Source: a bacterium
GTDB lineage: Bacteria > Pseudomonadota > Alphaproteobacteria > Rhizobiales > JAKIUO01
Direction of reading: 5' to 3'
NCBI GenBank assembly: GCA_024228495.1
Contig: JAAETJ010000180.1
Span: 1 to 51,314 of the forward strand
Length of the DNA: 51,314 nucleotides
Each line of letters starts with the position of its first letter. Positions within the stretch are counted from its first letter, which is position 1. A program made the translations under genes and the position numbers. Below, piece after piece: positions 1 to 51,314 of the stretch. The notes below the pieces were generated by a model. It saw only the letters and a program-made list of their open reading frames with translations, was not told the DNA's origin and searched no databases.

Positions 1-375
1 GCTTCAGATGGTGGAAACCTGCCAAGAATTTTAGAAGGTGAGAACTGGCTGGCAGGTTCTAGCGGAAATGCGGGAAGAGTGCCAGCGCAAATTGCTGAGC
101 AATTGTCGGGTAGAAATTTTAGCAATTTTGATCATTTCAGAAGGGAATTTTGGCGAGCAGTTGGCAATGATCCGGTGTTGTATGGGAGGTTTAGACAGGA
201 TAATATTGACCGTATGCAAAGCGGAAGAGCTCCATATTCAACTGAAACTCAACAGGTCGGAGGGCGCAATAGATACGAGCTTGATCATTTTCAAGAGCTG
301 CAATTTGGTGGAAGCGTGTATGATATGAATAATCTTATAATACGCACTCCCCTAAACCACATAAGAGGAAGATGA
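1..375 (+). CDS. C-terminal part of a colicin E-type HNH DNase toxin (5' end outside window)
   Basis: The frame is open from base 1 to the TGA at 373-375, so only the last 124 residues are visible. They follow the colicin E2/E9/pyocin DNase domain from end to end: a VPAQIAEQL segment, then FDHFRREFW, then NDP, DRM-SGRAP, YELDHF, GGSVYDMNN, and RTPLNHIRGR at the end. In visible numbering the active-site signature is E93, D95-H96, N110/N111 and H120. Family knowledge: this domain cleaves DNA nonspecifically, with one His as general base and neighbouring His residues binding metal. Compared with colicin E9, the first metal-ligand His is Asp, and the last His is missing through a deletion of about three residues near the C-terminus. 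The upstream part could be a colicin, a CdiA/FhaB exoprotein or another polymorphic toxin; it cannot be seen. The stop overlaps the start of the following immunity gene. Confidence 0.85.
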   Translation, partial: ASDGGNLPRILEGENWLAGSSGNAGRVPAQIAEQLSGRNFSNFDHFRREFWRAVGNDPVLYGRFRQDNIDRMQSGRAPYSTETQQVGGRNRYELDHFQELQFGGSVYDMNNLIIRTPLNHIRGR

Positions 376-608
376 TGTCAGATACAGAGTTAACAAATGA
401 GGCCAAGAAGCTAATTGCAGAATTGTTGTTGTTGAATGCAACAAAAAAACGAGAGGATGAGATAAACAGGAGACTAAGTCAGATTTGTCCGGACCCAGCT
501 TGGTCAGATTGGATATTTTACTCGGATGAATACCGTAGATCAGATGGCAGAGCCGATATTGATGCTGTAGTAGAGAAAATCTTTAGCTATAAACCTATAC
601 AGCTTTAA
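372..608 (+). CDS. Im-type DNase immunity protein (copy 1)
   Basis: This 78-residue protein overlaps the toxin stop (ATG at 372, or the ATG at 375), the coupling expected of an immunity gene. It has the colicin/pyocin immunity signature: a short helical N-terminal half, then CPDPAWSDWIFY and a late D-AVVEKI helix. These correspond to the HP-DG-TD-IYYP and SPEGIV segments of Im proteins. Family knowledge: Im proteins bind their DNase next to the active site and block it. The C-terminal SYKPIQL is shared with the two downstream copies, while the N-terminal half differs, as expected if each protein protects against a slightly different toxin. No signal peptide, so cytoplasmic. Assignment rests on motif similarity plus position. 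Confidence 0.8.
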   Translation: MMSDTELTNEAKKLIAELLLLNATKKREDEINRRLSQICPDPAWSDWIFYSDEYRRSDGRADIDAVVEKIFSYKPIQL

Positions 609-623
609 CGAAATTACGAATAA

Positions 624-881
624 TTCGATTTTGATCATTTTAGAAGGGAATTTTGGCGAGCAGTTGGCAATGATCCGATGTTGTATGGGAGGTTTTCTTT
701 AAGCAATCAACGTTTGATGCGTTCAGGACAGGCTCCATTTGCAAATGAAACACAACAAGTAGGTGGCAGGCAGAGATATGAACTGGATCATTTTCCGTTG
801 GACCTACAATTTGGTGGCAATGTTTATGATATGAACGGTATTATAGTTCGTACTCCATTAAATCATATTCGAGGTCGATAG
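624..881 (+). pseudogene. Orphan DNase toxin tail, cassette 2 (no N-terminus)
   Basis: In-frame coding begins just after a TAA at 621-623 and runs to the TAG at 879-881. It encodes the DNase domain from FDHFRREFW to NHIRGR but has no start codon until an internal ATG at 678 and no obvious ribosome binding site. It keeps the same residue pattern as copy 1 (YELDHF, GGNVYDMN, LNHIRGR), so the sequence has been preserved rather than eroded. It cannot express a delivered toxin by itself. The likeliest reading is a silent cassette that can be joined to the upstream toxin by recombination, or the residue of earlier tail replacement. The immunity gene follows after one base. Confidence 0.75.
630..695 (+). 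repeat. 66-bp near-identical copy of the toxin segment at 127-192
   Basis: By direct comparison, bases 630-695 match bases 127-192 with only two differences. The segment encodes FDHFRREFWRAVGNDP and the following residues, the front of the DNase domain. Downstream of it the two toxin tails diverge to family-level similarity. The repeat therefore sits exactly at the entry point of the variable tail, where homologous recombination could swap one tail/immunity pair for another. A shorter, damaged version is at 1110-1160. Confidence 0.85.
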
Positions 882-882
882 A

Positions 883-1104
883 ATGACGAAAGAGAAAGAC
901 GAAGCCCTAATGCTTCTAACAAAATTCTATAGTGAAATTAAATCGCTGAGCGAAAAGCAAGTTGACGACATATTTCTCAGGTTAAAAAAAATTTCTCCTG
1001 ATCCAGAAATATCAGACTATGTTTTCTACCCACCAAACGGAGTTGAAATGACGCCTGAAGAAATAGTCGAAAAAGCTTTCAGCTACAAAGCAATCCAGCT
1101 TTAG
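883..1104 (+). CDS. Im-type DNase immunity protein (copy 2)
   Basis: This 73-residue protein starts one base after the stop of the orphan toxin tail. It carries the best colicin-immunity signature of the three: SPDPEISDYVFYP followed by MTPEEIVEKAFSY, which matches the HP-DG-TDLIYYP...SPEGIVKEI pattern of Im2/Im9. It ends in SYKAIQL. Small, acidic and without a signal peptide, it would act in the cytoplasm. It may be expressed from upstream read-through and so give protection against a relative's toxin even though its own toxin tail is not expressed. Confidence 0.8.
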   Translation: MTKEKDEALMLLTKFYSEIKSLSEKQVDDIFLRLKKISPDPEISDYVFYPPNGVEMTPEEIVEKAFSYKAIQL

Positions 1105-1109
1105 TTCTC

Positions 1110-1345
1110 TTCGACCATTTCAGAAGGCTGTTGGAAATGATCCGGTGTTGAATGGGAGGTTTTCTTCAAGCAATCAAAGTTTGATGAGGGATGGCTATGC
1201 TCCTTTTTCGACACTGAATCAAAGAGTAGGAGGAAGGGTGAAGTATGAACTTGATCATTTTCAGGAGCTTCAATATGGTGGGAGTGTTTATGATATGAAT
1301 AATTTAATAATTCGTACACCACTAAATCATATCCGGGGAAGGTAG
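1110..1345 (+). pseudogene. Orphan DNase toxin tail, cassette 3 (13-nt deletion, frameshifted)
   Basis: The FDHFRR codons at 1110-1127 are in one frame and the rest of the domain (from about 1130 to the TAG at 1343-1345) is in another. Aligned to cassette 2, about 13 nucleotides encoding the EFWR region are gone, which shifts the frame. The downstream portion (NDP, NGRF, YELDHF, GGSVYDMNN, LNHIRGR) is intact, and a GTG at 1145 could start it, but a working nuclease is unlikely. This is a dead or silent tail whose immunity gene, starting directly after the stop, remains intact. Confidence 0.75.
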
Positions 1346-1570
1346 ATGGAATTAAAGATAAAACTAAACAAACTAATTCATGAGCTTATTTCTATGCCAA
1401 CAACAGAAAAGAAGCAGGATAAAATTTTTCACCAAATAGATGGACTAAGTCCAGATCCAGAATGGTCAGACTATATATTTCATTCAGAAGAATTTTATAA
1501 TAAAGCCAATACACTCAATGTTGATGCGGTTGTAGATAAAATTGTTAGCTATAAACCTATTCAGCTTTAA
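1346..1570 (+). CDS. Im-type DNase immunity protein (copy 3)
   Basis: This 74-residue protein begins immediately after the toxin-tail stop. It has the same layout as copies 1 and 2: N-terminal helices, then LSPDPEWSDYIF, then VDAVVDKIVSY and the shared C-terminal KPIQL. An intact immunity gene behind a frameshifted toxin tail fits selection on protection rather than on the toxin. Function is inferred from the Im family and position. Confidence 0.78.
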   Translation: MELKIKLNKLIHELISMPTTEKKQDKIFHQIDGLSPDPEWSDYIFHSEEFYNKANTLNVDAVVDKIVSYKPIQL

Positions 1571-1573
1571 TGA

Positions 1574-1690
1574 AATTGTGGTGCGTTTGACCTGCACTCT
1601 CTGCAGGACACGGGCGAGCGCTCGAATAGTTCTGTCGGGCTGGGCATTGGGAATTACAGTAACCGAATTAATTTCAACGAAGATAAGTGA
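1574..1690 (+). pseudogene. Short remnant resembling an exoprotein (FhaB/CdiA-like) repeat
   Basis: About 38 codons are open between stops at 1571 and 1688. They include FDLHSLQDTGERSNSSVGLGIGN split over bases 1586-1654. An SLQDT...S-SVG-GIG pattern is reminiscent of hemagglutinin-type two-partner-secretion proteins (FhaB/CdiA). If so, the toxin cassettes were left in or next to such an exoprotein gene. The match is a short motif recalled from the family, so the call is weak. The reading frame runs into the repeat at 1656-1672. Confidence 0.25.
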
Positions 1691-1708
1691 AAAATGGTAG
1701 AAAATCAG

Positions 1709-1728
1709 TTAATTCGGTTACTGTCACC
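1709..1728. repeat. 20-bp inverted repeat, left copy (partner at 2143-2162)
   Basis: TTAATTCGGTTACTGTCACC at 1709-1728 is the exact reverse complement of 2143-2162, and the similarity continues for about eight more bases with two differences. A third, direct copy of the core (ACAGTAACCGAATTAAT) lies at 1656-1672. The pair brackets one small gene on the minus strand. GGTGACAG-type motifs of this kind are often seen near REP-associated tyrosine transposases, but no transposase is present here, so any element would be non-autonomous or a remnant. Confidence 0.8.
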
Positions 1729-1751
1729 CTAATTCTCACCATAATCCGCTC

Positions 1752-2075
1752 CTATTGCCTAGTTAAACTTGAGATAATTACCTTAAATGCCTTTACTCCA
1801 ATCACAGAAACCGCTGACACAACTCCGTATTTTACAAACAAAATAATATATGCAGGAATTAAATACCTATTTAGTGCAGAGAAACTAAAACACCCTTCTA
1901 ATCCACAATATCCACCATGACCTCGAAATTGGATATGAAACCATAAAGAAAACAATGCCGCCAAGGCAGATACAAGAAAGCATAGTGTAAATATTTTTCT
2001 TGTAGAATCCCCAAAAACTACTATTGCGATATAGGATATCGTCAGAACTAAAAATAATATTGCATTTACACTCAT
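1752..2075 (-). CDS. Small integral membrane protein of unknown function, bracketed by inverted repeats
   Basis: This 107-residue protein has about three hydrophobic segments (residues 4-21, 29-50 and 67-93). A short polar loop between the second and third carries two Cys (GYCGLEGC). The ATG at 2075 is preceded by AAAAAGG and GGG purine stretches that could serve for ribosome binding. I do not recognise a family. It sits alone between the immunity array and a transposase scrap, enclosed by the 20-bp inverted repeats at 1709 and 2143. A membrane immunity protein or a cargo gene of a small mobile cassette are both possible, neither proven. Confidence 0.5.
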   Translation of the reverse strand: MSVNAILFLVLTISYIAIVVFGDSTRKIFTLCFLVSALAALFSLWFHIQFRGHGGYCGLEGCFSFSALNRYLIPAYIILFVKYGVVSAVSVIGVKAFKVIISSLTRQ

Positions 2076-2118
2076 TACCCGAGCCTTTTTTCAATAGTTA
2101 CGGTGTAGTTACGGTAAT

Positions 2119-2164
2119 GGAATTACGGTGACAGGGAATTACGGTGACAGTAACCGAATTAATT
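2119..2164. repeat. Tandem GGAATTACGGTGACAG repeat and right inverted-repeat copy
   Basis: GGAATTACGGTGACAG occurs twice in exact tandem at 2119-2134 and 2135-2150. The second copy runs on into TAACCGAATTAATT, completing the inverted repeat partner of 1709-1728. Just upstream, AGTTACGGT occurs twice around 2096-2116 as degenerate further copies. The cluster looks like the end of a small mobile or REP-like element. Confidence 0.75.
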
Positions 2165-2245
2165 GCGATTTGTTAAATATGGATATAGTCTCATGTTTAA
2201 TAAAATACGATAAAGAGTCGTGGGACAGCGAGATGTACTTTATTA

Positions 2246-2419
2246 ATGGTGTCGGCAAATTCGCTTGTCAGGCAGGCAAAAAAGAAGGGGGTACAGACGC
2301 TTGATCCGCCAATTTTGCGGTATATTGGAGAGCTTTACAATAATATTGTAAAGGCTGGTCTGGCTTTTCAGTCAAATCATCCTTTGCCGCCTCAGAATAA
2401 TCTTAGCTGCTGCACATGA
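2246..2419 (+). pseudogene. Probable IS66-family transposase (TnpC) fragment
   Basis: An open frame of 57 codons contains the pattern LDPPILRYIGELYNNIVKAG followed by LAF and a proline-rich LPP. This resembles the segment before the last DDE motif of IS66 transposases (L----I---YD-I---GLAFH---PP). Neither the rest of the transposase nor IS ends are visible. The perfect palindrome CTTTACAATAATATTGTAAAG (split as 2333-2342 and 2344-2353 around one base) lies inside it and may be chance. Confidence 0.35.
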
Positions 2420-2451
2420 AATTCCCGCAGGTATGTTGCATGACCCTCTTG

Positions 2452-3879
2452 CTAGCCGCGCATGCTGACCAGCACTTCTTTGGTTTCGCGATAATAAAAA
2501 GGCGCCAGCACCAGGGCATAAACCAAAGCGCCAAGCAAAACGCTTGCAATCAGCCCCATGATAGTCATGGGAAAAGGCAGCAGTTTTATCGCCAGCACCA
2601 TAGCAAGGCAGGCACCAATGATGCGGCCATAATGCACCCACATAATCTGGAAGCCACCCGCTTTGACCACATAAGTGAAACTGGCGATGACGCCGATAAA
2701 CTTGCCCACTGTTGCGCCAACAACCGCGCCGTAAAGACCGTAATTCATTAAGCCCAGTATACAAAGCACGAGAACGCTTATTGCTTCGATCATATCGATT
2801 TTTAAAAATTTTCGGGTATTGCCATCCAGCAAAAAAACCTGATCGGGGTAGTGAGCGCGGAAACATCGCAAACAGCCGGCAAACACCGTGATTGGCAACA
2901 AGGCGATGGTCACTTCTTGAAAGCGGACATCAATTACGGCTTTCACCAATAGTTCATTGATTGCCCAGACCCCGGCAAGCGTTGGGGCCAAGATACCAAA
3001 CAGCATGACGCCGTTCATCGACAATTGTTCCATGGCGTCCTCACGCGACCCCTCTTTCATTTTCTTGACCGCAAGGGGAAAAGCGGCAGCATTAACGAGA
3101 TTGGCTGTAAACGCGGCGCTGCGATGTCCTAGTCCCCAAGCGACCGACATCAGGCCAACCGAGGTCAGATTGAGCCCATATTTAACGATAAACCGGATAC
3201 CATGATCGGAAAACCAGGCCAGCCAGGAGGCCAACATGATCGGCCCGCCATAACCGATCGCTGCCTTGATCATCTCGCGATTTGGATTAGTGAATTTGAG
3301 ACTATATCCAGCCCTTGGCAGCACGATCGTCAATGCGATCAGTTGCGCCAGCGCATAACCGCTGATTACCGCAGTGGGCGTGGCTTCAAAATTCATCATA
3401 AATAACAAACCGAGCACAAAACCAAGCACCGGGCCTAGCAACTGCAACAAGGTATAATTGCCAAATTGCTCGTCAGCACGCACCCGATCTGCATAATGCA
3501 AATTCACCGAACGGGTGACAAAGAACAAAAGCGTTGCGCCAACCATCAAGGCGGACGGCATATTATCGAGGATGACATGTAAAAGAACCAGTGCCACGAC
3601 CATCGAAACCAGCCCCGAAACCACCAGCATGGTGGCCTCGGTATTGTAGAACTGGCGCCGCTTGGCCGCATCCGCCGCGTCGGGAATATGGCGGATCGCA
3701 TAAAGCGTGAAACCCGACAATGTGATGGCAAATGCCAGCTCATGAGTCACCGTCACCAGCATCAACACGCCGAACTCGGCCGGAGACAGCCAATGGGTCC
3801 AGACAATCACCGACAGAAACTGCGTCAAAGGCCCCAGAAACTGCGCTGGAAGATAGAGTATGGTATGCCGTAGAAGCAT
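2452..3879 (-). CDS. Polysaccharide (O-unit) flippase, Wzx/MVF-like
   Basis: This is a polytopic inner-membrane protein of about 475 residues with 12-14 hydrophobic segments evenly spread. It has the start typical of lipopolysaccharide/exopolysaccharide flippases: a short basic N-terminus, then a helix, then LSPAEFG, the counterpart of the L-P-EFG motif in this family. Such proteins move undecaprenyl-linked sugar units across the inner membrane. I prefer the ATG at 3879; the frame extends to a GTG at 3894 with no better ribosome binding site. There are no glycosyltransferase genes beside it, which is odd for a Wzx, and the surrounding DNA carries mobile-element scraps. The gene may have been left from a larger surface-polysaccharide locus. 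Confidence 0.75.
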   Translation of the reverse strand: MLLRHTILYLPAQFLGPLTQFLSVIVWTHWLSPAEFGVLMLVTVTHELAFAITLSGFTLYAIRHIPDAADAAKRRQFYNTEATMLVVSGLVSMVVALVLLHVILDNMPSALMVGATLLFFVTRSVNLHYADRVRADEQFGNYTLLQLLGPVLGFVLGLLFMMNFEATPTAVISGYALAQLIALTIVLPRAGYSLKFTNPNREMIKAAIGYGGPIMLASWLAWFSDHGIRFIVKYGLNLTSVGLMSVAWGLGHRSAAFTANLVNAAAFPLAVKKMKEGSREDAMEQLSMNGVMLFGILAPTLAGVWAINELLVKAVIDVRFQEVTIALLPITVFAGCLRCFRAHYPDQVFLLDGNTRKFLKIDMIEAISVLVLCILGLMNYGLYGAVVGATVGKFIGVIASFTYVVKAGGFQIMWVHYGRIIGACLAMVLAIKLLPFPMTIMGLIASVLLGALVYALVLAPFYYRETKEVLVSMRG

Positions 3880-4700
3880 GAAGGGCTGGCCCACCTTGAA
3901 AAACTGTGTATTTACACTTTATTCAGTAACAACAAACCCTTCATTGCAAAGACCAAGCCAACCCCGCAAAGACCAAGCCAAGGACATGAGCCATGCAAAA
4001 GCTGCCAAAACAAAGGAGACAGCAGTGCTTGCAAAAAGGTTTGAATAATTAAAGGTTAACATGGTGTCAATGATTATTCAAAATTGACCTACCTTTTAGG
4101 GACAGCATTTAGCTACAAGGGTGTTGGAGATATTGCGGATGGAGGGTTGCTGTCAATCACATCAAGGGTTCGATCAGAACGGAGTTAACATTGAGTTGAC
4201 TGAATATCGCTTATTTGTAATTCAGTTGTTCACCACTTTCTCTTGAGAACATCAAATCAATTGATAGTTTCATGCGAGCTTTCAGAGAGTTCAGCCCAGA
4301 GAATGGGCGTAATATAAAACCGATTTTTTCGTATTTTTCAACGCCATCCTTATTTGAGCATGAGGACTTTTGACATTATCAGGACGTTAAATGATTTCAG
4401 AGCTTCACAGGAAGTATTCTTCTGAGTTTCGATATTTGGCTCACTTGAGATAGAGATATGTGCTTTCCAAGTTTCAGGTTTAAATGAGTGAATGACAGCC
4501 GATGGGTGCTGAGTATGTATCTTAAACATTCACTATACTGTAGTTCCACCCGAAGCAATGCTCTCGTGAGGTCGTGGTGACGATGTTAGTCTTCGATCGT
4601 TAGGTGACTTAATGCTGTAGCGATCATGGTTTGCAAGCTATACACTTCGAATATTGGCTATCATATTTCATGGATTGCACACATTATATGGAGGGGTACC
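3880..4700. other. Long non-coding, AT-rich stretch with traces of repeats
   Basis: No convincing gene is seen here. A 16-base motif GCAAAGACCAAGCCAA is repeated at 3946-3961 and 3966-3981. At 4063-4089 an inverted pair (GGTGTCAAT ... ATTGACC) resembles the ends seen in some IS21-type elements, but no transposase reading frame follows. The rest is low-complexity AT-rich sequence up to the ribosome binding site GGAGGGG at 4690 for the next gene. Confidence 0.5.
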
Positions 4701-5198
4701 ATGCCCACAAAAAAGATTCGGATCATAGTGACGGGTGGGACCATAGATAAAATCCACGACTCTGACACTGAGGCACTAGTATTTGCGAAAGATGGTTCCA
4801 CACAAATTCCCGAGATTTTGTCGTTGGGGCGATGCCACTTTCCCCACATTCAGAAAATAATGCTGAAAGATAGTCTTGATTTCGAGGATGCTGACCGCAA
4901 TTTTTTGGTCGAAACTATTCTAGCGGCTCAAGAGCTTGCGATCGTGGTAACTCATGGAACAGGGACTATGGGTAAAAGCGCTCGTTGGGTATCAAAGCAT
5001 GTTAAGGGAAAAACTGTGGTGTTCACAGGAGCGATGCGTCCTCACTCACTAAGCTTTTCAGATGGCCCATTTAATCTGGGCGGTGCAATTGTTGCGGCTC
5101 AGATTCTGCCAGAAGGTGTCTACGGCATCATGAATGGGCGGATTTTCGAGGCGGAAAACCTGAATAAAAACACTGAGCAAGGAAGGTTTGACATTTAG
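4701..5198 (+). CDS. Short asparaginase-like protein
   Basis: This 165-residue protein matches the N-terminal domain of type I/II L-asparaginases and the family of stand-alone short asparaginase-like proteins. It has VTGGTIDK near residue 12 (nucleophile Thr region), a THGTGTM motif near residue 78, VFTGAMRP, and SDGPFNLGGA followed by GVYGIMNGR. The start at 4701 has a strong GGAGGGG site; the longer frame from 4626 is not needed. In active asparaginases the second motif is usually THGTDT, and here the Asp is Gly, which would remove a catalytic residue. The protein may therefore be inactive, regulatory or of different specificity. It stands alone next to an IS remnant, in keeping with an acquired gene. 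Confidence 0.75.
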   Translation: MPTKKIRIIVTGGTIDKIHDSDTEALVFAKDGSTQIPEILSLGRCHFPHIQKIMLKDSLDFEDADRNFLVETILAAQELAIVVTHGTGTMGKSARWVSKHVKGKTVVFTGAMRPHSLSFSDGPFNLGGAIVAAQILPEGVYGIMNGRIFEAENLNKNTEQGRFDI

Positions 5199-5220
5199 TA
5201 AAAACATAGAAACCCACGTC

Positions 5221-5820
5221 CTTCGAGGCTGTGAGAGAAATTCGTTTATCCTTATGCAAAACGGGTTATCATAAAAGGCATGACGAACAGACGATATAAT
5301 ACTGGCACTGACCGGGAGCAGATCAGCCTGTTGTCTGCAAGGCTTGTGCTTTACGAGAAAAATGTTTGATGGAAAAATCCTGCCGTCGTCACCTTTTGCG
5401 CCGGCTGCATGAGGATGTCGTGGACCGCCATAAGGAACGCATACGAAATGCCAACGGAAAAATGTACGAGTGATCAGGGCTGGTTGAGCATCCGTTCGGT
5501 ACCTTGAAACACCGGGCCGAATGGACGCATTTTATGGTGCGCGGTTTCAAGAAGGTGGCAGGTGAATGGGCCTTGATGGCGACCTGCTACAATTTTGGCT
5601 GGGTGATGAATATCATTGGATTTGATGCTTTCAGGGATTATTGCATTCAGCGACAGGAAAAAAGGCAAATTCAACCTCTTTGAGGCAGTTATTGCCAGCT
5701 GTTCAGCCGATTTTTCATCATTCCAGCGCTATTTGGAAGCCGGAGCACTCTTTGTGAGAGGCGAGGAAAAATAATACACTTAATCACCCACGTCGTAATA
5801 TTTCTCTCACAGCCTTGGAG
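5221..5820. mobile_element. Decayed IS (IS1182-like) with terminal inverted repeats
   Basis: CTTCGAGGCTGTGAGAGAAA at 5221-5240 and the reverse complement of 5801-5820 agree at 18 of 20 positions and bracket a transposase remnant. At about 600 bp the element is far shorter than a complete IS of this group, so its middle and the 5' part of the transposase have been lost. No clear target-site duplication is visible. It lies directly downstream of hemD and does not interrupt it. Confidence 0.65.
5336..5683 (+). pseudogene. IS1182-like DDE transposase C-terminal remnant
   Basis: One frame reads CKACALREKC, then RRLHEDVVDRHKERI, an in-frame TGA stop at 5471-5473, and then VEHPFGTLKHR, THFMVRGFKKV and MATCYNFGWVMNIIG to a stop at 5681-5683. 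The CxxC zinc-like motif, the VEHPFGTLK catalytic Glu block and the final CYNF-RV-NI-G block are those of IS1182-family transposases. The N-terminal two thirds are missing and an internal stop is present, so it is non-functional. Confidence 0.75.
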
Positions 5821-5832
5821 CGGTTGGATTTT

Positions 5833-6549
5833 TTACAGAGCGATCAAATCCAATATGCCCTGCAAATTGGCTTCACGCGCAATAAGTTTTCTTTTGCTGG
5901 GCATTTGCTCAAGGGCATCAGCCACATTGGTTGACAGGCACAGGAAGGAAATTTTACTCATTTCGTCTTCGAGCTGGTTCTGGCGAACAAGGGCATGAAA
6001 ATATTTGGCGCTCTGAGGAGACATCAGGACCACGCCATCAAGCTTGTTTGAGGTAATGGCGTCAATGGCGTCATGCGCCAAATTATTGGCAGGGCTGGTT
6101 TCATAGATGATCTGTTCCACCAGCCTGATGCCGGTTTGCGCCAGTGGTGGGGCAAGATCGAAGGCTTTTTTTATGCCGGTGGGATGATAAATCTTTGGAC
6201 GCTGGGTGCCCACAAATACCTCCTTGATGACGGGGACGAGATCGCGGGCTCGCCCGGCTCCCTGGTTGATCTTGGTGAAACCAAAATCCCTGGCTTGCTG
6301 TGCGCTGTTATCGCCAACGGCAAAAAAGGGCAGGTGGTGATACTCTTGCAGATCAGCGATTTTTTCCAGACAGCGCAGGGCATTGCGGCTGGTGATGACC
6401 AGTCCATGCAAAAAGGCGGCATGGGGCAAAGTGGGGCGCAGGCAATTGACCTGCATCACGGGTGAAATGATGGCATGATGGCCCAGATCTTCCAACAGGC
6501 TCGCCATGTCAATCGCATCCTGGCGCGGGCGCGTGATCAAATAGCGCAT
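5833..6549 (-). CDS. hemD: Uroporphyrinogen-III synthase
   Basis: This 238-residue protein closes and inverts ring D of hydroxymethylbilane to give uroporphyrinogen III, the branch point for heme and cobalamin. It begins with the LITRPRQDA motif of the family and has the usual two-lobe pattern, including VITSRNAL near residue 52, FFAVGDNSA near 74, a YHPTG segment near 122 and LMSPQSAKYF near 174. Sequence conservation is low in this family, so position matters: it follows hemC by 20 bp on the same strand with an AAGGA site, forming a hemC-hemD operon. The right end of an IS remnant lies 12 bp beyond its stop. Confidence 0.9.
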   Translation of the reverse strand: MRYLITRPRQDAIDMASLLEDLGHHAIISPVMQVNCLRPTLPHAAFLHGLVITSRNALRCLEKIADLQEYHHLPFFAVGDNSAQQARDFGFTKINQGAGRARDLVPVIKEVFVGTQRPKIYHPTGIKKAFDLAPPLAQTGIRLVEQIIYETSPANNLAHDAIDAITSNKLDGVVLMSPQSAKYFHALVRQNQLEDEMSKISFLCLSTNVADALEQMPSKRKLIAREANLQGILDLIAL

Positions 6550-6569
6550 TTTCTAGCGTCCTTTTTGAT

Positions 6570-7514
6570 TTATGACGTGGTTAGAAAACCGGTACCAGCG
6601 ATCTCAAGCAACGCATCAGCAGCATCGAGAGACATTTCTTGCGCGTCTTGAAGCGGACCGACGCGGCTGGTTTCATGAGCTTGTGCGCCATCTGGTGACA
6701 AGACCATGCCGCGAAAGCTGATCTCCCCGTCAATGAGACGCGCAAGGCCAGCGATTGGCGTATGGCAATTGCCATCAAGATGCCTCAGAAAGACGCGTTC
6801 CATCATCACGCAATCAAAGGTTGCTTGATGATTGAGCGGCGCGACCAGCGCTACCATTTGCGTATCATCCTCGCGGATCTGCAAACCAATAGCCCCTTGC
6901 GCCACGGCAGGCAGCATTTCGTCGGTTTCAATCAACGAGGTGATCTTGTCTTCATAGCCCAGGCGCAGCAATCCGGCATTGGCGAGAAGGGTGGCATCGG
7001 CAACGCCTTCATCTAGTTTTTTCAAACGAGTCTGGACATTGCCGCGATAGTTGATGACCTTGATGTCCGGGCGCAGACGGCGTACTTGTGCCTGACGGCG
7101 CAGGCTCGAGGTGCCAACCACAGCACCTTGCGGCAGGTCCATCAGTTTTTGTGCCTTGAAACTCATAAAGGCGTCGCGCACATCTTCGCGCTTTAGCAGA
7201 GCTGGAATGACCAAGCCATCGGGCAATAGCGTAGCCACATCTTTCATGGAATGAACCGCAAGATCTATTTCATCATCGGTAAGGGCTTCTTCGATTTCCT
7301 TTGTAAACAGCCCCTTGCCACCAAAATCGCGCAAGGCCTTGTCCTGAATACGGTCGCCTGCCGAGGTCTTCTTGATGATTTCGAAACGATCTTCTTCAAG
7401 TCCATGAGCCTTCATCAACAAGGACCTGGTCTCCAAGGCCTGCGCCAGCGCCAATGGGCTTGAACGGGTACCGATGCGAATGGGGCGATCAGTTGGAAAG
7501 TCTTGTGGGGGCAA
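6570..7514 (-). CDS. hemC: Porphobilinogen deaminase (hydroxymethylbilane synthase)
   Basis: This 314-residue protein polymerises four porphobilinogen molecules into hydroxymethylbilane on a dipyrromethane cofactor. Family motifs are IGTRSSPLALAQ at the N-terminus, KTSAGDRIQDK, GKGLFTKEIEEAL, DLAVHSMKDV, VVGTSSLRRQAQ and LDGNCHTPIAG; the Cys in the last one is the cofactor attachment site. The start is a TTG at 7514 with AAGGAG eight bases upstream. It heads the hemC-hemD operon and is divergent from tsaD. Confidence 0.96.
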   Translation of the reverse strand: MPPQDFPTDRPIRIGTRSSPLALAQALETRSLLMKAHGLEEDRFEIIKKTSAGDRIQDKALRDFGGKGLFTKEIEEALTDDEIDLAVHSMKDVATLLPDGLVIPALLKREDVRDAFMSFKAQKLMDLPQGAVVGTSSLRRQAQVRRLRPDIKVINYRGNVQTRLKKLDEGVADATLLANAGLLRLGYEDKITSLIETDEMLPAVAQGAIGLQIREDDTQMVALVAPLNHQATFDCVMMERVFLRHLDGNCHTPIAGLARLIDGEISFRGMVLSPDGAQAHETSRVGPLQDAQEMSLDAADALLEIAGTGFLTTS

Positions 7515-7665
7515 GTGCGGTTCTCCTTGGCGGAAACTGAATTAGCTATTGCGTGCATTTAGACCAACATTTAACACAAAGGCAATGAGGTTTGCGAGAG
7601 AGAACAAGTAGGATTGGTAATCAGGCGGTTTCTACATTCCATTCTGCTGTAAGGCTAGAATAATG

Positions 7666-7693
7666 TGTCATCCCGGCTTCCGCCGGGATGACA
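7666..7693. repeat. REP-like hairpin between hemC and tsaD
   Basis: TGTCATCCCGGC and GCCGGGATGACA form a perfect 12-bp inverted repeat with a TTCC loop. The GTCATCCCGGC-type palindrome is common between genes in proteobacteria (REP-like). It lies in the divergent intergenic region, with no T-run that would mark a terminator. Confidence 0.8.
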
Positions 7694-7785
7694 GCCTTGA
7701 GAAGGGTTTGAAGTTGTGAAAAAGGATGTGCACTTTGGATGAAAGTGATAAAAAGAACCTTTAAACTAGAGGTGTAAGGATAAAA

Positions 7786-8865
7786 ATGCCCCAACACCGT
7801 GTACTTGGAATAGAGACCAGTTGCGATGAGACGGCAGCGTCGGTTGTCGAGCGCGCACCTGACGGCAGCGCGTGCATTTTGTCCAATGTGGTGCGCTCGC
7901 AGATTGACGAGCACAAGGCCTTTGGCGGCGTTGTGCCTGAAATTGCCGCGCGTGCGCATGTGGATTTGCTGGACAAGCTGGTTGAACAGGCCATGGCGGA
8001 AGCGGGGCTTTCCTTTGAGCAACTGGATGGGGTTGCTGTTACATCAGGCCCCGGGCTGATTGGCGGCTTGATGGTGGGGCTGATGACCGCCAAGGCCATT
8101 TGTTTTGCCAGCGATATTCCCCTTCTTGGTATCAATCATCTGGAAGGACATGCCTTGACCCCGGGGTTAAGCGATGGAGTTAAGCCGCCTTATCTCTTGT
8201 TACTCGTGTCCGGCGGGCATACGCAGGTACAGATCGTCCATGATGTGGGGAGTTATGAGCGGCTTGGAACAACGGTGGATGATGCCCTTGGCGAAGCTTT
8301 TGACAAAGTCGCCAAATTATTGGGCCTCGACTATCCCGGTGGGCCACAAGTCGCACGCATGGCATTGCAAGGAGATGATAAACGATTTTCTTTTCCGCAG
8401 CCCATGAAAGGTCGCCAGGAGCTAAATTTTTCCTTTTCGGGTCTTAAAACGGCGGTGCGTCAGCAAGCCATGAAGCTGGCCCCCTTATCCGATCAGGATA
8501 TCAAGGATTTGTGCGCTTCGTTTGAGCGAGCCGCCAGTGAAGCGGTGATTGACCGGGTAGGGCGCTGCATGCAAGCCTATGAAAGTGCAATGGTACCTGA
8601 GACGCCGCGCCGATTGGTTGTGGCGGGCGGGGTGGCCGCCAATCAACGATTGCGAGCAGCGCTGGCGCAACTTGCCGGTGATAGAGGCTTCACGTTTGAC
8701 GTGCCCCCCATTGATCTTTGTACCGACAATGCGGCGATGATCGCCTATGCGGGGCTTGAGCATCTGGTGCGTGGCAACACGGACGCTCTTGATTTATCAG
8801 CTCGCGCCCGCTGGCCGCTTGATGAAACGGCCCCACGGGTATCAGGCGCTGGCATAAAGGCCTGA
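7786..8865 (+). CDS. tsaD: tRNA N6-adenosine threonylcarbamoyltransferase
   Basis: This 359-residue cytoplasmic enzyme (formerly Gcp/YgjD) transfers the threonylcarbamoyl group to A37 of ANN-decoding tRNAs together with TsaB and TsaE. Motifs are [14 protein letters not shown] at the N-terminus, [29 protein letters not shown] near residue 118 (metal-binding His pair), [17 protein letters not shown], and [12 protein letters not shown] plus [12 protein letters not shown] near the C-terminus. A start at 7786 with AAGGA upstream is clear. It is followed after 19 bp by gpsA on the same strand, a common alphaproteobacterial pairing. Confidence 0.97.
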
Positions 8866-8884
8866 TCAGCTAAAGGAGAGATAA

Positions 8885-9907
8885 ATGAGCATGCAGAAAA
8901 TCGGTGTTGTGGGAGCGGGAGCCTGGGGGACGGCGCTGGCCCAGACTTTGACATCGGCTGGGCGTGATGTGACTTTGTGGGCGTACGAAAAAGACGAGGT
9001 ATCTTTGATCCTTGAGCATCAGGAAAATAAGACTTATCTGCCTGGCATCCGCCTTGATCCAGCGATCCAAGTGACCAATGACCTTGCTCAAATTGCTGAT
9101 AATGATGCTTTGTTGATGGTAGTGCCAGCTCAATTCATGCGCGGCACGGCCACACAATTGGCCGCTCATCTCAAACCTAATACGCCAACCGTTATTTGCT
9201 CCAAGGGCATTGAGCAGGGCAGCGGCAAATTATTGACGCAAGTGTTGGAAGCAAGTTTGCCAAAGGCGACCATCGCGGCCTTGTCAGGACCAAGTTTCGC
9301 GATCGAAGTTGCGCGCGGTTTGCCTGCTGCTGTGACCCTTGCTTGCGAAGACACGCAACTTGGAGCACAACTCGCTGCAGCCATCGCCCATAGAAATTTC
9401 CGGGTTTATCTGTCGGACGATCTGATGGGCGTCGAGGTTGGCGGCGCCATCAAGAACGTTCTCGCCATCGCGGCGGGAATTGTCGAGGGCAAGCAGCTTG
9501 GCAAAAGCGCCCATGCCGCGGTGATCACCAGAGGTTTTGCCGAATTGATGCGCTTTGCTCTTGCCTTTGGGGCCAAACGAGAAACAATGGATGGTTTATC
9601 GGGTCTTGGGGATCTCGTGCTCACCTGTTCATCACCAACCTCGCGCAATATGTCCTTTGGTCATGCATTGGGCGGGGGAACGAGTGTCAGCGATATTCTG
9701 GCAGCTCGCAACAGTGTCACCGAGGGCATGTATACCGCTATTCCCGTCACTCGTATCGCCCGTGAAAAAGGCATCGAAATGCCAATCTGCGAAGCCGTAC
9801 GCAATATCATCTGGGGCGGTGTTGAGGGGTATGATTATCCGGCCCTTAGCGTCGATGCCGCCATTGAGGGCCTGCTGTCCCGCCCCATACGCGGAGAAAA
9901 GGAATAG
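8885..9907 (+). CDS. gpsA: NAD(P)-dependent glycerol-3-phosphate dehydrogenase
   Basis: This 340-residue enzyme reduces dihydroxyacetone phosphate to sn-glycerol-3-phosphate for phospholipid synthesis. It has the Rossmann motif VVGAGAWGTALA at the N-terminus, LMVVPAQ near residue 78, ICSKGIE, ALSGPSFAIEVARGLP, VEVGGAIKNVLAIAAG with the catalytic Lys, and GLSGLGDLVLTCSS. Length and motifs are normal for the family. The ribosome binding site AAAGGAGAG precedes the ATG at 8885; the ATG at 8891 is an alternative. It is the second gene of the tsaD-gpsA unit. Downstream a perfect palindrome at 9965-9983 (CCAAGGGATGATCCCTTGG) may help end transcription, but it lacks a T-run. Confidence 0.97.
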   Translation: MSMQKIGVVGAGAWGTALAQTLTSAGRDVTLWAYEKDEVSLILEHQENKTYLPGIRLDPAIQVTNDLAQIADNDALLMVVPAQFMRGTATQLAAHLKPNTPTVICSKGIEQGSGKLLTQVLEASLPKATIAALSGPSFAIEVARGLPAAVTLACEDTQLGAQLAAAIAHRNFRVYLSDDLMGVEVGGAIKNVLAIAAGIVEGKQLGKSAHAAVITRGFAELMRFALAFGAKRETMDGLSGLGDLVLTCSSPTSRNMSFGHALGGGTSVSDILAARNSVTEGMYTAIPVTRIAREKGIEMPICEAVRNIIWGGVEGYDYPALSVDAAIEGLLSRPIRGEKE

Positions 9908-10090
9908 GTTACGGTGAAGGTGAAGGGAATGTCCTCGCCGGACGAGCGTGCTACGCGCATAGCACCAAGGGATGATCCCTTGGAACCTATTAAAATGAGA
10001 ATGCAAGGGGCTCGCCCTTTGCCGCCAACTGCGCATGATTTCTGTCCGAAAGGATCTGCCAGCAAGGGTAAATACTCTCAAGCAATATAG

Positions 10091-11320
10091 CTATCTCATT
10101 ATATCATGCTCCGGCGTGGAGCTAATTTTGTGGATAGCGAGATCGGCGCCCATATGCTCTTCTTCGGGGGTGAGGCGAATGCCGACGAGGCGTTTTAGTT
10201 CGCCATAGATCAACAGGCCGGCGATGCCACCAAAAGCGGCTCCTCCAAGCGATCCCATAAGTTGCGCTCCAAAGCTCACATTACCCAGGCCGCCCAGTAC
10301 CTTGAGACCGAAAATACCGGCCGCGATGCCACCCCATAATCCGCACATGCCATGCAAGGCCCAAACGCCCAGCACGTCGTCAAGCTTCCAGTCATTATGA
10401 CATTTCTGGAACAAATAGACGAACAGGGTACCAGCCACGCCGCCAACAATGAACGAGCCGATGGGGTGCATGATATCGGAGCCCGCGCAAACGGCGACAA
10501 GGCCAGCCAGCGCGCCATTGTGAATAAAGCCAGGATCATTGCGGCCAACAATCAGCGCCGACAAAATGCCCCCTACCATGGCCATTAGCGAATTGAGTGC
10601 TACAAGCCCTGAGATGTCCTTGACCGAGCCAGCGGTCATGACGTTAAAACCAAACCAGCCGATGCACAAAAGCCAGGAGCCAAGGGCTAGCCAGGGTAGT
10701 GAAGAGGGGGGAATGGCGACGACTTTACCCTTGGCATTGTAATGATCCTGGCGCGCGCCAAGAGCCCAAACTGCCGATAGGGCAATCCAGCCGCCAAAAG
10801 CATGCACAACAATCGAACCGGCGAAATCCCTGAACGGATGCCCGAAGGTCGCTTTCATCCAGTCTTGCAGCCCGTAATTGCCGTTCCATACGATGCCCTC
10901 CAATAGAGGATAGGCGAGACCTACAATGAGTGCAGTGGCGGCGACTTGTGGCCAGAATTTGGCGCGTTCCGCAATGCCCCCCGATATGATGGCCGGAATA
11001 GCAGCCGCGAAGGTCGCAAGAAAGAAGAATTTGACGAGGCTCAAGCCTTGGTTGGCAAAGCCCTCACCAACCCCGGAAATTGATAGGGCGTTGCTAAAGA
11101 AATTCACCCCATAGGCGATGGTGTAGCCGATGAAGAAATACATGGTTGTGGAGACGGCGAAATCGACAAGGATTTTCACTAACGCATTGACCTGATTTTT
11201 GTGGCGCACTGTGCCGACCTCAAGAAACGCAAACCCCGCATGCATGGCAAAAACCAGAATGGCTCCCAGCAGGACAAAGAACACATCAATGCCGAGCAAT
11301 GATTCCGCAGTTTTCTCCAT
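10091..11320 (-). CDS. amt: Ammonium transporter (second Amt)
   Basis: This 409-residue Amt/MEP/Rh channel protein conducts ammonium across the inner membrane. It has about eleven TM segments, GFAFLEVGTVRHKN in the first TM pair, the DFAGSIVVHAFGGWIAL block that carries the first conserved pore His, and the later DDVLGVWALHGMCGLWGG block with the second His. Unlike the Amt encoded next to glnK, it has no cleavable signal sequence and is about 50 residues shorter. It begins at the ATG at 11320 with AAGGAAAG upstream. It is probably transcribed on its own, because a terminator lies ahead of it at 11507-11543. Confidence 0.92.
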   Translation of the reverse strand: MEKTAESLLGIDVFFVLLGAILVFAMHAGFAFLEVGTVRHKNQVNALVKILVDFAVSTTMYFFIGYTIAYGVNFFSNALSISGVGEGFANQGLSLVKFFFLATFAAAIPAIISGGIAERAKFWPQVAATALIVGLAYPLLEGIVWNGNYGLQDWMKATFGHPFRDFAGSIVVHAFGGWIALSAVWALGARQDHYNAKGKVVAIPPSSLPWLALGSWLLCIGWFGFNVMTAGSVKDISGLVALNSLMAMVGGILSALIVGRNDPGFIHNGALAGLVAVCAGSDIMHPIGSFIVGGVAGTLFVYLFQKCHNDWKLDDVLGVWALHGMCGLWGGIAAGIFGLKVLGGLGNVSFGAQLMGSLGGAAFGGIAGLLIYGELKRLVGIRLTPEEEHMGADLAIHKISSTPEHDIMR

Positions 11321-11506
11321 GATTTAATAACTTTCCTTGAAACGATTTTTGTTTTTTCTTGAAATCCTTATGGTTTTTGATTGTTTTAGAGGATTTAGCG
11401 CGTAAAACGCAAAGGATTTTTATGAAAGAGGGGAGTTTGGAAATCGAAGGCCCCGAAAATCTTGTTGCGTGATCTTGAATGCGGGGCTTTGACGCGGACA
11501 GCCATG

Positions 11507-11543
11507 AAAAGTGGGTGGCATCCGTGTTGGTTGGATGCCACCC
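11507..11543 (-). terminator. Rho-independent terminator after the 30-residue peptide gene
   Basis: GGGTGGCATCC (11513-11523) and GGATGCCACCC (11533-11543) form a perfect 11-bp stem with a 9-base loop. On the minus strand the stem is followed by ACTTTT. It lies 26 bp beyond the stop of the small gene at 11570-11662 and before the second amt gene, so it separates two transcripts. Confidence 0.75.
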
Positions 11544-11569
11544 ATTATTCTGCGTCGGGGGGACGTAAG

Positions 11570-11662
11570 TTAGTAGGTTAGGCCTGCCAGTACATATCCG
11601 GCTGTAATAGTCGCGAATAGTCCGGAGATTGACCAAAGTATTAACCAGTTATCCGATTTCAT
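11570..11662 (-). CDS. Predicted 30-residue membrane peptide
   Basis: Reading the minus strand from the ATG at 11662 gives MKSDNWLILWSISGLFATIT followed by AGYVLAGLTY and a TAA at 11570-11572. A strong AAAGGAGAG site lies five to six bases upstream of the ATG, and a rho-independent terminator lies 26 bp beyond the stop. One hydrophobic helix spans most of the length, so it should sit in the inner membrane. No family is recognised. Similar single-helix peptides act as small subunits or regulators of membrane complexes (CydX, KdpF and AcrZ are known examples). Its place between two ammonium transporter genes suggests, without proof, a link to one of them. The evidence is signals and hydropathy only. 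Confidence 0.55.
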   Translation of the reverse strand: MKSDNWLILWSISGLFATITAGYVLAGLTY

Positions 11663-12011
11663 CGTAGCTCTCCTTTCCTTCTCATACCCGCAGTACGCGA
11701 AGTCTTTTTAATAGGCATGTCGAGATACGCAAAACAACAAGGGTCCAGCAAGTGTAAAAAATTGGGGGATCCTTGCCGACATTCCCTGCTGTTACAATAT
11801 GTCGCACTTGGTGGGTTTGCAAGAATTTATTAGTAAATGAAGTTTTTTCCTTGTGAAGTTCAATTTTACCAACACTAAAAGTCAGATATTTTCTCTCTTT
11901 AATGCGAAAATAGTGTTGCAACCCAATAATGGTTATTTTTTGTTGTCAATTGGTTCCCGCAGTAATTGTTTAAAAAAGGCTCATCTGCTCGGCACATGCT
12001 CGACATGGTGA
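11663..12011. other. Intergenic region upstream of the 30-residue peptide gene
   Basis: About 350 bases without a further gene, between the small peptide gene and the terminator of glnK-amtB. It is AT-rich and presumably holds the promoter of the peptide gene. No recognisable operator or repeat is seen. Confidence 0.5.
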
Positions 12012-12043
12012 CAAAAAAATGCCCGCCCAGTGGACGGGCATTT
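12012..12043 (-). terminator. Rho-independent terminator of glnK-amtB
   Basis: AAATGCCCG (12017-12025) pairs with CGGGCATTT (12035-12043) around a short loop that adds further pairs. On the minus strand the hairpin runs into seven consecutive T. It lies about 25 bp beyond the stop of amtB. Confidence 0.85.
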
Positions 12044-12068
12044 CTTGTTTTTCTGAGTTAGTGATGCT

Positions 12069-13448
12069 TTAAAATTTCTGCGATCCAGAACCAAACTCGG
12101 GATAGGCTTCAAGGCCAACTTCGGCTTTATCGAGACCCATTGCTTCATCTTCCAGAGATGGTCTGACACCGATTGTGTATTTCAGGAACAGCCAGACAAC
12201 CGAGCTGACCACGATCACGAAGCCAGCGACTGCGCCAACACCGATCGCCTGAGCAAGGAAGGTGGCGCCGCTATTGGTCAGTGGTACGGCCATTGTGCCC
12301 CAGATACCAGCCATCAGATGGACTGGAATAGCACCCACGACATCGTCGATTTTCATCTTATCGAGGAGTGGGACAGCAAATACGACAATGATGCCGCCGA
12401 TACTACCAATGATGATCGACCACAAAGGTGACGGGGTCAAAGGTTCAGCGGTGATGGCAACGAGGCCAGCCAGCGCACCGTTCAACGCGAAGGTCAAATC
12501 GACTTTGCCATAGATCAGCTGATTGAGGATGATCGCTGCAACAACACCGCCACAAGCGGCAAGGTTTGTATTGACGAAGATACGTGAAACGTCAGCCGCA
12601 TCAGATACAGTACCCATAGCAAGCTGTGATGCGCCGTTAAAGCCGAACCAACCGAGCCACAAGATGAATGTACCAAGCGTCGCTAGAGCCATGTTGGACC
12701 CAGGGATTGGATGGATCATGCCATTTGAATGGAATTTGCCGGTTCTGGCACCAATGATGATGGCGCCTGTGAGAGCCGCCCAGCCACCGGTTGAATGAAC
12801 AAGGGTAGAACCGGCGAAATCCTGAAATTCAGCACCAGCGAAGGACTTGATCCAGCCTGTGTCGGCACCAGATGCGAGCCAGCCTGCGCCCCATTTCCAG
12901 GCACCAATGATGGGATAGATGAAGCCCGTGAGGACAACAACAAACAACAGGAACGGCCAAAGCTTGACGCGTTCGGCAACGGTTCCTGATACGATTGAAG
13001 CGGTCGTTGCACAGAACACCATCTGGAAGAACCAGTCGGAAGCAACAGAATAGCTACCGTCTCCAATGGCGCCTTTACCGGCATCTGGCCAGCTATAGGG
13101 TGTGAATGAACCAAGGAAACCGCCATCAACGCCGGTGTACATCAAGCTGTAACCAACAACCCAGTACATGAGACCGGCGATGGAATAGAGCGCAATGTTT
13201 TTGGTACATTGCATGGCAACGTTTTTGGTACGGACAAGGCCCGCTTCCAGCATCGCAAAGCCAGCGGCCATCCACATGACGAGAAATCCGCCAATCAGGA
13301 ATAGCAATGTATTGAAGATATTGGCGACTTCGGGGCTCACCGGTGGGGCCTTGGCAGCATCTTGAGCAAGTGCCGGCTCCATAATCATAAGTGAAGCAAC
13401 CGACATCAAGGCTGCTCCCATCATGGTCTTCCAAGAGTTGATACGCAT
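12069..13448 (-). CDS. amtB: Ammonium transporter AmtB with signal sequence
   Basis: This 459-residue Amt trimer subunit has an N-terminal signal peptide (MRINSWKTMMGAALMSVASL, ending near ALAQ) and then eleven TM segments. Key blocks are GFAMLEAGLVRTKN, DFAGSTLVHSTGGWAAL with the first pore His, and DDVVGAIPVHLMAGIWGT with the second. The start at 13448 has GAGGGAAC upstream, while the longer open frame to 13613 runs through glnK and is not used. It lies 28 bp after glnK and ends in a strong terminator, so the two form the classic glnK-amtB operon, in which uridylylation-free GlnK plugs the channel under nitrogen excess. Confidence 0.95.
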   Translation of the reverse strand: MRINSWKTMMGAALMSVASLMIMEPALAQDAAKAPPVSPEVANIFNTLLFLIGGFLVMWMAAGFAMLEAGLVRTKNVAMQCTKNIALYSIAGLMYWVVGYSLMYTGVDGGFLGSFTPYSWPDAGKGAIGDGSYSVASDWFFQMVFCATTASIVSGTVAERVKLWPFLLFVVVLTGFIYPIIGAWKWGAGWLASGADTGWIKSFAGAEFQDFAGSTLVHSTGGWAALTGAIIIGARTGKFHSNGMIHPIPGSNMALATLGTFILWLGWFGFNGASQLAMGTVSDAADVSRIFVNTNLAACGGVVAAIILNQLIYGKVDLTFALNGALAGLVAITAEPLTPSPLWSIIIGSIGGIIVVFAVPLLDKMKIDDVVGAIPVHLMAGIWGTMAVPLTNSGATFLAQAIGVGAVAGFVIVVSSVVWLFLKYTIGVRPSLEDEAMGLDKAEVGLEAYPEFGSGSQKF

Positions 13449-13476
13449 TTTTTTAAGTTCCCTCTTCCGTTTATTT

Positions 13477-13935
<459 letters not shown>

Positions 13936-13940
13936 TTAAG

Positions 13941-13956
13941 TTCAAGAGCTGTGCCA
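13941..13956 (-). promoter_or_regulatory. Probable sigma-54 (-24/-12) promoter of glnK-amtB
   Basis: On the minus strand this reads TGGCACAGCTCTTGAA. It matches the sigma-54 consensus TGGCAC-N5-TTGC-W except that the C of the -12 GC doublet is A. It lies about 125 bp upstream of the glnK start, the usual place for NtrC-controlled transcription of this operon. No NtrC sites were identified with confidence. Confidence 0.6.
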
Positions 13957-14162
13957 GCTTTTAAAAGACCGCTAACAGATTGAATTTTCAGTATAAAATA
14001 TGAATGATAATTTTGTGAGTGTATGCGGAGCTTCCTGGGCTGCATAAAAAATAGTCAGAATCGAAAAAATGGATAATTTTTGGTCACTTGTGCGGGACTG
14101 TAGTTTTGAACGTTCAACACCAACTAACTGTCATTCCCAGGCAATCGCTATCCCCGCTCCCT

Positions 14163-14283
14163 TCGTCATGCCCGGACAAGCGGGTCGCAGATCCGGGTAT
14201 CCATTTGGAGGGCGTGGGACTGGTCCCTGTGGATCGCATAAATGGATCTCTGGGTCGTCGCTACACTAGACCGGTGATGACGA
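14163..14283. repeat. Imperfect palindromic REP-like element
   Basis: The outer arms TCGTCATGCCCGG (14163-14175) and CCGGTGATGACGA (14271-14283) are nearly complementary. Inside, GGGTATCCATTT pairs loosely with AAATGGATCTCTGGG. GTCATGCCCGG / ATCCGGG / ATCCA elements of this design are common intergenic repeats in alphaproteobacteria. It sits between the glnK promoter and the end of the protease gene. Confidence 0.7.
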
Positions 14284-14405
14284 AGGGGATCAGGCTTGTC
14301 CTTAGCAAGCAGCCCGAGTTTTATTTGACGCACCGGGTATATACGGTCATCAATTGTTATTTTCGAGCGAATGAACCAGCCGATGAGCTTGTGAATTGCC
14401 ACTAG

Positions 14406-16382
14406 CTAACGGATGATCTTGCCGTTCTCGCGCACGCACATATTGGCTTTGATGGTCACGTCCTCGTCGGGAAGACGGCAGGTCACATAGTCGTCAGGCT
14501 TGATACCAGCGGGAATTTTATCAGCAGTTCTACGAATTGGAAAACGTGCGAACTTGTCGACAAAATTATCATTTGACTGGCAATTGTGCAGCCGTTTGTT
14601 TTTAGGACCACCAGCGACAAATAAAGCATGGCCACGTACGAGATGACAATGTGTGGCTTTGTAATACAGGTGTGGATCACCAAGCTGAGTTTTGGCGAAT
14701 GTTTCCAGTCTTCGCAAAATACCAGTGCGTGGCAACCCCGTCACAGCAATATCATTGTTGCGCTCAAAAGCGCGTATTGCCTTGCTGGTCTTTTGCGTAA
14801 ACTGCCCATCCAGCCTGCCAACGGTATAACCCAGAAAATCCAGTATGGTTTTCATGCTTTTTATTCGGTTACCAGAGAGCTGTTTATGCCCTAGCTCCTC
14901 ATCACATTTTTCTGCGGTGGTCTGGCTAACCCGTTTTTTAGCTGTCAAATAGCAAGTCACTTGTTCGTTTGGCGCAACAGTCTGCTTACTCCATACGGGA
15001 AGCTTTTGCAAAAAGGCAATCTGACCTCGCGACAACAGGCAAGCACTCAACTCCATTCTTTGTTTTTTGATCCAACCACGTAACCGTGTTCGGGGAATAT
15101 CGAGGCATATAATCTGTTTTTTAACATCAGATCGAAAACGCCGTGGCAGACGATCCAGTCGCTTTCCCATATATCTCAGATTTTCCAAAACCTGCTGGTT
15201 CGGTTGCCCCGTATCACGCATGCCAATCCGTTTTTGAACAGCTTGGATAGCTCGAATGCTCATTGGACCCATGGCGCCATCAATAGGCCCTGGGTCAAAA
15301 CCAGCTCTAGTCAGAAGAGATTGCACCTCCCTTACGGTTTTTCGCTCAAGATAAATGGTGTTGGATTTTATTGATTGAGCATAGCGCTTAAATGCATGCG
15401 AACTAACGCCCAGACCTATCTTTGACGTAAATTTTTTCCGAACAACCCGCTTACCTTTTTTCCAAAGACGATAGCGCTGACGAAAACCGACATTGATACC
15501 AATGACGCTGACGCCCTTGTCTGTCTCGACCAATATTGGTGATCCTGATGAACCTGACGAAATATCACAGGTATGATACAGCTGGTTTTTTGACGATTTT
15601 CGACTAGGCCTCACTGAACAATTTCTTGAAATGAGAAGCCCGGCATTTGGCTTGTCGCCATGATAACCGGCAATGAAAATACGTTTTTGACGATTAGCCT
15701 TGCGCAATTCTTTGTCACTCAGAGTCAATAATTCAAGCCCTCTTTGACAGATAGGCATACGCAATCTGGCCACCGCCCAATCTTTTAATAAAAAGCGTTG
15801 CGAGCGCGAGAAACGAGAATTTCCAGAAGTAACTTGCCGGGCCATACCCTCTTCGTTGAGACCAGCTAGAAACGAATGTCGCGGGGCATCATTCTTATCA
15901 TGGAATTTTTGGTATAACTGCCACATTGCGAGAGACTTTTGCTCTTTTGTCACCCCCTTGAGCTTTGTACTTGCAATATGATATTTTGCCGGAACAAGTA
16001 TAAATTTAAGATTATCTATCGCCACTCCCCATTTTTTTTTCTTTCTACTCAGCACACAATGGGAAGCCGTAGCAATCGCTCGCTCGCCAATACAAAACGC
16101 CGTGCAAGATCTGGATTTTTTTTGATCTATCAGCAAGCCGATCTGATCGGCCAACCAAAAATTTTTCGGCGCTACCGGGGTGCGATCATCACGTCCGAAA
16201 ATCACAACGCGTGGTTTCGCCTTACGTTTTTTTGCAATTGTGACGATCACTTCATCTGATGCACTAACCTGATTGAGAAGGACAGTATCTGCCAATACCG
16301 AACTCATCTGTAATATCGATAGCAAACCAATTGTGAGTGCATATTTTATTGTAAATTTTTTGAAAAACCTTCCGCTTATCAA
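14406..16382 (-). CDS. Secreted trypsin-like serine protease with two peptidoglycan-binding-like repeats
   Basis: This 658-residue protein has an N-terminal signal segment (hydrophobic around residues 12-31). A trypsin fold follows with the triad visible as TASHC (His near residue 107), LLKDWAVARL (Asp near 200) and SSGSSGSP (Ser near 275). Two PGB1-like repeats come next: VQSLLTRAGFDPGPIDGAMG near residue 353 and ILDFLGYTVGRLDGQFTQKT near residue 525. Between and after them are Cys-rich segments without a known family. The protein is very basic (many KKK/RKR runs). The likely place of action is the periplasm or cell wall; substrates are unknown. It stands alone, with a REP-like element beyond its 3' end. 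The protease fold is well supported, the peptidoglycan binding reasonably so. Confidence 0.75.
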   Translation of the reverse strand: MISGRFFKKFTIKYALTIGLLSILQMSSVLADTVLLNQVSASDEVIVTIAKKRKAKPRVVIFGRDDRTPVAPKNFWLADQIGLLIDQKKSRSCTAFCIGERAIATASHCVLSRKKKKWGVAIDNLKFILVPAKYHIASTKLKGVTKEQKSLAMWQLYQKFHDKNDAPRHSFLAGLNEEGMARQVTSGNSRFSRSQRFLLKDWAVARLRMPICQRGLELLTLSDKELRKANRQKRIFIAGYHGDKPNAGLLISRNCSVRPSRKSSKNQLYHTCDISSGSSGSPILVETDKGVSVIGINVGFRQRYRLWKKGKRVVRKKFTSKIGLGVSSHAFKRYAQSIKSNTIYLERKTVREVQSLLTRAGFDPGPIDGAMGPMSIRAIQAVQKRIGMRDTGQPNQQVLENLRYMGKRLDRLPRRFRSDVKKQIICLDIPRTRLRGWIKKQRMELSACLLSRGQIAFLQKLPVWSKQTVAPNEQVTCYLTAKKRVSQTTAEKCDEELGHKQLSGNRIKSMKTILDFLGYTVGRLDGQFTQKTSKAIRAFERNNDIAVTGLPRTGILRRLETFAKTQLGDPHLYYKATHCHLVRGHALFVAGGPKNKRLHNCQSNDNFVDKFARFPIRRTADKIPAGIKPDDYVTCRLPDEDVTIKANMCVRENGKIIR

Positions 16383-16470
16383 TTTTTTTTAAAATCCTGT
16401 AAGACGAATTTATACGGAAATAACGGGTAACTTTTAATAGGAACATAAACACACCGGACTAAACATTAAA

Positions 16471-17373
16471 TTACACCTTGTCCTCAAGGTCCCTGATCAA
16501 ACCCTCTTGCGCTGTTGACGCGATCAGTTCACCCGAACGGGTGAACAAAGTCCCCCTCGTGAAACCACGCGCGCCGTGGGTCATGGGGCTGTCGGTGGAA
16601 TACAGCACCCAGTCGTCGAATTTGGCGGGCTTATGGAACCACAAGGCGTGATCGATACTGGCCAAGGTGAGGCGCGGATCGAAAATGGTGCGGCCATGCG
16701 GGATCAGCGCCGTATCGAGCAGAGAAATATCGGTGGCAAAGGCGATGGCGCATTGGTGCACGGCCAGATCATCGGGCAGGGCGCCGGTGGGGCGCAGCCA
16801 GACATGTTGCTCGGGGCTGGCTTTTTTTGGGGCCATATAGCGGCTGATATCGACGGGGCGCACCTCAACGGGGCGATCCCTTTGCCAATAGGCGCGAATG
16901 GGGGCGGGCATGTCTTTCAAGAGCTTGTCGCGCAACTCGTTTTCGGTTGGCAGCTCATCTGGACTGGGGACGTCCGGCACATCGATTTGATGAGCAAAAC
17001 CGGGCTCCTCCATATGAAACGAGCAGCTCATGGTGAAAATGGGTTTGCCGTGCTGAATGGCGATTACCCTGCGGGTCGAAAAACTGTGCCCTTCTCTGGT
17101 CAGCTCGACCTCATAGATGATCGGTATTTTAGGGTCGCCGGGGCGCATGAAATAGGCATGCAGGGAATGAGCAAAGCGATTTGTGAGGGTAAGGGTTGCC
17201 GCCCGTAGGGCCTGCCCAACCACTTGGCCGCCAAACACCCGCTGCCAGCCATCTTTCGGGGAGCAACCGCGAAACAGGTTTTGCTCCAGCTGTTCCAGCT
17301 CCAGCGTTTGAACGAGCTTGCCCATTGCTTGATTTGGGGCCTTGCTCTGGTCGGAATGTTTATCTGATGCCAT
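16471..17373 (-). CDS. tesB: Acyl-CoA thioesterase II
   Basis: This 300-residue double hot-dog thioesterase hydrolyses medium and long-chain acyl-CoA to free acid and CoA. Family landmarks are LFRGCSPKDGWQRVFGGQVV near residue 34, SLHAYFMRPGDP near 70, ARGFTRGTLFTRSGELIAST near 266 and the C-terminal QEGLIRD; the Asp/Thr/Gln catalytic residues fall in the expected blocks. The start at 17373 has only a weak ribosome binding site, and a Met at about residue 17 (MGKLVQ) is an alternative. It is divergent from the UbiH-type gene. Confidence 0.93.
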   Translation of the reverse strand: MASDKHSDQSKAPNQAMGKLVQTLELEQLEQNLFRGCSPKDGWQRVFGGQVVGQALRAATLTLTNRFAHSLHAYFMRPGDPKIPIIYEVELTREGHSFSTRRVIAIQHGKPIFTMSCSFHMEEPGFAHQIDVPDVPSPDELPTENELRDKLLKDMPAPIRAYWQRDRPVEVRPVDISRYMAPKKASPEQHVWLRPTGALPDDLAVHQCAIAFATDISLLDTALIPHGRTIFDPRLTLASIDHALWFHKPAKFDDWVLYSTDSPMTHGARGFTRGTLFTRSGELIASTAQEGLIRDLEDKV

Positions 17374-17493
17374 TGTGCTGGTACCGCCGTGTTTTGGCTT
17401 TTTTACTTAATCAAGGTTTCTTGCTGGTTTTCTTCTCGTTCTGCCGCCTATATATATATAGAGAGGGCGTGAGCAAAAAACTAGGATTGATCC

Positions 17494-18750
17494 ATGAGCG
17501 ACCATGAAATGAGTGATATTCTTGTTGTGGGGGGCGGCTTGACCGGCCTGCCTCTGGCGGTGGCCTTGCGCGGTGGCGCGATTGATAGTGGCTTGTCCGT
17601 GACAGTGTTGAGCATGGAAGGCCCGGATGATCGGCTCGCACCTGAAATGGACGGGCGGGCTTTTGCGCTTTCTGCCACCTCGAAAAACCTGTTGCAGCTG
17701 CTCGGCATTTGGGAGCATGTTGCCGATCTGGCGCAACCCATGACCTCGGTTGATATAACTGATAGCAAACTGGCCGAAGTTGTTCGGCCAACAATGCTAC
17801 ATATGGACAATGAAATGGAAAGTGGTGAGCCCGCCGCTTATGTGGTCGAGGCGCATGTGTTGCGCGCGGCGCTCGCGAAGGTTTACGCATCGCGCACCGA
17901 TATCAAGATCATCTCGCCAGCGCAGGTCACAGGGTTTGATGTGTCGGCTGGCAAGGTTGAAGTGCAATTGAAGAACGGCGAGGCGTATAACGCCCGCTTG
18001 TTGGTGGCCGCAGATGGCCGCGCTTCAAACCTGCGCAAGGCCGCGAAAATCCAGACCATTGAGTGGCCCGCCAGCCAATGGGGGATTGTCGCAACTATCG
18101 CCCATAGCGAGCCGCACAATGGTCGCGCCGTACAGCATTTTTTACCCTCTGGCCCCTTTGCCGTTCTACCGCTCACCGATAACCGTGTTTCGCTGGTCTG
18201 GACGGAGCAACAAGAGTTTGCCTCTGAAGTCAGCAAAATGGATGATGACGAGTTTTTGGCGCAGGTGCGTTTGCGCATGGGCGAGGAACTGGTGGCCAGC
18301 CTTGGCGAATTGTCACTGGCCGGGCCGCGTAACGCCTTTCCTCTCAGCATGCTGGTGGCGCGAGATTATGTGATCGAGCGTTTTGCGCTATTGGGAGACG
18401 CCGCTCATGGTATGCACTGGATCGCCGGGCAGGGTTTGAATTTTGGCTTGCGCGATGTGGCAGCGCTGGCAGAGACCTTGATCGATGCCCATCGTTTGGG
18501 TCTTGATATTGGGTCCTTGTCGCAATTGCAGCGTTATGAGCAATGGCGCCGCTTTGACAGTTTTGCGTTTACCGCCTCAATGGTGGCGCTTAATTCCCTG
18601 TTTTCAAATGAGAGTACACTTTTGCGTTCGGTGCGCGATTTCGGACTTAATATGGCGGGAAATCTGCCATTTGCTCCAAACCTGTTCATCAATGAAGCCG
18701 CCGGCACGTCCGGCACCATTCCCAAGATGCTGAAAGGTGAGCTGGTTTAG
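17494..18750 (+). CDS. UbiH/UbiL-type FAD-dependent ubiquinone biosynthesis hydroxylase
   Basis: This 418-residue flavoprotein monooxygenase of the UbiH/COQ6 group hydroxylates the ring of a ubiquinone precursor at the inner membrane. It has the dinucleotide motif ILVVGGGLTGLPLAVAL at the N-terminus, DGRAFALSATSKNLL, the LVAADGR motif near residue 172 and GDAAHGMHWIAGQGLNFGLR near residue 303 (FAD ribityl binding). Which ring position it modifies cannot be decided from sequence; in alphaproteobacteria UbiL is a frequent assignment, so no symbol is given. The ATG at 17494 has an AGGA site; MSDILVV five codons later is an alternative start. Confidence 0.88.
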   Translation: MSDHEMSDILVVGGGLTGLPLAVALRGGAIDSGLSVTVLSMEGPDDRLAPEMDGRAFALSATSKNLLQLLGIWEHVADLAQPMTSVDITDSKLAEVVRPTMLHMDNEMESGEPAAYVVEAHVLRAALAKVYASRTDIKIISPAQVTGFDVSAGKVEVQLKNGEAYNARLLVAADGRASNLRKAAKIQTIEWPASQWGIVATIAHSEPHNGRAVQHFLPSGPFAVLPLTDNRVSLVWTEQQEFASEVSKMDDDEFLAQVRLRMGEELVASLGELSLAGPRNAFPLSMLVARDYVIERFALLGDAAHGMHWIAGQGLNFGLRDVAALAETLIDAHRLGLDIGSLSQLQRYEQWRRFDSFAFTASMVALNSLFSNESTLLRSVRDFGLNMAGNLPFAPNLFINEAAGTSGTIPKMLKGELV

Positions 18751-18885
18751 TCGATGATTATATGCTCAAAAAACCTTGTCTGTTTTTAAGATGTTCGTGT
18801 TTAAACTTGTCGATGTCTGTGATAGTGTCCCGATAAATCGAGGTGTGAATCTGTTTGGGCTTTAGGTGATGGAAAGAAAGAAAAA

Positions 18886-19506
18886 ATGAAATCTACAGGA
18901 TTGGCTGGATTAATTGCCATTGGACTTGTAGCCTTGGGCGGCTTCTTCATGCCGGGGTATGTGCAGGCCCAGTCATACACTTCTCATGGCGGAAATATTA
19001 CGGTACAACAATATATTAACGAGGCTGGTGGCGTCGCCAGATATATTGCCCCTGGAAGGCTTAGACTAGCAGGAAGACGCGTTGGTTGTGGCAAACGTCC
19101 CTCAATTCTCGATCCTGAATTTGACACCTGGGCCGGTGCTTATACCAACCCTGGCTTCATCATTGTCAATCTGCGTTATATGCGCAAAGAGAAAAAAACG
19201 GTCCAGCTTTATATCTATGCGCATGAATGTGGTCACCAGTTCCGAGGTTTTGATGAGGATACAGCTGATGCGTTTGCCATCCGTCGTGGCGTTCGTCAGG
19301 GCTGGCTACGAAAAAAGGGCATGAAAGAGATATGCAAGTTTATCTCGCGCGTACCAGGCGATAATGAACATCCAGCTGGCACAGTCCGTTGCCGACGTAT
19401 GATCGTCGTTTACAATGATATTGTGAAGCGTAATAACAGATCGATCGCTAAAAAGAAGTATACGAAAAGAAGAAAGAACCAGCTCTTGCTCGGGTTCAGA
19501 AACTAG
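18886..19506 (+). CDS. Secreted putative metallopeptidase with HECGH motif
   Basis: This 206-residue protein has a clear signal peptide (hydrophobic residues 7-20, then PGYVQAQS). The central segment has YIYAHECGHQFRGFDEDTAD near residue 110: an HExxH zinc site followed about eight residues later by Glu-Asp and Ala-Asp, the arrangement of a small gluzincin-like or minimal metallopeptidase. Six Cys residues in the mature part could form disulfides. The C-terminus is strongly basic. No family name can be given with confidence. It is convergent with cobS and independent of the B12 operon. Its start has only a purine-rich ribosome binding region. Confidence 0.6.
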   Translation: MKSTGLAGLIAIGLVALGGFFMPGYVQAQSYTSHGGNITVQQYINEAGGVARYIAPGRLRLAGRRVGCGKRPSILDPEFDTWAGAYTNPGFIIVNLRYMRKEKKTVQLYIYAHECGHQFRGFDEDTADAFAIRRGVRQGWLRKKGMKEICKFISRVPGDNEHPAGTVRCRRMIVVYNDIVKRNNRSIAKKKYTKRRKNQLLLGFRN

Positions 19507-19513
19507 GCTCAAG

Positions 19514-20275
19514 CTAGCTTGTCGCAAACACCGTCACGACCAATACCGTCATCTCGATTAGCTCTACGAGGGCACCAGCGCTATCGCCTGTGGTGCCGCC
19601 AAGACGCGAGATGAAGAGGGCGCGAAGGGCGATGAATGTTCCCGCACATGTCAGCAATATCCAAACAGCACTGGTCCCCGTGATGGCAGCGGTGATGCAT
19701 AGTGCGACAACCATCACAATCAGGCTTGTCTGTTTTGGCATATGCTCGCTGATCAGCGTTCCAAGGCCCCCTTTTCGCACATAGGGCGTGGTTGAAAACA
19801 GAGTGATTAATGCGGTGCGTCCCAAGAGAGGGGCAATCAAAACACCCAGGCAGTTCTGCGCGCGAAAAGTCAGCCAAAGAGCGGTGAACTTGACGAGCAG
19901 AACAAGCACCAATGAGATGACGCCCATAGGGCCGCTGGCCGGGTCTTTCATGATTTCGAGGGTTTTTTGTCGGTCGCCAAACCCTCCCATTAACGCATCA
20001 ACGCTGTCAGCCAGGCCATCCAGATGCAGACCACCCGTCAGGAAAACCCAAAAAGTGAGGGTCAAAGCCGCCACTAAAGGCGCTGATGTCGGTGAACTTA
20101 TGTGTGACAGGCCCGCAGCAAACGCGGTGAGCAGGACACCGATCAGCAATCCGACCAGCGGATAATAAAGCAGTGAGCGCCCCATATCTTGATCGCTTGG
20201 CAGCTTTTTCAAGATCACTGGAATGGTGGTCAAAAACTGTAGCGCTATGAGAGCGGGGTGAGGGGGCAAGGTCAT
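19514..20275 (-). CDS. cobS: Adenosylcobinamide-GDP ribazoletransferase (cobalamin synthase)
   Basis: This 253-residue integral membrane enzyme joins alpha-ribazole (phosphate) to adenosylcobinamide-GDP in the last step of the pathway (called CobV in Pseudomonas denitrificans nomenclature). The family hallmark GGLHLDGLADSVDALMGG is near residue 65, followed by KDPASGPMGV and several TM helices. The start is the ATG at 20275, one base after the stop of the phosphatase gene; the much longer open frame to 20683 is the wrong frame of that gene. It is the last gene of the long cob operon and converges on the HECGH gene with a gap of only seven bases, so the two transcripts probably overlap. Confidence 0.94.
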   Translation of the reverse strand: MTLPPHPALIALQFLTTIPVILKKLPSDQDMGRSLLYYPLVGLLIGVLLTAFAAGLSHISSPTSAPLVAALTLTFWVFLTGGLHLDGLADSVDALMGGFGDRQKTLEIMKDPASGPMGVISLVLVLLVKFTALWLTFRAQNCLGVLIAPLLGRTALITLFSTTPYVRKGGLGTLISEHMPKQTSLIVMVVALCITAAITGTSAVWILLTCAGTFIALRALFISRLGGTTGDSAGALVELIEMTVLVVTVFATS

Positions 20276-20276
20276 G

Positions 20277-20849
20277 TCAGAGTTGCTCCAGAAGGACAAA
20301 ATGATCCTTGTCTTTCTGAGCGAATATGAAGCGTGCGCCATAGCCAACTTCAAGTTCCAATATTTTTGTAAGCGGGATATTTTGCAAATGGCACAGCAAA
20401 ATACGGATGACGCCGCCGTGCGTGACCAGCAATAAATGCTGATCGCGGTGGTGCTCGATGAGCCTGGCAAACGCTTTGAGCACGCGGGCGCAAAAATCTT
20501 GCAATCGCTCGCCTTTTGGAGGTGGATATTTTTGCGGATCACTCCAGAACTGTTCCAGGGCCTTGGGGGTGTCATCATAAACCTGATTGCTGGTGCGGCC
20601 CTCCCAGTCACCAAAATGCATTTCCTTAAGGCGCGGCTCAATGAGCAGTGGCACAGATGTTTTATGGGATAGTTCGCTGGCAAATGAGGCGCAGCGTATG
20701 AGCGGTGAACTGATCACCAGATCACATGTGAACGGATACTTTGTAGCGGAGCGCATCTGATCAAATCCGTTGGCGGTCAAAGGATCATCGGTGCTGCCGC
20801 GAAAGCGCTTGCCTCCCTTGATTTCACCATGCCGCAACAAAGTAATCAT
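20277..20849 (-). CDS. Histidine phosphatase family protein, probable alpha-ribazole phosphatase
   Basis: This 190-residue phosphoglycerate-mutase-fold enzyme has the catalytic LLRHGEIKGGKRF motif at the N-terminus, the second half-site VISSPLIRCASFA near residue 45, MHFGDWEGR near 72 and the second His in LLVTHGG near 140. Position between cobT and cobS, with a four-base overlap with cobT, points to dephosphorylation of alpha-ribazole phosphate or cobalamin phosphate (the role of Salmonella CobC). The symbol is left empty because cobC means a different enzyme in the other nomenclature. Confidence 0.87.
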   Translation of the reverse strand: MITLLRHGEIKGGKRFRGSTDDPLTANGFDQMRSATKYPFTCDLVISSPLIRCASFASELSHKTSVPLLIEPRLKEMHFGDWEGRTSNQVYDDTPKALEQFWSDPQKYPPPKGERLQDFCARVLKAFARLIEHHRDQHLLLVTHGGVIRILLCHLQNIPLTKILELEVGYGARFIFAQKDKDHFVLLEQL

Positions 20850-21904
20850 GCTCCTTTCTCCGATATCCCGGCCTCTTCAAACGTCGCCATTTGCGCATGT
20901 AGGGCACATGCCGCGCGTAATAGCGGTACGACAACGGCGGCTCCAGATCCCTCGCCAAGGCGCATGCCAAGATCCAGCAAGGGCTCCGCATGCAGCGCTT
21001 CCAGCACGAGTTTGTGCCCGGGTTCAGCAGAGCGATGCGAATATAAAAACCAGTTGTCGCTCTGGGAGGAAAGTTTTGTGGCCATGAGCGCGGCAACCGA
21101 GCTGGTATAGCCATCGACCAGTACGGGCAGCCCAGCTTGCGCGCAGCCTATGTAGGCTCCCACCAGTGCAGCGATCTCAAATCCGCCAAGGCAATGTAAA
21201 GATTTCAATGGGTCATTCAGAGAAACTTCGTGTCGTTGCAAGGCTTGTTGTAAAATATCGATCTTGCGTATAACGCCAGCCGCGTCGAGCCCGGTACCAG
21301 GTCCAGCAAGATCGGCCGGGGGCAGATTGAGTAGTGCGCAAGCTAGAGCCGTTGCACTTGTAGTGTTGCCTATGCCCATCTCGCCACCAATAAACAAATG
21401 AGCATCTCTCAGCGTGGCTCGGCTAGCGGCATCACGTCCGGCCATCAAAGCCTTGCCTAGCTGATCCTCGCTCATCGCGGGCTCAATGCAAAGGTTCTTG
21501 GTGCCAAACCCAAGTTGCATGTCAAGGACGCCTTTGAGGGGGAGCAATGAGCTCACCGTGCCAAGATTTACCACTTCCAGTTGCGCGCCGAGTTCTCGTG
21601 CCAGAACATTGATGGCTGCGCCGCCGCGAGAAAAATTCTTGATCATCTCACCGGTCACAGCTTGCGGATATGCCGATACACCGTTTGCGGCGACCCCGTG
21701 ATCTGCGGCAAATATTGTAATGAAAATCTCATTCATTTCCGGGCACTCATAGCCTTGCATGGCGGCCAGATCGGGGATGATGGTTTCAAGACGCCCAAGC
21801 GCTCCGGCCGGTTTTGTCAAGCTCGCCTGGCGGACCCCAGCCTGTCGTCGGTCTTCTTTATAAAGGGGGGCAATCGAATTCGTCAGCCAGCCTATATCGC
21901 TCAT
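20846..21904 (-). CDS. cobT: Nicotinate-nucleotide-dimethylbenzimidazole phosphoribosyltransferase
   Basis: This 352-residue enzyme makes alpha-ribazole phosphate from dimethylbenzimidazole and nicotinate mononucleotide. Motifs are KPAGALGRLE near residue 31, FAADHGVAANGVSAYP near 68, the GGEMGIGNTTSATAL block near 175 and RLGEGSGAAV near 320, which carries the catalytic Glu. It overlaps cobU upstream and the phosphatase downstream by four bases each. Its substrate base would be supplied by BluB, encoded in the same operon. Confidence 0.96.
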   Translation of the reverse strand: MSDIGWLTNSIAPLYKEDRRQAGVRQASLTKPAGALGRLETIIPDLAAMQGYECPEMNEIFITIFAADHGVAANGVSAYPQAVTGEMIKNFSRGGAAINVLARELGAQLEVVNLGTVSSLLPLKGVLDMQLGFGTKNLCIEPAMSEDQLGKALMAGRDAASRATLRDAHLFIGGEMGIGNTTSATALACALLNLPPADLAGPGTGLDAAGVIRKIDILQQALQRHEVSLNDPLKSLHCLGGFEIAALVGAYIGCAQAGLPVLVDGYTSSVAALMATKLSSQSDNWFLYSHRSAEPGHKLVLEALHAEPLLDLGMRLGEGSGAAVVVPLLRAACALHAQMATFEEAGISEKGA

Positions 21905-22422
21905 ATCTGATCTCCTTTGATGACGTGCGGTAGTCCGGCGACCACCAGAGCCACCCGTTCAACAATCTGCGCGATCTCTTGATGTACGCGCCCCGTTTCA
22001 TCACAAAAGCGGCGACTTAACGCGTCCATTGGTACAAGTCCCATATTGGTTTCATTGCTGACAAAGATGATCTCCCCTTGCAGGTCCGGTAATGTTTCAA
22101 ACAACTCAGTTTTCTGGTGTGCAATCAGATTACTGTCTTCATGGAGCAAAAGATTGGTGACCCACAAGGTCAGACAATCGATTAACAGGCAATGACCTTT
22201 TGCTGATTGTTCGCGCAAAGTGCGAGCCAGATAAATCGGCTCCTCGATGAGTTGCCAATCGCTTGGGCGCTGATCCTGATGGGCCTTGATACGTGCCGAC
22301 ATTTCGCTGTCTCCAGCTGTTGCTGTGGCGATATAGGTGACGCTTAAACCACTTTGTCCAGCGAGGTTTTCAGCCAGCGTGCTTTTCCCTGATCGCATGC
22401 CACCAAGGATGAGCTGTTTCAT
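21901..22422 (-). CDS. cobU: Adenosylcobinamide kinase / guanylyltransferase
   Basis: This 173-residue bifunctional enzyme (CobU/CobP) phosphorylates adenosylcobinamide and adds GMP. It has the P-loop [10 protein letters not shown] at the N-terminus, the segment [14 protein letters not shown] near residue 44 that contains the guanylylated His, [13 protein letters not shown] near 80 and [20 protein letters not shown] near 119. All are standard. Overlaps of four bases on both sides show tight coupling. Confidence 0.96.
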
Positions 22423-23897
22423 GCCCGCTTCTCCTTTAGTGTATTTTTTATGTCGATCAGCTTAAAAATCTGATCCATGTCAAGATGCTCTTCAAGGGCA
22501 TCTGCGAGGCGATCAATTTGCTGCTCGCGTGTTTGTTCAAACTGGCTGGGGGCAACTTGCTTCAGCCCCGCCCACTGTAACAGGGCAGTGCAAGCGCTTG
22601 GCTGATCAAATACACCGTGGAGATAGGTCCCTATTATCTGCTCGTCATTTGAGAACGCCCCCTCGAACCGTCCCTCAAGCTTGATGGCTGGTTTCAAAAG
22701 CGCGGAACCGGTTGTGATGCCGGTATGGATTTCATATCCACAAACTTTCGTGTCAGACATGGTCAGTGTACCTATGACATTGCGCAATTGCTTGTGGCGA
22801 TCGAGCAGGGTTTTGATTTTCAGCAATTGCAGGCCGGGCGTATTGCCGGGCTCGCTTTCAATACCATCTGGATCATCTATGCTGGTGCCAAGCATCTGGA
22901 AGCCACCACATATACCCATCAGTTTGCCGCCATAGCGCAGATGTTTGCTGATGGCCTGTTCCCAGCCTTGTTCGCGCAACCAGTGAAGATCAAGCCTTAC
23001 ATTCTTGCTACCCGGCAGAATGATGAGGTCAGCGGGGGGGATGGGCTTGTCTGCTTTGACAAAGTGCAGATTGACCTCGGGGTGCAGATTAAGGGCATCA
23101 AAATCTGTGTGATTGCTTAAATGGGGCATGTTAGGGATGATGATCGTCACGTTGTGATCGCTGCTCGCCTTGCTGCTGGTGCGCGTCAGGCTGTCTTCGC
23201 CTTCCAGATAAAGGCCGGGCAGATAAGGTAAGGTGCCAATGAGGGGGATCAATGTTTCTTTTTCCAGCCACGTAATACCGGGTTGTAACAGATACTGATC
23301 GCCGCGAAAGCGATTGATAATCATGCCCTTGACCAGCGCGCGCTCCCTGGCTTCGAGCAGTTGCAAGGTGCCAACCAAATGCGCGAAGACGCCACCACGA
23401 TCAATATCGGCGATCAATAGCACCGGCGCGTCAACCGCCAGCGCAAAGCCCATATTGGCAATGTCATTGGCACGCAGATTAATTTCGGCTGGACTGCCAG
23501 CCCCTTCCACTAGCACCACCTCATATTGGTCCTGCAGCCAATGATAGGATTGCAGCACGGCTTTCATGGCGATGCGTTTATATTGGTGATAGCGGTGGGC
23601 ATCCATATTACCGATAGCGTGCCCCTGAATGATCACCTGCGATCCCGTATCGCTATTGGGTTTGAGCAACACGGGGTTCATATCTGTGTGCGGCGCAATC
23701 CGCGCGGCGCGCGCCTGCAATGCCTGCGCACGTCCGATTTCGCCGCTATCCACAGTGACAGCAGAATTGAGGGCCATGTTTTGCGGTTTGAAGGGGGCAA
23801 CCTTGATGCCGCGTCTTGCCAGTATGCGACACAGGCCCGTGACCAATGCGCTTTTGCCAGCGTCCGATGTGGTGCCTTGTATCATCAAAACGCTCAT
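22419..23897 (-). CDS. cobQ: Cobyric acid synthase
   Basis: This 492-residue glutamine-dependent amidase adds four amides (b, d, e and g) to adenosylcobyrinic acid a,c-diamide. The N-terminal dethiobiotin-synthase-like domain has [20 protein letters not shown] and the KPQNMALNS block; the C-terminal type I glutaminase domain has the nucleophile Cys in [12 protein letters not shown] and the GTYLHGVF His motif. The start is the ATG at 23897, whose bases overlap the cobC stop as ATGA. The extra 17 residues in the longer frame are not homologous to the family start. Confidence 0.96.
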
Positions 23898-24892
23898 AGC
23901 TGCACCTTCGCTTGCACGTCTTGCAATGCCTGCTCCAACCGGAGCCAATGAGCTTCGCTGCCCGGCAGGCCAAAGCGCAGGGCCGTTGGTTCTTCAAACA
24001 GGCGGGTCCAGATGGCCTGTCTGGCCAGTATTTCATGAATGAGATTAGCTTCGCTCGATTGCACCCACTGAAAAAGATCGGTGCCCCCGCTTGGCGCGAG
24101 ATCATATTGTATGAGCAGGTTTTTCAGGCGCTGGCCGTTGACGTCAAGTTGCAGACGCATTTTTTGTTGCCAGTAGTGATCGGTAAGCGCGAGCTTTGCG
24201 ATGGTTCGCGACGGCCCCGAAATTGCCCAGGGCCCTAGTAGTTCCCTCAGAAAGTCAAGAAAGATGGGGTGCGCGAAGACGAACCCGACCCGCGCTCCTG
24301 CAAGGCCGAAAAATTTTCCCAGAGAGCGCAGGACAATAAGACCGGGGCGATCAGCCACGCGCACAAGGCTTTGCTCGGGAGTGGTGTCCATAAAGGCTTC
24401 ATCGACAATCAGCCAGCCCTCGCGTTTTTGCAAGGTACGATGCCAGTCGAGACATTCATTCATGCCAAAGCGTGCACCGGTTGGATTATTGGGGTTGATC
24501 AGTACTACCACATCATGTTGCTCCACGGCATCATTTATGTCGTTTGGTACAAAATCCGTGACTGCAAATCCAGCTTCGCGCCACGCGTGTTTGTGCTCCT
24601 CGTAAGCTGGTTGCAAAATGGCGATGCCGGATCCCTTTTGGCGCAGGCGAGGCAAAGCTGAAATGGCCGCTTGTGACCCTGCCACAGGGAGCAGATCTCT
24701 TGCGTTATAATAGGTTTGGGCCGCTTGCGTGAGGCCATCATTGTCTTGTGGCAAACCTGCCCAGTCTTCCGGGTCAATTGATGAGACGGGAAAGGCTTGC
24801 GGATTGATGCCTGTTGACAGGTCCATCCAACGTTCGATTGGCGTATTGTAATTTTTGGCAGCTTCAAGCAGCTTGCCCCCATGTTCAAGCAA
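23894..24892 (-). CDS. cobC: Threonine-phosphate decarboxylase-like aminotransferase (CobC/CobD)
   Basis: This PLP enzyme of about 332 residues makes aminopropanol phosphate, the linker of the nucleotide loop. Motifs are [11 protein letters not shown] and [14 protein letters not shown] at the N-terminus, PNNPTGARF near residue 154, VDEAFMD near 182 and the PLP-Lys block [17 protein letters not shown] near 208. The start is probably the TTG at 24892: GGGAGGA lies seven bases upstream and the protein then begins exactly where family members do, with a few bases of overlap with cbiB. The longer open frame to 25054 lies inside cbiB in another frame. It is the CobC of Pseudomonas denitrificans naming and CobD of Salmonella. 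Confidence 0.92.
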
Positions 24893-25802
24893 GAGACAAT
24901 CCTCCCGCAACAGCCAAAGCAATGCCGCTCCATACGAGCATGCCCCGTTGCAAAAGCCGCGTGGCCCGATTGATATCGCCCACCCCAGGTTGCAGACCTT
25001 TGCCGAGTACTGGACGTTCTTGCAAATTGCCATGATAAGATGCCGGGCCGCCAAGTTGCAGCGTTAAAGCGCCCGCGCCCGATGACATCACGGGACCAGC
25101 ATTAGGGCTTTTCCAGCTGCTCGCCTGCGCTCTCCAGCAGGAAAGAGCGTCATTGAAATGACCGGCCAGGGCGTAGGTAAAGGCCGTGAGGCGTGCTGGT
25201 ATAAAGCCCAGCACATCATCAAACCTTGCAGCTGCCCAGCCCCAATGCACATAGCGTTTTGTACGATAGCCCCACATGGCGTCAAGCGTATTGGCCAAAC
25301 GATAGCAAAGCGCAGCAGGAGTACCGCCAATCAGGAACCAGAACAGAGGCGCAAAAACTGCGTCGCAACCATTTTCAAGGGTCGACTCGATGGTGGCGCG
25401 CGACATGTCACGCTCGCACATGTTGCTGGTGTCACGGCTTACTAGATAACCCGTGAAGCGGCGCGCCTCATTTGTGTTGCCAGCCACAAGAGCGTGATGC
25501 ACCTGATCGGCATGCTCCACCAGTGAGCGTCCGCCAAGCGCCAGATAAAGAATGAGCATTTCAAATGAAATCGGTACCGGTAGATAGCTTGCTATCAAAT
25601 AGGTCAGCAATGTCAGTGGGGCAATGAGTATAAAGGCCGCGAGAAGACCAGCACTCATTCCTGCTGATTCGTGAACATTGAATTTTTGCTCGACCCATGA
25701 GGCAAGCTGGCCAAAGCCCACCAGCGGGTGCCAGCGTTTTGGTTCGCCAAGCAGGTAGTCGAGCGTAAGAGCGGCCAGAACGGCGATCATTGTCTGGATC
25801 AT
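24885..25802 (-). CDS. cbiB: Adenosylcobinamide-phosphate synthase (CbiB/CobD)
   Basis: This 305-residue inner-membrane enzyme attaches aminopropanol (phosphate) to adenosylcobyric acid. Recognised by LDYLLGEPKRWHPLVGFG near residue 15, the SRDTSNMCERDMSRATIESTLENG split around residue 118-142 (normally S-RD-L--R--IES-AEN), DAVFAPLFWFLIGG and the TMWG-like DAMWGYRTKRY segment. TM helices alternate as expected. It overlaps bluB by four bases upstream and cobC by eight downstream. Confidence 0.95.
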   Translation of the reverse strand: MIQTMIAVLAALTLDYLLGEPKRWHPLVGFGQLASWVEQKFNVHESAGMSAGLLAAFILIAPLTLLTYLIASYLPVPISFEMLILYLALGGRSLVEHADQVHHALVAGNTNEARRFTGYLVSRDTSNMCERDMSRATIESTLENGCDAVFAPLFWFLIGGTPAALCYRLANTLDAMWGYRTKRYVHWGWAAARFDDVLGFIPARLTAFTYALAGHFNDALSCWRAQASSWKSPNAGPVMSSGAGALTLQLGGPASYHGNLQERPVLGKGLQPGVGDINRATRLLQRGMLVWSGIALAVAGGLSLA

Positions 25803-26470
25803 TTGGCTTCTCCCTCAATAGGCCAGCGATTTTCAAACAATATACCCGCCAAGGGTTTTTCGTCCCGCCAGCCCTCTTGTACCAGCATGGGTTTTTCATA
25901 AAATTCGTGTACCGGCCCAATGCATAACAGGGCGATTGGAAGCGCATCTTTTGGGCAATGTAGAGCAGCGCCAAGCTTTTGGGGATCAAATAAGGAGACC
26001 CAGCCAAGCCCGATATTTTCAACTCTTGCTGCCAGCCACATATTTTCAATAGCGCAGGCCACTGAACAAAGTGCCGTTTCAAGCGGCAGGGTGCGTCGTC
26101 CCAGCAGCGTGCCATCATCGGGGGCTAGCACGACAGCGACAAGCTGCGCGCAGGTGCGGATGCCTTCCAGCTTGAGTTTCAGGAAATCATTTTTACGTAC
26201 CCCGATCTCACTGGCGGTGTTGCTGATTTCTTCATCGACCAGCCGGGCAATGTCTTTGCGCAATTGTTCATTTTGAATGCTGATAAAGCGCCAGGGCTGC
26301 ATGAGGCCAACCGAGGGAGCCAGATGAGCGGCCTCGAACAAACGATCCATCACGTCGTTTGGCACGCTGGCGCCTTGGATGAAATGGCGCATGTCACGGC
26401 GCGCCGCCAGCACCTTGTACAAGGTCGCGCGTTCGTCTTTGTTAAAAATGATCTGCATGTTGTTAGCCAT
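25799..26470 (-). CDS. bluB: 5,6-dimethylbenzimidazole synthase
   Basis: A flavin-destructase of about 223 residues that breaks FMNH2 with molecular oxygen to give the lower base of B12. It belongs to the nitroreductase fold; family marks are AARRDMRHF near residue 22 (with the conserved Asp), the AHLAPSVGLMQPWRF block near 47 and a GLGWVSLFDP block near 153. In many relatives the second block reads PSVGNSQPWRF; here NS is LM. The start used is the ATG at 26470 (MANNMQI); MQII and the longer frame to 26488 are alternatives. It overlaps the ferredoxin-like gene. Its presence means the organism makes true cobalamin under some oxygen. Confidence 0.93.
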   Translation of the reverse strand: MANNMQIIFNKDERATLYKVLAARRDMRHFIQGASVPNDVMDRLFEAAHLAPSVGLMQPWRFISIQNEQLRKDIARLVDEEISNTASEIGVRKNDFLKLKLEGIRTCAQLVAVVLAPDDGTLLGRRTLPLETALCSVACAIENMWLAARVENIGLGWVSLFDPQKLGAALHCPKDALPIALLCIGPVHEFYEKPMLVQEGWRDEKPLAGILFENRWPIEGEAK

Positions 26471-26801
26471 TTCTGCATTGATGACCAATCAGATCTTCAA
26501 CCAGCACGCCACCAACAAGATGCTCATTGATAATGCGGTCTAGATTTTCCTCGGTGACATTATAATACCAGATGCCATCGGGCTGAATGGACAGCACCGG
26601 TCCCGATTTGCAGGTGGCAAAAGAATGGGTGCGGGTGCGCTTGACGCGCAAGTCGCCCTTGTTGATCCTCGCCTCATGAAACTTTTCACCTAGCACGCCA
26701 AATAGGGTCTTTGCCTCTCCTTCTTGCGTACAAAGGGGGCCAACGCACACCAGCATATGCCGGTGATAGTCGATCATTGCGGGTTTTTCCAATTCACTCA
26801 T
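26463..26801 (-). CDS. Thioredoxin-like [2Fe-2S] ferredoxin domain protein
   Basis: This 112-residue protein resembles the thioredoxin-fold ferredoxins found in alphaproteobacterial cob clusters: MLVCVGPLC near residue 16, then RTRTHSFATCKSGPV near 56, then DGIWYYNVTEENLDRII and NEHLVGGV. As I recall the family, the middle motif reads SCFATCK with two Cys; here the first of those is replaced (HSFATC), leaving one Cys at that site plus C19, C24 and a late Cys four residues from the end. An unusual cluster ligation or loss of the cluster is possible. It lies between cobJ and bluB with overlaps, so it may pass electrons to a B12 enzyme. Partner unknown. Confidence 0.7.
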   Translation of the reverse strand: MSELEKPAMIDYHRHMLVCVGPLCTQEGEAKTLFGVLGEKFHEARINKGDLRVKRTRTHSFATCKSGPVLSIQPDGIWYYNVTEENLDRIINEHLVGGVLVEDLIGHQCRNG

Positions 26802-28165
26802 TGATCTGAAGTCTCCAATTGTTTGGCAGCGGATTGATGAGATTGCCAGTTTACTTCAAAAGCCTTGAAGGCAGCGTCATCAAATTGTTTGTCGGTGCGC
26901 ACGAGCGATATGTTGAAAACGGAATGCCCGTGAATGTCGGTAAAAAAAGCGCTGCGATAGCTGTCGTCCCTGCGTACCAGCGTGACTTTGGTGACAGATG
27001 ACCAGTTGATATGCAGATGGAAATGATCGTTTTCGATATTGAGCCAATCGTTTTTTTGTACCAGGTCTTTTGCATGCGTTTTCAGCTCGCTAATGGCCCC
27101 TGCTTCTGACCGTACAACGGCGCGCAACAGCCCCCATTGTTTGGCGGCTTCAATGATAGAAAAGGTATCACCTTCGATGGCCAAGGCTTCGAAATCGCCT
27201 GCTTTGTCATCATCACTTGCCGCTGTTATTGCTTGCAGGATCTGACCCAGAGGGGCGTTAAAATGTTCTGCGACCTTGCGCAGGGTATGGAACTTGCCAT
27301 TGCGCATATATTCACGCACCACGCCATGCCATTCGGTCAGGCCCATAGAGAGCGAGCGACCTTTTTTCTCCCCTTCCAGAGCATCGCCGGTAATGCCATC
27401 ATATTTATTGGCGTAACCGCGCCGGGTGATCATTAAACCGTCTTGCGTGAAAGTGCTGCTATTGCCAATCAGTACTGTTGTCAGCATGCCTATTTCGTAT
27501 CCGCTCATCTCGTCAAGTCGCACCATCTGGATATCCTGACGACGGCGATAGGCTGATTTTACTATGGCAACGGGGGTATCTGGCTTGCGGTAGCGCAGCA
27601 AGATTTCTTGCGCCTGTTCGATTTGCCCGTAGCGACGGCTGCTCTTTGGATTATAAAGTGCAATGACGAAATCACTGGCTCCCACAGCATTGAGACGCTT
27701 GGCGATGGTCGGCCAGGGGGTCAGCAGATCCGACAGGGAGATCGAGCAAAAGTCATGTGTGAGGGGAGCGCCAACCAGCGATGCGCAAGCGCTAAGTGCC
27801 GTTGTTCCCGGGATGATCTCCACCTTGATATCATGGTCCGGCATCCAGCCTTCTTGCAGCAGCACTTCAAAGGTAGGTCCCGCCATGCCGTAAACGCCGA
27901 TATCGCCAGATGATATGAGCGCCACGGTCTTGCCCATTTTTGCCTGATCATAGGCTTCGATGCAGCGATCAATTTCTTCGGTCATGCCCTTGCGGATGAT
28001 TTCCTTGCCGACCAACAGATCCTTCACGAGCTTGATATATGTGGAATAGCCGATGATGACATCCGCCTCTTGCATGGCTTCAAGAGCGCGCAAGCTCATA
28101 TGTTCCCTGGCGCCGGGACCAACGCCCACCAGCAGTATTTTGCCGTGTTTGTTTTCTGTACTCAT
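26798..28165 (-). CDS. cobJ: CobJ/CbiH C17-methyltransferase fused to a HemS/ChuX-like domain
   Basis: This 455-residue protein has two parts. Residues 1-250 are a tetrapyrrole methylase: LLVGVGPGAREHMSLRALEA at the N-terminus, GDIGVYGMAGPTFEVL near 85, IIPGTTALSACASLVGAPLT near 118 and LYNPKSSRR near 169, all typical of the ring-contracting C17-methyltransferase. Residues 265-440 are not part of usual CobJ. They resemble one repeat of the hemin-utilisation proteins HemS/HmuS/ChuX: a LRKVAEHFNAPLGQIL helix, then a LLRAVVRSEAGAISE segment, then NDWLNIENDHFHLHI with VTKVTLVRRDD and a FFTDIHGHSVFNISLVR strand pair. The HemS link is my pattern reading and needs a profile search. A heme- or corrinoid-binding add-on would fit a B12 enzyme. 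The gene overlaps cobE and the ferredoxin gene by four bases. Confidence 0.88.
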   Translation of the reverse strand: MSTENKHGKILLVGVGPGAREHMSLRALEAMQEADVIIGYSTYIKLVKDLLVGKEIIRKGMTEEIDRCIEAYDQAKMGKTVALISSGDIGVYGMAGPTFEVLLQEGWMPDHDIKVEIIPGTTALSACASLVGAPLTHDFCSISLSDLLTPWPTIAKRLNAVGASDFVIALYNPKSSRRYGQIEQAQEILLRYRKPDTPVAIVKSAYRRRQDIQMVRLDEMSGYEIGMLTTVLIGNSSTFTQDGLMITRRGYANKYDGITGDALEGEKKGRSLSMGLTEWHGVVREYMRNGKFHTLRKVAEHFNAPLGQILQAITAASDDDKAGDFEALAIEGDTFSIIEAAKQWGLLRAVVRSEAGAISELKTHAKDLVQKNDWLNIENDHFHLHINWSSVTKVTLVRRDDSYRSAFFTDIHGHSVFNISLVRTDKQFDDAAFKAFEVNWQSHQSAAKQLETSDQ

Positions 28166-28563
28166 GTCACTTCTTTCACTTTGACAATAGAGATGGTGGC
28201 GTTTTTACCATCTGCTCCTTTGTGTTTGAATTTTTCTACCAGCAGATTGCTCATATCGGTATTGGCAGCCAGAATGGCGGCCGCTTCCGAGACGGCCGGT
28301 GTCCCCATATATTTACGCACCACTTCTGACGGGTTTGGTACCGGGACCGCAGCCAGTTGTTTGGCGCTATAAAACTGCAATGGCCAGTCATGATCGCGAG
28401 AGAGCGTCAGTAAAGCCACTTCATCATTCTTTTTGTCGATTGTCGCCAAAGACTTGACGGTGTTGCGCGCCAGATCAATCGTGGCAAGCGCCAGATCAAT
28501 GGCCACTTCCAATGTTGCTTTTGGTGTGCCACGATCACAACCAATGCCAAGGATGACTTTCAT
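28162..28563 (-). CDS. cobE: CobE / CbiG C-terminal domain protein
   Basis: This 133-residue protein corresponds to the C-terminal domain of CbiG, found separately as CobE in some bacteria. Motifs are MKVILGIGCDRGTP at the N-terminus, VPVPNPSEVVRKYMGTPAVS near residue 72 and the following EAAAI. CbiG opens the acetyl-bearing lactone ring of cobalt-precorrin-5A. Here the domain is its own gene, starting one base after the stop of the cbiG N-terminal gene, so the two probably work together as a split CbiG. It overlaps cobJ downstream. Confidence 0.87.
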   Translation of the reverse strand: MKVILGIGCDRGTPKATLEVAIDLALATIDLARNTVKSLATIDKKNDEVALLTLSRDHDWPLQFYSAKQLAAVPVPNPSEVVRKYMGTPAVSEAAAILAANTDMSNLLVEKFKHKGADGKNATISIVKVKEVT

Positions 28564-28564
28564 G

Positions 28565-29308
28565 CTATTGCCCCTCTGGCGGGCGGTAGACGATGAGACG
28601 CTCGGCCAAGTTGTCCCACATGGATTGCGGAACTTCTTTTTGGGTGATCCACAAAATACTTTTGTGAGCGTTCAGGTCGACATCGGCAAAGCGCTCGAAC
28701 AGATGGATATTTTTGGGCAGAGGTGTTTTTGGTTTCCACCAGTCCTTTGATCCGCATTCCTGCACGAGCGCTACAGGTTCGTCATTGACGATATGGGCCG
28801 AGACGCGAATGAGGTTCCATTTGGGGGCTTCGATCTTCCAGTCAAGATCACGTCCCAATATATCGACCGCGATGGTTTTGCGGGCATCTGACGCGGTGGT
28901 AAGGACGGCGCGTGCACCTAAAATGGTGGCTAACTGTTCAGCAAATTCATTGGCGCCACCGACATGGCCGGACAAGACGGGGATGACATATTGCGCGGCA
29001 TCATCGACCACCACGACGCCCGGGTCGATCTCCTTGGATTTGAGATGGGGAGATATAAGCCGCACAACGGCACCAAGTGAAACAAAGAAAACGATCTGGT
29101 CAAATTGCTCAAACAAGTGATCGATCTGGGCTTTGCTGGGGCCTTCATAGGTGTGCAGCCGGTCTTTGAAAGGTTTGAAATTTTCAGCAAACTTTATAGG
29201 CACGGCGATGGTTGCATCCGTTAGCTCGGTTGCAGCTTTTTTGACGAGTTCGCAGCCATGCTTGGTGATGGCCAAAAGGGCAACTTTCTGATTTGGGCTA
29301 CCGGTCAT
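28565..29308 (-). CDS. cbiG: Cobalt-precorrin-5A hydrolase CbiG, N-terminal and middle domains
   Basis: This 247-residue protein carries the CbiG N-terminal and mid domains: KVALLAITKHGCELVKKA at the N-terminus, IVFFVSLGAVVRLISPHLKS near residue 70, VVVVDDAAQYVIPVLSGHVG near 98 and GANEFAEQLA followed by LTTASDA. The usual C-terminal domain is missing and encoded by the next gene (cobE). The start is the ATG at 29308, overlapping the cobI stop as ATGA; the longer frame to 29380 lies in cobI. CbiG belongs to the cobalt-early route, where acetaldehyde is released. Confidence 0.92.
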   Translation of the reverse strand: MTGSPNQKVALLAITKHGCELVKKAATELTDATIAVPIKFAENFKPFKDRLHTYEGPSKAQIDHLFEQFDQIVFFVSLGAVVRLISPHLKSKEIDPGVVVVDDAAQYVIPVLSGHVGGANEFAEQLATILGARAVLTTASDARKTIAVDILGRDLDWKIEAPKWNLIRVSAHIVNDEPVALVQECGSKDWWKPKTPLPKNIHLFERFADVDLNAHKSILWITQKEVPQSMWDNLAERLIVYRPPEGQ

Positions 29309-30120
29309 GGGTTCAGTACACTTTCTTTTTTGTCGCTGTCTTTGCCTTGATTGTCTGAGTTCAAAGGTTTCTTGCGGCAACCACCCAAGATTTCGCCGCG
29401 TTCGCGATCCGGATTTTTGACGAGCATCAAGGAGAGATAGTTGACGGTTTGTCCCTTGAGAGTGGAGACATCGTGCACCACGCGCTCTTCGAGGCTACCG
29501 GCTTTCTCTATGAAGGCGGCGTGTTGCGTAAGTCCTCGTTGCTCCAGCAGGGCGATAATATCATCCAGCAAAGGTTTGACTTTCATCAGCACCAATGTGT
29601 CAAATTGATCGAGCAATTGATCAATAGTCTTGATGCCGTAATTGGCCGGGATCACTGCCATTTTATCGTCAACCTCGGTGAGCGGGAATTGCAAACGGGC
29701 GGCGGCGGCATTGAACGAGGAAACGCCAGCAATGGTTTCAATCGTAATACTGCTATCCATGGCGGTGACGTGCCGCGCCAGATGTCCAAAAGTCGAATAG
29801 GTCGAGGCGTCCCCTTCCACCAGAAATATCACATCGAGCCCGGTGTTCAAAACTTCCAATACTTTTTCCGCAGCCCGTTGGCGAAACTTGCCAAGCTTGC
29901 TCTCGTCATGGGTCATGGGAAATATCAGCGCGCAATGATCACCTGGTGGTGCAAGTCCGGCGCGGGTGGCAATGTTCATCGCATAGCTGTCGCTTTTTGA
30001 ATTGCGCACCGGATAGGTCCAATAGGCGTCCCGGCGCAACAAGCTGTCCGCTTTGCGCGTGATTAGCTCTGGGTCGCCGGGACCAACCGAGACGCCGTAT
30101 AGTTTTCCGTTCTTTTTCAT
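29305..30120 (-). CDS. cobI: Precorrin-2 / cobalt-precorrin-2 C20-methyltransferase
   Basis: This 271-residue SAM-dependent tetrapyrrole methylase (CobI/CbiL) has GVSVGPGDPELITRKADSLL at the N-terminus, PMTHDESKL near residue 68, LVEGDASTYSTFGHLARHV near 100 and ETIAGVSSFNAAAARLQFPL near 128. Together these identify the C20 enzyme. With CbiX present, its natural substrate may carry cobalt already. A gap of about 50 bp separates it from the unknown gene upstream, and it overlaps cbiG downstream. Confidence 0.95.
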   Translation of the reverse strand: MKKNGKLYGVSVGPGDPELITRKADSLLRRDAYWTYPVRNSKSDSYAMNIATRAGLAPPGDHCALIFPMTHDESKLGKFRQRAAEKVLEVLNTGLDVIFLVEGDASTYSTFGHLARHVTAMDSSITIETIAGVSSFNAAAARLQFPLTEVDDKMAVIPANYGIKTIDQLLDQFDTLVLMKVKPLLDDIIALLEQRGLTQHAAFIEKAGSLEERVVHDVSTLKGQTVNYLSLMLVKNPDRERGEILGGCRKKPLNSDNQGKDSDKKESVLNP

Positions 30121-30172
30121 TTTACTGTTCGTTTAATCCTCTGGGAAGGTGGCTATGTCGAGGCTCACCGTG

Positions 30173-30808
30173 TCAGTTATTTTTTCTGCAATGATTTTTG
30201 TAACTATTGATATTTGCAAAAAGGGCGTTTAGTTCGTTCTCTTTTTGGGGTTTGAAATGGAGTGTAATTCCCGATTTGGATAAATGACTGGATCGGGATC
30301 CACTACACATATGTAGAAGGTGAGAACTTAAGAAATTTTTGAGCTTCGTTGCTGATGCCGTGGGATCAGCGGGTTGTCCGCCAGGCGAAGAGGAGCCGCT
30401 TTGCAGGGTTCTTAGATTGGTGAGTTGAATGGCTATGCTCGCTTTATTTGTGAATTGAAGGGCGAGAAAGGCAATGCGCTTGCGACGTTTCCCTTTTCCA
30501 ATATAAGTCTGTAATTTTTTTATTTCTGGCAGGTGTATGATTATTTCTTCTCTTTTATGTTGTTTTGGAGAATTGCAATTGTTTATTCTGCGGGCATCTA
30601 TCGATATAAGACAGCTCGTCGTCCGGACATCATATGTGCTTGCATTACTATCGGAATAAGCCATGAGGTGTTTTTTCAGGCCATATTCTATTTTTTTCTC
30701 AAGGGCAGTTATGTCCGCATCTTCTGTGCTCATGAGGTAAGTTACAATAAGGATCGCAGCAAAACCACCGACAATGGCCAAGATAAGTTGTGTTCCGGTA
30801 TAGTTCAT
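30173..30808 (-). CDS. Unknown single-TM protein inside the cob operon
   Basis: This 211-residue protein begins MNYTGTQLILAIVGGFAAIL, with a TM helix at residues 5-26. A short acidic stretch (STEDADITALEKK) and a basic mixed region follow; four or five Cys are scattered over the rest. The ATG at 30808 has AAGGAAG upstream and lies one base beyond the cobL stop, so it is co-transcribed with cobL. No motif or family is recognised, and base use is more AT-rich than the neighbours. The soluble part most likely lies on one face of the inner membrane. It could be a pathway accessory or an inserted passenger gene. Confidence 0.6.
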   Translation of the reverse strand: MNYTGTQLILAIVGGFAAILIVTYLMSTEDADITALEKKIEYGLKKHLMAYSDSNASTYDVRTTSCLISIDARRINNCNSPKQHKREEIIIHLPEIKKLQTYIGKGKRRKRIAFLALQFTNKASIAIQLTNLRTLQSGSSSPGGQPADPTASATKLKNFLSSHLLHMCSGSRSSHLSKSGITLHFKPQKENELNALFANINSYKNHCRKNN

Positions 30809-30809
30809 A

Positions 30810-32126
30810 TCAAGTCTTCCTTGCGCTGATAATCCATACAAGATTTTGCGCCGTAAAGCGGTGCATGTGCAAGATGGGCTTGCTGCGTGATACCTGCATT
30901 TGCGTGACGTCCCAATTGACGTCCAGTTCTTTTAATGTGTTGGTGGCAGTTGCCAGATTTTCAATGGTGACAAAATTCATTACGAGGGTGCCATCTGGTT
31001 TCAAGCGTTTCATGATGAGGCGAATGAGATCCCCCAGATTGCCACCAGAACCACCAATAAAAACAGCGTCAGGGTCGGGCCATTTGTCAAGACCATCAGG
31101 GGCTTTACTCTGTAGAAGATGATAATTGTGTACGCCAAGATCTCGCCGATTCTGCTCCGCGATCACGGCGTCCGCATTGTTTTTCTCAATAGCGTATATA
31201 TAGCCATCGGGGACGAGACGGGCTGCTTCGAGGCCAACGGAGCCAGAGCCAGCGCCAATATCCCAGACGATAGATTCTTTGTGCAATTGCATGTAGGCCA
31301 GCGACACGGCACGTACCTCTCGCTTGGTGATCAGTCCCTTGTCGGGTTTGCGCTGATGGAATCGTTTATCGGGAAGGCCGAACAGAACATGTTTTGGCTT
31401 CAGGTTCACACGCCAGAGCAGCACAATATTGGGATCGGCAAATGTGTGATCAGCCGCCTCCTTGATGGTGAGATCGTTGATGAGGCGCTCGCTGTCCCTT
31501 TGCAGATGTTCAACAATCGCCATTTGAAAATCACCTTGTAGGCCTTGCGCGATCAGCATGCGGGCCAGGCGGTCAGGGCTGTTTTGAGGACTGGTGAATA
31601 TGGCCATGCGGTCATGGTTTTGCACCGCGTGCAAGACGGGATAGAGGCCATGCTCGACGCCCTTGGTGTGATCCCATTCTCCCATATCCTTGCTATGCAC
31701 CGAACAGATTTTGAGCTCGTGCCACGGGATGCCAAGACGGGCGCACGCCAGCTGTACCATCGATAGGTTTGGTAAAATTTCAAAAGCTTCAATGCAAAGC
31801 CGCGATTGCAAAAAGCCTGCAATGCCATGGCAAAGAGGATCGCCGGTGGCCAGTACCACGACGCGCTTGCCAGCTGATTGTGCGTTGCTGATTTGCTCTG
31901 GTACCTGCATGAGATGTCCTGTGAGGTCAAATGTCTGGCAATCTCTGGCAAAAACCTGTTCGAACAGGTTGAGTGTGCGGGTGCCGCCAATTACGAGATC
32001 GGCAGAACCTATATGATCAAGCATGGGCTCGGTCAGTCCTGCTACGCCATCATCATGCACGCCGATGATACGGCAGGGATTGATGGAGGGAGCTTTCGAA
32101 GCGATCAGTTCAGTCGGCTTGTTCAT
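30810..32126 (-). CDS. cobL: Precorrin-6Y C5,15-methyltransferase (decarboxylating), CbiE-CbiT fusion
   Basis: This 438-residue bifunctional enzyme methylates C5 and C15 and decarboxylates the C12 acetate. Its N-terminal CbiE half (to about residue 220) has ADLVIGGTRTL, VVVLATGDPLCHGIAGFL and LPNLSMVQLACARLGIPW. The C-terminal CbiT half has GLITKREVRAVSL, the SAM motif VWDIGAGSGSVGLEAARL near residue 289 and AVFIGGSGGNLGDLI near 356. Both halves are complete. It overlaps cbiD by four bases. Confidence 0.96.
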   Translation of the reverse strand: MNKPTELIASKAPSINPCRIIGVHDDGVAGLTEPMLDHIGSADLVIGGTRTLNLFEQVFARDCQTFDLTGHLMQVPEQISNAQSAGKRVVVLATGDPLCHGIAGFLQSRLCIEAFEILPNLSMVQLACARLGIPWHELKICSVHSKDMGEWDHTKGVEHGLYPVLHAVQNHDRMAIFTSPQNSPDRLARMLIAQGLQGDFQMAIVEHLQRDSERLINDLTIKEAADHTFADPNIVLLWRVNLKPKHVLFGLPDKRFHQRKPDKGLITKREVRAVSLAYMQLHKESIVWDIGAGSGSVGLEAARLVPDGYIYAIEKNNADAVIAEQNRRDLGVHNYHLLQSKAPDGLDKWPDPDAVFIGGSGGNLGDLIRLIMKRLKPDGTLVMNFVTIENLATATNTLKELDVNWDVTQMQVSRSKPILHMHRFTAQNLVWIISARKT

Positions 32127-33244
32127 TGATTGCCCTCTTGTGACCTTGCTTCTGCCACTTGCGTACCCTTGAAATCGCTAACCAGCACTCTGAGCGTGAA
32201 TTTGTCCCGGTAGCGCCCTGTCACGGTGTCGATGACTTTCTCGGCCACCGCTTGCTGGAAGGCGATGTCCATGCCCAGCGGTTCGAGGCGTTCAATGGCG
32301 AAGCGGGCGGTGATAGCGGTAGCAATTTCGTTGCAGACATCTTCGGCGACCCCAAGTTCAACTGCGATCTCTGCGAGCATTTGCGTGTTGACCTTGGAGC
32401 GTCCGGCATGGGTGATGGTTTCACCCTGGGCAATCTTGGTGAGCTTGCCGATCATGCCGCCAATGATGACATGCTTGATGCCTACCTTGACGGAGGTGTC
32501 CAGCGCATAGCGCAAGAAATCACCCATTTGTACGAAGCAAACAGGGGGCAGGTGCGAGAGCTGTTTGATGACGAATTTTTCGGTGCGCCCGCCAGTCGTC
32601 AGCACGATCGTATCTTGGCCATTGGCTTTGGCAACTTCAATTCCCTGAATGACGCTGGCCCGAAATGCGACGGTGGAATAGGGGCGTACGATACCTGTTG
32701 TACCAAGAATCGAAATGCCACCCAATATGCCGAGGCGGGCATTGATGGAGTGGGTTGCCATTTTCTCACCGCCGGGTACCGAGATGGTCACTTCCAGTCC
32801 CTGTTCTTGTAACAATTTATCTCCGGCAGCACGCACATTTTCCTCGATATTTTGACGTGGCACCGGATTGATGGCGGGGCCGCCAACTTCCAAACCAAGT
32901 CCGGTAAGGGTAACAGTGCCAACACCGTCGCCCCCTTTTAGCAGCACTTTGCCGCTGGCATCTGGTAACAGGCATACGTCAGCGGTGAGATGTGCTTTAT
33001 CGGTGCAATCGGGGTCATCGCCTGCATCCTTGATGACCACGGCATGAGCGTAATTATCATTGAGCCGCGCTTCGATGACCTCAAATTTTACCAGCTGGCC
33101 ATTGGGCAACTTGCATTCAATGTGGTCAGGAATTTCCCTCGTTACCAGTCCCTGGGTCGCAGCTTTTGCCGCCGCCGCTGAACAAGCGCCCGTCGTGAAA
33201 CCGGTGCGATCTCCACGTTTCTTCTTTTTGGGTTTATTCGTCAC
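32123..33244 (-). CDS. cbiD: Cobalt-precorrin-5B C1-methyltransferase
   Basis: This 373-residue protein methylates C1 in the cobalt-early route; a typical aerobic pathway uses CobF instead. Marks are GDRTGFTTGACSAAAAKAA at the N-terminus, KDAGDDPDCTDKAHL near residue 74, GGDGVGTVTLTGL near 105, ILGTTGIVRPYS near 180 and VIIGGMIGKLTKIAQG near 263. The start I choose is the GTG at 33244, giving the normal family length. The longer open frame to 33379 runs through a palindromic repeat and is not protein-like. Confidence 0.94.
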   Translation of the reverse strand: MTNKPKKKKRGDRTGFTTGACSAAAAKAATQGLVTREIPDHIECKLPNGQLVKFEVIEARLNDNYAHAVVIKDAGDDPDCTDKAHLTADVCLLPDASGKVLLKGGDGVGTVTLTGLGLEVGGPAINPVPRQNIEENVRAAGDKLLQEQGLEVTISVPGGEKMATHSINARLGILGGISILGTTGIVRPYSTVAFRASVIQGIEVAKANGQDTIVLTTGGRTEKFVIKQLSHLPPVCFVQMGDFLRYALDTSVKVGIKHVIIGGMIGKLTKIAQGETITHAGRSKVNTQMLAEIAVELGVAEDVCNEIATAITARFAIERLEPLGMDIAFQQAVAEKVIDTVTGRYRDKFTLRVLVSDFKGTQVAEARSQEGNQ

Positions 33245-33256
33245 GATAGATCTAAC

Positions 33257-33374
33257 CCCCTCACCCCGACTCTCTCTCCCTTTTTTCTCCAAAGAGAGGA
33301 GGAGAGGGAGTAAAGCTGGCTCGGCTGAACGCCTTTTGCTGCCTCTCCCATAGAGAGAGGGCTGGGGTGAGGGG
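33257..33374. repeat. Large imperfect palindrome between cobH and cbiD
   Basis: CCCCTCACCCC (33257-33267) and GGGGTGAGGGG (33364-33374) are perfect arms. Inside, CTCTCTCCC and GAGAGAGGG-type purine/pyrimidine tracts pair further (GGAGAGGGAG near 33301). CCCTCACCCC...GGGTGAGGGG elements of this kind recur between genes in many proteobacteria. It interrupts an otherwise overlapping operon and would form a strong RNA hairpin just upstream of cbiD. Confidence 0.8.
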
Positions 33375-33407
33375 AGCAAAAGCTAGTATTTTCTCTAAAC
33401 CAAACCT

Positions 33408-34079
33408 TCATTTGCTCGCCTTTTGTTTGGTTTCGGCTAGTGCCAGCAGGGCATGGATGGCGGCAACTACCAGCGTCGAGCCGCCCTTGCGCCCGCGGGT
33501 GGTCATCCAGGGAATGGTGCCTAGTTCCGCCAGCACATTTTTTGATTCTTCCGCCGACACAAACCCCACCGGCATACCAACGATAAGCGCTGGATTGATC
33601 CCGTCTTCCTTGATCATGCGAATGATTTCCAGCAGAGCGGTAGGCGCGTTACCTATGGCGACGATGCCGCCATTGAGTAATTCAAGATTTTGCGCTTTGC
33701 GCATGGCCTGTACCGCTCTGGTGCTGTTCATCTGCTTGGCCTTGGCGATTACGTCTTCATCCGAGATAAAGTGATGAGGTACGGTACCAAAATGTGACAA
33801 TCGTGGTTTTGATAGCCCCACGCAAATCATTTCTACATCAGCGACAATCGCTGCACCTGACATGATTGCGCTGAGCCCGGCACTGACACAATCGGGATGA
33901 AATTTTGTGAGGCCGTTAAATTCAAAATCGGCGGTGGCGTGGATCATGCGTCGGACAATCTGCCACTGCGCCTCGCTATAATTGCCACGTTCGCCAGCTT
34001 CATGATCGACAATCGCGAAACTGTCATGCTCGATCTGTTGACCAGCTTTGGTCATTTGTTCGGTTATTGCATTGCTCAT
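33408..34079 (-). CDS. cobH: Precorrin-8X methylmutase
   Basis: This 223-residue protein (CobH/CbiC) moves the C11 methyl group to C12 to give (hydrogeno)cobyrinate. It has IVRRMIHATADFEF near residue 42 with the catalytic His, PIVADVEM-like AAIVADVEMICVGL near 76, AIGNAPTALLEI near 146 and GMPVGFVSAEESK near 168. Complete and typical. It overlaps cbiX by four bases; a palindromic repeat follows its stop before cbiD. Confidence 0.96.
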   Translation of the reverse strand: MSNAITEQMTKAGQQIEHDSFAIVDHEAGERGNYSEAQWQIVRRMIHATADFEFNGLTKFHPDCVSAGLSAIMSGAAIVADVEMICVGLSKPRLSHFGTVPHHFISDEDVIAKAKQMNSTRAVQAMRKAQNLELLNGGIVAIGNAPTALLEIIRMIKEDGINPALIVGMPVGFVSAEESKNVLAELGTIPWMTTRGRKGGSTLVVAAIHALLALAETKQKASK

Positions 34080-34978
34080 GTCACGGCCTCCTCATGTGAA
34101 TGCTCATAAGATTGATCCTGCTCATCGCCGTGATCATGATGGTGGTGATGCTGGTGCTCAGCTTCCGCTTCCTCGCGGTAGGCGCAGCCATCGCATTCCA
34201 TCATTACGGGTTGGGGCTCGCCTTTAATGATTTCCTTTGCCTGTACGATCCGTTCATCGAGCAGTTCAAAGATTTCATCCTCAAATCCAAAATAGCTGGC
34301 AAGGGAAAAACTGATCTGTGGATATTGGCTTTGCAGGCGGACCACCTGCTTTTTAATGCGTTCCATCAATGTGCCTGAAAACAGATAATAGGGCAGGACA
34401 GCTATTTGCATCATGCCCAGCTTGACTTGACGCTGGACAGCCGTTTCGAGGCGCGGGAAACTGATGCCGGTAAAGGCTGGGTCCACCAGTTCATGCTGGC
34501 TTTCTTCAAATAGATAACGTGAGAGCTTGGCGTTCTCGCCATTGGCGACCCGATCAGAAGAGCCGCGCCCTAGCAAAATAACGCCAGTGGTTTTAGGGTC
34601 AGGCATATCCAACTCCATCATCGCTTTGCGCAAATTGCGTTTGAGGATGGCCAGCAATTTGTCATTGGCACCGAGATGGCGGGCATAGACGAACTCGACA
34701 TTTGGATATTGCTTGCGGGCTTTTTCTATATGATAGGGGATTTCCATTTTTACATGTCCCGCGGCATTGAGGATTAGCGGCACGACAATGACGCGGTCGG
34801 CCCCGTGGGTCGCATTGGCAAGGCCCATATCAACGGTGATGGGTTCGAACTCGATAAAGCACAATTCGATTTTCCAAGAGGGATTGCGGGCCTGCCAGAT
34901 ATTCGTAAATTTCTCTATTTCCTCATTGCCGGCAGCGACGCGCGAGCCATGGCCAACGAGGAGGACAGCGGTTGTCAT
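34076..34978 (-). CDS. cbiX: Sirohydrochlorin cobaltochelatase CbiX with His-rich tail
   Basis: This 300-residue long-form CbiX has two chelatase-like halves: LLVGHGSRVAAGNEEIEKF at the N-terminus and VILLGRGSSDRVANGENAKL near residue 133, with metal/active-site His and Glu residues in GHGS, NAAGHVKMEIPY and the pseudo-repeat. It inserts cobalt into sirohydrochlorin at the start of the cobalt-early route. The C-terminal 40 residues hold MECDGCAYR (a CxxC pair) followed by a run of His, Asp and Glu (HQHHHHHDHGDE), seen in other CbiX and thought to bind metal or an Fe-S cluster. The gene overlaps cobM and cobH by four bases. Confidence 0.94.
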   Translation of the reverse strand: MTTAVLLVGHGSRVAAGNEEIEKFTNIWQARNPSWKIELCFIEFEPITVDMGLANATHGADRVIVVPLILNAAGHVKMEIPYHIEKARKQYPNVEFVYARHLGANDKLLAILKRNLRKAMMELDMPDPKTTGVILLGRGSSDRVANGENAKLSRYLFEESQHELVDPAFTGISFPRLETAVQRQVKLGMMQIAVLPYYLFSGTLMERIKKQVVRLQSQYPQISFSLASYFGFEDEIFELLDERIVQAKEIIKGEPQPVMMECDGCAYREEAEAEHQHHHHHDHGDEQDQSYEHSHEEAVT

Positions 34979-35769
34979 GATTTTCTCTCCTGCAATGCAA
35001 CGCTCTTGCGAAAGCGGTGCGTAAAATTTTTGTCATAGAGCTTTGATTTTGTGAGTTGTGACCAGTCACGAGCGCCAAGCGTTGGGCTGATCACAATCAT
35101 GGCCTGTGACTTGATTTTTGCGGCGCGGCAATCATCATAAAGCGTCTCGATGGTGCTGCGCACAATGACTTCTTCATTGGGCCAGCTGGCTTTGTGAACG
35201 ACCAGCACTGGCGCCTCTGTTTGCCAGCCAGCCTCGATTAGATCGCTCTGGATTTTTTGCACGAGGGTAATGGATAAAAACAGACACAAGGTAGACTGAT
35301 GGCGGGCCAGCGCTACGAGATCTTCACCCGGCGGCATCGGCGTGCGGCCTTCAACGCGGGTCAGGATCACCGTTTGAGTGACCTCTGGCAGGGTCAGGCT
35401 TTCGCCAGCCGCTGCGACCGAAGCCATGGCCGATGAAATACCAGGCACAACACCGCTGTCGATGCCAGCCTTGTCCAGTGGCTGCACCATTTCGATGAGC
35501 GTACCATAGAGTGAGGGATCGCCAGTTTGCAGGCGGATAACGGTTTCATTCTGCCTGGCTTTTTCGATCAGCCAGTTGGTGATCTCTTCCAGCGTCATGC
35601 CTTTGCTGTCGGCAATTTCACAGGCTTTACTGGCCCAGCGCGTCGCGGTGATAGAGACCAGCGATCCGGCGAACAGGATGGCGCCCGCCTTATTGATGAG
35701 ATCACGGCCCTTAACCGTGATCAGATCAGGGTCTCCTGGTCCCGCTCCCACAAACCATACTTTACTCAT
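34975..35769 (-). CDS. cobM: Precorrin-4 / cobalt-precorrin-4 C11-methyltransferase
   Basis: This 264-residue methylase (CobM/CbiF) has VWFVGAGPGDPDLITVKGRD at the N-terminus, ILFAGSLV near residue 35, RLQTGDPSLYGTLIEMVQPL near 86 and VPGISSAMASVAAAGESLTL near 117, followed by ILTRVEGRTPMP. The start at 35769 gives the normal N-terminus; the longer frame to 35808 adds nothing homologous. About 215 bp separate it from the cbiM-like gene and contain only a REP-like scrap near 35940. Confidence 0.95.
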   Translation of the reverse strand: MSKVWFVGAGPGDPDLITVKGRDLINKAGAILFAGSLVSITATRWASKACEIADSKGMTLEEITNWLIEKARQNETVIRLQTGDPSLYGTLIEMVQPLDKAGIDSGVVPGISSAMASVAAAGESLTLPEVTQTVILTRVEGRTPMPPGEDLVALARHQSTLCLFLSITLVQKIQSDLIEAGWQTEAPVLVVHKASWPNEEVIVRSTIETLYDDCRAAKIKSQAMIVISPTLGARDWSQLTKSKLYDKNFTHRFRKSVALQERKS

Positions 35770-35985
35770 GTGAAACTTTCTGTAGTTACCACGTCGGATA
35801 TTCATCAAAAAATGTCATTTCCGCGAAGGTGGGAAACCAAACGGCTATCCACTTGCTCTTTGTTCAAAATACCAAAATACTAGCTGCGCGCCTGCAAGTA
35901 AGTTTTGGAGACAGTGCTTGCAGATGGTCGCTTGGGTCCCTGCCACTGCGGGGATGACGTTTGTTGGATATGTCGATTGAGACAT

Positions 35986-36663
35986 CTACGTTTCCAGAAA
36001 CAGCCGTTTCTCAACAGCTATACTACCTTTGAGGTCGTGGAATGATTTGGCGATGGCCAGCGCGGCCAGATCGACCAGTGGCTCTATGATGATGACGCTC
36101 ATATAGGCGGTGCCGAACAGGGCAACACCAGCAAGTGTTTCAGCGCCAAAGCCTTGACCGTAAAACGCCCAGAACGCTACCCAGGTGACGATGCCGCCCT
36201 GATAAGCGGTGGAGAGTGCGAGCGCTTGCTTATATTCGATATCCTTATATGCGGTTTTGGCCGGGATGATTTTTTTGGCCAGCAAAGACATGGCAAATAG
36301 TGGTACTAGCAGGGTGGTGAGATTGATACCATATTGCGGCAGATCAAGTGGTGCGAACAAAAAGCCCTGCAGCGCCAGACCAAGGCCAAGGCCAATCGCG
36401 GTTGAGGCAACCCCAAAGATCAGGAACAAGGTGGAGCCCATGATCAGATGCACCTCTGAAACCCCGGCGGGGTGATGGGGCAAAACCTGAAAATAGCAAA
36501 ATACGGCAATGGTCGTGAATAGACTGCGCAGAGCAAGCGAAAGAACACCGTCTTTTTTTATGGTTTCCAGCGTGAGTTTGCCAGCAAAGCCAACAGCGGC
36601 AATGGCGGTTCCATAGCTAAGGGTCATTTTGGCGACATCGACGACACCTGGTTCAATATGCAT
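35986..36663 (-). CDS. CbiM-family cobalt transporter S component (alphaproteobacterial type)
   Basis: This 225-residue membrane protein has about six TM helices and starts MHIEPGVVDVAKM, like CbiM-related ECF permeases whose N-terminal Met-His contributes to the metal site. Further marks are LPHHPAGVSEVHLIMGSTLF near residue 60 and LDLPQYGINLTTLLVPLFA near 105. Family knowledge: CbiM/NikM bind Co2+ or Ni2+ and normally work with CbiQ and CbiO. None of those partners is encoded next to it, so it may act with distant partners or as a solitary importer. It lies between cobB and cobM in the riboswitch-controlled operon, fitting cobalt supply. Confidence 0.82.
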   Translation of the reverse strand: MHIEPGVVDVAKMTLSYGTAIAAVGFAGKLTLETIKKDGVLSLALRSLFTTIAVFCYFQVLPHHPAGVSEVHLIMGSTLFLIFGVASTAIGLGLGLALQGFLFAPLDLPQYGINLTTLLVPLFAMSLLAKKIIPAKTAYKDIEYKQALALSTAYQGGIVTWVAFWAFYGQGFGAETLAGVALFGTAYMSVIIIEPLVDLAALAIAKSFHDLKGSIAVEKRLFLET

Positions 36664-36674
36664 GATGTTCTCCT

Positions 36675-38006
36675 TTAGTTTGATGAGGATTGATTTGAGG
36701 ATGCAAACAGTTTTGTTGCGGCCATTGGATTGGATGGAAAATAGAGATGAAGATAAGAGGCATTGAGCCTTAAATCCCGAAATACGGGTTCGCCGGTGCG
36801 GCCCTTGCGCGCGCCCACACTCAAAGCGATGGGTTCAAGCGGGCTGTCGAGTTTTGAATAGTGATAGGTATGGCCGCGTAATTTTCCCTCAGGTAAATCA
36901 ATGGCATGCATGCCAAGATTTGACAGTCTTTTTTGCATTTTCGCATGACCTGGCATCAATCCGACGAGTTCGGCGCTGGCCCCTTCTTTATTCGTGAGTT
37001 GATCAAACAGGTAGAGCATTCCGCCACATTCCGCATGGATCGGCTTGCCTTGTTTGTGATGTGTACGGATGGCCTTCAACATGGGAGCATTTGCAGCCAA
37101 TTTATCCAGATGTAATTCAGGATATCCACCGGGTAGATAAAGAGCATCGGCATCAGGTAACTGCTGATCGTTGAGCGGTGAGAAAAATAACAACTCAGCA
37201 CCTTCGTCCCGTAATAGATCAAGATTGGCGTGATAGAGAAAAGAAAACGAGTCGTCCTGGGCAATAGCGATGCGCAACCCTTCCAGCTGATTGGAGGGGG
37301 CTTCCAGGTTCGGGGACTTGAATAAAACGGGAGCTGGTGTAAATTTTTGAATGTCTTTCAAAGACAGGGCAGCCAGTGCGATACGATTGTCGAGATCATC
37401 AATCTCTTTGGCTTGCACAATTCCCAAATGGCGGCTGGGCAGAGCAATCTCTTCATTGCGCGGCAACCAGCCAAGCATGTTGAGGCCATCAGGCAGGCAT
37501 TCTTCGAGCATTTCGAAGTGGCTGTCAGAGGCAACCTGGTTGGCGAACACACCCGCAAATGGCAGATCAGAACGATAGGTCGCCAGACCATGGGCCAGCG
37601 CGCCAAATGTCTGGGCCATGGCGCTGCCATTTATGACGGCCAGTACGGGGATATTGAAAAGCGTTGCGAGATCAGCGCTTGATTTTTCTCCATCAAACAG
37701 CCCCATCACCCCTTCAATTAGGATGAGATCGGCAGTGCCAGAGGCCTTATAAAGTAGATCGCGGCAATGTTGTTTGCCGCCCATCCACAAATCGAGCTGA
37801 TAGACGGGATTGCCGGAGGCTTGTTCAAGGATCATGGGATCGAGAAAATCGGGTCCTGTTTTGAACACATGCACGACTTGACCGGCATCGCGATAATGAC
37901 GCGCAAGTGCGGCGGTAACCGTGGTTTTTCCCTGGCCCGAAGCTGGAGCGGCGATAAACAAAGCGGGGCATTGTCTCGTTGAGGTGTTAAGGGGAGGTGA
38001 GCTCAT
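36675..38006 (-). CDS. cobB: Cobyrinic acid a,c-diamide synthase
   Basis: This 443-residue glutamine-dependent amidase (CobB/CbiA) amidates the a and c side chains. It has the P-loop-like LFIAAPASGQGKTTVTAALA near the N-terminus, KTGPDFLDPMILEQASG near residue 50, LILIEGVMGLFDGE near 95, and a C-terminal glutaminase domain with DALYLPGGYPELHLDKLA near 286 and the nucleophile Cys in PIHAECGGMLYL near 318. In the cobalt-early route it would act on cobyrinic acid that already holds cobalt. The gene overlaps cobO by four bases. Confidence 0.96.
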   Translation of the reverse strand: MSSPPLNTSTRQCPALFIAAPASGQGKTTVTAALARHYRDAGQVVHVFKTGPDFLDPMILEQASGNPVYQLDLWMGGKQHCRDLLYKASGTADLILIEGVMGLFDGEKSSADLATLFNIPVLAVINGSAMAQTFGALAHGLATYRSDLPFAGVFANQVASDSHFEMLEECLPDGLNMLGWLPRNEEIALPSRHLGIVQAKEIDDLDNRIALAALSLKDIQKFTPAPVLFKSPNLEAPSNQLEGLRIAIAQDDSFSFLYHANLDLLRDEGAELLFFSPLNDQQLPDADALYLPGGYPELHLDKLAANAPMLKAIRTHHKQGKPIHAECGGMLYLFDQLTNKEGASAELVGLMPGHAKMQKRLSNLGMHAIDLPEGKLRGHTYHYSKLDSPLEPIALSVGARKGRTGEPVFRDLRLNASYLHLYFPSNPMAATKLFASSNQSSSN

Positions 38007-38605
38007 AGATCGATCCCTTTTTGCGCTTTTATGCCATCACGGTAAGCATGCTTTTTATCGACCAGTTCGGTGACCGTATCGGCAGCTTCAACCAGCGCCG
38101 ATAGCGCCCCGCGCCCTGTCACCACCACATGCTGCATGGCGGGACGTGCTTTGAGATCGGTCAGCACCTTGTCCATGTCCAGCCATTTATAGCGCAAGGG
38201 ATAGGTCAACTCGTCCAGAACAATGAGATCATAGGAGGGATCATGCAGCATTTCGCGGGCGACATCCCAGCCTTTTTCGGCGGTTTGTTTGTCTTTTTCA
38301 AGGTTCTGGGTTTCCCAGGTAAAGCCCTCGCCCAGCACATGCCAGATGACGTTCGGATGGTTCTTGAAGAAACTTTCTTCTCCCGTATTGGAGCTGCCTT
38401 TGATGAATTGGGCAACCCCCACATTCATGCCATGACCAAGTGCGCGCGCGATCATACCAAAGGCTGAACTTGATTTGCCTTTGCCATTGCCGGTGAGCAC
38501 GAGAAGCAGGCCCTGTTCGCGGTTGGCGCGATTAATGCCATCGTCCACGACCCTTTTCTTGCGCGCCATTTTTGTCTGATGTTTTTTTTGCGTTTCAGCG
38601 CTCAT
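38003..38605 (-). CDS. cobO: Corrinoid adenosyltransferase
   Basis: This 200-residue enzyme (CobO/CobA/BtuR type) transfers the adenosyl group from ATP to Co(I) corrinoids. Marks are GLLLVLTGNGKGKSSSAFGM near residue 30 (P-loop), VAQFIKGSSNTGEESFF near 62, DLIVLDELTYPLRYKWL near 125 and VVVTGRGALSALVEAADTVT near 158. The ATG at 38605 with GGGGGAC upstream gives the usual length. The frame stays open for another 49 codons to a TTG at 38752, within the riboswitch leader. It is the first gene after the riboswitch. Confidence 0.94.
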   Translation of the reverse strand: MSAETQKKHQTKMARKKRVVDDGINRANREQGLLLVLTGNGKGKSSSAFGMIARALGHGMNVGVAQFIKGSSNTGEESFFKNHPNVIWHVLGEGFTWETQNLEKDKQTAEKGWDVAREMLHDPSYDLIVLDELTYPLRYKWLDMDKVLTDLKARPAMQHVVVTGRGALSALVEAADTVTELVDKKHAYRDGIKAQKGIDL

Positions 38606-38842
38606 CAAATTGTCCCCCGGATTGAAGCCGTGGGCGAAATGAACGCCAACATCGTCAACGAGCTTCGAGAGATCATTGCCGCAGGGGAGTGAATACAAAT
38701 GCCCATCATACTCTTCCTTTATCACGCCGCCCGCGCGATTGAGTGCCACCAAAGATTGATGTTTGAAGAGTGTTCCAAAGCAAGGAGATTATGAATCATA
38801 ATCTGCCAGCCTCGGCAATGCCCTCCGCATGCCAACCGTAAA

Positions 38843-39040
38843 GCTTCGGGCCGGTCTCCGGGCTCATGAGGGGGCAAAATCATGACCAGACAGACCGCCT
38901 TCCCATATCCATGGATACAGTGGCTTCGTGATCTGTCAAACCTCACCTACCGTTGCGGGGGCAGCGCTGGAATTGCCTGTATATATACAAGGCGTGCCAG
39001 CTTCCCATTTCATCCTCCCAAAAACCATCAAGAGGAAACC
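38843..39040 (-). promoter_or_regulatory. Cobalamin riboswitch controlling the cob operon
   Basis: On the minus strand the order of conserved blocks is that of the AdoCbl riboswitch: a start near 39040, GGGAAGCTGG near 39006, a hairpin GCCTTGTATATATACAGGC, CCAGCGCTGCCCCCGCAACG near 38965, AGCCACTGT near 38925, GGGAAGGCGG near 38905, and the B12 box GAGCCCGGAGACCGGCC at 38849-38865. It lies about 240 bases ahead of the cobO start. Downstream, AGATTAT and ATAATCT (about 38790-38810) form a small hairpin that may belong to the expression platform. High B12 is expected to lower expression of the whole cluster. Confidence 0.93.
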
Positions 39041-39182
39041 TGAAGCGGATAGATGAAAACTAGGTGAAGGGAAAGGGACTGTCAACACGCAATAAAGCTC
39101 CTTTTTGCAGTGATTTTTCGATGTTGATAATTTATCGTTTGTACTCAATGACTTGGCGTGTTGTAGAATGTTGCGCACCTGC

Positions 39183-39866
39183 CTATTGTGTGCTTGTTGT
39201 AGCAGAGCGGGTGTCTTTGGACCACATGGCTTGTGTGCCGGTTTTGTTGAAACGGATATAGTTCATCTTGTGGGTTTGCATGGTAAAATGCAACGGGTTG
39301 TTCCGAGGTTTCAGGAATGGCAGGGCATTGTCGGGTGAGGCGGTATTGAGGCGCAGTTCAAATTTATAATCGCCCGCTTCAAAATCCAGAATACGGTTGA
39401 TCTTCTCGTCGGCGCGCGGCACGAATTGCATGGGCTTGGAAAAGCTTGTTTTGCCAAGCAGCGCAACGGGCATAAAAGGCGTTTTGGGGCTTTGTCCCCA
39501 GGTGCCCAGATGCGCTGCATAAAACTTTTTGGTCTTGCCGGTGCGCGGATTGGTGACATTGAGGTCAATAGACAGAACGGTGCCGGTGCGTGCACCATCA
39601 TTGGCGAGTGTTAAGGGCACGATGAATACTTCAAAGGGGTGTTCGGGGCTGTTGGGATCAGTATAGGCGATGCGCGGCGGCACATAGGCAGCGAAATCAG
39701 CCGAACGCACAACGGTTTCATAGAAACTATAGCCCGAAAACATCAAGGCAAAAGCCGAGATGATGGTGGCGAACAATCCGGCATGGGAGATTTCCGATGC
39801 GCCTCTGGCCTGATCAACGGCTTCATTTATAAACTGATCTGTTTTATTGCGTCTGAATAATGCCAT
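39183..39866 (-). CDS. Single-TM protein of unknown function
   Basis: This 227-residue protein has a cytoplasmic N-terminus (MALFRRNKTDQFINEAVDQA), a TM helix around residues 29-50 and a soluble extracytoplasmic part that reads like a beta-rich domain (EVFIVPLTLANDGARTGTVL near residue 79, then TNPRTGKTKKFYAAHLGTWG). I do not recognise a family. A good AGGGAGA site precedes the ATG at 39866. It lies between the riboswitch and rnhA, and the gap of 86 bp to rnhA leaves its promoter undecided. Its 3' end is about 140 bp from the start of the riboswitch. Confidence 0.7.
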   Translation of the reverse strand: MALFRRNKTDQFINEAVDQARGASEISHAGLFATIISAFALMFSGYSFYETVVRSADFAAYVPPRIAYTDPNSPEHPFEVFIVPLTLANDGARTGTVLSIDLNVTNPRTGKTKKFYAAHLGTWGQSPKTPFMPVALLGKTSFSKPMQFVPRADEKINRILDFEAGDYKFELRLNTASPDNALPFLKPRNNPLHFTMQTHKMNYIRFNKTGTQAMWSKDTRSATTSTQ

Positions 39867-39952
39867 TTTTATCTCCCTGTAAGCCTGTCAGATTTAATCG
39901 ATATATATAGGATCGAATGTGGTCGCATTGCGGATACGGCCGACAAGAGAAC

Positions 39953-40873
39953 CTAGCCTAAAAGTACTTTTTTGATGATTGCGCAAAGATTGTCGAGCTG
40001 CTTGTCGTCATATGCCTCCGCCGGGCTGTGTCCCCATGCAGGGCCGGGCCAGGCCAGATCATCATCATGGCGGGCAATGATATGAATGTGCAATTGCTCC
40101 ACAATATTGCCAAGCGCACCTACATTCAGCTTCTGCGGTCGAAACAGCTCTTCCATGGCCGTCGAGACCTGGCGTATTTCGCGCATCAGAACGAGGCTGT
40201 CAGCTTCTGACAGATCAGTGATCTCGCTCATATTCTGGGCTTGCGGTATGAGGATCAGCCAGGGATAATGATGATCGTTGATCAAGCGCACGGTACATAA
40301 TTTGAGCGAGCCAATTTCAACGCTATCGGCTGCGAGGCGTGGATCAAGTTCGAAGCTTGCGTCAATCGAAAAGGTGGGCGGAGTGCCACTTTCGATTATT
40401 TCAGGGGATGGCTCTCCGGCCAGGGTTTCCTTGAGCCCCATGCCAGCCAGCTCATCGGCACGCTCGTTTTCGGGGTGCCCGGCGTGGCCTTTGACCCAGT
40501 GCCAGGTGACATCGTGATGGGTACGCGCTTCATCCAGCTCTTGCCATAGATCTGCGTTTTTGACTGGCTTTTTGGCCGCCGTTTTCCAGCCACGGCGCTT
40601 CCAGCCGTGGATCCATTCGGTGATGCCCTTGCGCACATAGGTGCTGTCGGTGTGCAGATTGATTGTGCTGCGCTGTTCTGGATATTCCAAAGCCTTGATG
40701 GCGGCCATCAGCTCCATGCGATTATTGGTGGTGTCGCGCTCGCCGCCTCTTATTTCGCGGCGCTGCTCGGTACCAAACATCATGGTAGCACCCCAGCCAC
40801 CCGGGCCCGGATTTCCCGAACAGGCGCCATCCGTGTAGATCACTACATCTGTTGAAAGCTGTTGATTGTTCAT
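39953..40873 (-). CDS. rnhA: Ribonuclease HI fused to a HIT-family domain
   Basis: This 306-residue two-domain protein has RNase HI at residues 1-150: [16 protein letters not shown] (first Asp), [13 protein letters not shown] (Glu), LHTDSTYV (Asp) and [11 protein letters not shown] (last Asp), so all four metal-binding carboxylates are present. Residues 165-300 match the alphaproteobacterial HIT family: [51 protein letters not shown] and AWPGPAWG. RNase HI cuts RNA in RNA-DNA hybrids, while HIT proteins hydrolyse nucleotide derivatives. The two are separate proteins in the cases I know. There is no stop or frameshift between the domains in the sequence given. The gene overlaps thrB as ATGA. 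Confidence 0.92.
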
Positions 40874-41835
40874 TTGCCAAATCCATATTCACTGACGTTT
40901 TTAATCTGCTGGTGAAAGAGCAATTTGCGCAAATACTCACGCGGGTCATGGCGATTGACCAGCGCGTCAGCGGGCGTGTTGATCCAATCATAGATACGGG
41001 TCAGCAAGAAGCGCAAAGCCGCGCCGCGGGCCAGCAGGGGCAACGCTTGAAGCTCTTGTTCTTGCAAAGGTCGTGTCTGCTCATAGCCTGACAACAGCGC
41101 GCGTGCATTGGTCATGTTAAAACTGCAATCGCTTTCAAAGCACCAGGCATTGAGACAAACCGCCAGATCGTAGCTGAGAAAATCATTGCAGGCAAAATAA
41201 AAATCGATGAGGCCCGATAAATTATCATCCAGAAAAAAAACATTATCGGGGAACAGGTCTGCATGAATGATGCCGGTGGGCAGATCTTTAGGCCAGTTGT
41301 TTTCCAGAAATGCCATCTCGGCGGTAATGACTTCGTGCAAGCCAGGATGAATGTTATCTACGCCATCCCCGCATTTTTCAAACAAAGGCCGCCAGTCCCC
41401 AACCGCAAGAGTATTAGGCCGGGCCATCTCAAAGTCTGCGCCCGCTATATGCATGGCACCTAGCGCCGTGCCAAGTCCGGCGCAATGGGCACGTTTGGGG
41501 CGGTTCACCGAGAAGCCGTCGAGAAAGGTCACCATCACGGCAGGGCAGCCCGACAAGGTTTTAAGAACCTGACCATTTTTGTCTTCAACAGGCAAAGGGC
41601 AGGAAATATCATGAGTTGCCAGATGCTCCATCAGTCCGAGGAAAAACGGCAGATCTTTGGTCTCCACGAGTTTTTCGTAGAGTGTCAAAATGTAGGAGGT
41701 TTTGGAGGTACGCACCAGATAGTTGGTATTTTGAACGCCCTCGGCGATGCCCTTGTAGCTATGTAATTCGCCCACATCATAGTCGGCTAGAAACGAGCGA
41801 AGATCATCATCGGCAATTTGCGTATAGACAGCCAG
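40870..41835 (-). CDS. thrB: Homoserine kinase, apparently with a CTG start
   Basis: This enzyme of about 321 residues is the APH-fold homoserine kinase of threonine synthesis. It has [18 protein letters not shown] near residue 25, [18 protein letters not shown] near 200 (catalytic Asp and metal Asn), [20 protein letters not shown] after it, and [14 protein letters not shown] near 265. The conserved beginning [20 protein letters not shown] lies upstream of any ATG, GTG or TTG. The frame is closed by a TGA five codons further up, and the only candidate with a ribosome site (GGAGA, six bases before) is a CTG at 41833-41835 (ATT is the other possibility). Starting at the internal GTG at 41775 would delete conserved residues. 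It sits in an ispH-thrB-rnhA operon. Confidence 0.9.
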
Positions 41836-41862
41836 ATCAATTCTCCATCAATTCAATTGGAT

Positions 41863-42906
41863 TTAACTCTGTGGGGTTTCGTGTTTTTGGTTTAGTTCTT
41901 TGGGCAGCTTGAAGGCGATGTCTTCGTTTGCCGTTGTGATGGTTTCTACGCTAATTTGATAGCGCTTTTCAAAGTTTTCGATGATTTCATCAACAAGCAC
42001 ATCTGGGGCCGATGCCCCTGCCGAGATCCCCAGCACATTAACGCCCGCAAATGATGCCCAGTCAATATCGCTGGCTCGTTGTACCAGCACGGCATTGGTG
42101 CAGCCCGAGCGGGAGGCTACTTCCACAAGACGCATGGAGTTAGAGCTATTGGGGGCACCAACAATCAAAAATGCGTCGCAGCGATGGGCAATGGCTTTGA
42201 CGGCTTGCTGACGGTTGGTGGTAGCATAGCAGATATCGTCTTTGCGAGGTGCTTTAATCCCGGGAAAGCGCGTCATGAGGATATCGATGATTTCTTTGGT
42301 ATCATCAAGCGACAGGGTTGTCTGGGTGATATAGGCAAGTGGCGCGTCGGATTTTGGTGTAAACTGGTGCGCATCAGCTGCTGTTTCGACCAGTGATACA
42401 GCCCCGAGCGGTAATTGGCCCATCGTGCCTATTACCTCGGGATGTCTAGCGTGACCGATGAGGATAGTTTTGCGACCATCACTAAAATGGCGTTCGGCTT
42501 CGCGGTGGACTTTTGAAACGAGCGGGCAGGTGGCATCGAGGTAAAATAATTTGCGTTGACGGGCCGCGACAGGTACGGATTTAGGTACGCCATGAGCTGA
42601 AAAAATCACCAGCGCACCATCGTCTGGCACCTCGCTAAGCTCTTCCACAAACACGGCCCCCTTTTTCTTCAGGTTATTCACCACATAGCGATTATGGACG
42701 ATCTCGTGGCGCACATAGACGGGCGCCCCATATTGCTGCAGGGCCTTTTCGACGATCTGAATGGCACGATCAACCCCGGCGCAAAATCCACGAGGTTTGC
42801 ACAATAAAATTTTCAAGGGAGAGCTTATGGGCTCCTGGCATGGCATAAAGCTGTACTCGCTGATTAATAGTGACTGGTCATATTCGCATGCCAAAAACTG
42901 TGACAT
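41863..42906 (-). CDS. ispH: 4-hydroxy-3-methylbut-2-enyl diphosphate reductase
   Basis: This is the last enzyme of the MEP isoprenoid pathway, with a [4Fe-4S] cluster. Its three cluster Cys are visible in [15 protein letters not shown] (near residue 40), [19 protein letters not shown] (near 124) and [14 protein letters not shown] (near 222). [24 protein letters not shown] and [15 protein letters not shown] are also standard. The frame allows a start at 42906 or at the Met of MPCQEPIS (42846); the second gives a more typical N-terminus, though neither has a strong ribosome site. It is the first gene of the operon with thrB and rnhA. Confidence 0.96.
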
Positions 42907-43159
42907 ACAAGTTCCATATTTACCATATTTACCATGATTTATATAGCTATAGAGAAATCGTCCTTTGATGGCTTGCGGGAGGGGAGGCTCGCTGGTAGAA
43001 AGTTGATCTTAACAAAAACGTCAGTTTTGTCATGTAATGCGGTTTGTTTAGGTTGGCGTAACCATAATAGGTTATTATTGCCACCATGTTGCAATCGTGC
43101 AGTAGTAAATCTGTTGTCAATTATGGGAACGAGGGTGCAGGATTATTCCTGAAACAAGC

Positions 43160-43792
43160 ATGAAATCAGTTTCTTTTATTACGCGGATATTATTGATCGG
43201 GGCTCTTGGCCTGATGATAAGCGGCTGCGCGATGACACAACTTGGAGGCATGTTCGGTAGCTCAAGCCCTGAAGACACCACTGCTTCCATTGACAGCTCT
43301 GTGATGCCGCAAGAACGTTCGCTTGCGATGGCTGCAAATGAGATGGCTCCAGCTGTTCAGACAGGAGGCGTTGGCAGCTGTCCACGTATTTCCATCTGGA
43401 AGAATGACGCGCAGCTAACTGTCTATCAAATTGGTAGGGTCGGTGACAATCTGGCCATTCGTCATCGTGGTGAAATCACCAAAACGGCCCGTGAGTGCGA
43501 AATCACCCCGGGGCAGGTGACCATCAAATATGGAGTTGCCGGTCGCGTATTGCTCGGTCCTCTTGGTAAATCAGGAGCCATTAAGCTGCCCGTGCTTGTG
43601 CATGTGACCGACCGGACCAGACAGAAAATCCAGACCACCAAACTCGATGTGATTGTTAATATTGAAGGCGGCAAACTGCATGGCAATTTCTCAACCGTGC
43701 AGAGTTTGTCATTTCCCATCGACCCTGGCGTTCCCGCCAGCCAATATAGCGTGTTTGTCACTTTCGATAAAAATGCCGATGGCGCCGGTTAG
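43160..43792 (+). CDS. Predicted outer-membrane lipoprotein of unknown function
   Basis: This 210-residue protein has a signal peptide with a clear lipobox (GLMISGC, Cys near residue 23). A Ser/Thr/Pro-rich linker to about residue 70 follows, then a folded C-terminal domain with CPRISIWKNDAQLTVYQIG, a GQVTIKYGVAGRVLLGP strand pair and a final QYSVFVTFDKNADG. Two Cys (CPRIS and RECEI) could form a disulfide. It looks like a conserved alphaproteobacterial lipoprotein, but no function is known to me. It is divergent from ispH and stands alone. Confidence 0.75.
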   Translation: MKSVSFITRILLIGALGLMISGCAMTQLGGMFGSSSPEDTTASIDSSVMPQERSLAMAANEMAPAVQTGGVGSCPRISIWKNDAQLTVYQIGRVGDNLAIRHRGEITKTARECEITPGQVTIKYGVAGRVLLGPLGKSGAIKLPVLVHVTDRTRQKIQTTKLDVIVNIEGGKLHGNFSTVQSLSFPIDPGVPASQYSVFVTFDKNADGAG

Positions 43793-44136
43793 CGTTTTGG
43801 GTTTGTTGCCTGTCTCATTCCAGAATTTCCAATGAACTGATTGCCATTGTTATTTTGCAAGATTAGACATTGGCGTGTGTCATATTGAAGAGACAAGGCG
43901 TTCGTTCGCAAAAGATGGTTCATTGATTAATTTGCGGGGGAACATTCTTCAATAATCTGACTATCCAGGTCACAAATTTTCAAGAATATCGCTGTCTTTG
44001 TATGTTTAAAGGGAAGCCATACAAATCTACCGACGCCAGTCGGTACTAGTTTATCTGCACGGAATAGAGGGGCCGGAGAGCTATGAAGCGGGGAGCACCA
44101 AAGCTTCCCGGACCCGCTTAAAATGGTAGCTTGACG
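43793..44136. other. Intergenic region with one hairpin
   Basis: There is no gene here. AAGCGGGGAGC and GCTTCCC...CCCGCTT (about 44086-44119) form an imperfect hairpin between the lipoprotein gene and the MXKDX gene. Neither strand has a convincing T-run after it, so it is at best a weak terminator. CCGAC-GCCA-GTCGG at about 44030-44043 is another short inverted repeat. Confidence 0.4.
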
Positions 44137-44511
44137 CTATTTCATTTTTTCCATGCCATCTTTCATCATACCATCTTTTTTCATGGCGTCGTGCTTCATG
44201 CCGTCCTTTTCCATGCCATCTTTCATCATACCATCTTTTTTCATGGCGTCGTGCTTCATGCCGTCCTTTTCCATGCCATCTTTCATCATGCCATCTTTCA
44301 TCATGCCATCTTTTTTCATGGTGTCATGCTTCATGCCATCTTTTTTCATGCCGTCTTTCATCATGGGCTTTTTCATATCGCCCTTCATCATGTCTTTTTT
44401 CATTTCCATTTTCTTCATATCGTCCATTTTTTGGGCTTGGGCGGCTGTGAAAGCCGTGCCAATCATCATCGTGGAGCTTGACATGATCAAGGTAGCTATC
44501 AGTTTAGACAT
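44137..44511 (-). CDS. Periplasmic pentapeptide MXKDX repeat protein
   Basis: This 124-residue protein has a signal peptide (MSKLIATLIMSSSTMMIGTA, cleavage after AQA). The mature part is almost entirely built from the pentapeptides MKKDG, MMKDG, MEKDG and MKHDA in series. It matches the described 'pentapeptide MXKDX repeat protein' type. Met, His, Lys and Asp dominate, so soft-metal binding (copper, silver) in the periplasm is a reasonable guess; the function is not established. The start at 44511 has GAGGAAA upstream; the longer frame to 44595 is not needed. It is a single gene. Confidence 0.85.
   Translation of the reverse strand: MSKLIATLIMSSSTMMIGTAFTAAQAQKMDDMKKMEMKKDMMKGDMKKPMMKDGMKKDGMKHDTMKKDGMMKDGMMKDGMEKDGMKHDAMKKDGMMKDGMEKDGMKHDAMKKDGMMKDGMEKMK
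44161..44280. repeat. Exact 60-bp tandem duplication in the MXKDX gene
   Basis: Bases 44161-44220 and 44221-44280 are identical, and the identity extends ten bases to the left (44151-44160 equals 44211-44220). Each unit encodes 20 residues, four pentapeptides. Further diverged copies continue to about 44350. Identity at the DNA level points to a recent slippage or unequal crossing-over event and to length variation between strains. Confidence 0.95.
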
Positions 44512-44983
44512 AGTAATTTCCTCACGAGTTGTTACCTCGCGCAAAGCGCGCAAGGTTGGTCTTTTCATCAAACAAAATTGATATCGCGAGGGCATAACGA
44601 AGAGTTCACAAATTTATAACAATGCCATGTTGATGTGACTGGACAGCTATAATGACAAAGGCGGTATTTAAAAACCGTTTTCCGGACCATCGTAAATGGG
44701 GATTGCGGGCAAAGCACTGCGGTTTGCTGATGAGAATATTCTCGTATTCAGCCTCATTATGTATGCATGAGTTATACTCATTACATTATTCCATAGTTTG
44801 CATAAGGGTTATGAGCTGCTTTTTTTGTTGCAGCAAGTCCACTAACCATCTGAAATTAAGGCGAAATATATCGAAAACACAAATGAGCGAGCGTGTCTTT
44901 TATGAGGGTATGGGCGCTGCGTGAAAACGGGCGTGACAATATGCAAGACTTTATTAGTTGCTTGAAGCGCAGTATATTGGCTT
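44512..44983. other. Intergenic region between the MXKDX gene and the amidohydrolase gene
   Basis: About 470 bases without a convincing gene. A 90-codon frame at 44652-44924 lacks a ribosome site and has protein composition typical of chance frames (many Cys, His and Ser). The stretch probably holds two divergent promoters. Confidence 0.5.
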
Positions 44984-45814
44984 ATGACCCAACTGCGTGA
45001 ACCAGATATACCCGCACTTGATGAGGAAGGTGCAATAGTGCGTGAGGACGCTGCGCCGTTTGAGCTGCTCGAAGGGGCCGTGGATCGGGGTTTGGTGTTG
45101 GTTTGCGATCATGCCAGTAATCATCTACCGGAAAAATATGGTTCTCTTGGTTTATCCAAGGCGGAGTTTGAGCGCCATATTGCCTATGATATCGGTGCGG
45201 CAGACGTCACAAGACGTATGAGCAAAATACTTGGTGTGCCTGCGGTTCTGTCGAAATTTTCGCGGCTGTTGATCGACCCAAATCGGGGGCCTGATGACCC
45301 CACGCTGATCATGCAGCTTTCAGATGGGGCAATTATTCCGGGCAATGCGCATATCAATGATGACGAGCGTCAGCGCCGCCATGAGCAGTTTTATAAGCGG
45401 TATCATCAAGCGATTGATCGCCAGATCGACAATTGTATTGATGCGGGTCGCCCTTCTGCGATTGTTTCCATTCACAGTTTTACGCAAGAATGGCGCGGTG
45501 ATCTTCGACCATGGGAGGCGGGTGTTTTATGGGATAAGGATGATCGACTTGTCCACCCATTGCTCGATTGCCTGCGTAGGGAAACCGATTTTACGATCGG
45601 AGATAACGAGCCTTATACCGGGAAAACCAAAGGTGATTGCATGAATCGCCACGGCACCTCGCGCGGGCTGGCTCATGCCTTGATTGAAATTCGCCAGGAT
45701 CAGATCAAGGACACGGCGGGTCAGCAAGAGTGGGGCGGGCGGCTTGCCGATATTCTGACGCGCATCTTGGCTGACCCCCAGCGTGCCCATGAACTTTCCA
45801 TTATCAAAAAATAG
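44984..45814 (+). CDS. N-formylglutamate amidohydrolase family protein
   Basis: This 276-residue protein of the HutG-like family hydrolyses N-formylglutamate or related N-acyl amino acids. Landmarks are LVLVCDHASNHLPEKYGSLG near residue 37, HIAYDIGAADVTRRMSKILG near 66, FSRLLIDPNRGPDDPTLI near 90, IVSIHSFTQEW near 161 and RGLAHALIEIRQDQIKD near 225. His, Asp and Glu residues in these blocks form the metal site. No histidine-degradation genes lie nearby, so its substrate here is open. Confidence 0.88.
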   Translation: MTQLREPDIPALDEEGAIVREDAAPFELLEGAVDRGLVLVCDHASNHLPEKYGSLGLSKAEFERHIAYDIGAADVTRRMSKILGVPAVLSKFSRLLIDPNRGPDDPTLIMQLSDGAIIPGNAHINDDERQRRHEQFYKRYHQAIDRQIDNCIDAGRPSAIVSIHSFTQEWRGDLRPWEAGVLWDKDDRLVHPLLDCLRRETDFTIGDNEPYTGKTKGDCMNRHGTSRGLAHALIEIRQDQIKDTAGQQEWGGRLADILTRILADPQRAHELSIIKK

Positions 45815-45943
45815 TGCGCGACTGGTGGATAACCTTGATAGCTTGCTTGTAATTCATGGCGTGCCACTTATCCTTGGTGAAAATTTCAGAGGGGCTGTTC
45901 TTATGCGAATTTCTTGGCCCCAATAATTTTGGAGGAGTGAACC

Positions 45944-46207
45944 ATGAATGAATCTGTGCCAGGTGGAACCACAGCCGATCAATTGCGCTCGATCATTGAA
46001 CGCATCGAAAATCTTGAAGAGGAAAAGGCTAATCTGACGGCCGATATACGCGAAATCTATTCAGAAGCCAAAGGCAATGGTTTTGATGTCAAGGCCCTGC
46101 GAGCGATCGTTCGCATGCGCAAGAAAGACGATCACGAGCGCATGGAAGAAGAGGCGGTTCTGGCCACCTATATGCATGCGCTTGGCATGGCGGATCCCGA
46201 AGAATAG
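45944..46207 (+). CDS. gapR: GapR-type nucleoid-associated protein (DUF2312)
   Basis: This 87-residue DNA-binding protein is nearly confined to alphaproteobacteria. GapR binds overtwisted AT-rich DNA ahead of replication and transcription and assists topoisomerases. The core [40 protein letters not shown] and IVRMRKKD is family-typical, with the coiled-coil N-terminal half. GGAGGAG precedes the ATG. It is an important taxonomic marker in this window. Confidence 0.95.
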
Positions 46208-46223
46208 GGGCATTTTTTGCGAC

Positions 46224-47837
46224 CTAATGCTGCGCTAATTTGCGCGGTCTGGTGGCAGGCTCGATATTGCGCGCATGATGGCGAATATTGAGGATAGCCT
46301 TGCCCTTGAATTGCTTGTCCCACAAGGCGTGAGCTTCTCTTGATGAGGGGCGGAACTGCATGGGGATATTTTCACTTGATGCCAGCAGTTCATGAACCCG
46401 GTCATATTTTGGTTCGACCATGGCGACGAGCATTTTATTTTGTGCAACAGGTGTTGTGGTCATCAGCGGCATGATCTGGAACGGGCGATAAGACAGCTCG
46501 TCTGGATGTTCTTCATCAAAGGCTGGGGCATACGATACTCGCTCGGCATCAAATTTCGTTTGACGTGCCTGTTGCATTGTCGGGGATGCGAGGGTCACGA
46601 TATCGCGCGGTTCTGGCATAAATTGTGCGGTTGCATCCGGGCTGGTGTTTTCATTATTCTCAACTGGTTCTTCGGTGGTCCAGTCGGCGCGCGGGGTTAC
46701 GCCATTTACCCAAAGGTTTTGGTTTGGCCGTGCAGCTACTGGTGGTTCGGGAGCAAGCGACGCGAGTTGGATAGTCGCGCTCCGTGTCATGGCATGTGTT
46801 GAGCCATTACCAGCGGGTGGGCTGGTACCTTCAGCACTGGCAAGTCTGAATTGCCCCTTATCGATTTGTACAGGTTTCGCAGATGCTACGCTTGTTGGGG
46901 GAAAGGCTTTATTGCCGGGCTTGTTGATCCATAACCGGCTGGCATAGTTGGCAAGTGTGGGGCGTGAGACGCCGGGTATTTCCATTGTGCCATAGCCATT
47001 AATGGCGAGCGAGGCGATCGTCATACCAGAGGCTCGGCCGCTTGCAGATTTCGCCGTGCCCACATTATTACCCGGAATGCTGGCATTGGCGAGCAGGGTT
47101 TTGATGTGGCTTTCGCGGGCCAGTGCAGCTAGTTGGGTGCGGGCTCTCTTGCGATCTTTTGAGTTTAGTGGCCCGCCGGAGCTGGGACGATGTTTTGTAG
47201 CACCATGAGGAAACAGCATGGCCAGCTGTGTGCGGTTCATGCGGGGCCAAGCGCGCACACGAGCGGTATCAACATGCACGAAGGGCAGGGCGGAGGTCGG
47301 ATAATAACCAACGCCACCGGTTTCTAGTAGGAAGGCGTGTTTGCGTACCATACTGACCTTGAGACCGGGAAAATGAATATCCATGGCGCGTCCGCCCACA
47401 TGCTGGCTTTTCCTGGCCTGACCACCACCCCGACGGCGTAGTCTTCGATTGGTTTTGGCCGAACGGTGACCAGAGATCACATGAATAGCTTTTTTATATC
47501 CCAGTTGCTGCTTCAACTCCCAAACGAGATCAAATAGTTTGGGATCCATTGTGGTGGTGGCACCGGTGCGCCAGTCGCGCATGGCATGGTTGAGCTTTTT
47601 TAGACCAGCGGGGAGATATTTGCCATCGCGCTTGAAGGTGACGGTGCTGGTTTCTTTTAAATGTATCTCATAAAGGGTCAGCGTGCGTTCATCACGCGCC
47701 GCATCGGCTCCGTTTGGCTGTAAGAGCAGACTTGATAGGAACAGGCACGCGCCAGCAGCAAATGCTGTCAGCAAACCCCCGGTCAATCCACGCAAACGCG
47801 ACCACAAACTCATGCCAGTACTTTCAAATATTCCCAC
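46224..47837 (-). CDS. DUF882 / peptidase M15-like secreted protein
   Basis: This 537-residue protein has a membrane/signal helix at residues 18-37 with an alanine-rich end. The DUF882 domain (residues 48-200) belongs to the D-Ala-D-Ala carboxypeptidase fold: HVISGHRSAKTNRRL near residue 120, SQHVGGRAMDIHFPG near 144 and FVHVDTARVRAWPR near 186 supply the His-Asp-His zinc set. The C-terminal 330 residues are Pro/Ala/Thr-rich, low in conservation and likely disordered in the periplasm. A role in peptidoglycan trimming is inferred from the fold. Met 9 (MSLWSRLRG) is an alternative start. It converges on gapR with only 16 bp between. Confidence 0.85.
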   Translation of the reverse strand: MGIFESTGMSLWSRLRGLTGGLLTAFAAGACLFLSSLLLQPNGADAARDERTLTLYEIHLKETSTVTFKRDGKYLPAGLKKLNHAMRDWRTGATTTMDPKLFDLVWELKQQLGYKKAIHVISGHRSAKTNRRLRRRGGGQARKSQHVGGRAMDIHFPGLKVSMVRKHAFLLETGGVGYYPTSALPFVHVDTARVRAWPRMNRTQLAMLFPHGATKHRPSSGGPLNSKDRKRARTQLAALARESHIKTLLANASIPGNNVGTAKSASGRASGMTIASLAINGYGTMEIPGVSRPTLANYASRLWINKPGNKAFPPTSVASAKPVQIDKGQFRLASAEGTSPPAGNGSTHAMTRSATIQLASLAPEPPVAARPNQNLWVNGVTPRADWTTEEPVENNENTSPDATAQFMPEPRDIVTLASPTMQQARQTKFDAERVSYAPAFDEEHPDELSYRPFQIMPLMTTTPVAQNKMLVAMVEPKYDRVHELLASSENIPMQFRPSSREAHALWDKQFKGKAILNIRHHARNIEPATRPRKLAQH

Positions 47838-48098
47838 GAACTACCGAGACAGCATATCGATTGATGCTGGCGGTCTCTACTCCTTTGTTTTGACGAAGAG
47901 GGAGTTTCTCGTAGGAAACGGCCTTCACTCGGGTCAGGAGCTTATCCAGGAAGTTTGTTTACTATATCCTGATCCACTATATTTACCAAAAAACTACGGT
48001 TTTTGCGACAATGCGTTTTTGTTTTGGTTAGTAAATCGTTAACATCCATCCATTTTTAACTAGTCTACTATTAAAATCCATTTAGGCAAAACAAAGAC
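47838..48098. other. Intergenic region between the two cell-wall genes
   Basis: About 260 bases of AT-rich sequence lie upstream of the DUF882 gene and beyond the terminator of the L,D-transpeptidase gene. No gene is seen, and no recognisable operator. Confidence 0.5.
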
Positions 48099-48123
48099 GG
48101 CAAAGAAGATGCTCTTCTTTGCC
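48099..48123 (-). terminator. Hairpin terminator of the L,D-transpeptidase gene
   Basis: GGCAAAGAAGA (48099-48109) and TCTTCTTTGCC (48113-48123) form a perfect 11-bp stem with a three-base loop about 70 bp beyond the stop. On the minus strand it is followed by GTCTTTGTTTTG, a T-rich tail. Confidence 0.75.
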
Positions 48124-48193
48124 GCCTGGTGTGTGTTCTATTTGCCCCACCTAAGAGTGAGCCTTTGTCGGACTATGTCGTTTTCGCGTTATT

Positions 48194-49990
48194 CTAGAAG
48201 AGCGAGAAAAAACTGTCGGAAGACGCCTGTTTACGTCTCTGGCGTTGGCGATAAACCCTGATCCGGCGTCTTTTTTGAGATCTGGTGTTGCGACCACCCC
48301 AGTAAGAATTGCTTGAGCTATCGTTAAACCACCAGTTTTGATAGTTGTTGCGACGCTCATAGTTATCCATACTGACCATGCTTGGTTCAATTTTTTTCTT
48401 GCGAACCTCGGGGAACTTGGCTTTTGCATAGGCGACGCCCCTGGTTGTAGCGGCATAGATGCGGTTGTCATGTCCATAAACATCATTGAAACTGTTGAGC
48501 GTTCCTCTGGCATCTGCCCATAATGTGAAATAGGTCACATGCACTGGTATTTTGGTTTTCAGCATGATCTGCTTGTTGGCGGTGGTAGCCCATTTGTCGC
48601 TGACACGGCCCTTCGACCAGCCGTTCATGCCGAGCACAACTTCTGCCATACGCCGTGGGTCCCGGACCCGCATGCAACCATGGGAAAATGCGCGTCTGTT
48701 CTTGTTAAACAAAGACCGTGATGGTGTGTCATGCATATAGACGGCATGCTTGTTGGGAAACAGGAACTTTACACGACCAAGCGCATTGCGTGGGCCAGGT
48801 TTCTGGCGGATCCACATGCGGCCATCGCGGACGCCCCCTTCATAGCCACTAGGTATGCGGCCATGCATTTCGTTCCAGATGATGGATTGGGGAATATTCC
48901 AATAGGGGTTGAAGACAACGGATTCCATGATATCGGAAAAGACTGGTGTTTTATTGGTTGGTTTGCCAACAATGACCCGTTCAGTATGCATCATTTCGCC
49001 ATTGCGCAGTACTCTCACTCTATATTCTGGAATATTGATGCGGATATGGGTCTCGCCGAGATTGCGCGGCATCCAGCGCCAGCGCTCCATATTGGCAATG
49101 ATCTGCTTGTAGCGGTTTTGCTTGGGAGCATTAAGAGCAAAACGGGTTTTCAGTCCAATGACACCTTCAGCTTTGAGGCCAGCTGATTTTTGGAACGCCA
49201 TAATGGCTGTCTCCAGTTTCGCGTCGTACACTCTTGGATCAATGACCCCATTTTTTACGGGCACATCAAGGCGTTTGCGGATCAATGCAATCTGTGGATG
49301 TTTCATGCCATATTTGAGCACGGGGCCGCGAGGTATTCTGATCTGTCGGGCGGAATCCTTGGTGGTTATTTTGGTTTTCGCAAGGGCGGCCATGAGGGCC
49401 TTGAACTGCGGATGGCTGGGATGCTGGGCAATCAGATAGTCGATGACATCACCCGCATCTGCCAACCCGGACAGCTTGTCGCTGGCCTTGAACGTTTTGG
49501 CCTTGCGATCAAGAAATCGGCTCAATTCAGATTGATCAAATCGCCCACCATTGGCATGGCGCATATAAATCAAAGCGGCCTGGCTGATCTTCAACTCGGC
49601 ATTGGCCAACTCGCCAGCGATTGATTCTTCGCTATCGCTGGACAAGACAGGCAGTCGGTAGTCTTTTGGATCGAGGCCATACAGACGCGCATTAATCAAC
49701 TCTTCCATGACTTGCTGGGCGCGGCTATTTATACGTCCGCCGGTAATCCATATAGTTCGATAATCACGCTTGGCATAAAAATCGACCAGTGCACGACGAT
49801 CCCGCATGGACCAGCTGCGTTTGCGATTTTTTGCGGAGAGCTTGGTTTTGAGTTCGTTGGAGATCAGATTTTTTGTTGAGAAAGCTGCCATAACCTCTCC
49901 TTGCTGAAAAGCCATTGAGGAACTAATTCCCAGGCCAGACAGGACCAAAAACCCCGAAACAAACGCTATCCCTTGCGTTTTCTTGAACAT
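48194..49990 (-). CDS. L,D-transpeptidase of the YcbB/LdtD type
   Basis: This 598-residue periplasmic peptidoglycan cross-linking enzyme has a signal peptide (hydrophobic residues 8-27) and an N-terminal domain like that of YcbB. A peptidoglycan-binding-like repeat lies near residue 232 (LETAIMAFQKSAGLKAEGVI near 257), followed by the YkuD catalytic domain: THIRINIPEYRVRVL near 310, VIGKPTNKTPVFS near 342, VFNPYWNIPQSI near 362 and the active site AFSHGCMRV near 438 with the catalytic Cys. A basic Ser/Arg-rich tail ends the protein. The start at 49990 has AAAGGG upstream. Cross-links 3-3 (meso-DAP to meso-DAP) are the expected product. Confidence 0.92.
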   Translation of the reverse strand: MFKKTQGIAFVSGFLVLSGLGISSSMAFQQGEVMAAFSTKNLISNELKTKLSAKNRKRSWSMRDRRALVDFYAKRDYRTIWITGGRINSRAQQVMEELINARLYGLDPKDYRLPVLSSDSEESIAGELANAELKISQAALIYMRHANGGRFDQSELSRFLDRKAKTFKASDKLSGLADAGDVIDYLIAQHPSHPQFKALMAALAKTKITTKDSARQIRIPRGPVLKYGMKHPQIALIRKRLDVPVKNGVIDPRVYDAKLETAIMAFQKSAGLKAEGVIGLKTRFALNAPKQNRYKQIIANMERWRWMPRNLGETHIRINIPEYRVRVLRNGEMMHTERVIVGKPTNKTPVFSDIMESVVFNPYWNIPQSIIWNEMHGRIPSGYEGGVRDGRMWIRQKPGPRNALGRVKFLFPNKHAVYMHDTPSRSLFNKNRRAFSHGCMRVRDPRRMAEVVLGMNGWSKGRVSDKWATTANKQIMLKTKIPVHVTYFTLWADARGTLNSFNDVYGHDNRIYAATTRGVAYAKAKFPEVRKKKIEPSMVSMDNYERRNNYQNWWFNDSSSNSYWGGRNTRSQKRRRIRVYRQRQRRKQASSDSFFSLF

Positions 49991-50293
49991 GAATACTACC
50001 CTTTACTACCCGATATATTAATATATATGAGTATGTCTTCACCGCTATAAAAGCTTCTGCATGCAGATTAGCCAGATAACCTTGTTTTGAATATGGTTTA
50101 GACACAATCAGCGAAGTTTTCTTATCACTCTGGTGCGAAAGGGGCACAGAGTCGCCGTTGGCCTGTGAATAACATACCTTGACTTGAACAATCCCGTTAT
50201 TTCAAGTTTCTCCTCTTGCTTGCTAGGTGCTGCGTTTTCTATTAGTCGCGCCAAACCGACTATTGGTTCATTATTTTAGCATGAATGTACGTG
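49991..50293. other. Intergenic region between the L,D-transpeptidase and regulator genes
   Basis: About 300 bases. It holds the AT-rich promoter area of the transpeptidase gene (TATATTAATATATATG near 50015-50030). Near the regulator stop, TTAGTCG and CGACTATT (about 50242-50262) form a weak hairpin. No gene is seen. Confidence 0.45.
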
Positions 50294-51314
50294 CTAAGCG
50301 CCGGCTTCGAGACCAAATTCGCGCATTTTACGATATAGCGTCGAACGGCCGATACCCAGTTTTTTGGCAATCTCGGTCATGTGTCCGTGATAGCGCCCAA
50401 GCGCTAGCCGGATCATGTCGGCTTCGACCTCATCAAGGGGACGCACATCACCATCATCGGTGAGGATTGGGATGCCAATCTGAGATTTGTCGCCAATCTG
50501 TGTCTGATCCCTGGAAATCTCAATTGTATTGGGCTTGTTACTTGTCTCGCCAATCATCGCCGGGCCATCATAGACGGGGCGTTTTTCAACTGGTTCGGGC
50601 GCCGGTGGCACTTCCGCTTCGAAGCCTTCCACATGGGCGGCAATCTGCGGAAATTCATTGATCCCAAGCTCAGGTCGATCAGCCAGTACGACGGCGCGGA
50701 AAATAGCGTTTTCCATCTGACGTACATTGCCCGGCCATGGATAGCGTCGCATCAATTTCATGGCTTGCTCGTTGATACCATCGATTTTTTTGCCCTCTTC
50801 AACGGAGAATCTCGAGATGAAGTGGCGCACCAGGTCCGGGGTATCTTCGATCCGCTCACGCAAAGGCGGGATCATCACGGGAAAGACATTCAGGCGATAA
50901 TAAAGATCTTCACGGAATTTACCTTCCTGAACGAGCCTGATCATGTCCTGATTGGTTGCCGAGATGATGCGGATATCGACTTTGACGGGGCGTTTGGCAC
51001 CAACCGGGTCCACCTCGCCCTCTTGAATGGCGCGCAAAAGTTTGACCTGAGCTTCGAGAGGAAGTTCGCCGATTTCATCGAGAAACAAGGTGCCGCCGTT
51101 CGCTTCAACGAATTTGCCGTCGCGCTTTGCAACCGCACCAGTGAAGGCACCTTTCTCGTGGCCAAACAATATACTCTCGACAAGGTTTTCAGGAATGGCA
51201 CCGCAATTGACGGTGATAAACGGCTTGCCAGCACGTTCTGAACAACCCTGAATGGCCCGTGCAATCATTTCCTTGCCAACGCCACTTTCCCCTTCGATCA
51301 GAACCGGGATATTA
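50294..51314 (-). CDS. Sigma-54-dependent transcriptional activator (5' end outside window)
   Basis: The minus-strand frame runs off the window at 51314, so the N-terminal sensor or receiver domain is not seen. The AAA+ domain has Walker A GESGVGKE (51269-51300), the sigma-54 contact loop GAFTGA, Walker [14 protein letters not shown], the arginine-finger region [14 protein letters not shown] and [11 protein letters not shown] Pro-rich linker of about 80 residues follows, then a Fis-type helix-turn-helix at the C-terminus ([20 protein letters not shown]). With an intact GAFTGA loop it should activate sigma-54 promoters. Which one of this large family it is cannot be told from the visible part. 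Confidence 0.9.

Follow-up and report, generated by a model that had tools for sequence, protein, structure and literature searches.

What kind of gene is the open reading frame that lies between cobL and cobI in the B12 gene run of this bacterium, and does its place there point to a B12 role? The frame (211 aa) was found in a 51,314-nucleotide stretch of DNA, referred to here as the window, in which the B12 genes run along the minus strand from a cobalamin riboswitch (39058–38832, minus strand; Rfam RF00174, 100 bits) to about 20 kb. It occupies positions 30173–30808 of the minus strand; the original prediction gave no strand. The upstream neighbor is cobL, a CbiE-CbiT fusion (30810–32126, minus strand), and the downstream neighbor is cobI (29305–30120, minus strand), both identified by NCBIfam models (CbiE/CbiT and CobI, respectively). 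The ATG of the frame (30808–30806) begins one base past the cobL stop codon (30812–30810), and its own stop codon is separated by 52 bp from the ATG of cobI, so that the predicted position, one base after cobL and ahead of cobI, is borne out by the coordinates. Within this gene run, 17 of the 20 junctions measured are 11 bp or shorter and 10 of those 17 are 4-bp overlaps, some start codons having been picked by the analyst; the three wide junctions are cbiM-cobM (216 bp), cobH-cbiD (154 bp) and that between the frame and cobI. By eye, a Shine-Dalgarno-like AAGGA (30818–30822, minus strand) lies within the end of cobL, 9 nt 5′ of the ATG of the frame. The cobI gene is here without its overlap with cobL, and by eye all that it keeps is a GAGGA (30137–30141, minus strand) located 16 nt 5′ of its ATG, which is far for a Shine-Dalgarno sequence.

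The frame is best regarded as a lineage-specific insertion, a conclusion that is supported by direct overlap of cobL and cobI in three genomes of the same genus and in two more distant loci. In the window, 713 bp lie between the blastn edges within cobL and cobI (30110–30822); the corresponding gap is 32–33 bp in the contigs of the siblings G001, G002 and G004, giving a net insertion of about 680 bp. In all five of the other loci (these three siblings, each with a cobL match, plus the more distant L054 and L055), the two genes overlap directly without the frame, the overlap reading ATGA in the three siblings and in L054, and TGATG in L055; loci L051–L053 are the G002, G001 and G004 loci again and were counted once. 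A fourth sibling, G003, is uninformative on the junction because it has no cobL match. One genome (G000, that of the window) carries the insertion. The original prediction had offered a recent insertion as one of its readings; the insertion itself stands, with five of five loci lacking the frame, while its recency does not follow, as a long branch separates this genome from the siblings (dS 0.7–1.1) and the insertion could have happened anywhere along it. Over the same branch, cobL, cobI, cbiD, cbiG_N and cobJ show dN/dS values of 0.06–0.13 against the siblings; these genes are under purifying selection and the pathway has been kept.

A trivial origin for such a singleton would be an assembly chimera, considering that the genome bin comprises 5.1 Mb in 1254 contigs with a stated contamination of 4.5% and that the insert is found in this genome only. 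However, both flanks are collinear with those of the siblings, and the insert sits exactly at the gene junction with its ATG one base past the preceding stop codon, which makes a chimera very unlikely. No repeats of 12 or more bases were found in 29900–31100, where mobile-element ends were sought, and a direct repeat of 8 bases that occurs close to each end of the insert is no evidence of a mobile element, because 287 of 5000 shuffled pairs share such a repeat too. The insert has no second copy in its own genome, where the next match had an E-value of 0.47. Rfam matches were all far under their gathering scores, four stretches that were folded as DNA in search of attC-like or other structure did no better than shuffled sequence (z −0.89 to +1.01), and a search of the minus strand of 29900–31000 turned up no terminator-like site.

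In composition, the frame stands apart from the operon, as had been predicted: its GC content is 40.9%, relative to 49.3–55.7% for the 19 other genes of the run. Its codon usage is also unlike that of the operon (coding score −0.10, compared with +0.12 to +0.27 for the 19 operon genes), its GC content by codon position is flat (0.43/0.41/0.39), and over its full length it shows weak base-by-codon-position periodicity (12 of 2000 shuffles were equally strong), which is absent from the last 80 codons, residues 131–211 (1078 of 2000), with the boundary near residue 130 having been set after looking. The un-hostlike codon usage and the aperiodic last 80 codons look as in a decaying gene. The flat codon use had initially favored a non-coding insert with a chance open frame, or an open frame that arose de novo, and the failure of ordinary searches to return a match agrees with that reading. 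Nevertheless, when the 692-bp insert was dinucleotide-shuffled, only 2 of 5000 shuffles contained a stop-free run of at least 200 codons in any of the six frames. An open frame of this length is therefore unlikely to be due to chance, and the reading was dropped because relatives turned up; these share its approximate length, hydrophobic start and cysteines (see below), and a non-coding or de novo origin is now extremely improbable. As had been claimed for the product, there is a single hydrophobic stretch, residues 8–26 (codons at 30731–30787, minus strand), with a Kyte-Doolittle value of 2.57; when the frame was dinucleotide-shuffled and translated, 2 of 2000 shuffles reached this value. An AlphaFold2 model built from the single sequence without an alignment was uninformative (mean pLDDT 36).

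Standard searches gave no relative of the frame. At the search thresholds there was none in 41 genomes (its own included; best foreign E-value 0.03), and none in samples drawn, with overlap, from the order (397 genomes), class (385) and phylum (398). A pattern scan that detects close relatives only returned none from a collection of 84,980 species or from IMG/VR, and searches of phage, plasmid and PHROGs sets and of Pfam, NCBIfam, PADLOC and PDB sequences were also negative. No cob or cbi family came near its cut-off in Pfam or NCBIfam although the neighbors do match such models, in agreement with the prediction that the frame matches no known B12 gene. The subthreshold hits were rejected: a peptide chain release factor (RF-1) domain scored 14.2 bits in Pfam relative to a cut-off of 35 and 11.5 in NCBIfam relative to a cut-off of 370, and ZFYVE21_C (PF16696) scored 16.8 bits relative to a cut-off of 25 (E-value 0.0058) and had no match in L004, L071 and two of L072, the relatives that were scanned. 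Several weak matches from the 41 genomes (L002, L003 and L005–L008) scored no higher than shuffles against the g70 profile described below, and L002 and L006, when read through, held nothing resembling the frame. The tblastn matches at L003, L004 and L007 (0.001–0.003) are biased, these loci having been retrieved by that very query.

A family was reached only by following one weak match into a profile. In the 41-genome search, a gene of genome G027 matched the frame with an E-value of 0.06, which on its own is at chance level, as several chance matches are expected over 41 genomes. The match lies in a stretch of 228 residues (its start codon is unsettled) with a hydrophobic start likewise placed, and the two proteins align end to end with 23% identity. 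Beyond the initial match, the alignment of residues 153–211 beat 2000 of 2000 shuffles and that of residues 127–211 beat all except 11, but the first 60 residues aligned no better than shuffled sequence (1176 of 2000). When 297 genomes of the order were searched with a profile (A1) built from the two proteins, 11 genomes gave E-values up to 0.2, of which five were accepted: G000 and G027 themselves, along with G120 (5.2e-5), G149 (6.7e-4) and G272 (8.2e-4). The last three belong to one genus, designated g70, and encode proteins of 218–225 residues; G120 has a single gene, and G149 and G272 each carry a second, tandem copy that was not picked by the A1 search. The family set thus has seven members of the same order, namely the window protein, the G027 copy and five g70 genes in three genomes. 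Among the remaining A1 matches, that of G092 (E-value 0.0034) is a frame antisense to a longer one and is missing from the listing of g70-profile matches, as are those of G191, G080, G121, G113 and G114 (E-values 0.08–0.18).

An alignment of the seven proteins (A2) contains ten invariant residues, given here in the numbering of the window protein: Glu37, Cys66, Ile68, Cys78, Glu88, Ser161, Cys168, His175, Tyr203 and Cys207, the alignment around Ser161 being uncertain. The codons of the four cysteines, each kept in seven of seven members, lie on the minus strand at 30611–30613 (Cys66), 30575–30577 (Cys78), 30305–30307 (Cys168) and 30188–30190 (Cys207). The spacing of the first two cysteines is 12 in every member and that of the last two is 36 in six members and 39 in the window protein; extra cysteines occur only within the hydrophobic start, in four of the seven. 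All seven have such a start (Kyte-Doolittle 2.0–2.8 over 19 residues, beginning at residue 3–11), which in the g70 proteins resembles, by eye, a cleavable signal peptide. The window protein has in common with this family a length of 211–228 aa, the N-terminal hydrophobic segment, the four cysteines and Glu37, Glu88, His175 and Tyr203, but differs in its low identity (15–21% in A2) and in that the relatives are located outside a cob operon. No name for the family was found in Pfam, NCBIfam or PHROGs, and no relative among PDB sequences, where the best matches of the frame, A1 and A2 (E-values 0.31, 0.81 and 0.11) were taken as chance. The phage, plasmid, IMG/VR and PHROGs searches were equally negative for the family members tried.

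Several tests bear on membership of the window protein in this family. When a profile was built solely from the five g70 proteins, the frame scored 25.8 bits (E-value 3.4e-6, residues 30–122) and the G027 protein 28.3 bits, compared with 8.1 bits for the best of 5000 shuffles of the frame and 5.7 bits for the best non-family open reading frame among 4224 scanned, a number that includes the family copies. There is some circularity in this comparison, because the g70 genes were found with a profile that contained the frame; a selection artefact is argued against by the tandem copies, which were unselected, and by the shared cysteine spacing. In pairwise global comparisons of the domain, G027, G120 and the first copies of G149 and G272 beat all 1000 shuffles. 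The second copies were weak over the whole domain, the score of the G149 copy (4.5 bits only with A1) being reached by 28 of 1000 shuffles and that of the G272 copy by 7 of 1000. A motif of four cysteines, with the first pair 12 apart and the last in Y-x3-C near the C terminus, is present in seven of seven members and in 0 of 200,000 shuffles of the frame, and among 1043 open reading frames of at least 150 aa it occurred only in 19 copies of the family, although the pattern was written after seeing the sequences. Taken together, these comparisons point firmly to homology of residues 30–125 with the family.

The tail of the protein is a separate matter. When the last 75 residues of the six relatives were made into a profile, the frame scored 4.0 bits with 99 of 5000 shuffles higher, a result that, from six rows only, lowers rather than removes the case for a homologous tail; pairwise tail scores were reached by 3 (G027), 8 (G120), 106, 189, 88 and 30 of 1000 shuffles. 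The failure of this tail-only profile, together with the end of periodicity near residue 130, a boundary that was picked post hoc, would be expected of a truncated gene that reads into a random tail. This explanation is weakened by Cys168, His175, Tyr203 and Cys207, which are common to all seven proteins, and the tail is probably homologous to the family as well; the frame is best read as a real protein gene, probably of full length. A related possibility is that the frame is a passenger, a transferred gene or fragment that is open and drifting and yields no useful product. The un-hostlike coding score, the aperiodic last 80 codons, the poor conservation of the tail by score and the confinement to a single genome all fit that account, while retention of the four family cysteines and of nearly the full length, along with a ribosome-binding site and placement that by eye appear usable, leave it unlikely, if still to be taken seriously.

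The genomic settings of the relatives speak to function. The G027 copy (G027:C507) follows a PhyH gene (PF05721) and has 37% GC in flanks of 63% GC. A second gene of lower GC content near it (L068:4847-5512) also has, by eye, a hydrophobic start and a short domain. In all three g70 genomes, the copies are flanked on one side by a dCTP deaminase gene (PF06559/PF22569) and on the other by a gene of Cys/Met metabolism (PF01053), metZ-like by eye. When the 19 cob proteins of the window were used as tblastn queries at 1e-3, none matched in the 16 kb around each g70 locus, and there was no convincing cob gene in 20 of the 22 kb of the G027 contig; the one exception, a cobL match there (L069; 25% over 144 aa, E-value 8e-4), was taken as a general methyltransferase-type match. 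By comparison, the control locus L055 gave matches for 14 of the 19. The original prediction had proposed a new B12 accessory factor and had named homologues solely outside cob clusters, or their absence from close relatives, as what would speak against it. Homologues were in fact found outside cob clusters only, with none in close relatives and none between cobL and cobI at the five other loci, and the designation of B12 accessory factor is not supported, if with some residual probability for this one lineage. Because the relatives found sit elsewhere, a hitchhiker in the operon is the most likely description of this gene. Corrin-ring enzymes such as CobL and CobI are cytoplasmic, which makes a direct role in the pathway unlikely.

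A less direct connection with B12 would be through cobalt. The frame might encode an envelope accessory of cobalt or corrinoid acquisition that was recruited in this lineage and may help the remaining CbiM-like protein, and its position in a riboswitch-led cob operon, the CbiM-like protein of the window and the lack of CbiN (PF02553) matches in all five genomes of the genus, its own included, are in keeping with such a role. CbtA (PF09490) is furthermore present in G001, G002 and G004 (three of the five genus genomes) but not in G000, where the gene of this predicted cobalt transporter subunit has apparently been lost. On the other hand, neither CbiN nor CbtA is among the Pfam matches of the frame, the relatives found sit elsewhere, the siblings that bear CbtA also lack CbiN, and G003 (88% complete) likewise has no CbtA match, leaving this role improbable. 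The more specific proposal, that a family protein under riboswitch control captures cobalt or corrinoids at the membrane and so offsets the lack of CbtA, is less probable again, and nothing ties the loss of CbtA to the frame. CbiN has about 100 aa, and CbtA has several membrane segments. CbtA is carried in the same operon by three siblings, but at the cbiM-cobM junction; this junction (35770–35985) has 216 bp in the window compared with about 1 kb, including cbtA, in those siblings. CbiN, a partner of CbiM, resembles the product of the frame in being a small membrane protein encoded in an operon with a cbiM-like gene, but has two membrane segments rather than one, according to PMC2667541, in which CbtAB also figure as predicted cobalt transporters.

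We consider that the frame is, with a probability of about 0.68, a genuine gene that was inserted at the cobL-cobI junction and would encode an exported envelope protein of an unnamed family, using the operon for expression. The gene would have entered this lineage from an AT-rich source, probably by horizontal transfer. Its position and sequence suggest that it shares the cob transcript headed by the cobalamin riboswitch and that its translation relies on the Shine-Dalgarno sequence inside cobL. The product is laid out as a hydrophobic signal or anchor followed by a four-cysteine domain, and the combination of a hydrophobic start with paired cysteines has the look, we infer, of an anchored or secreted protein with a periplasmic domain. 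The N-terminal segment is predicted to send the product to the inner membrane. Given this hydrophobic start and the conserved cysteines, some 180 residues would form a domain outside the cytoplasm that is stabilized by two disulfides, with Cys66-Cys78 and Cys168-Cys207 as the simplest pairing. Such a protein would not act on corrin intermediates, its riboswitch-led expression following from where it landed; our likeliest guess is that it binds or stabilizes something in the envelope. A gene of a conserved operon that looks like an ORFan can thus prove to be a remote member of a patchy exported family, and the present case is a warning against guilt by association, the cob-operon location here being no pointer to a B12 role. 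The unnamed family also offers a small target for structural work.

Other features of the window and of its siblings were observed along the way. Between cobH and cbiD (33240–33413) there is an extra 150–170 bp that is absent at this place in three siblings and is partly matched at five further sites of this genome, making it a dispersed repeat that is REP-like by eye. In sibling G004, cobI (L049–L050, G004:C55:26680-27440) is divided into two overlapping frames, one with a stop codon, as the result of either a frameshift or an assembly error. An array of small open reading frames at 79–1570 contains two pieces of colicin/pyocin-S-type DNase domains (PF21431) and three small frames with a common PDP..SD motif that appear, by eye, similar to immunity genes. 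At 14406–16382, a stretch without a blastn match to the siblings encodes a 658-aa protein with trypsin-like and peptidoglycan-binding domains, and at 26798–28165, cobJ carries a C-terminal ChuX/HutX-like domain (PF06228, 9.3e-10).
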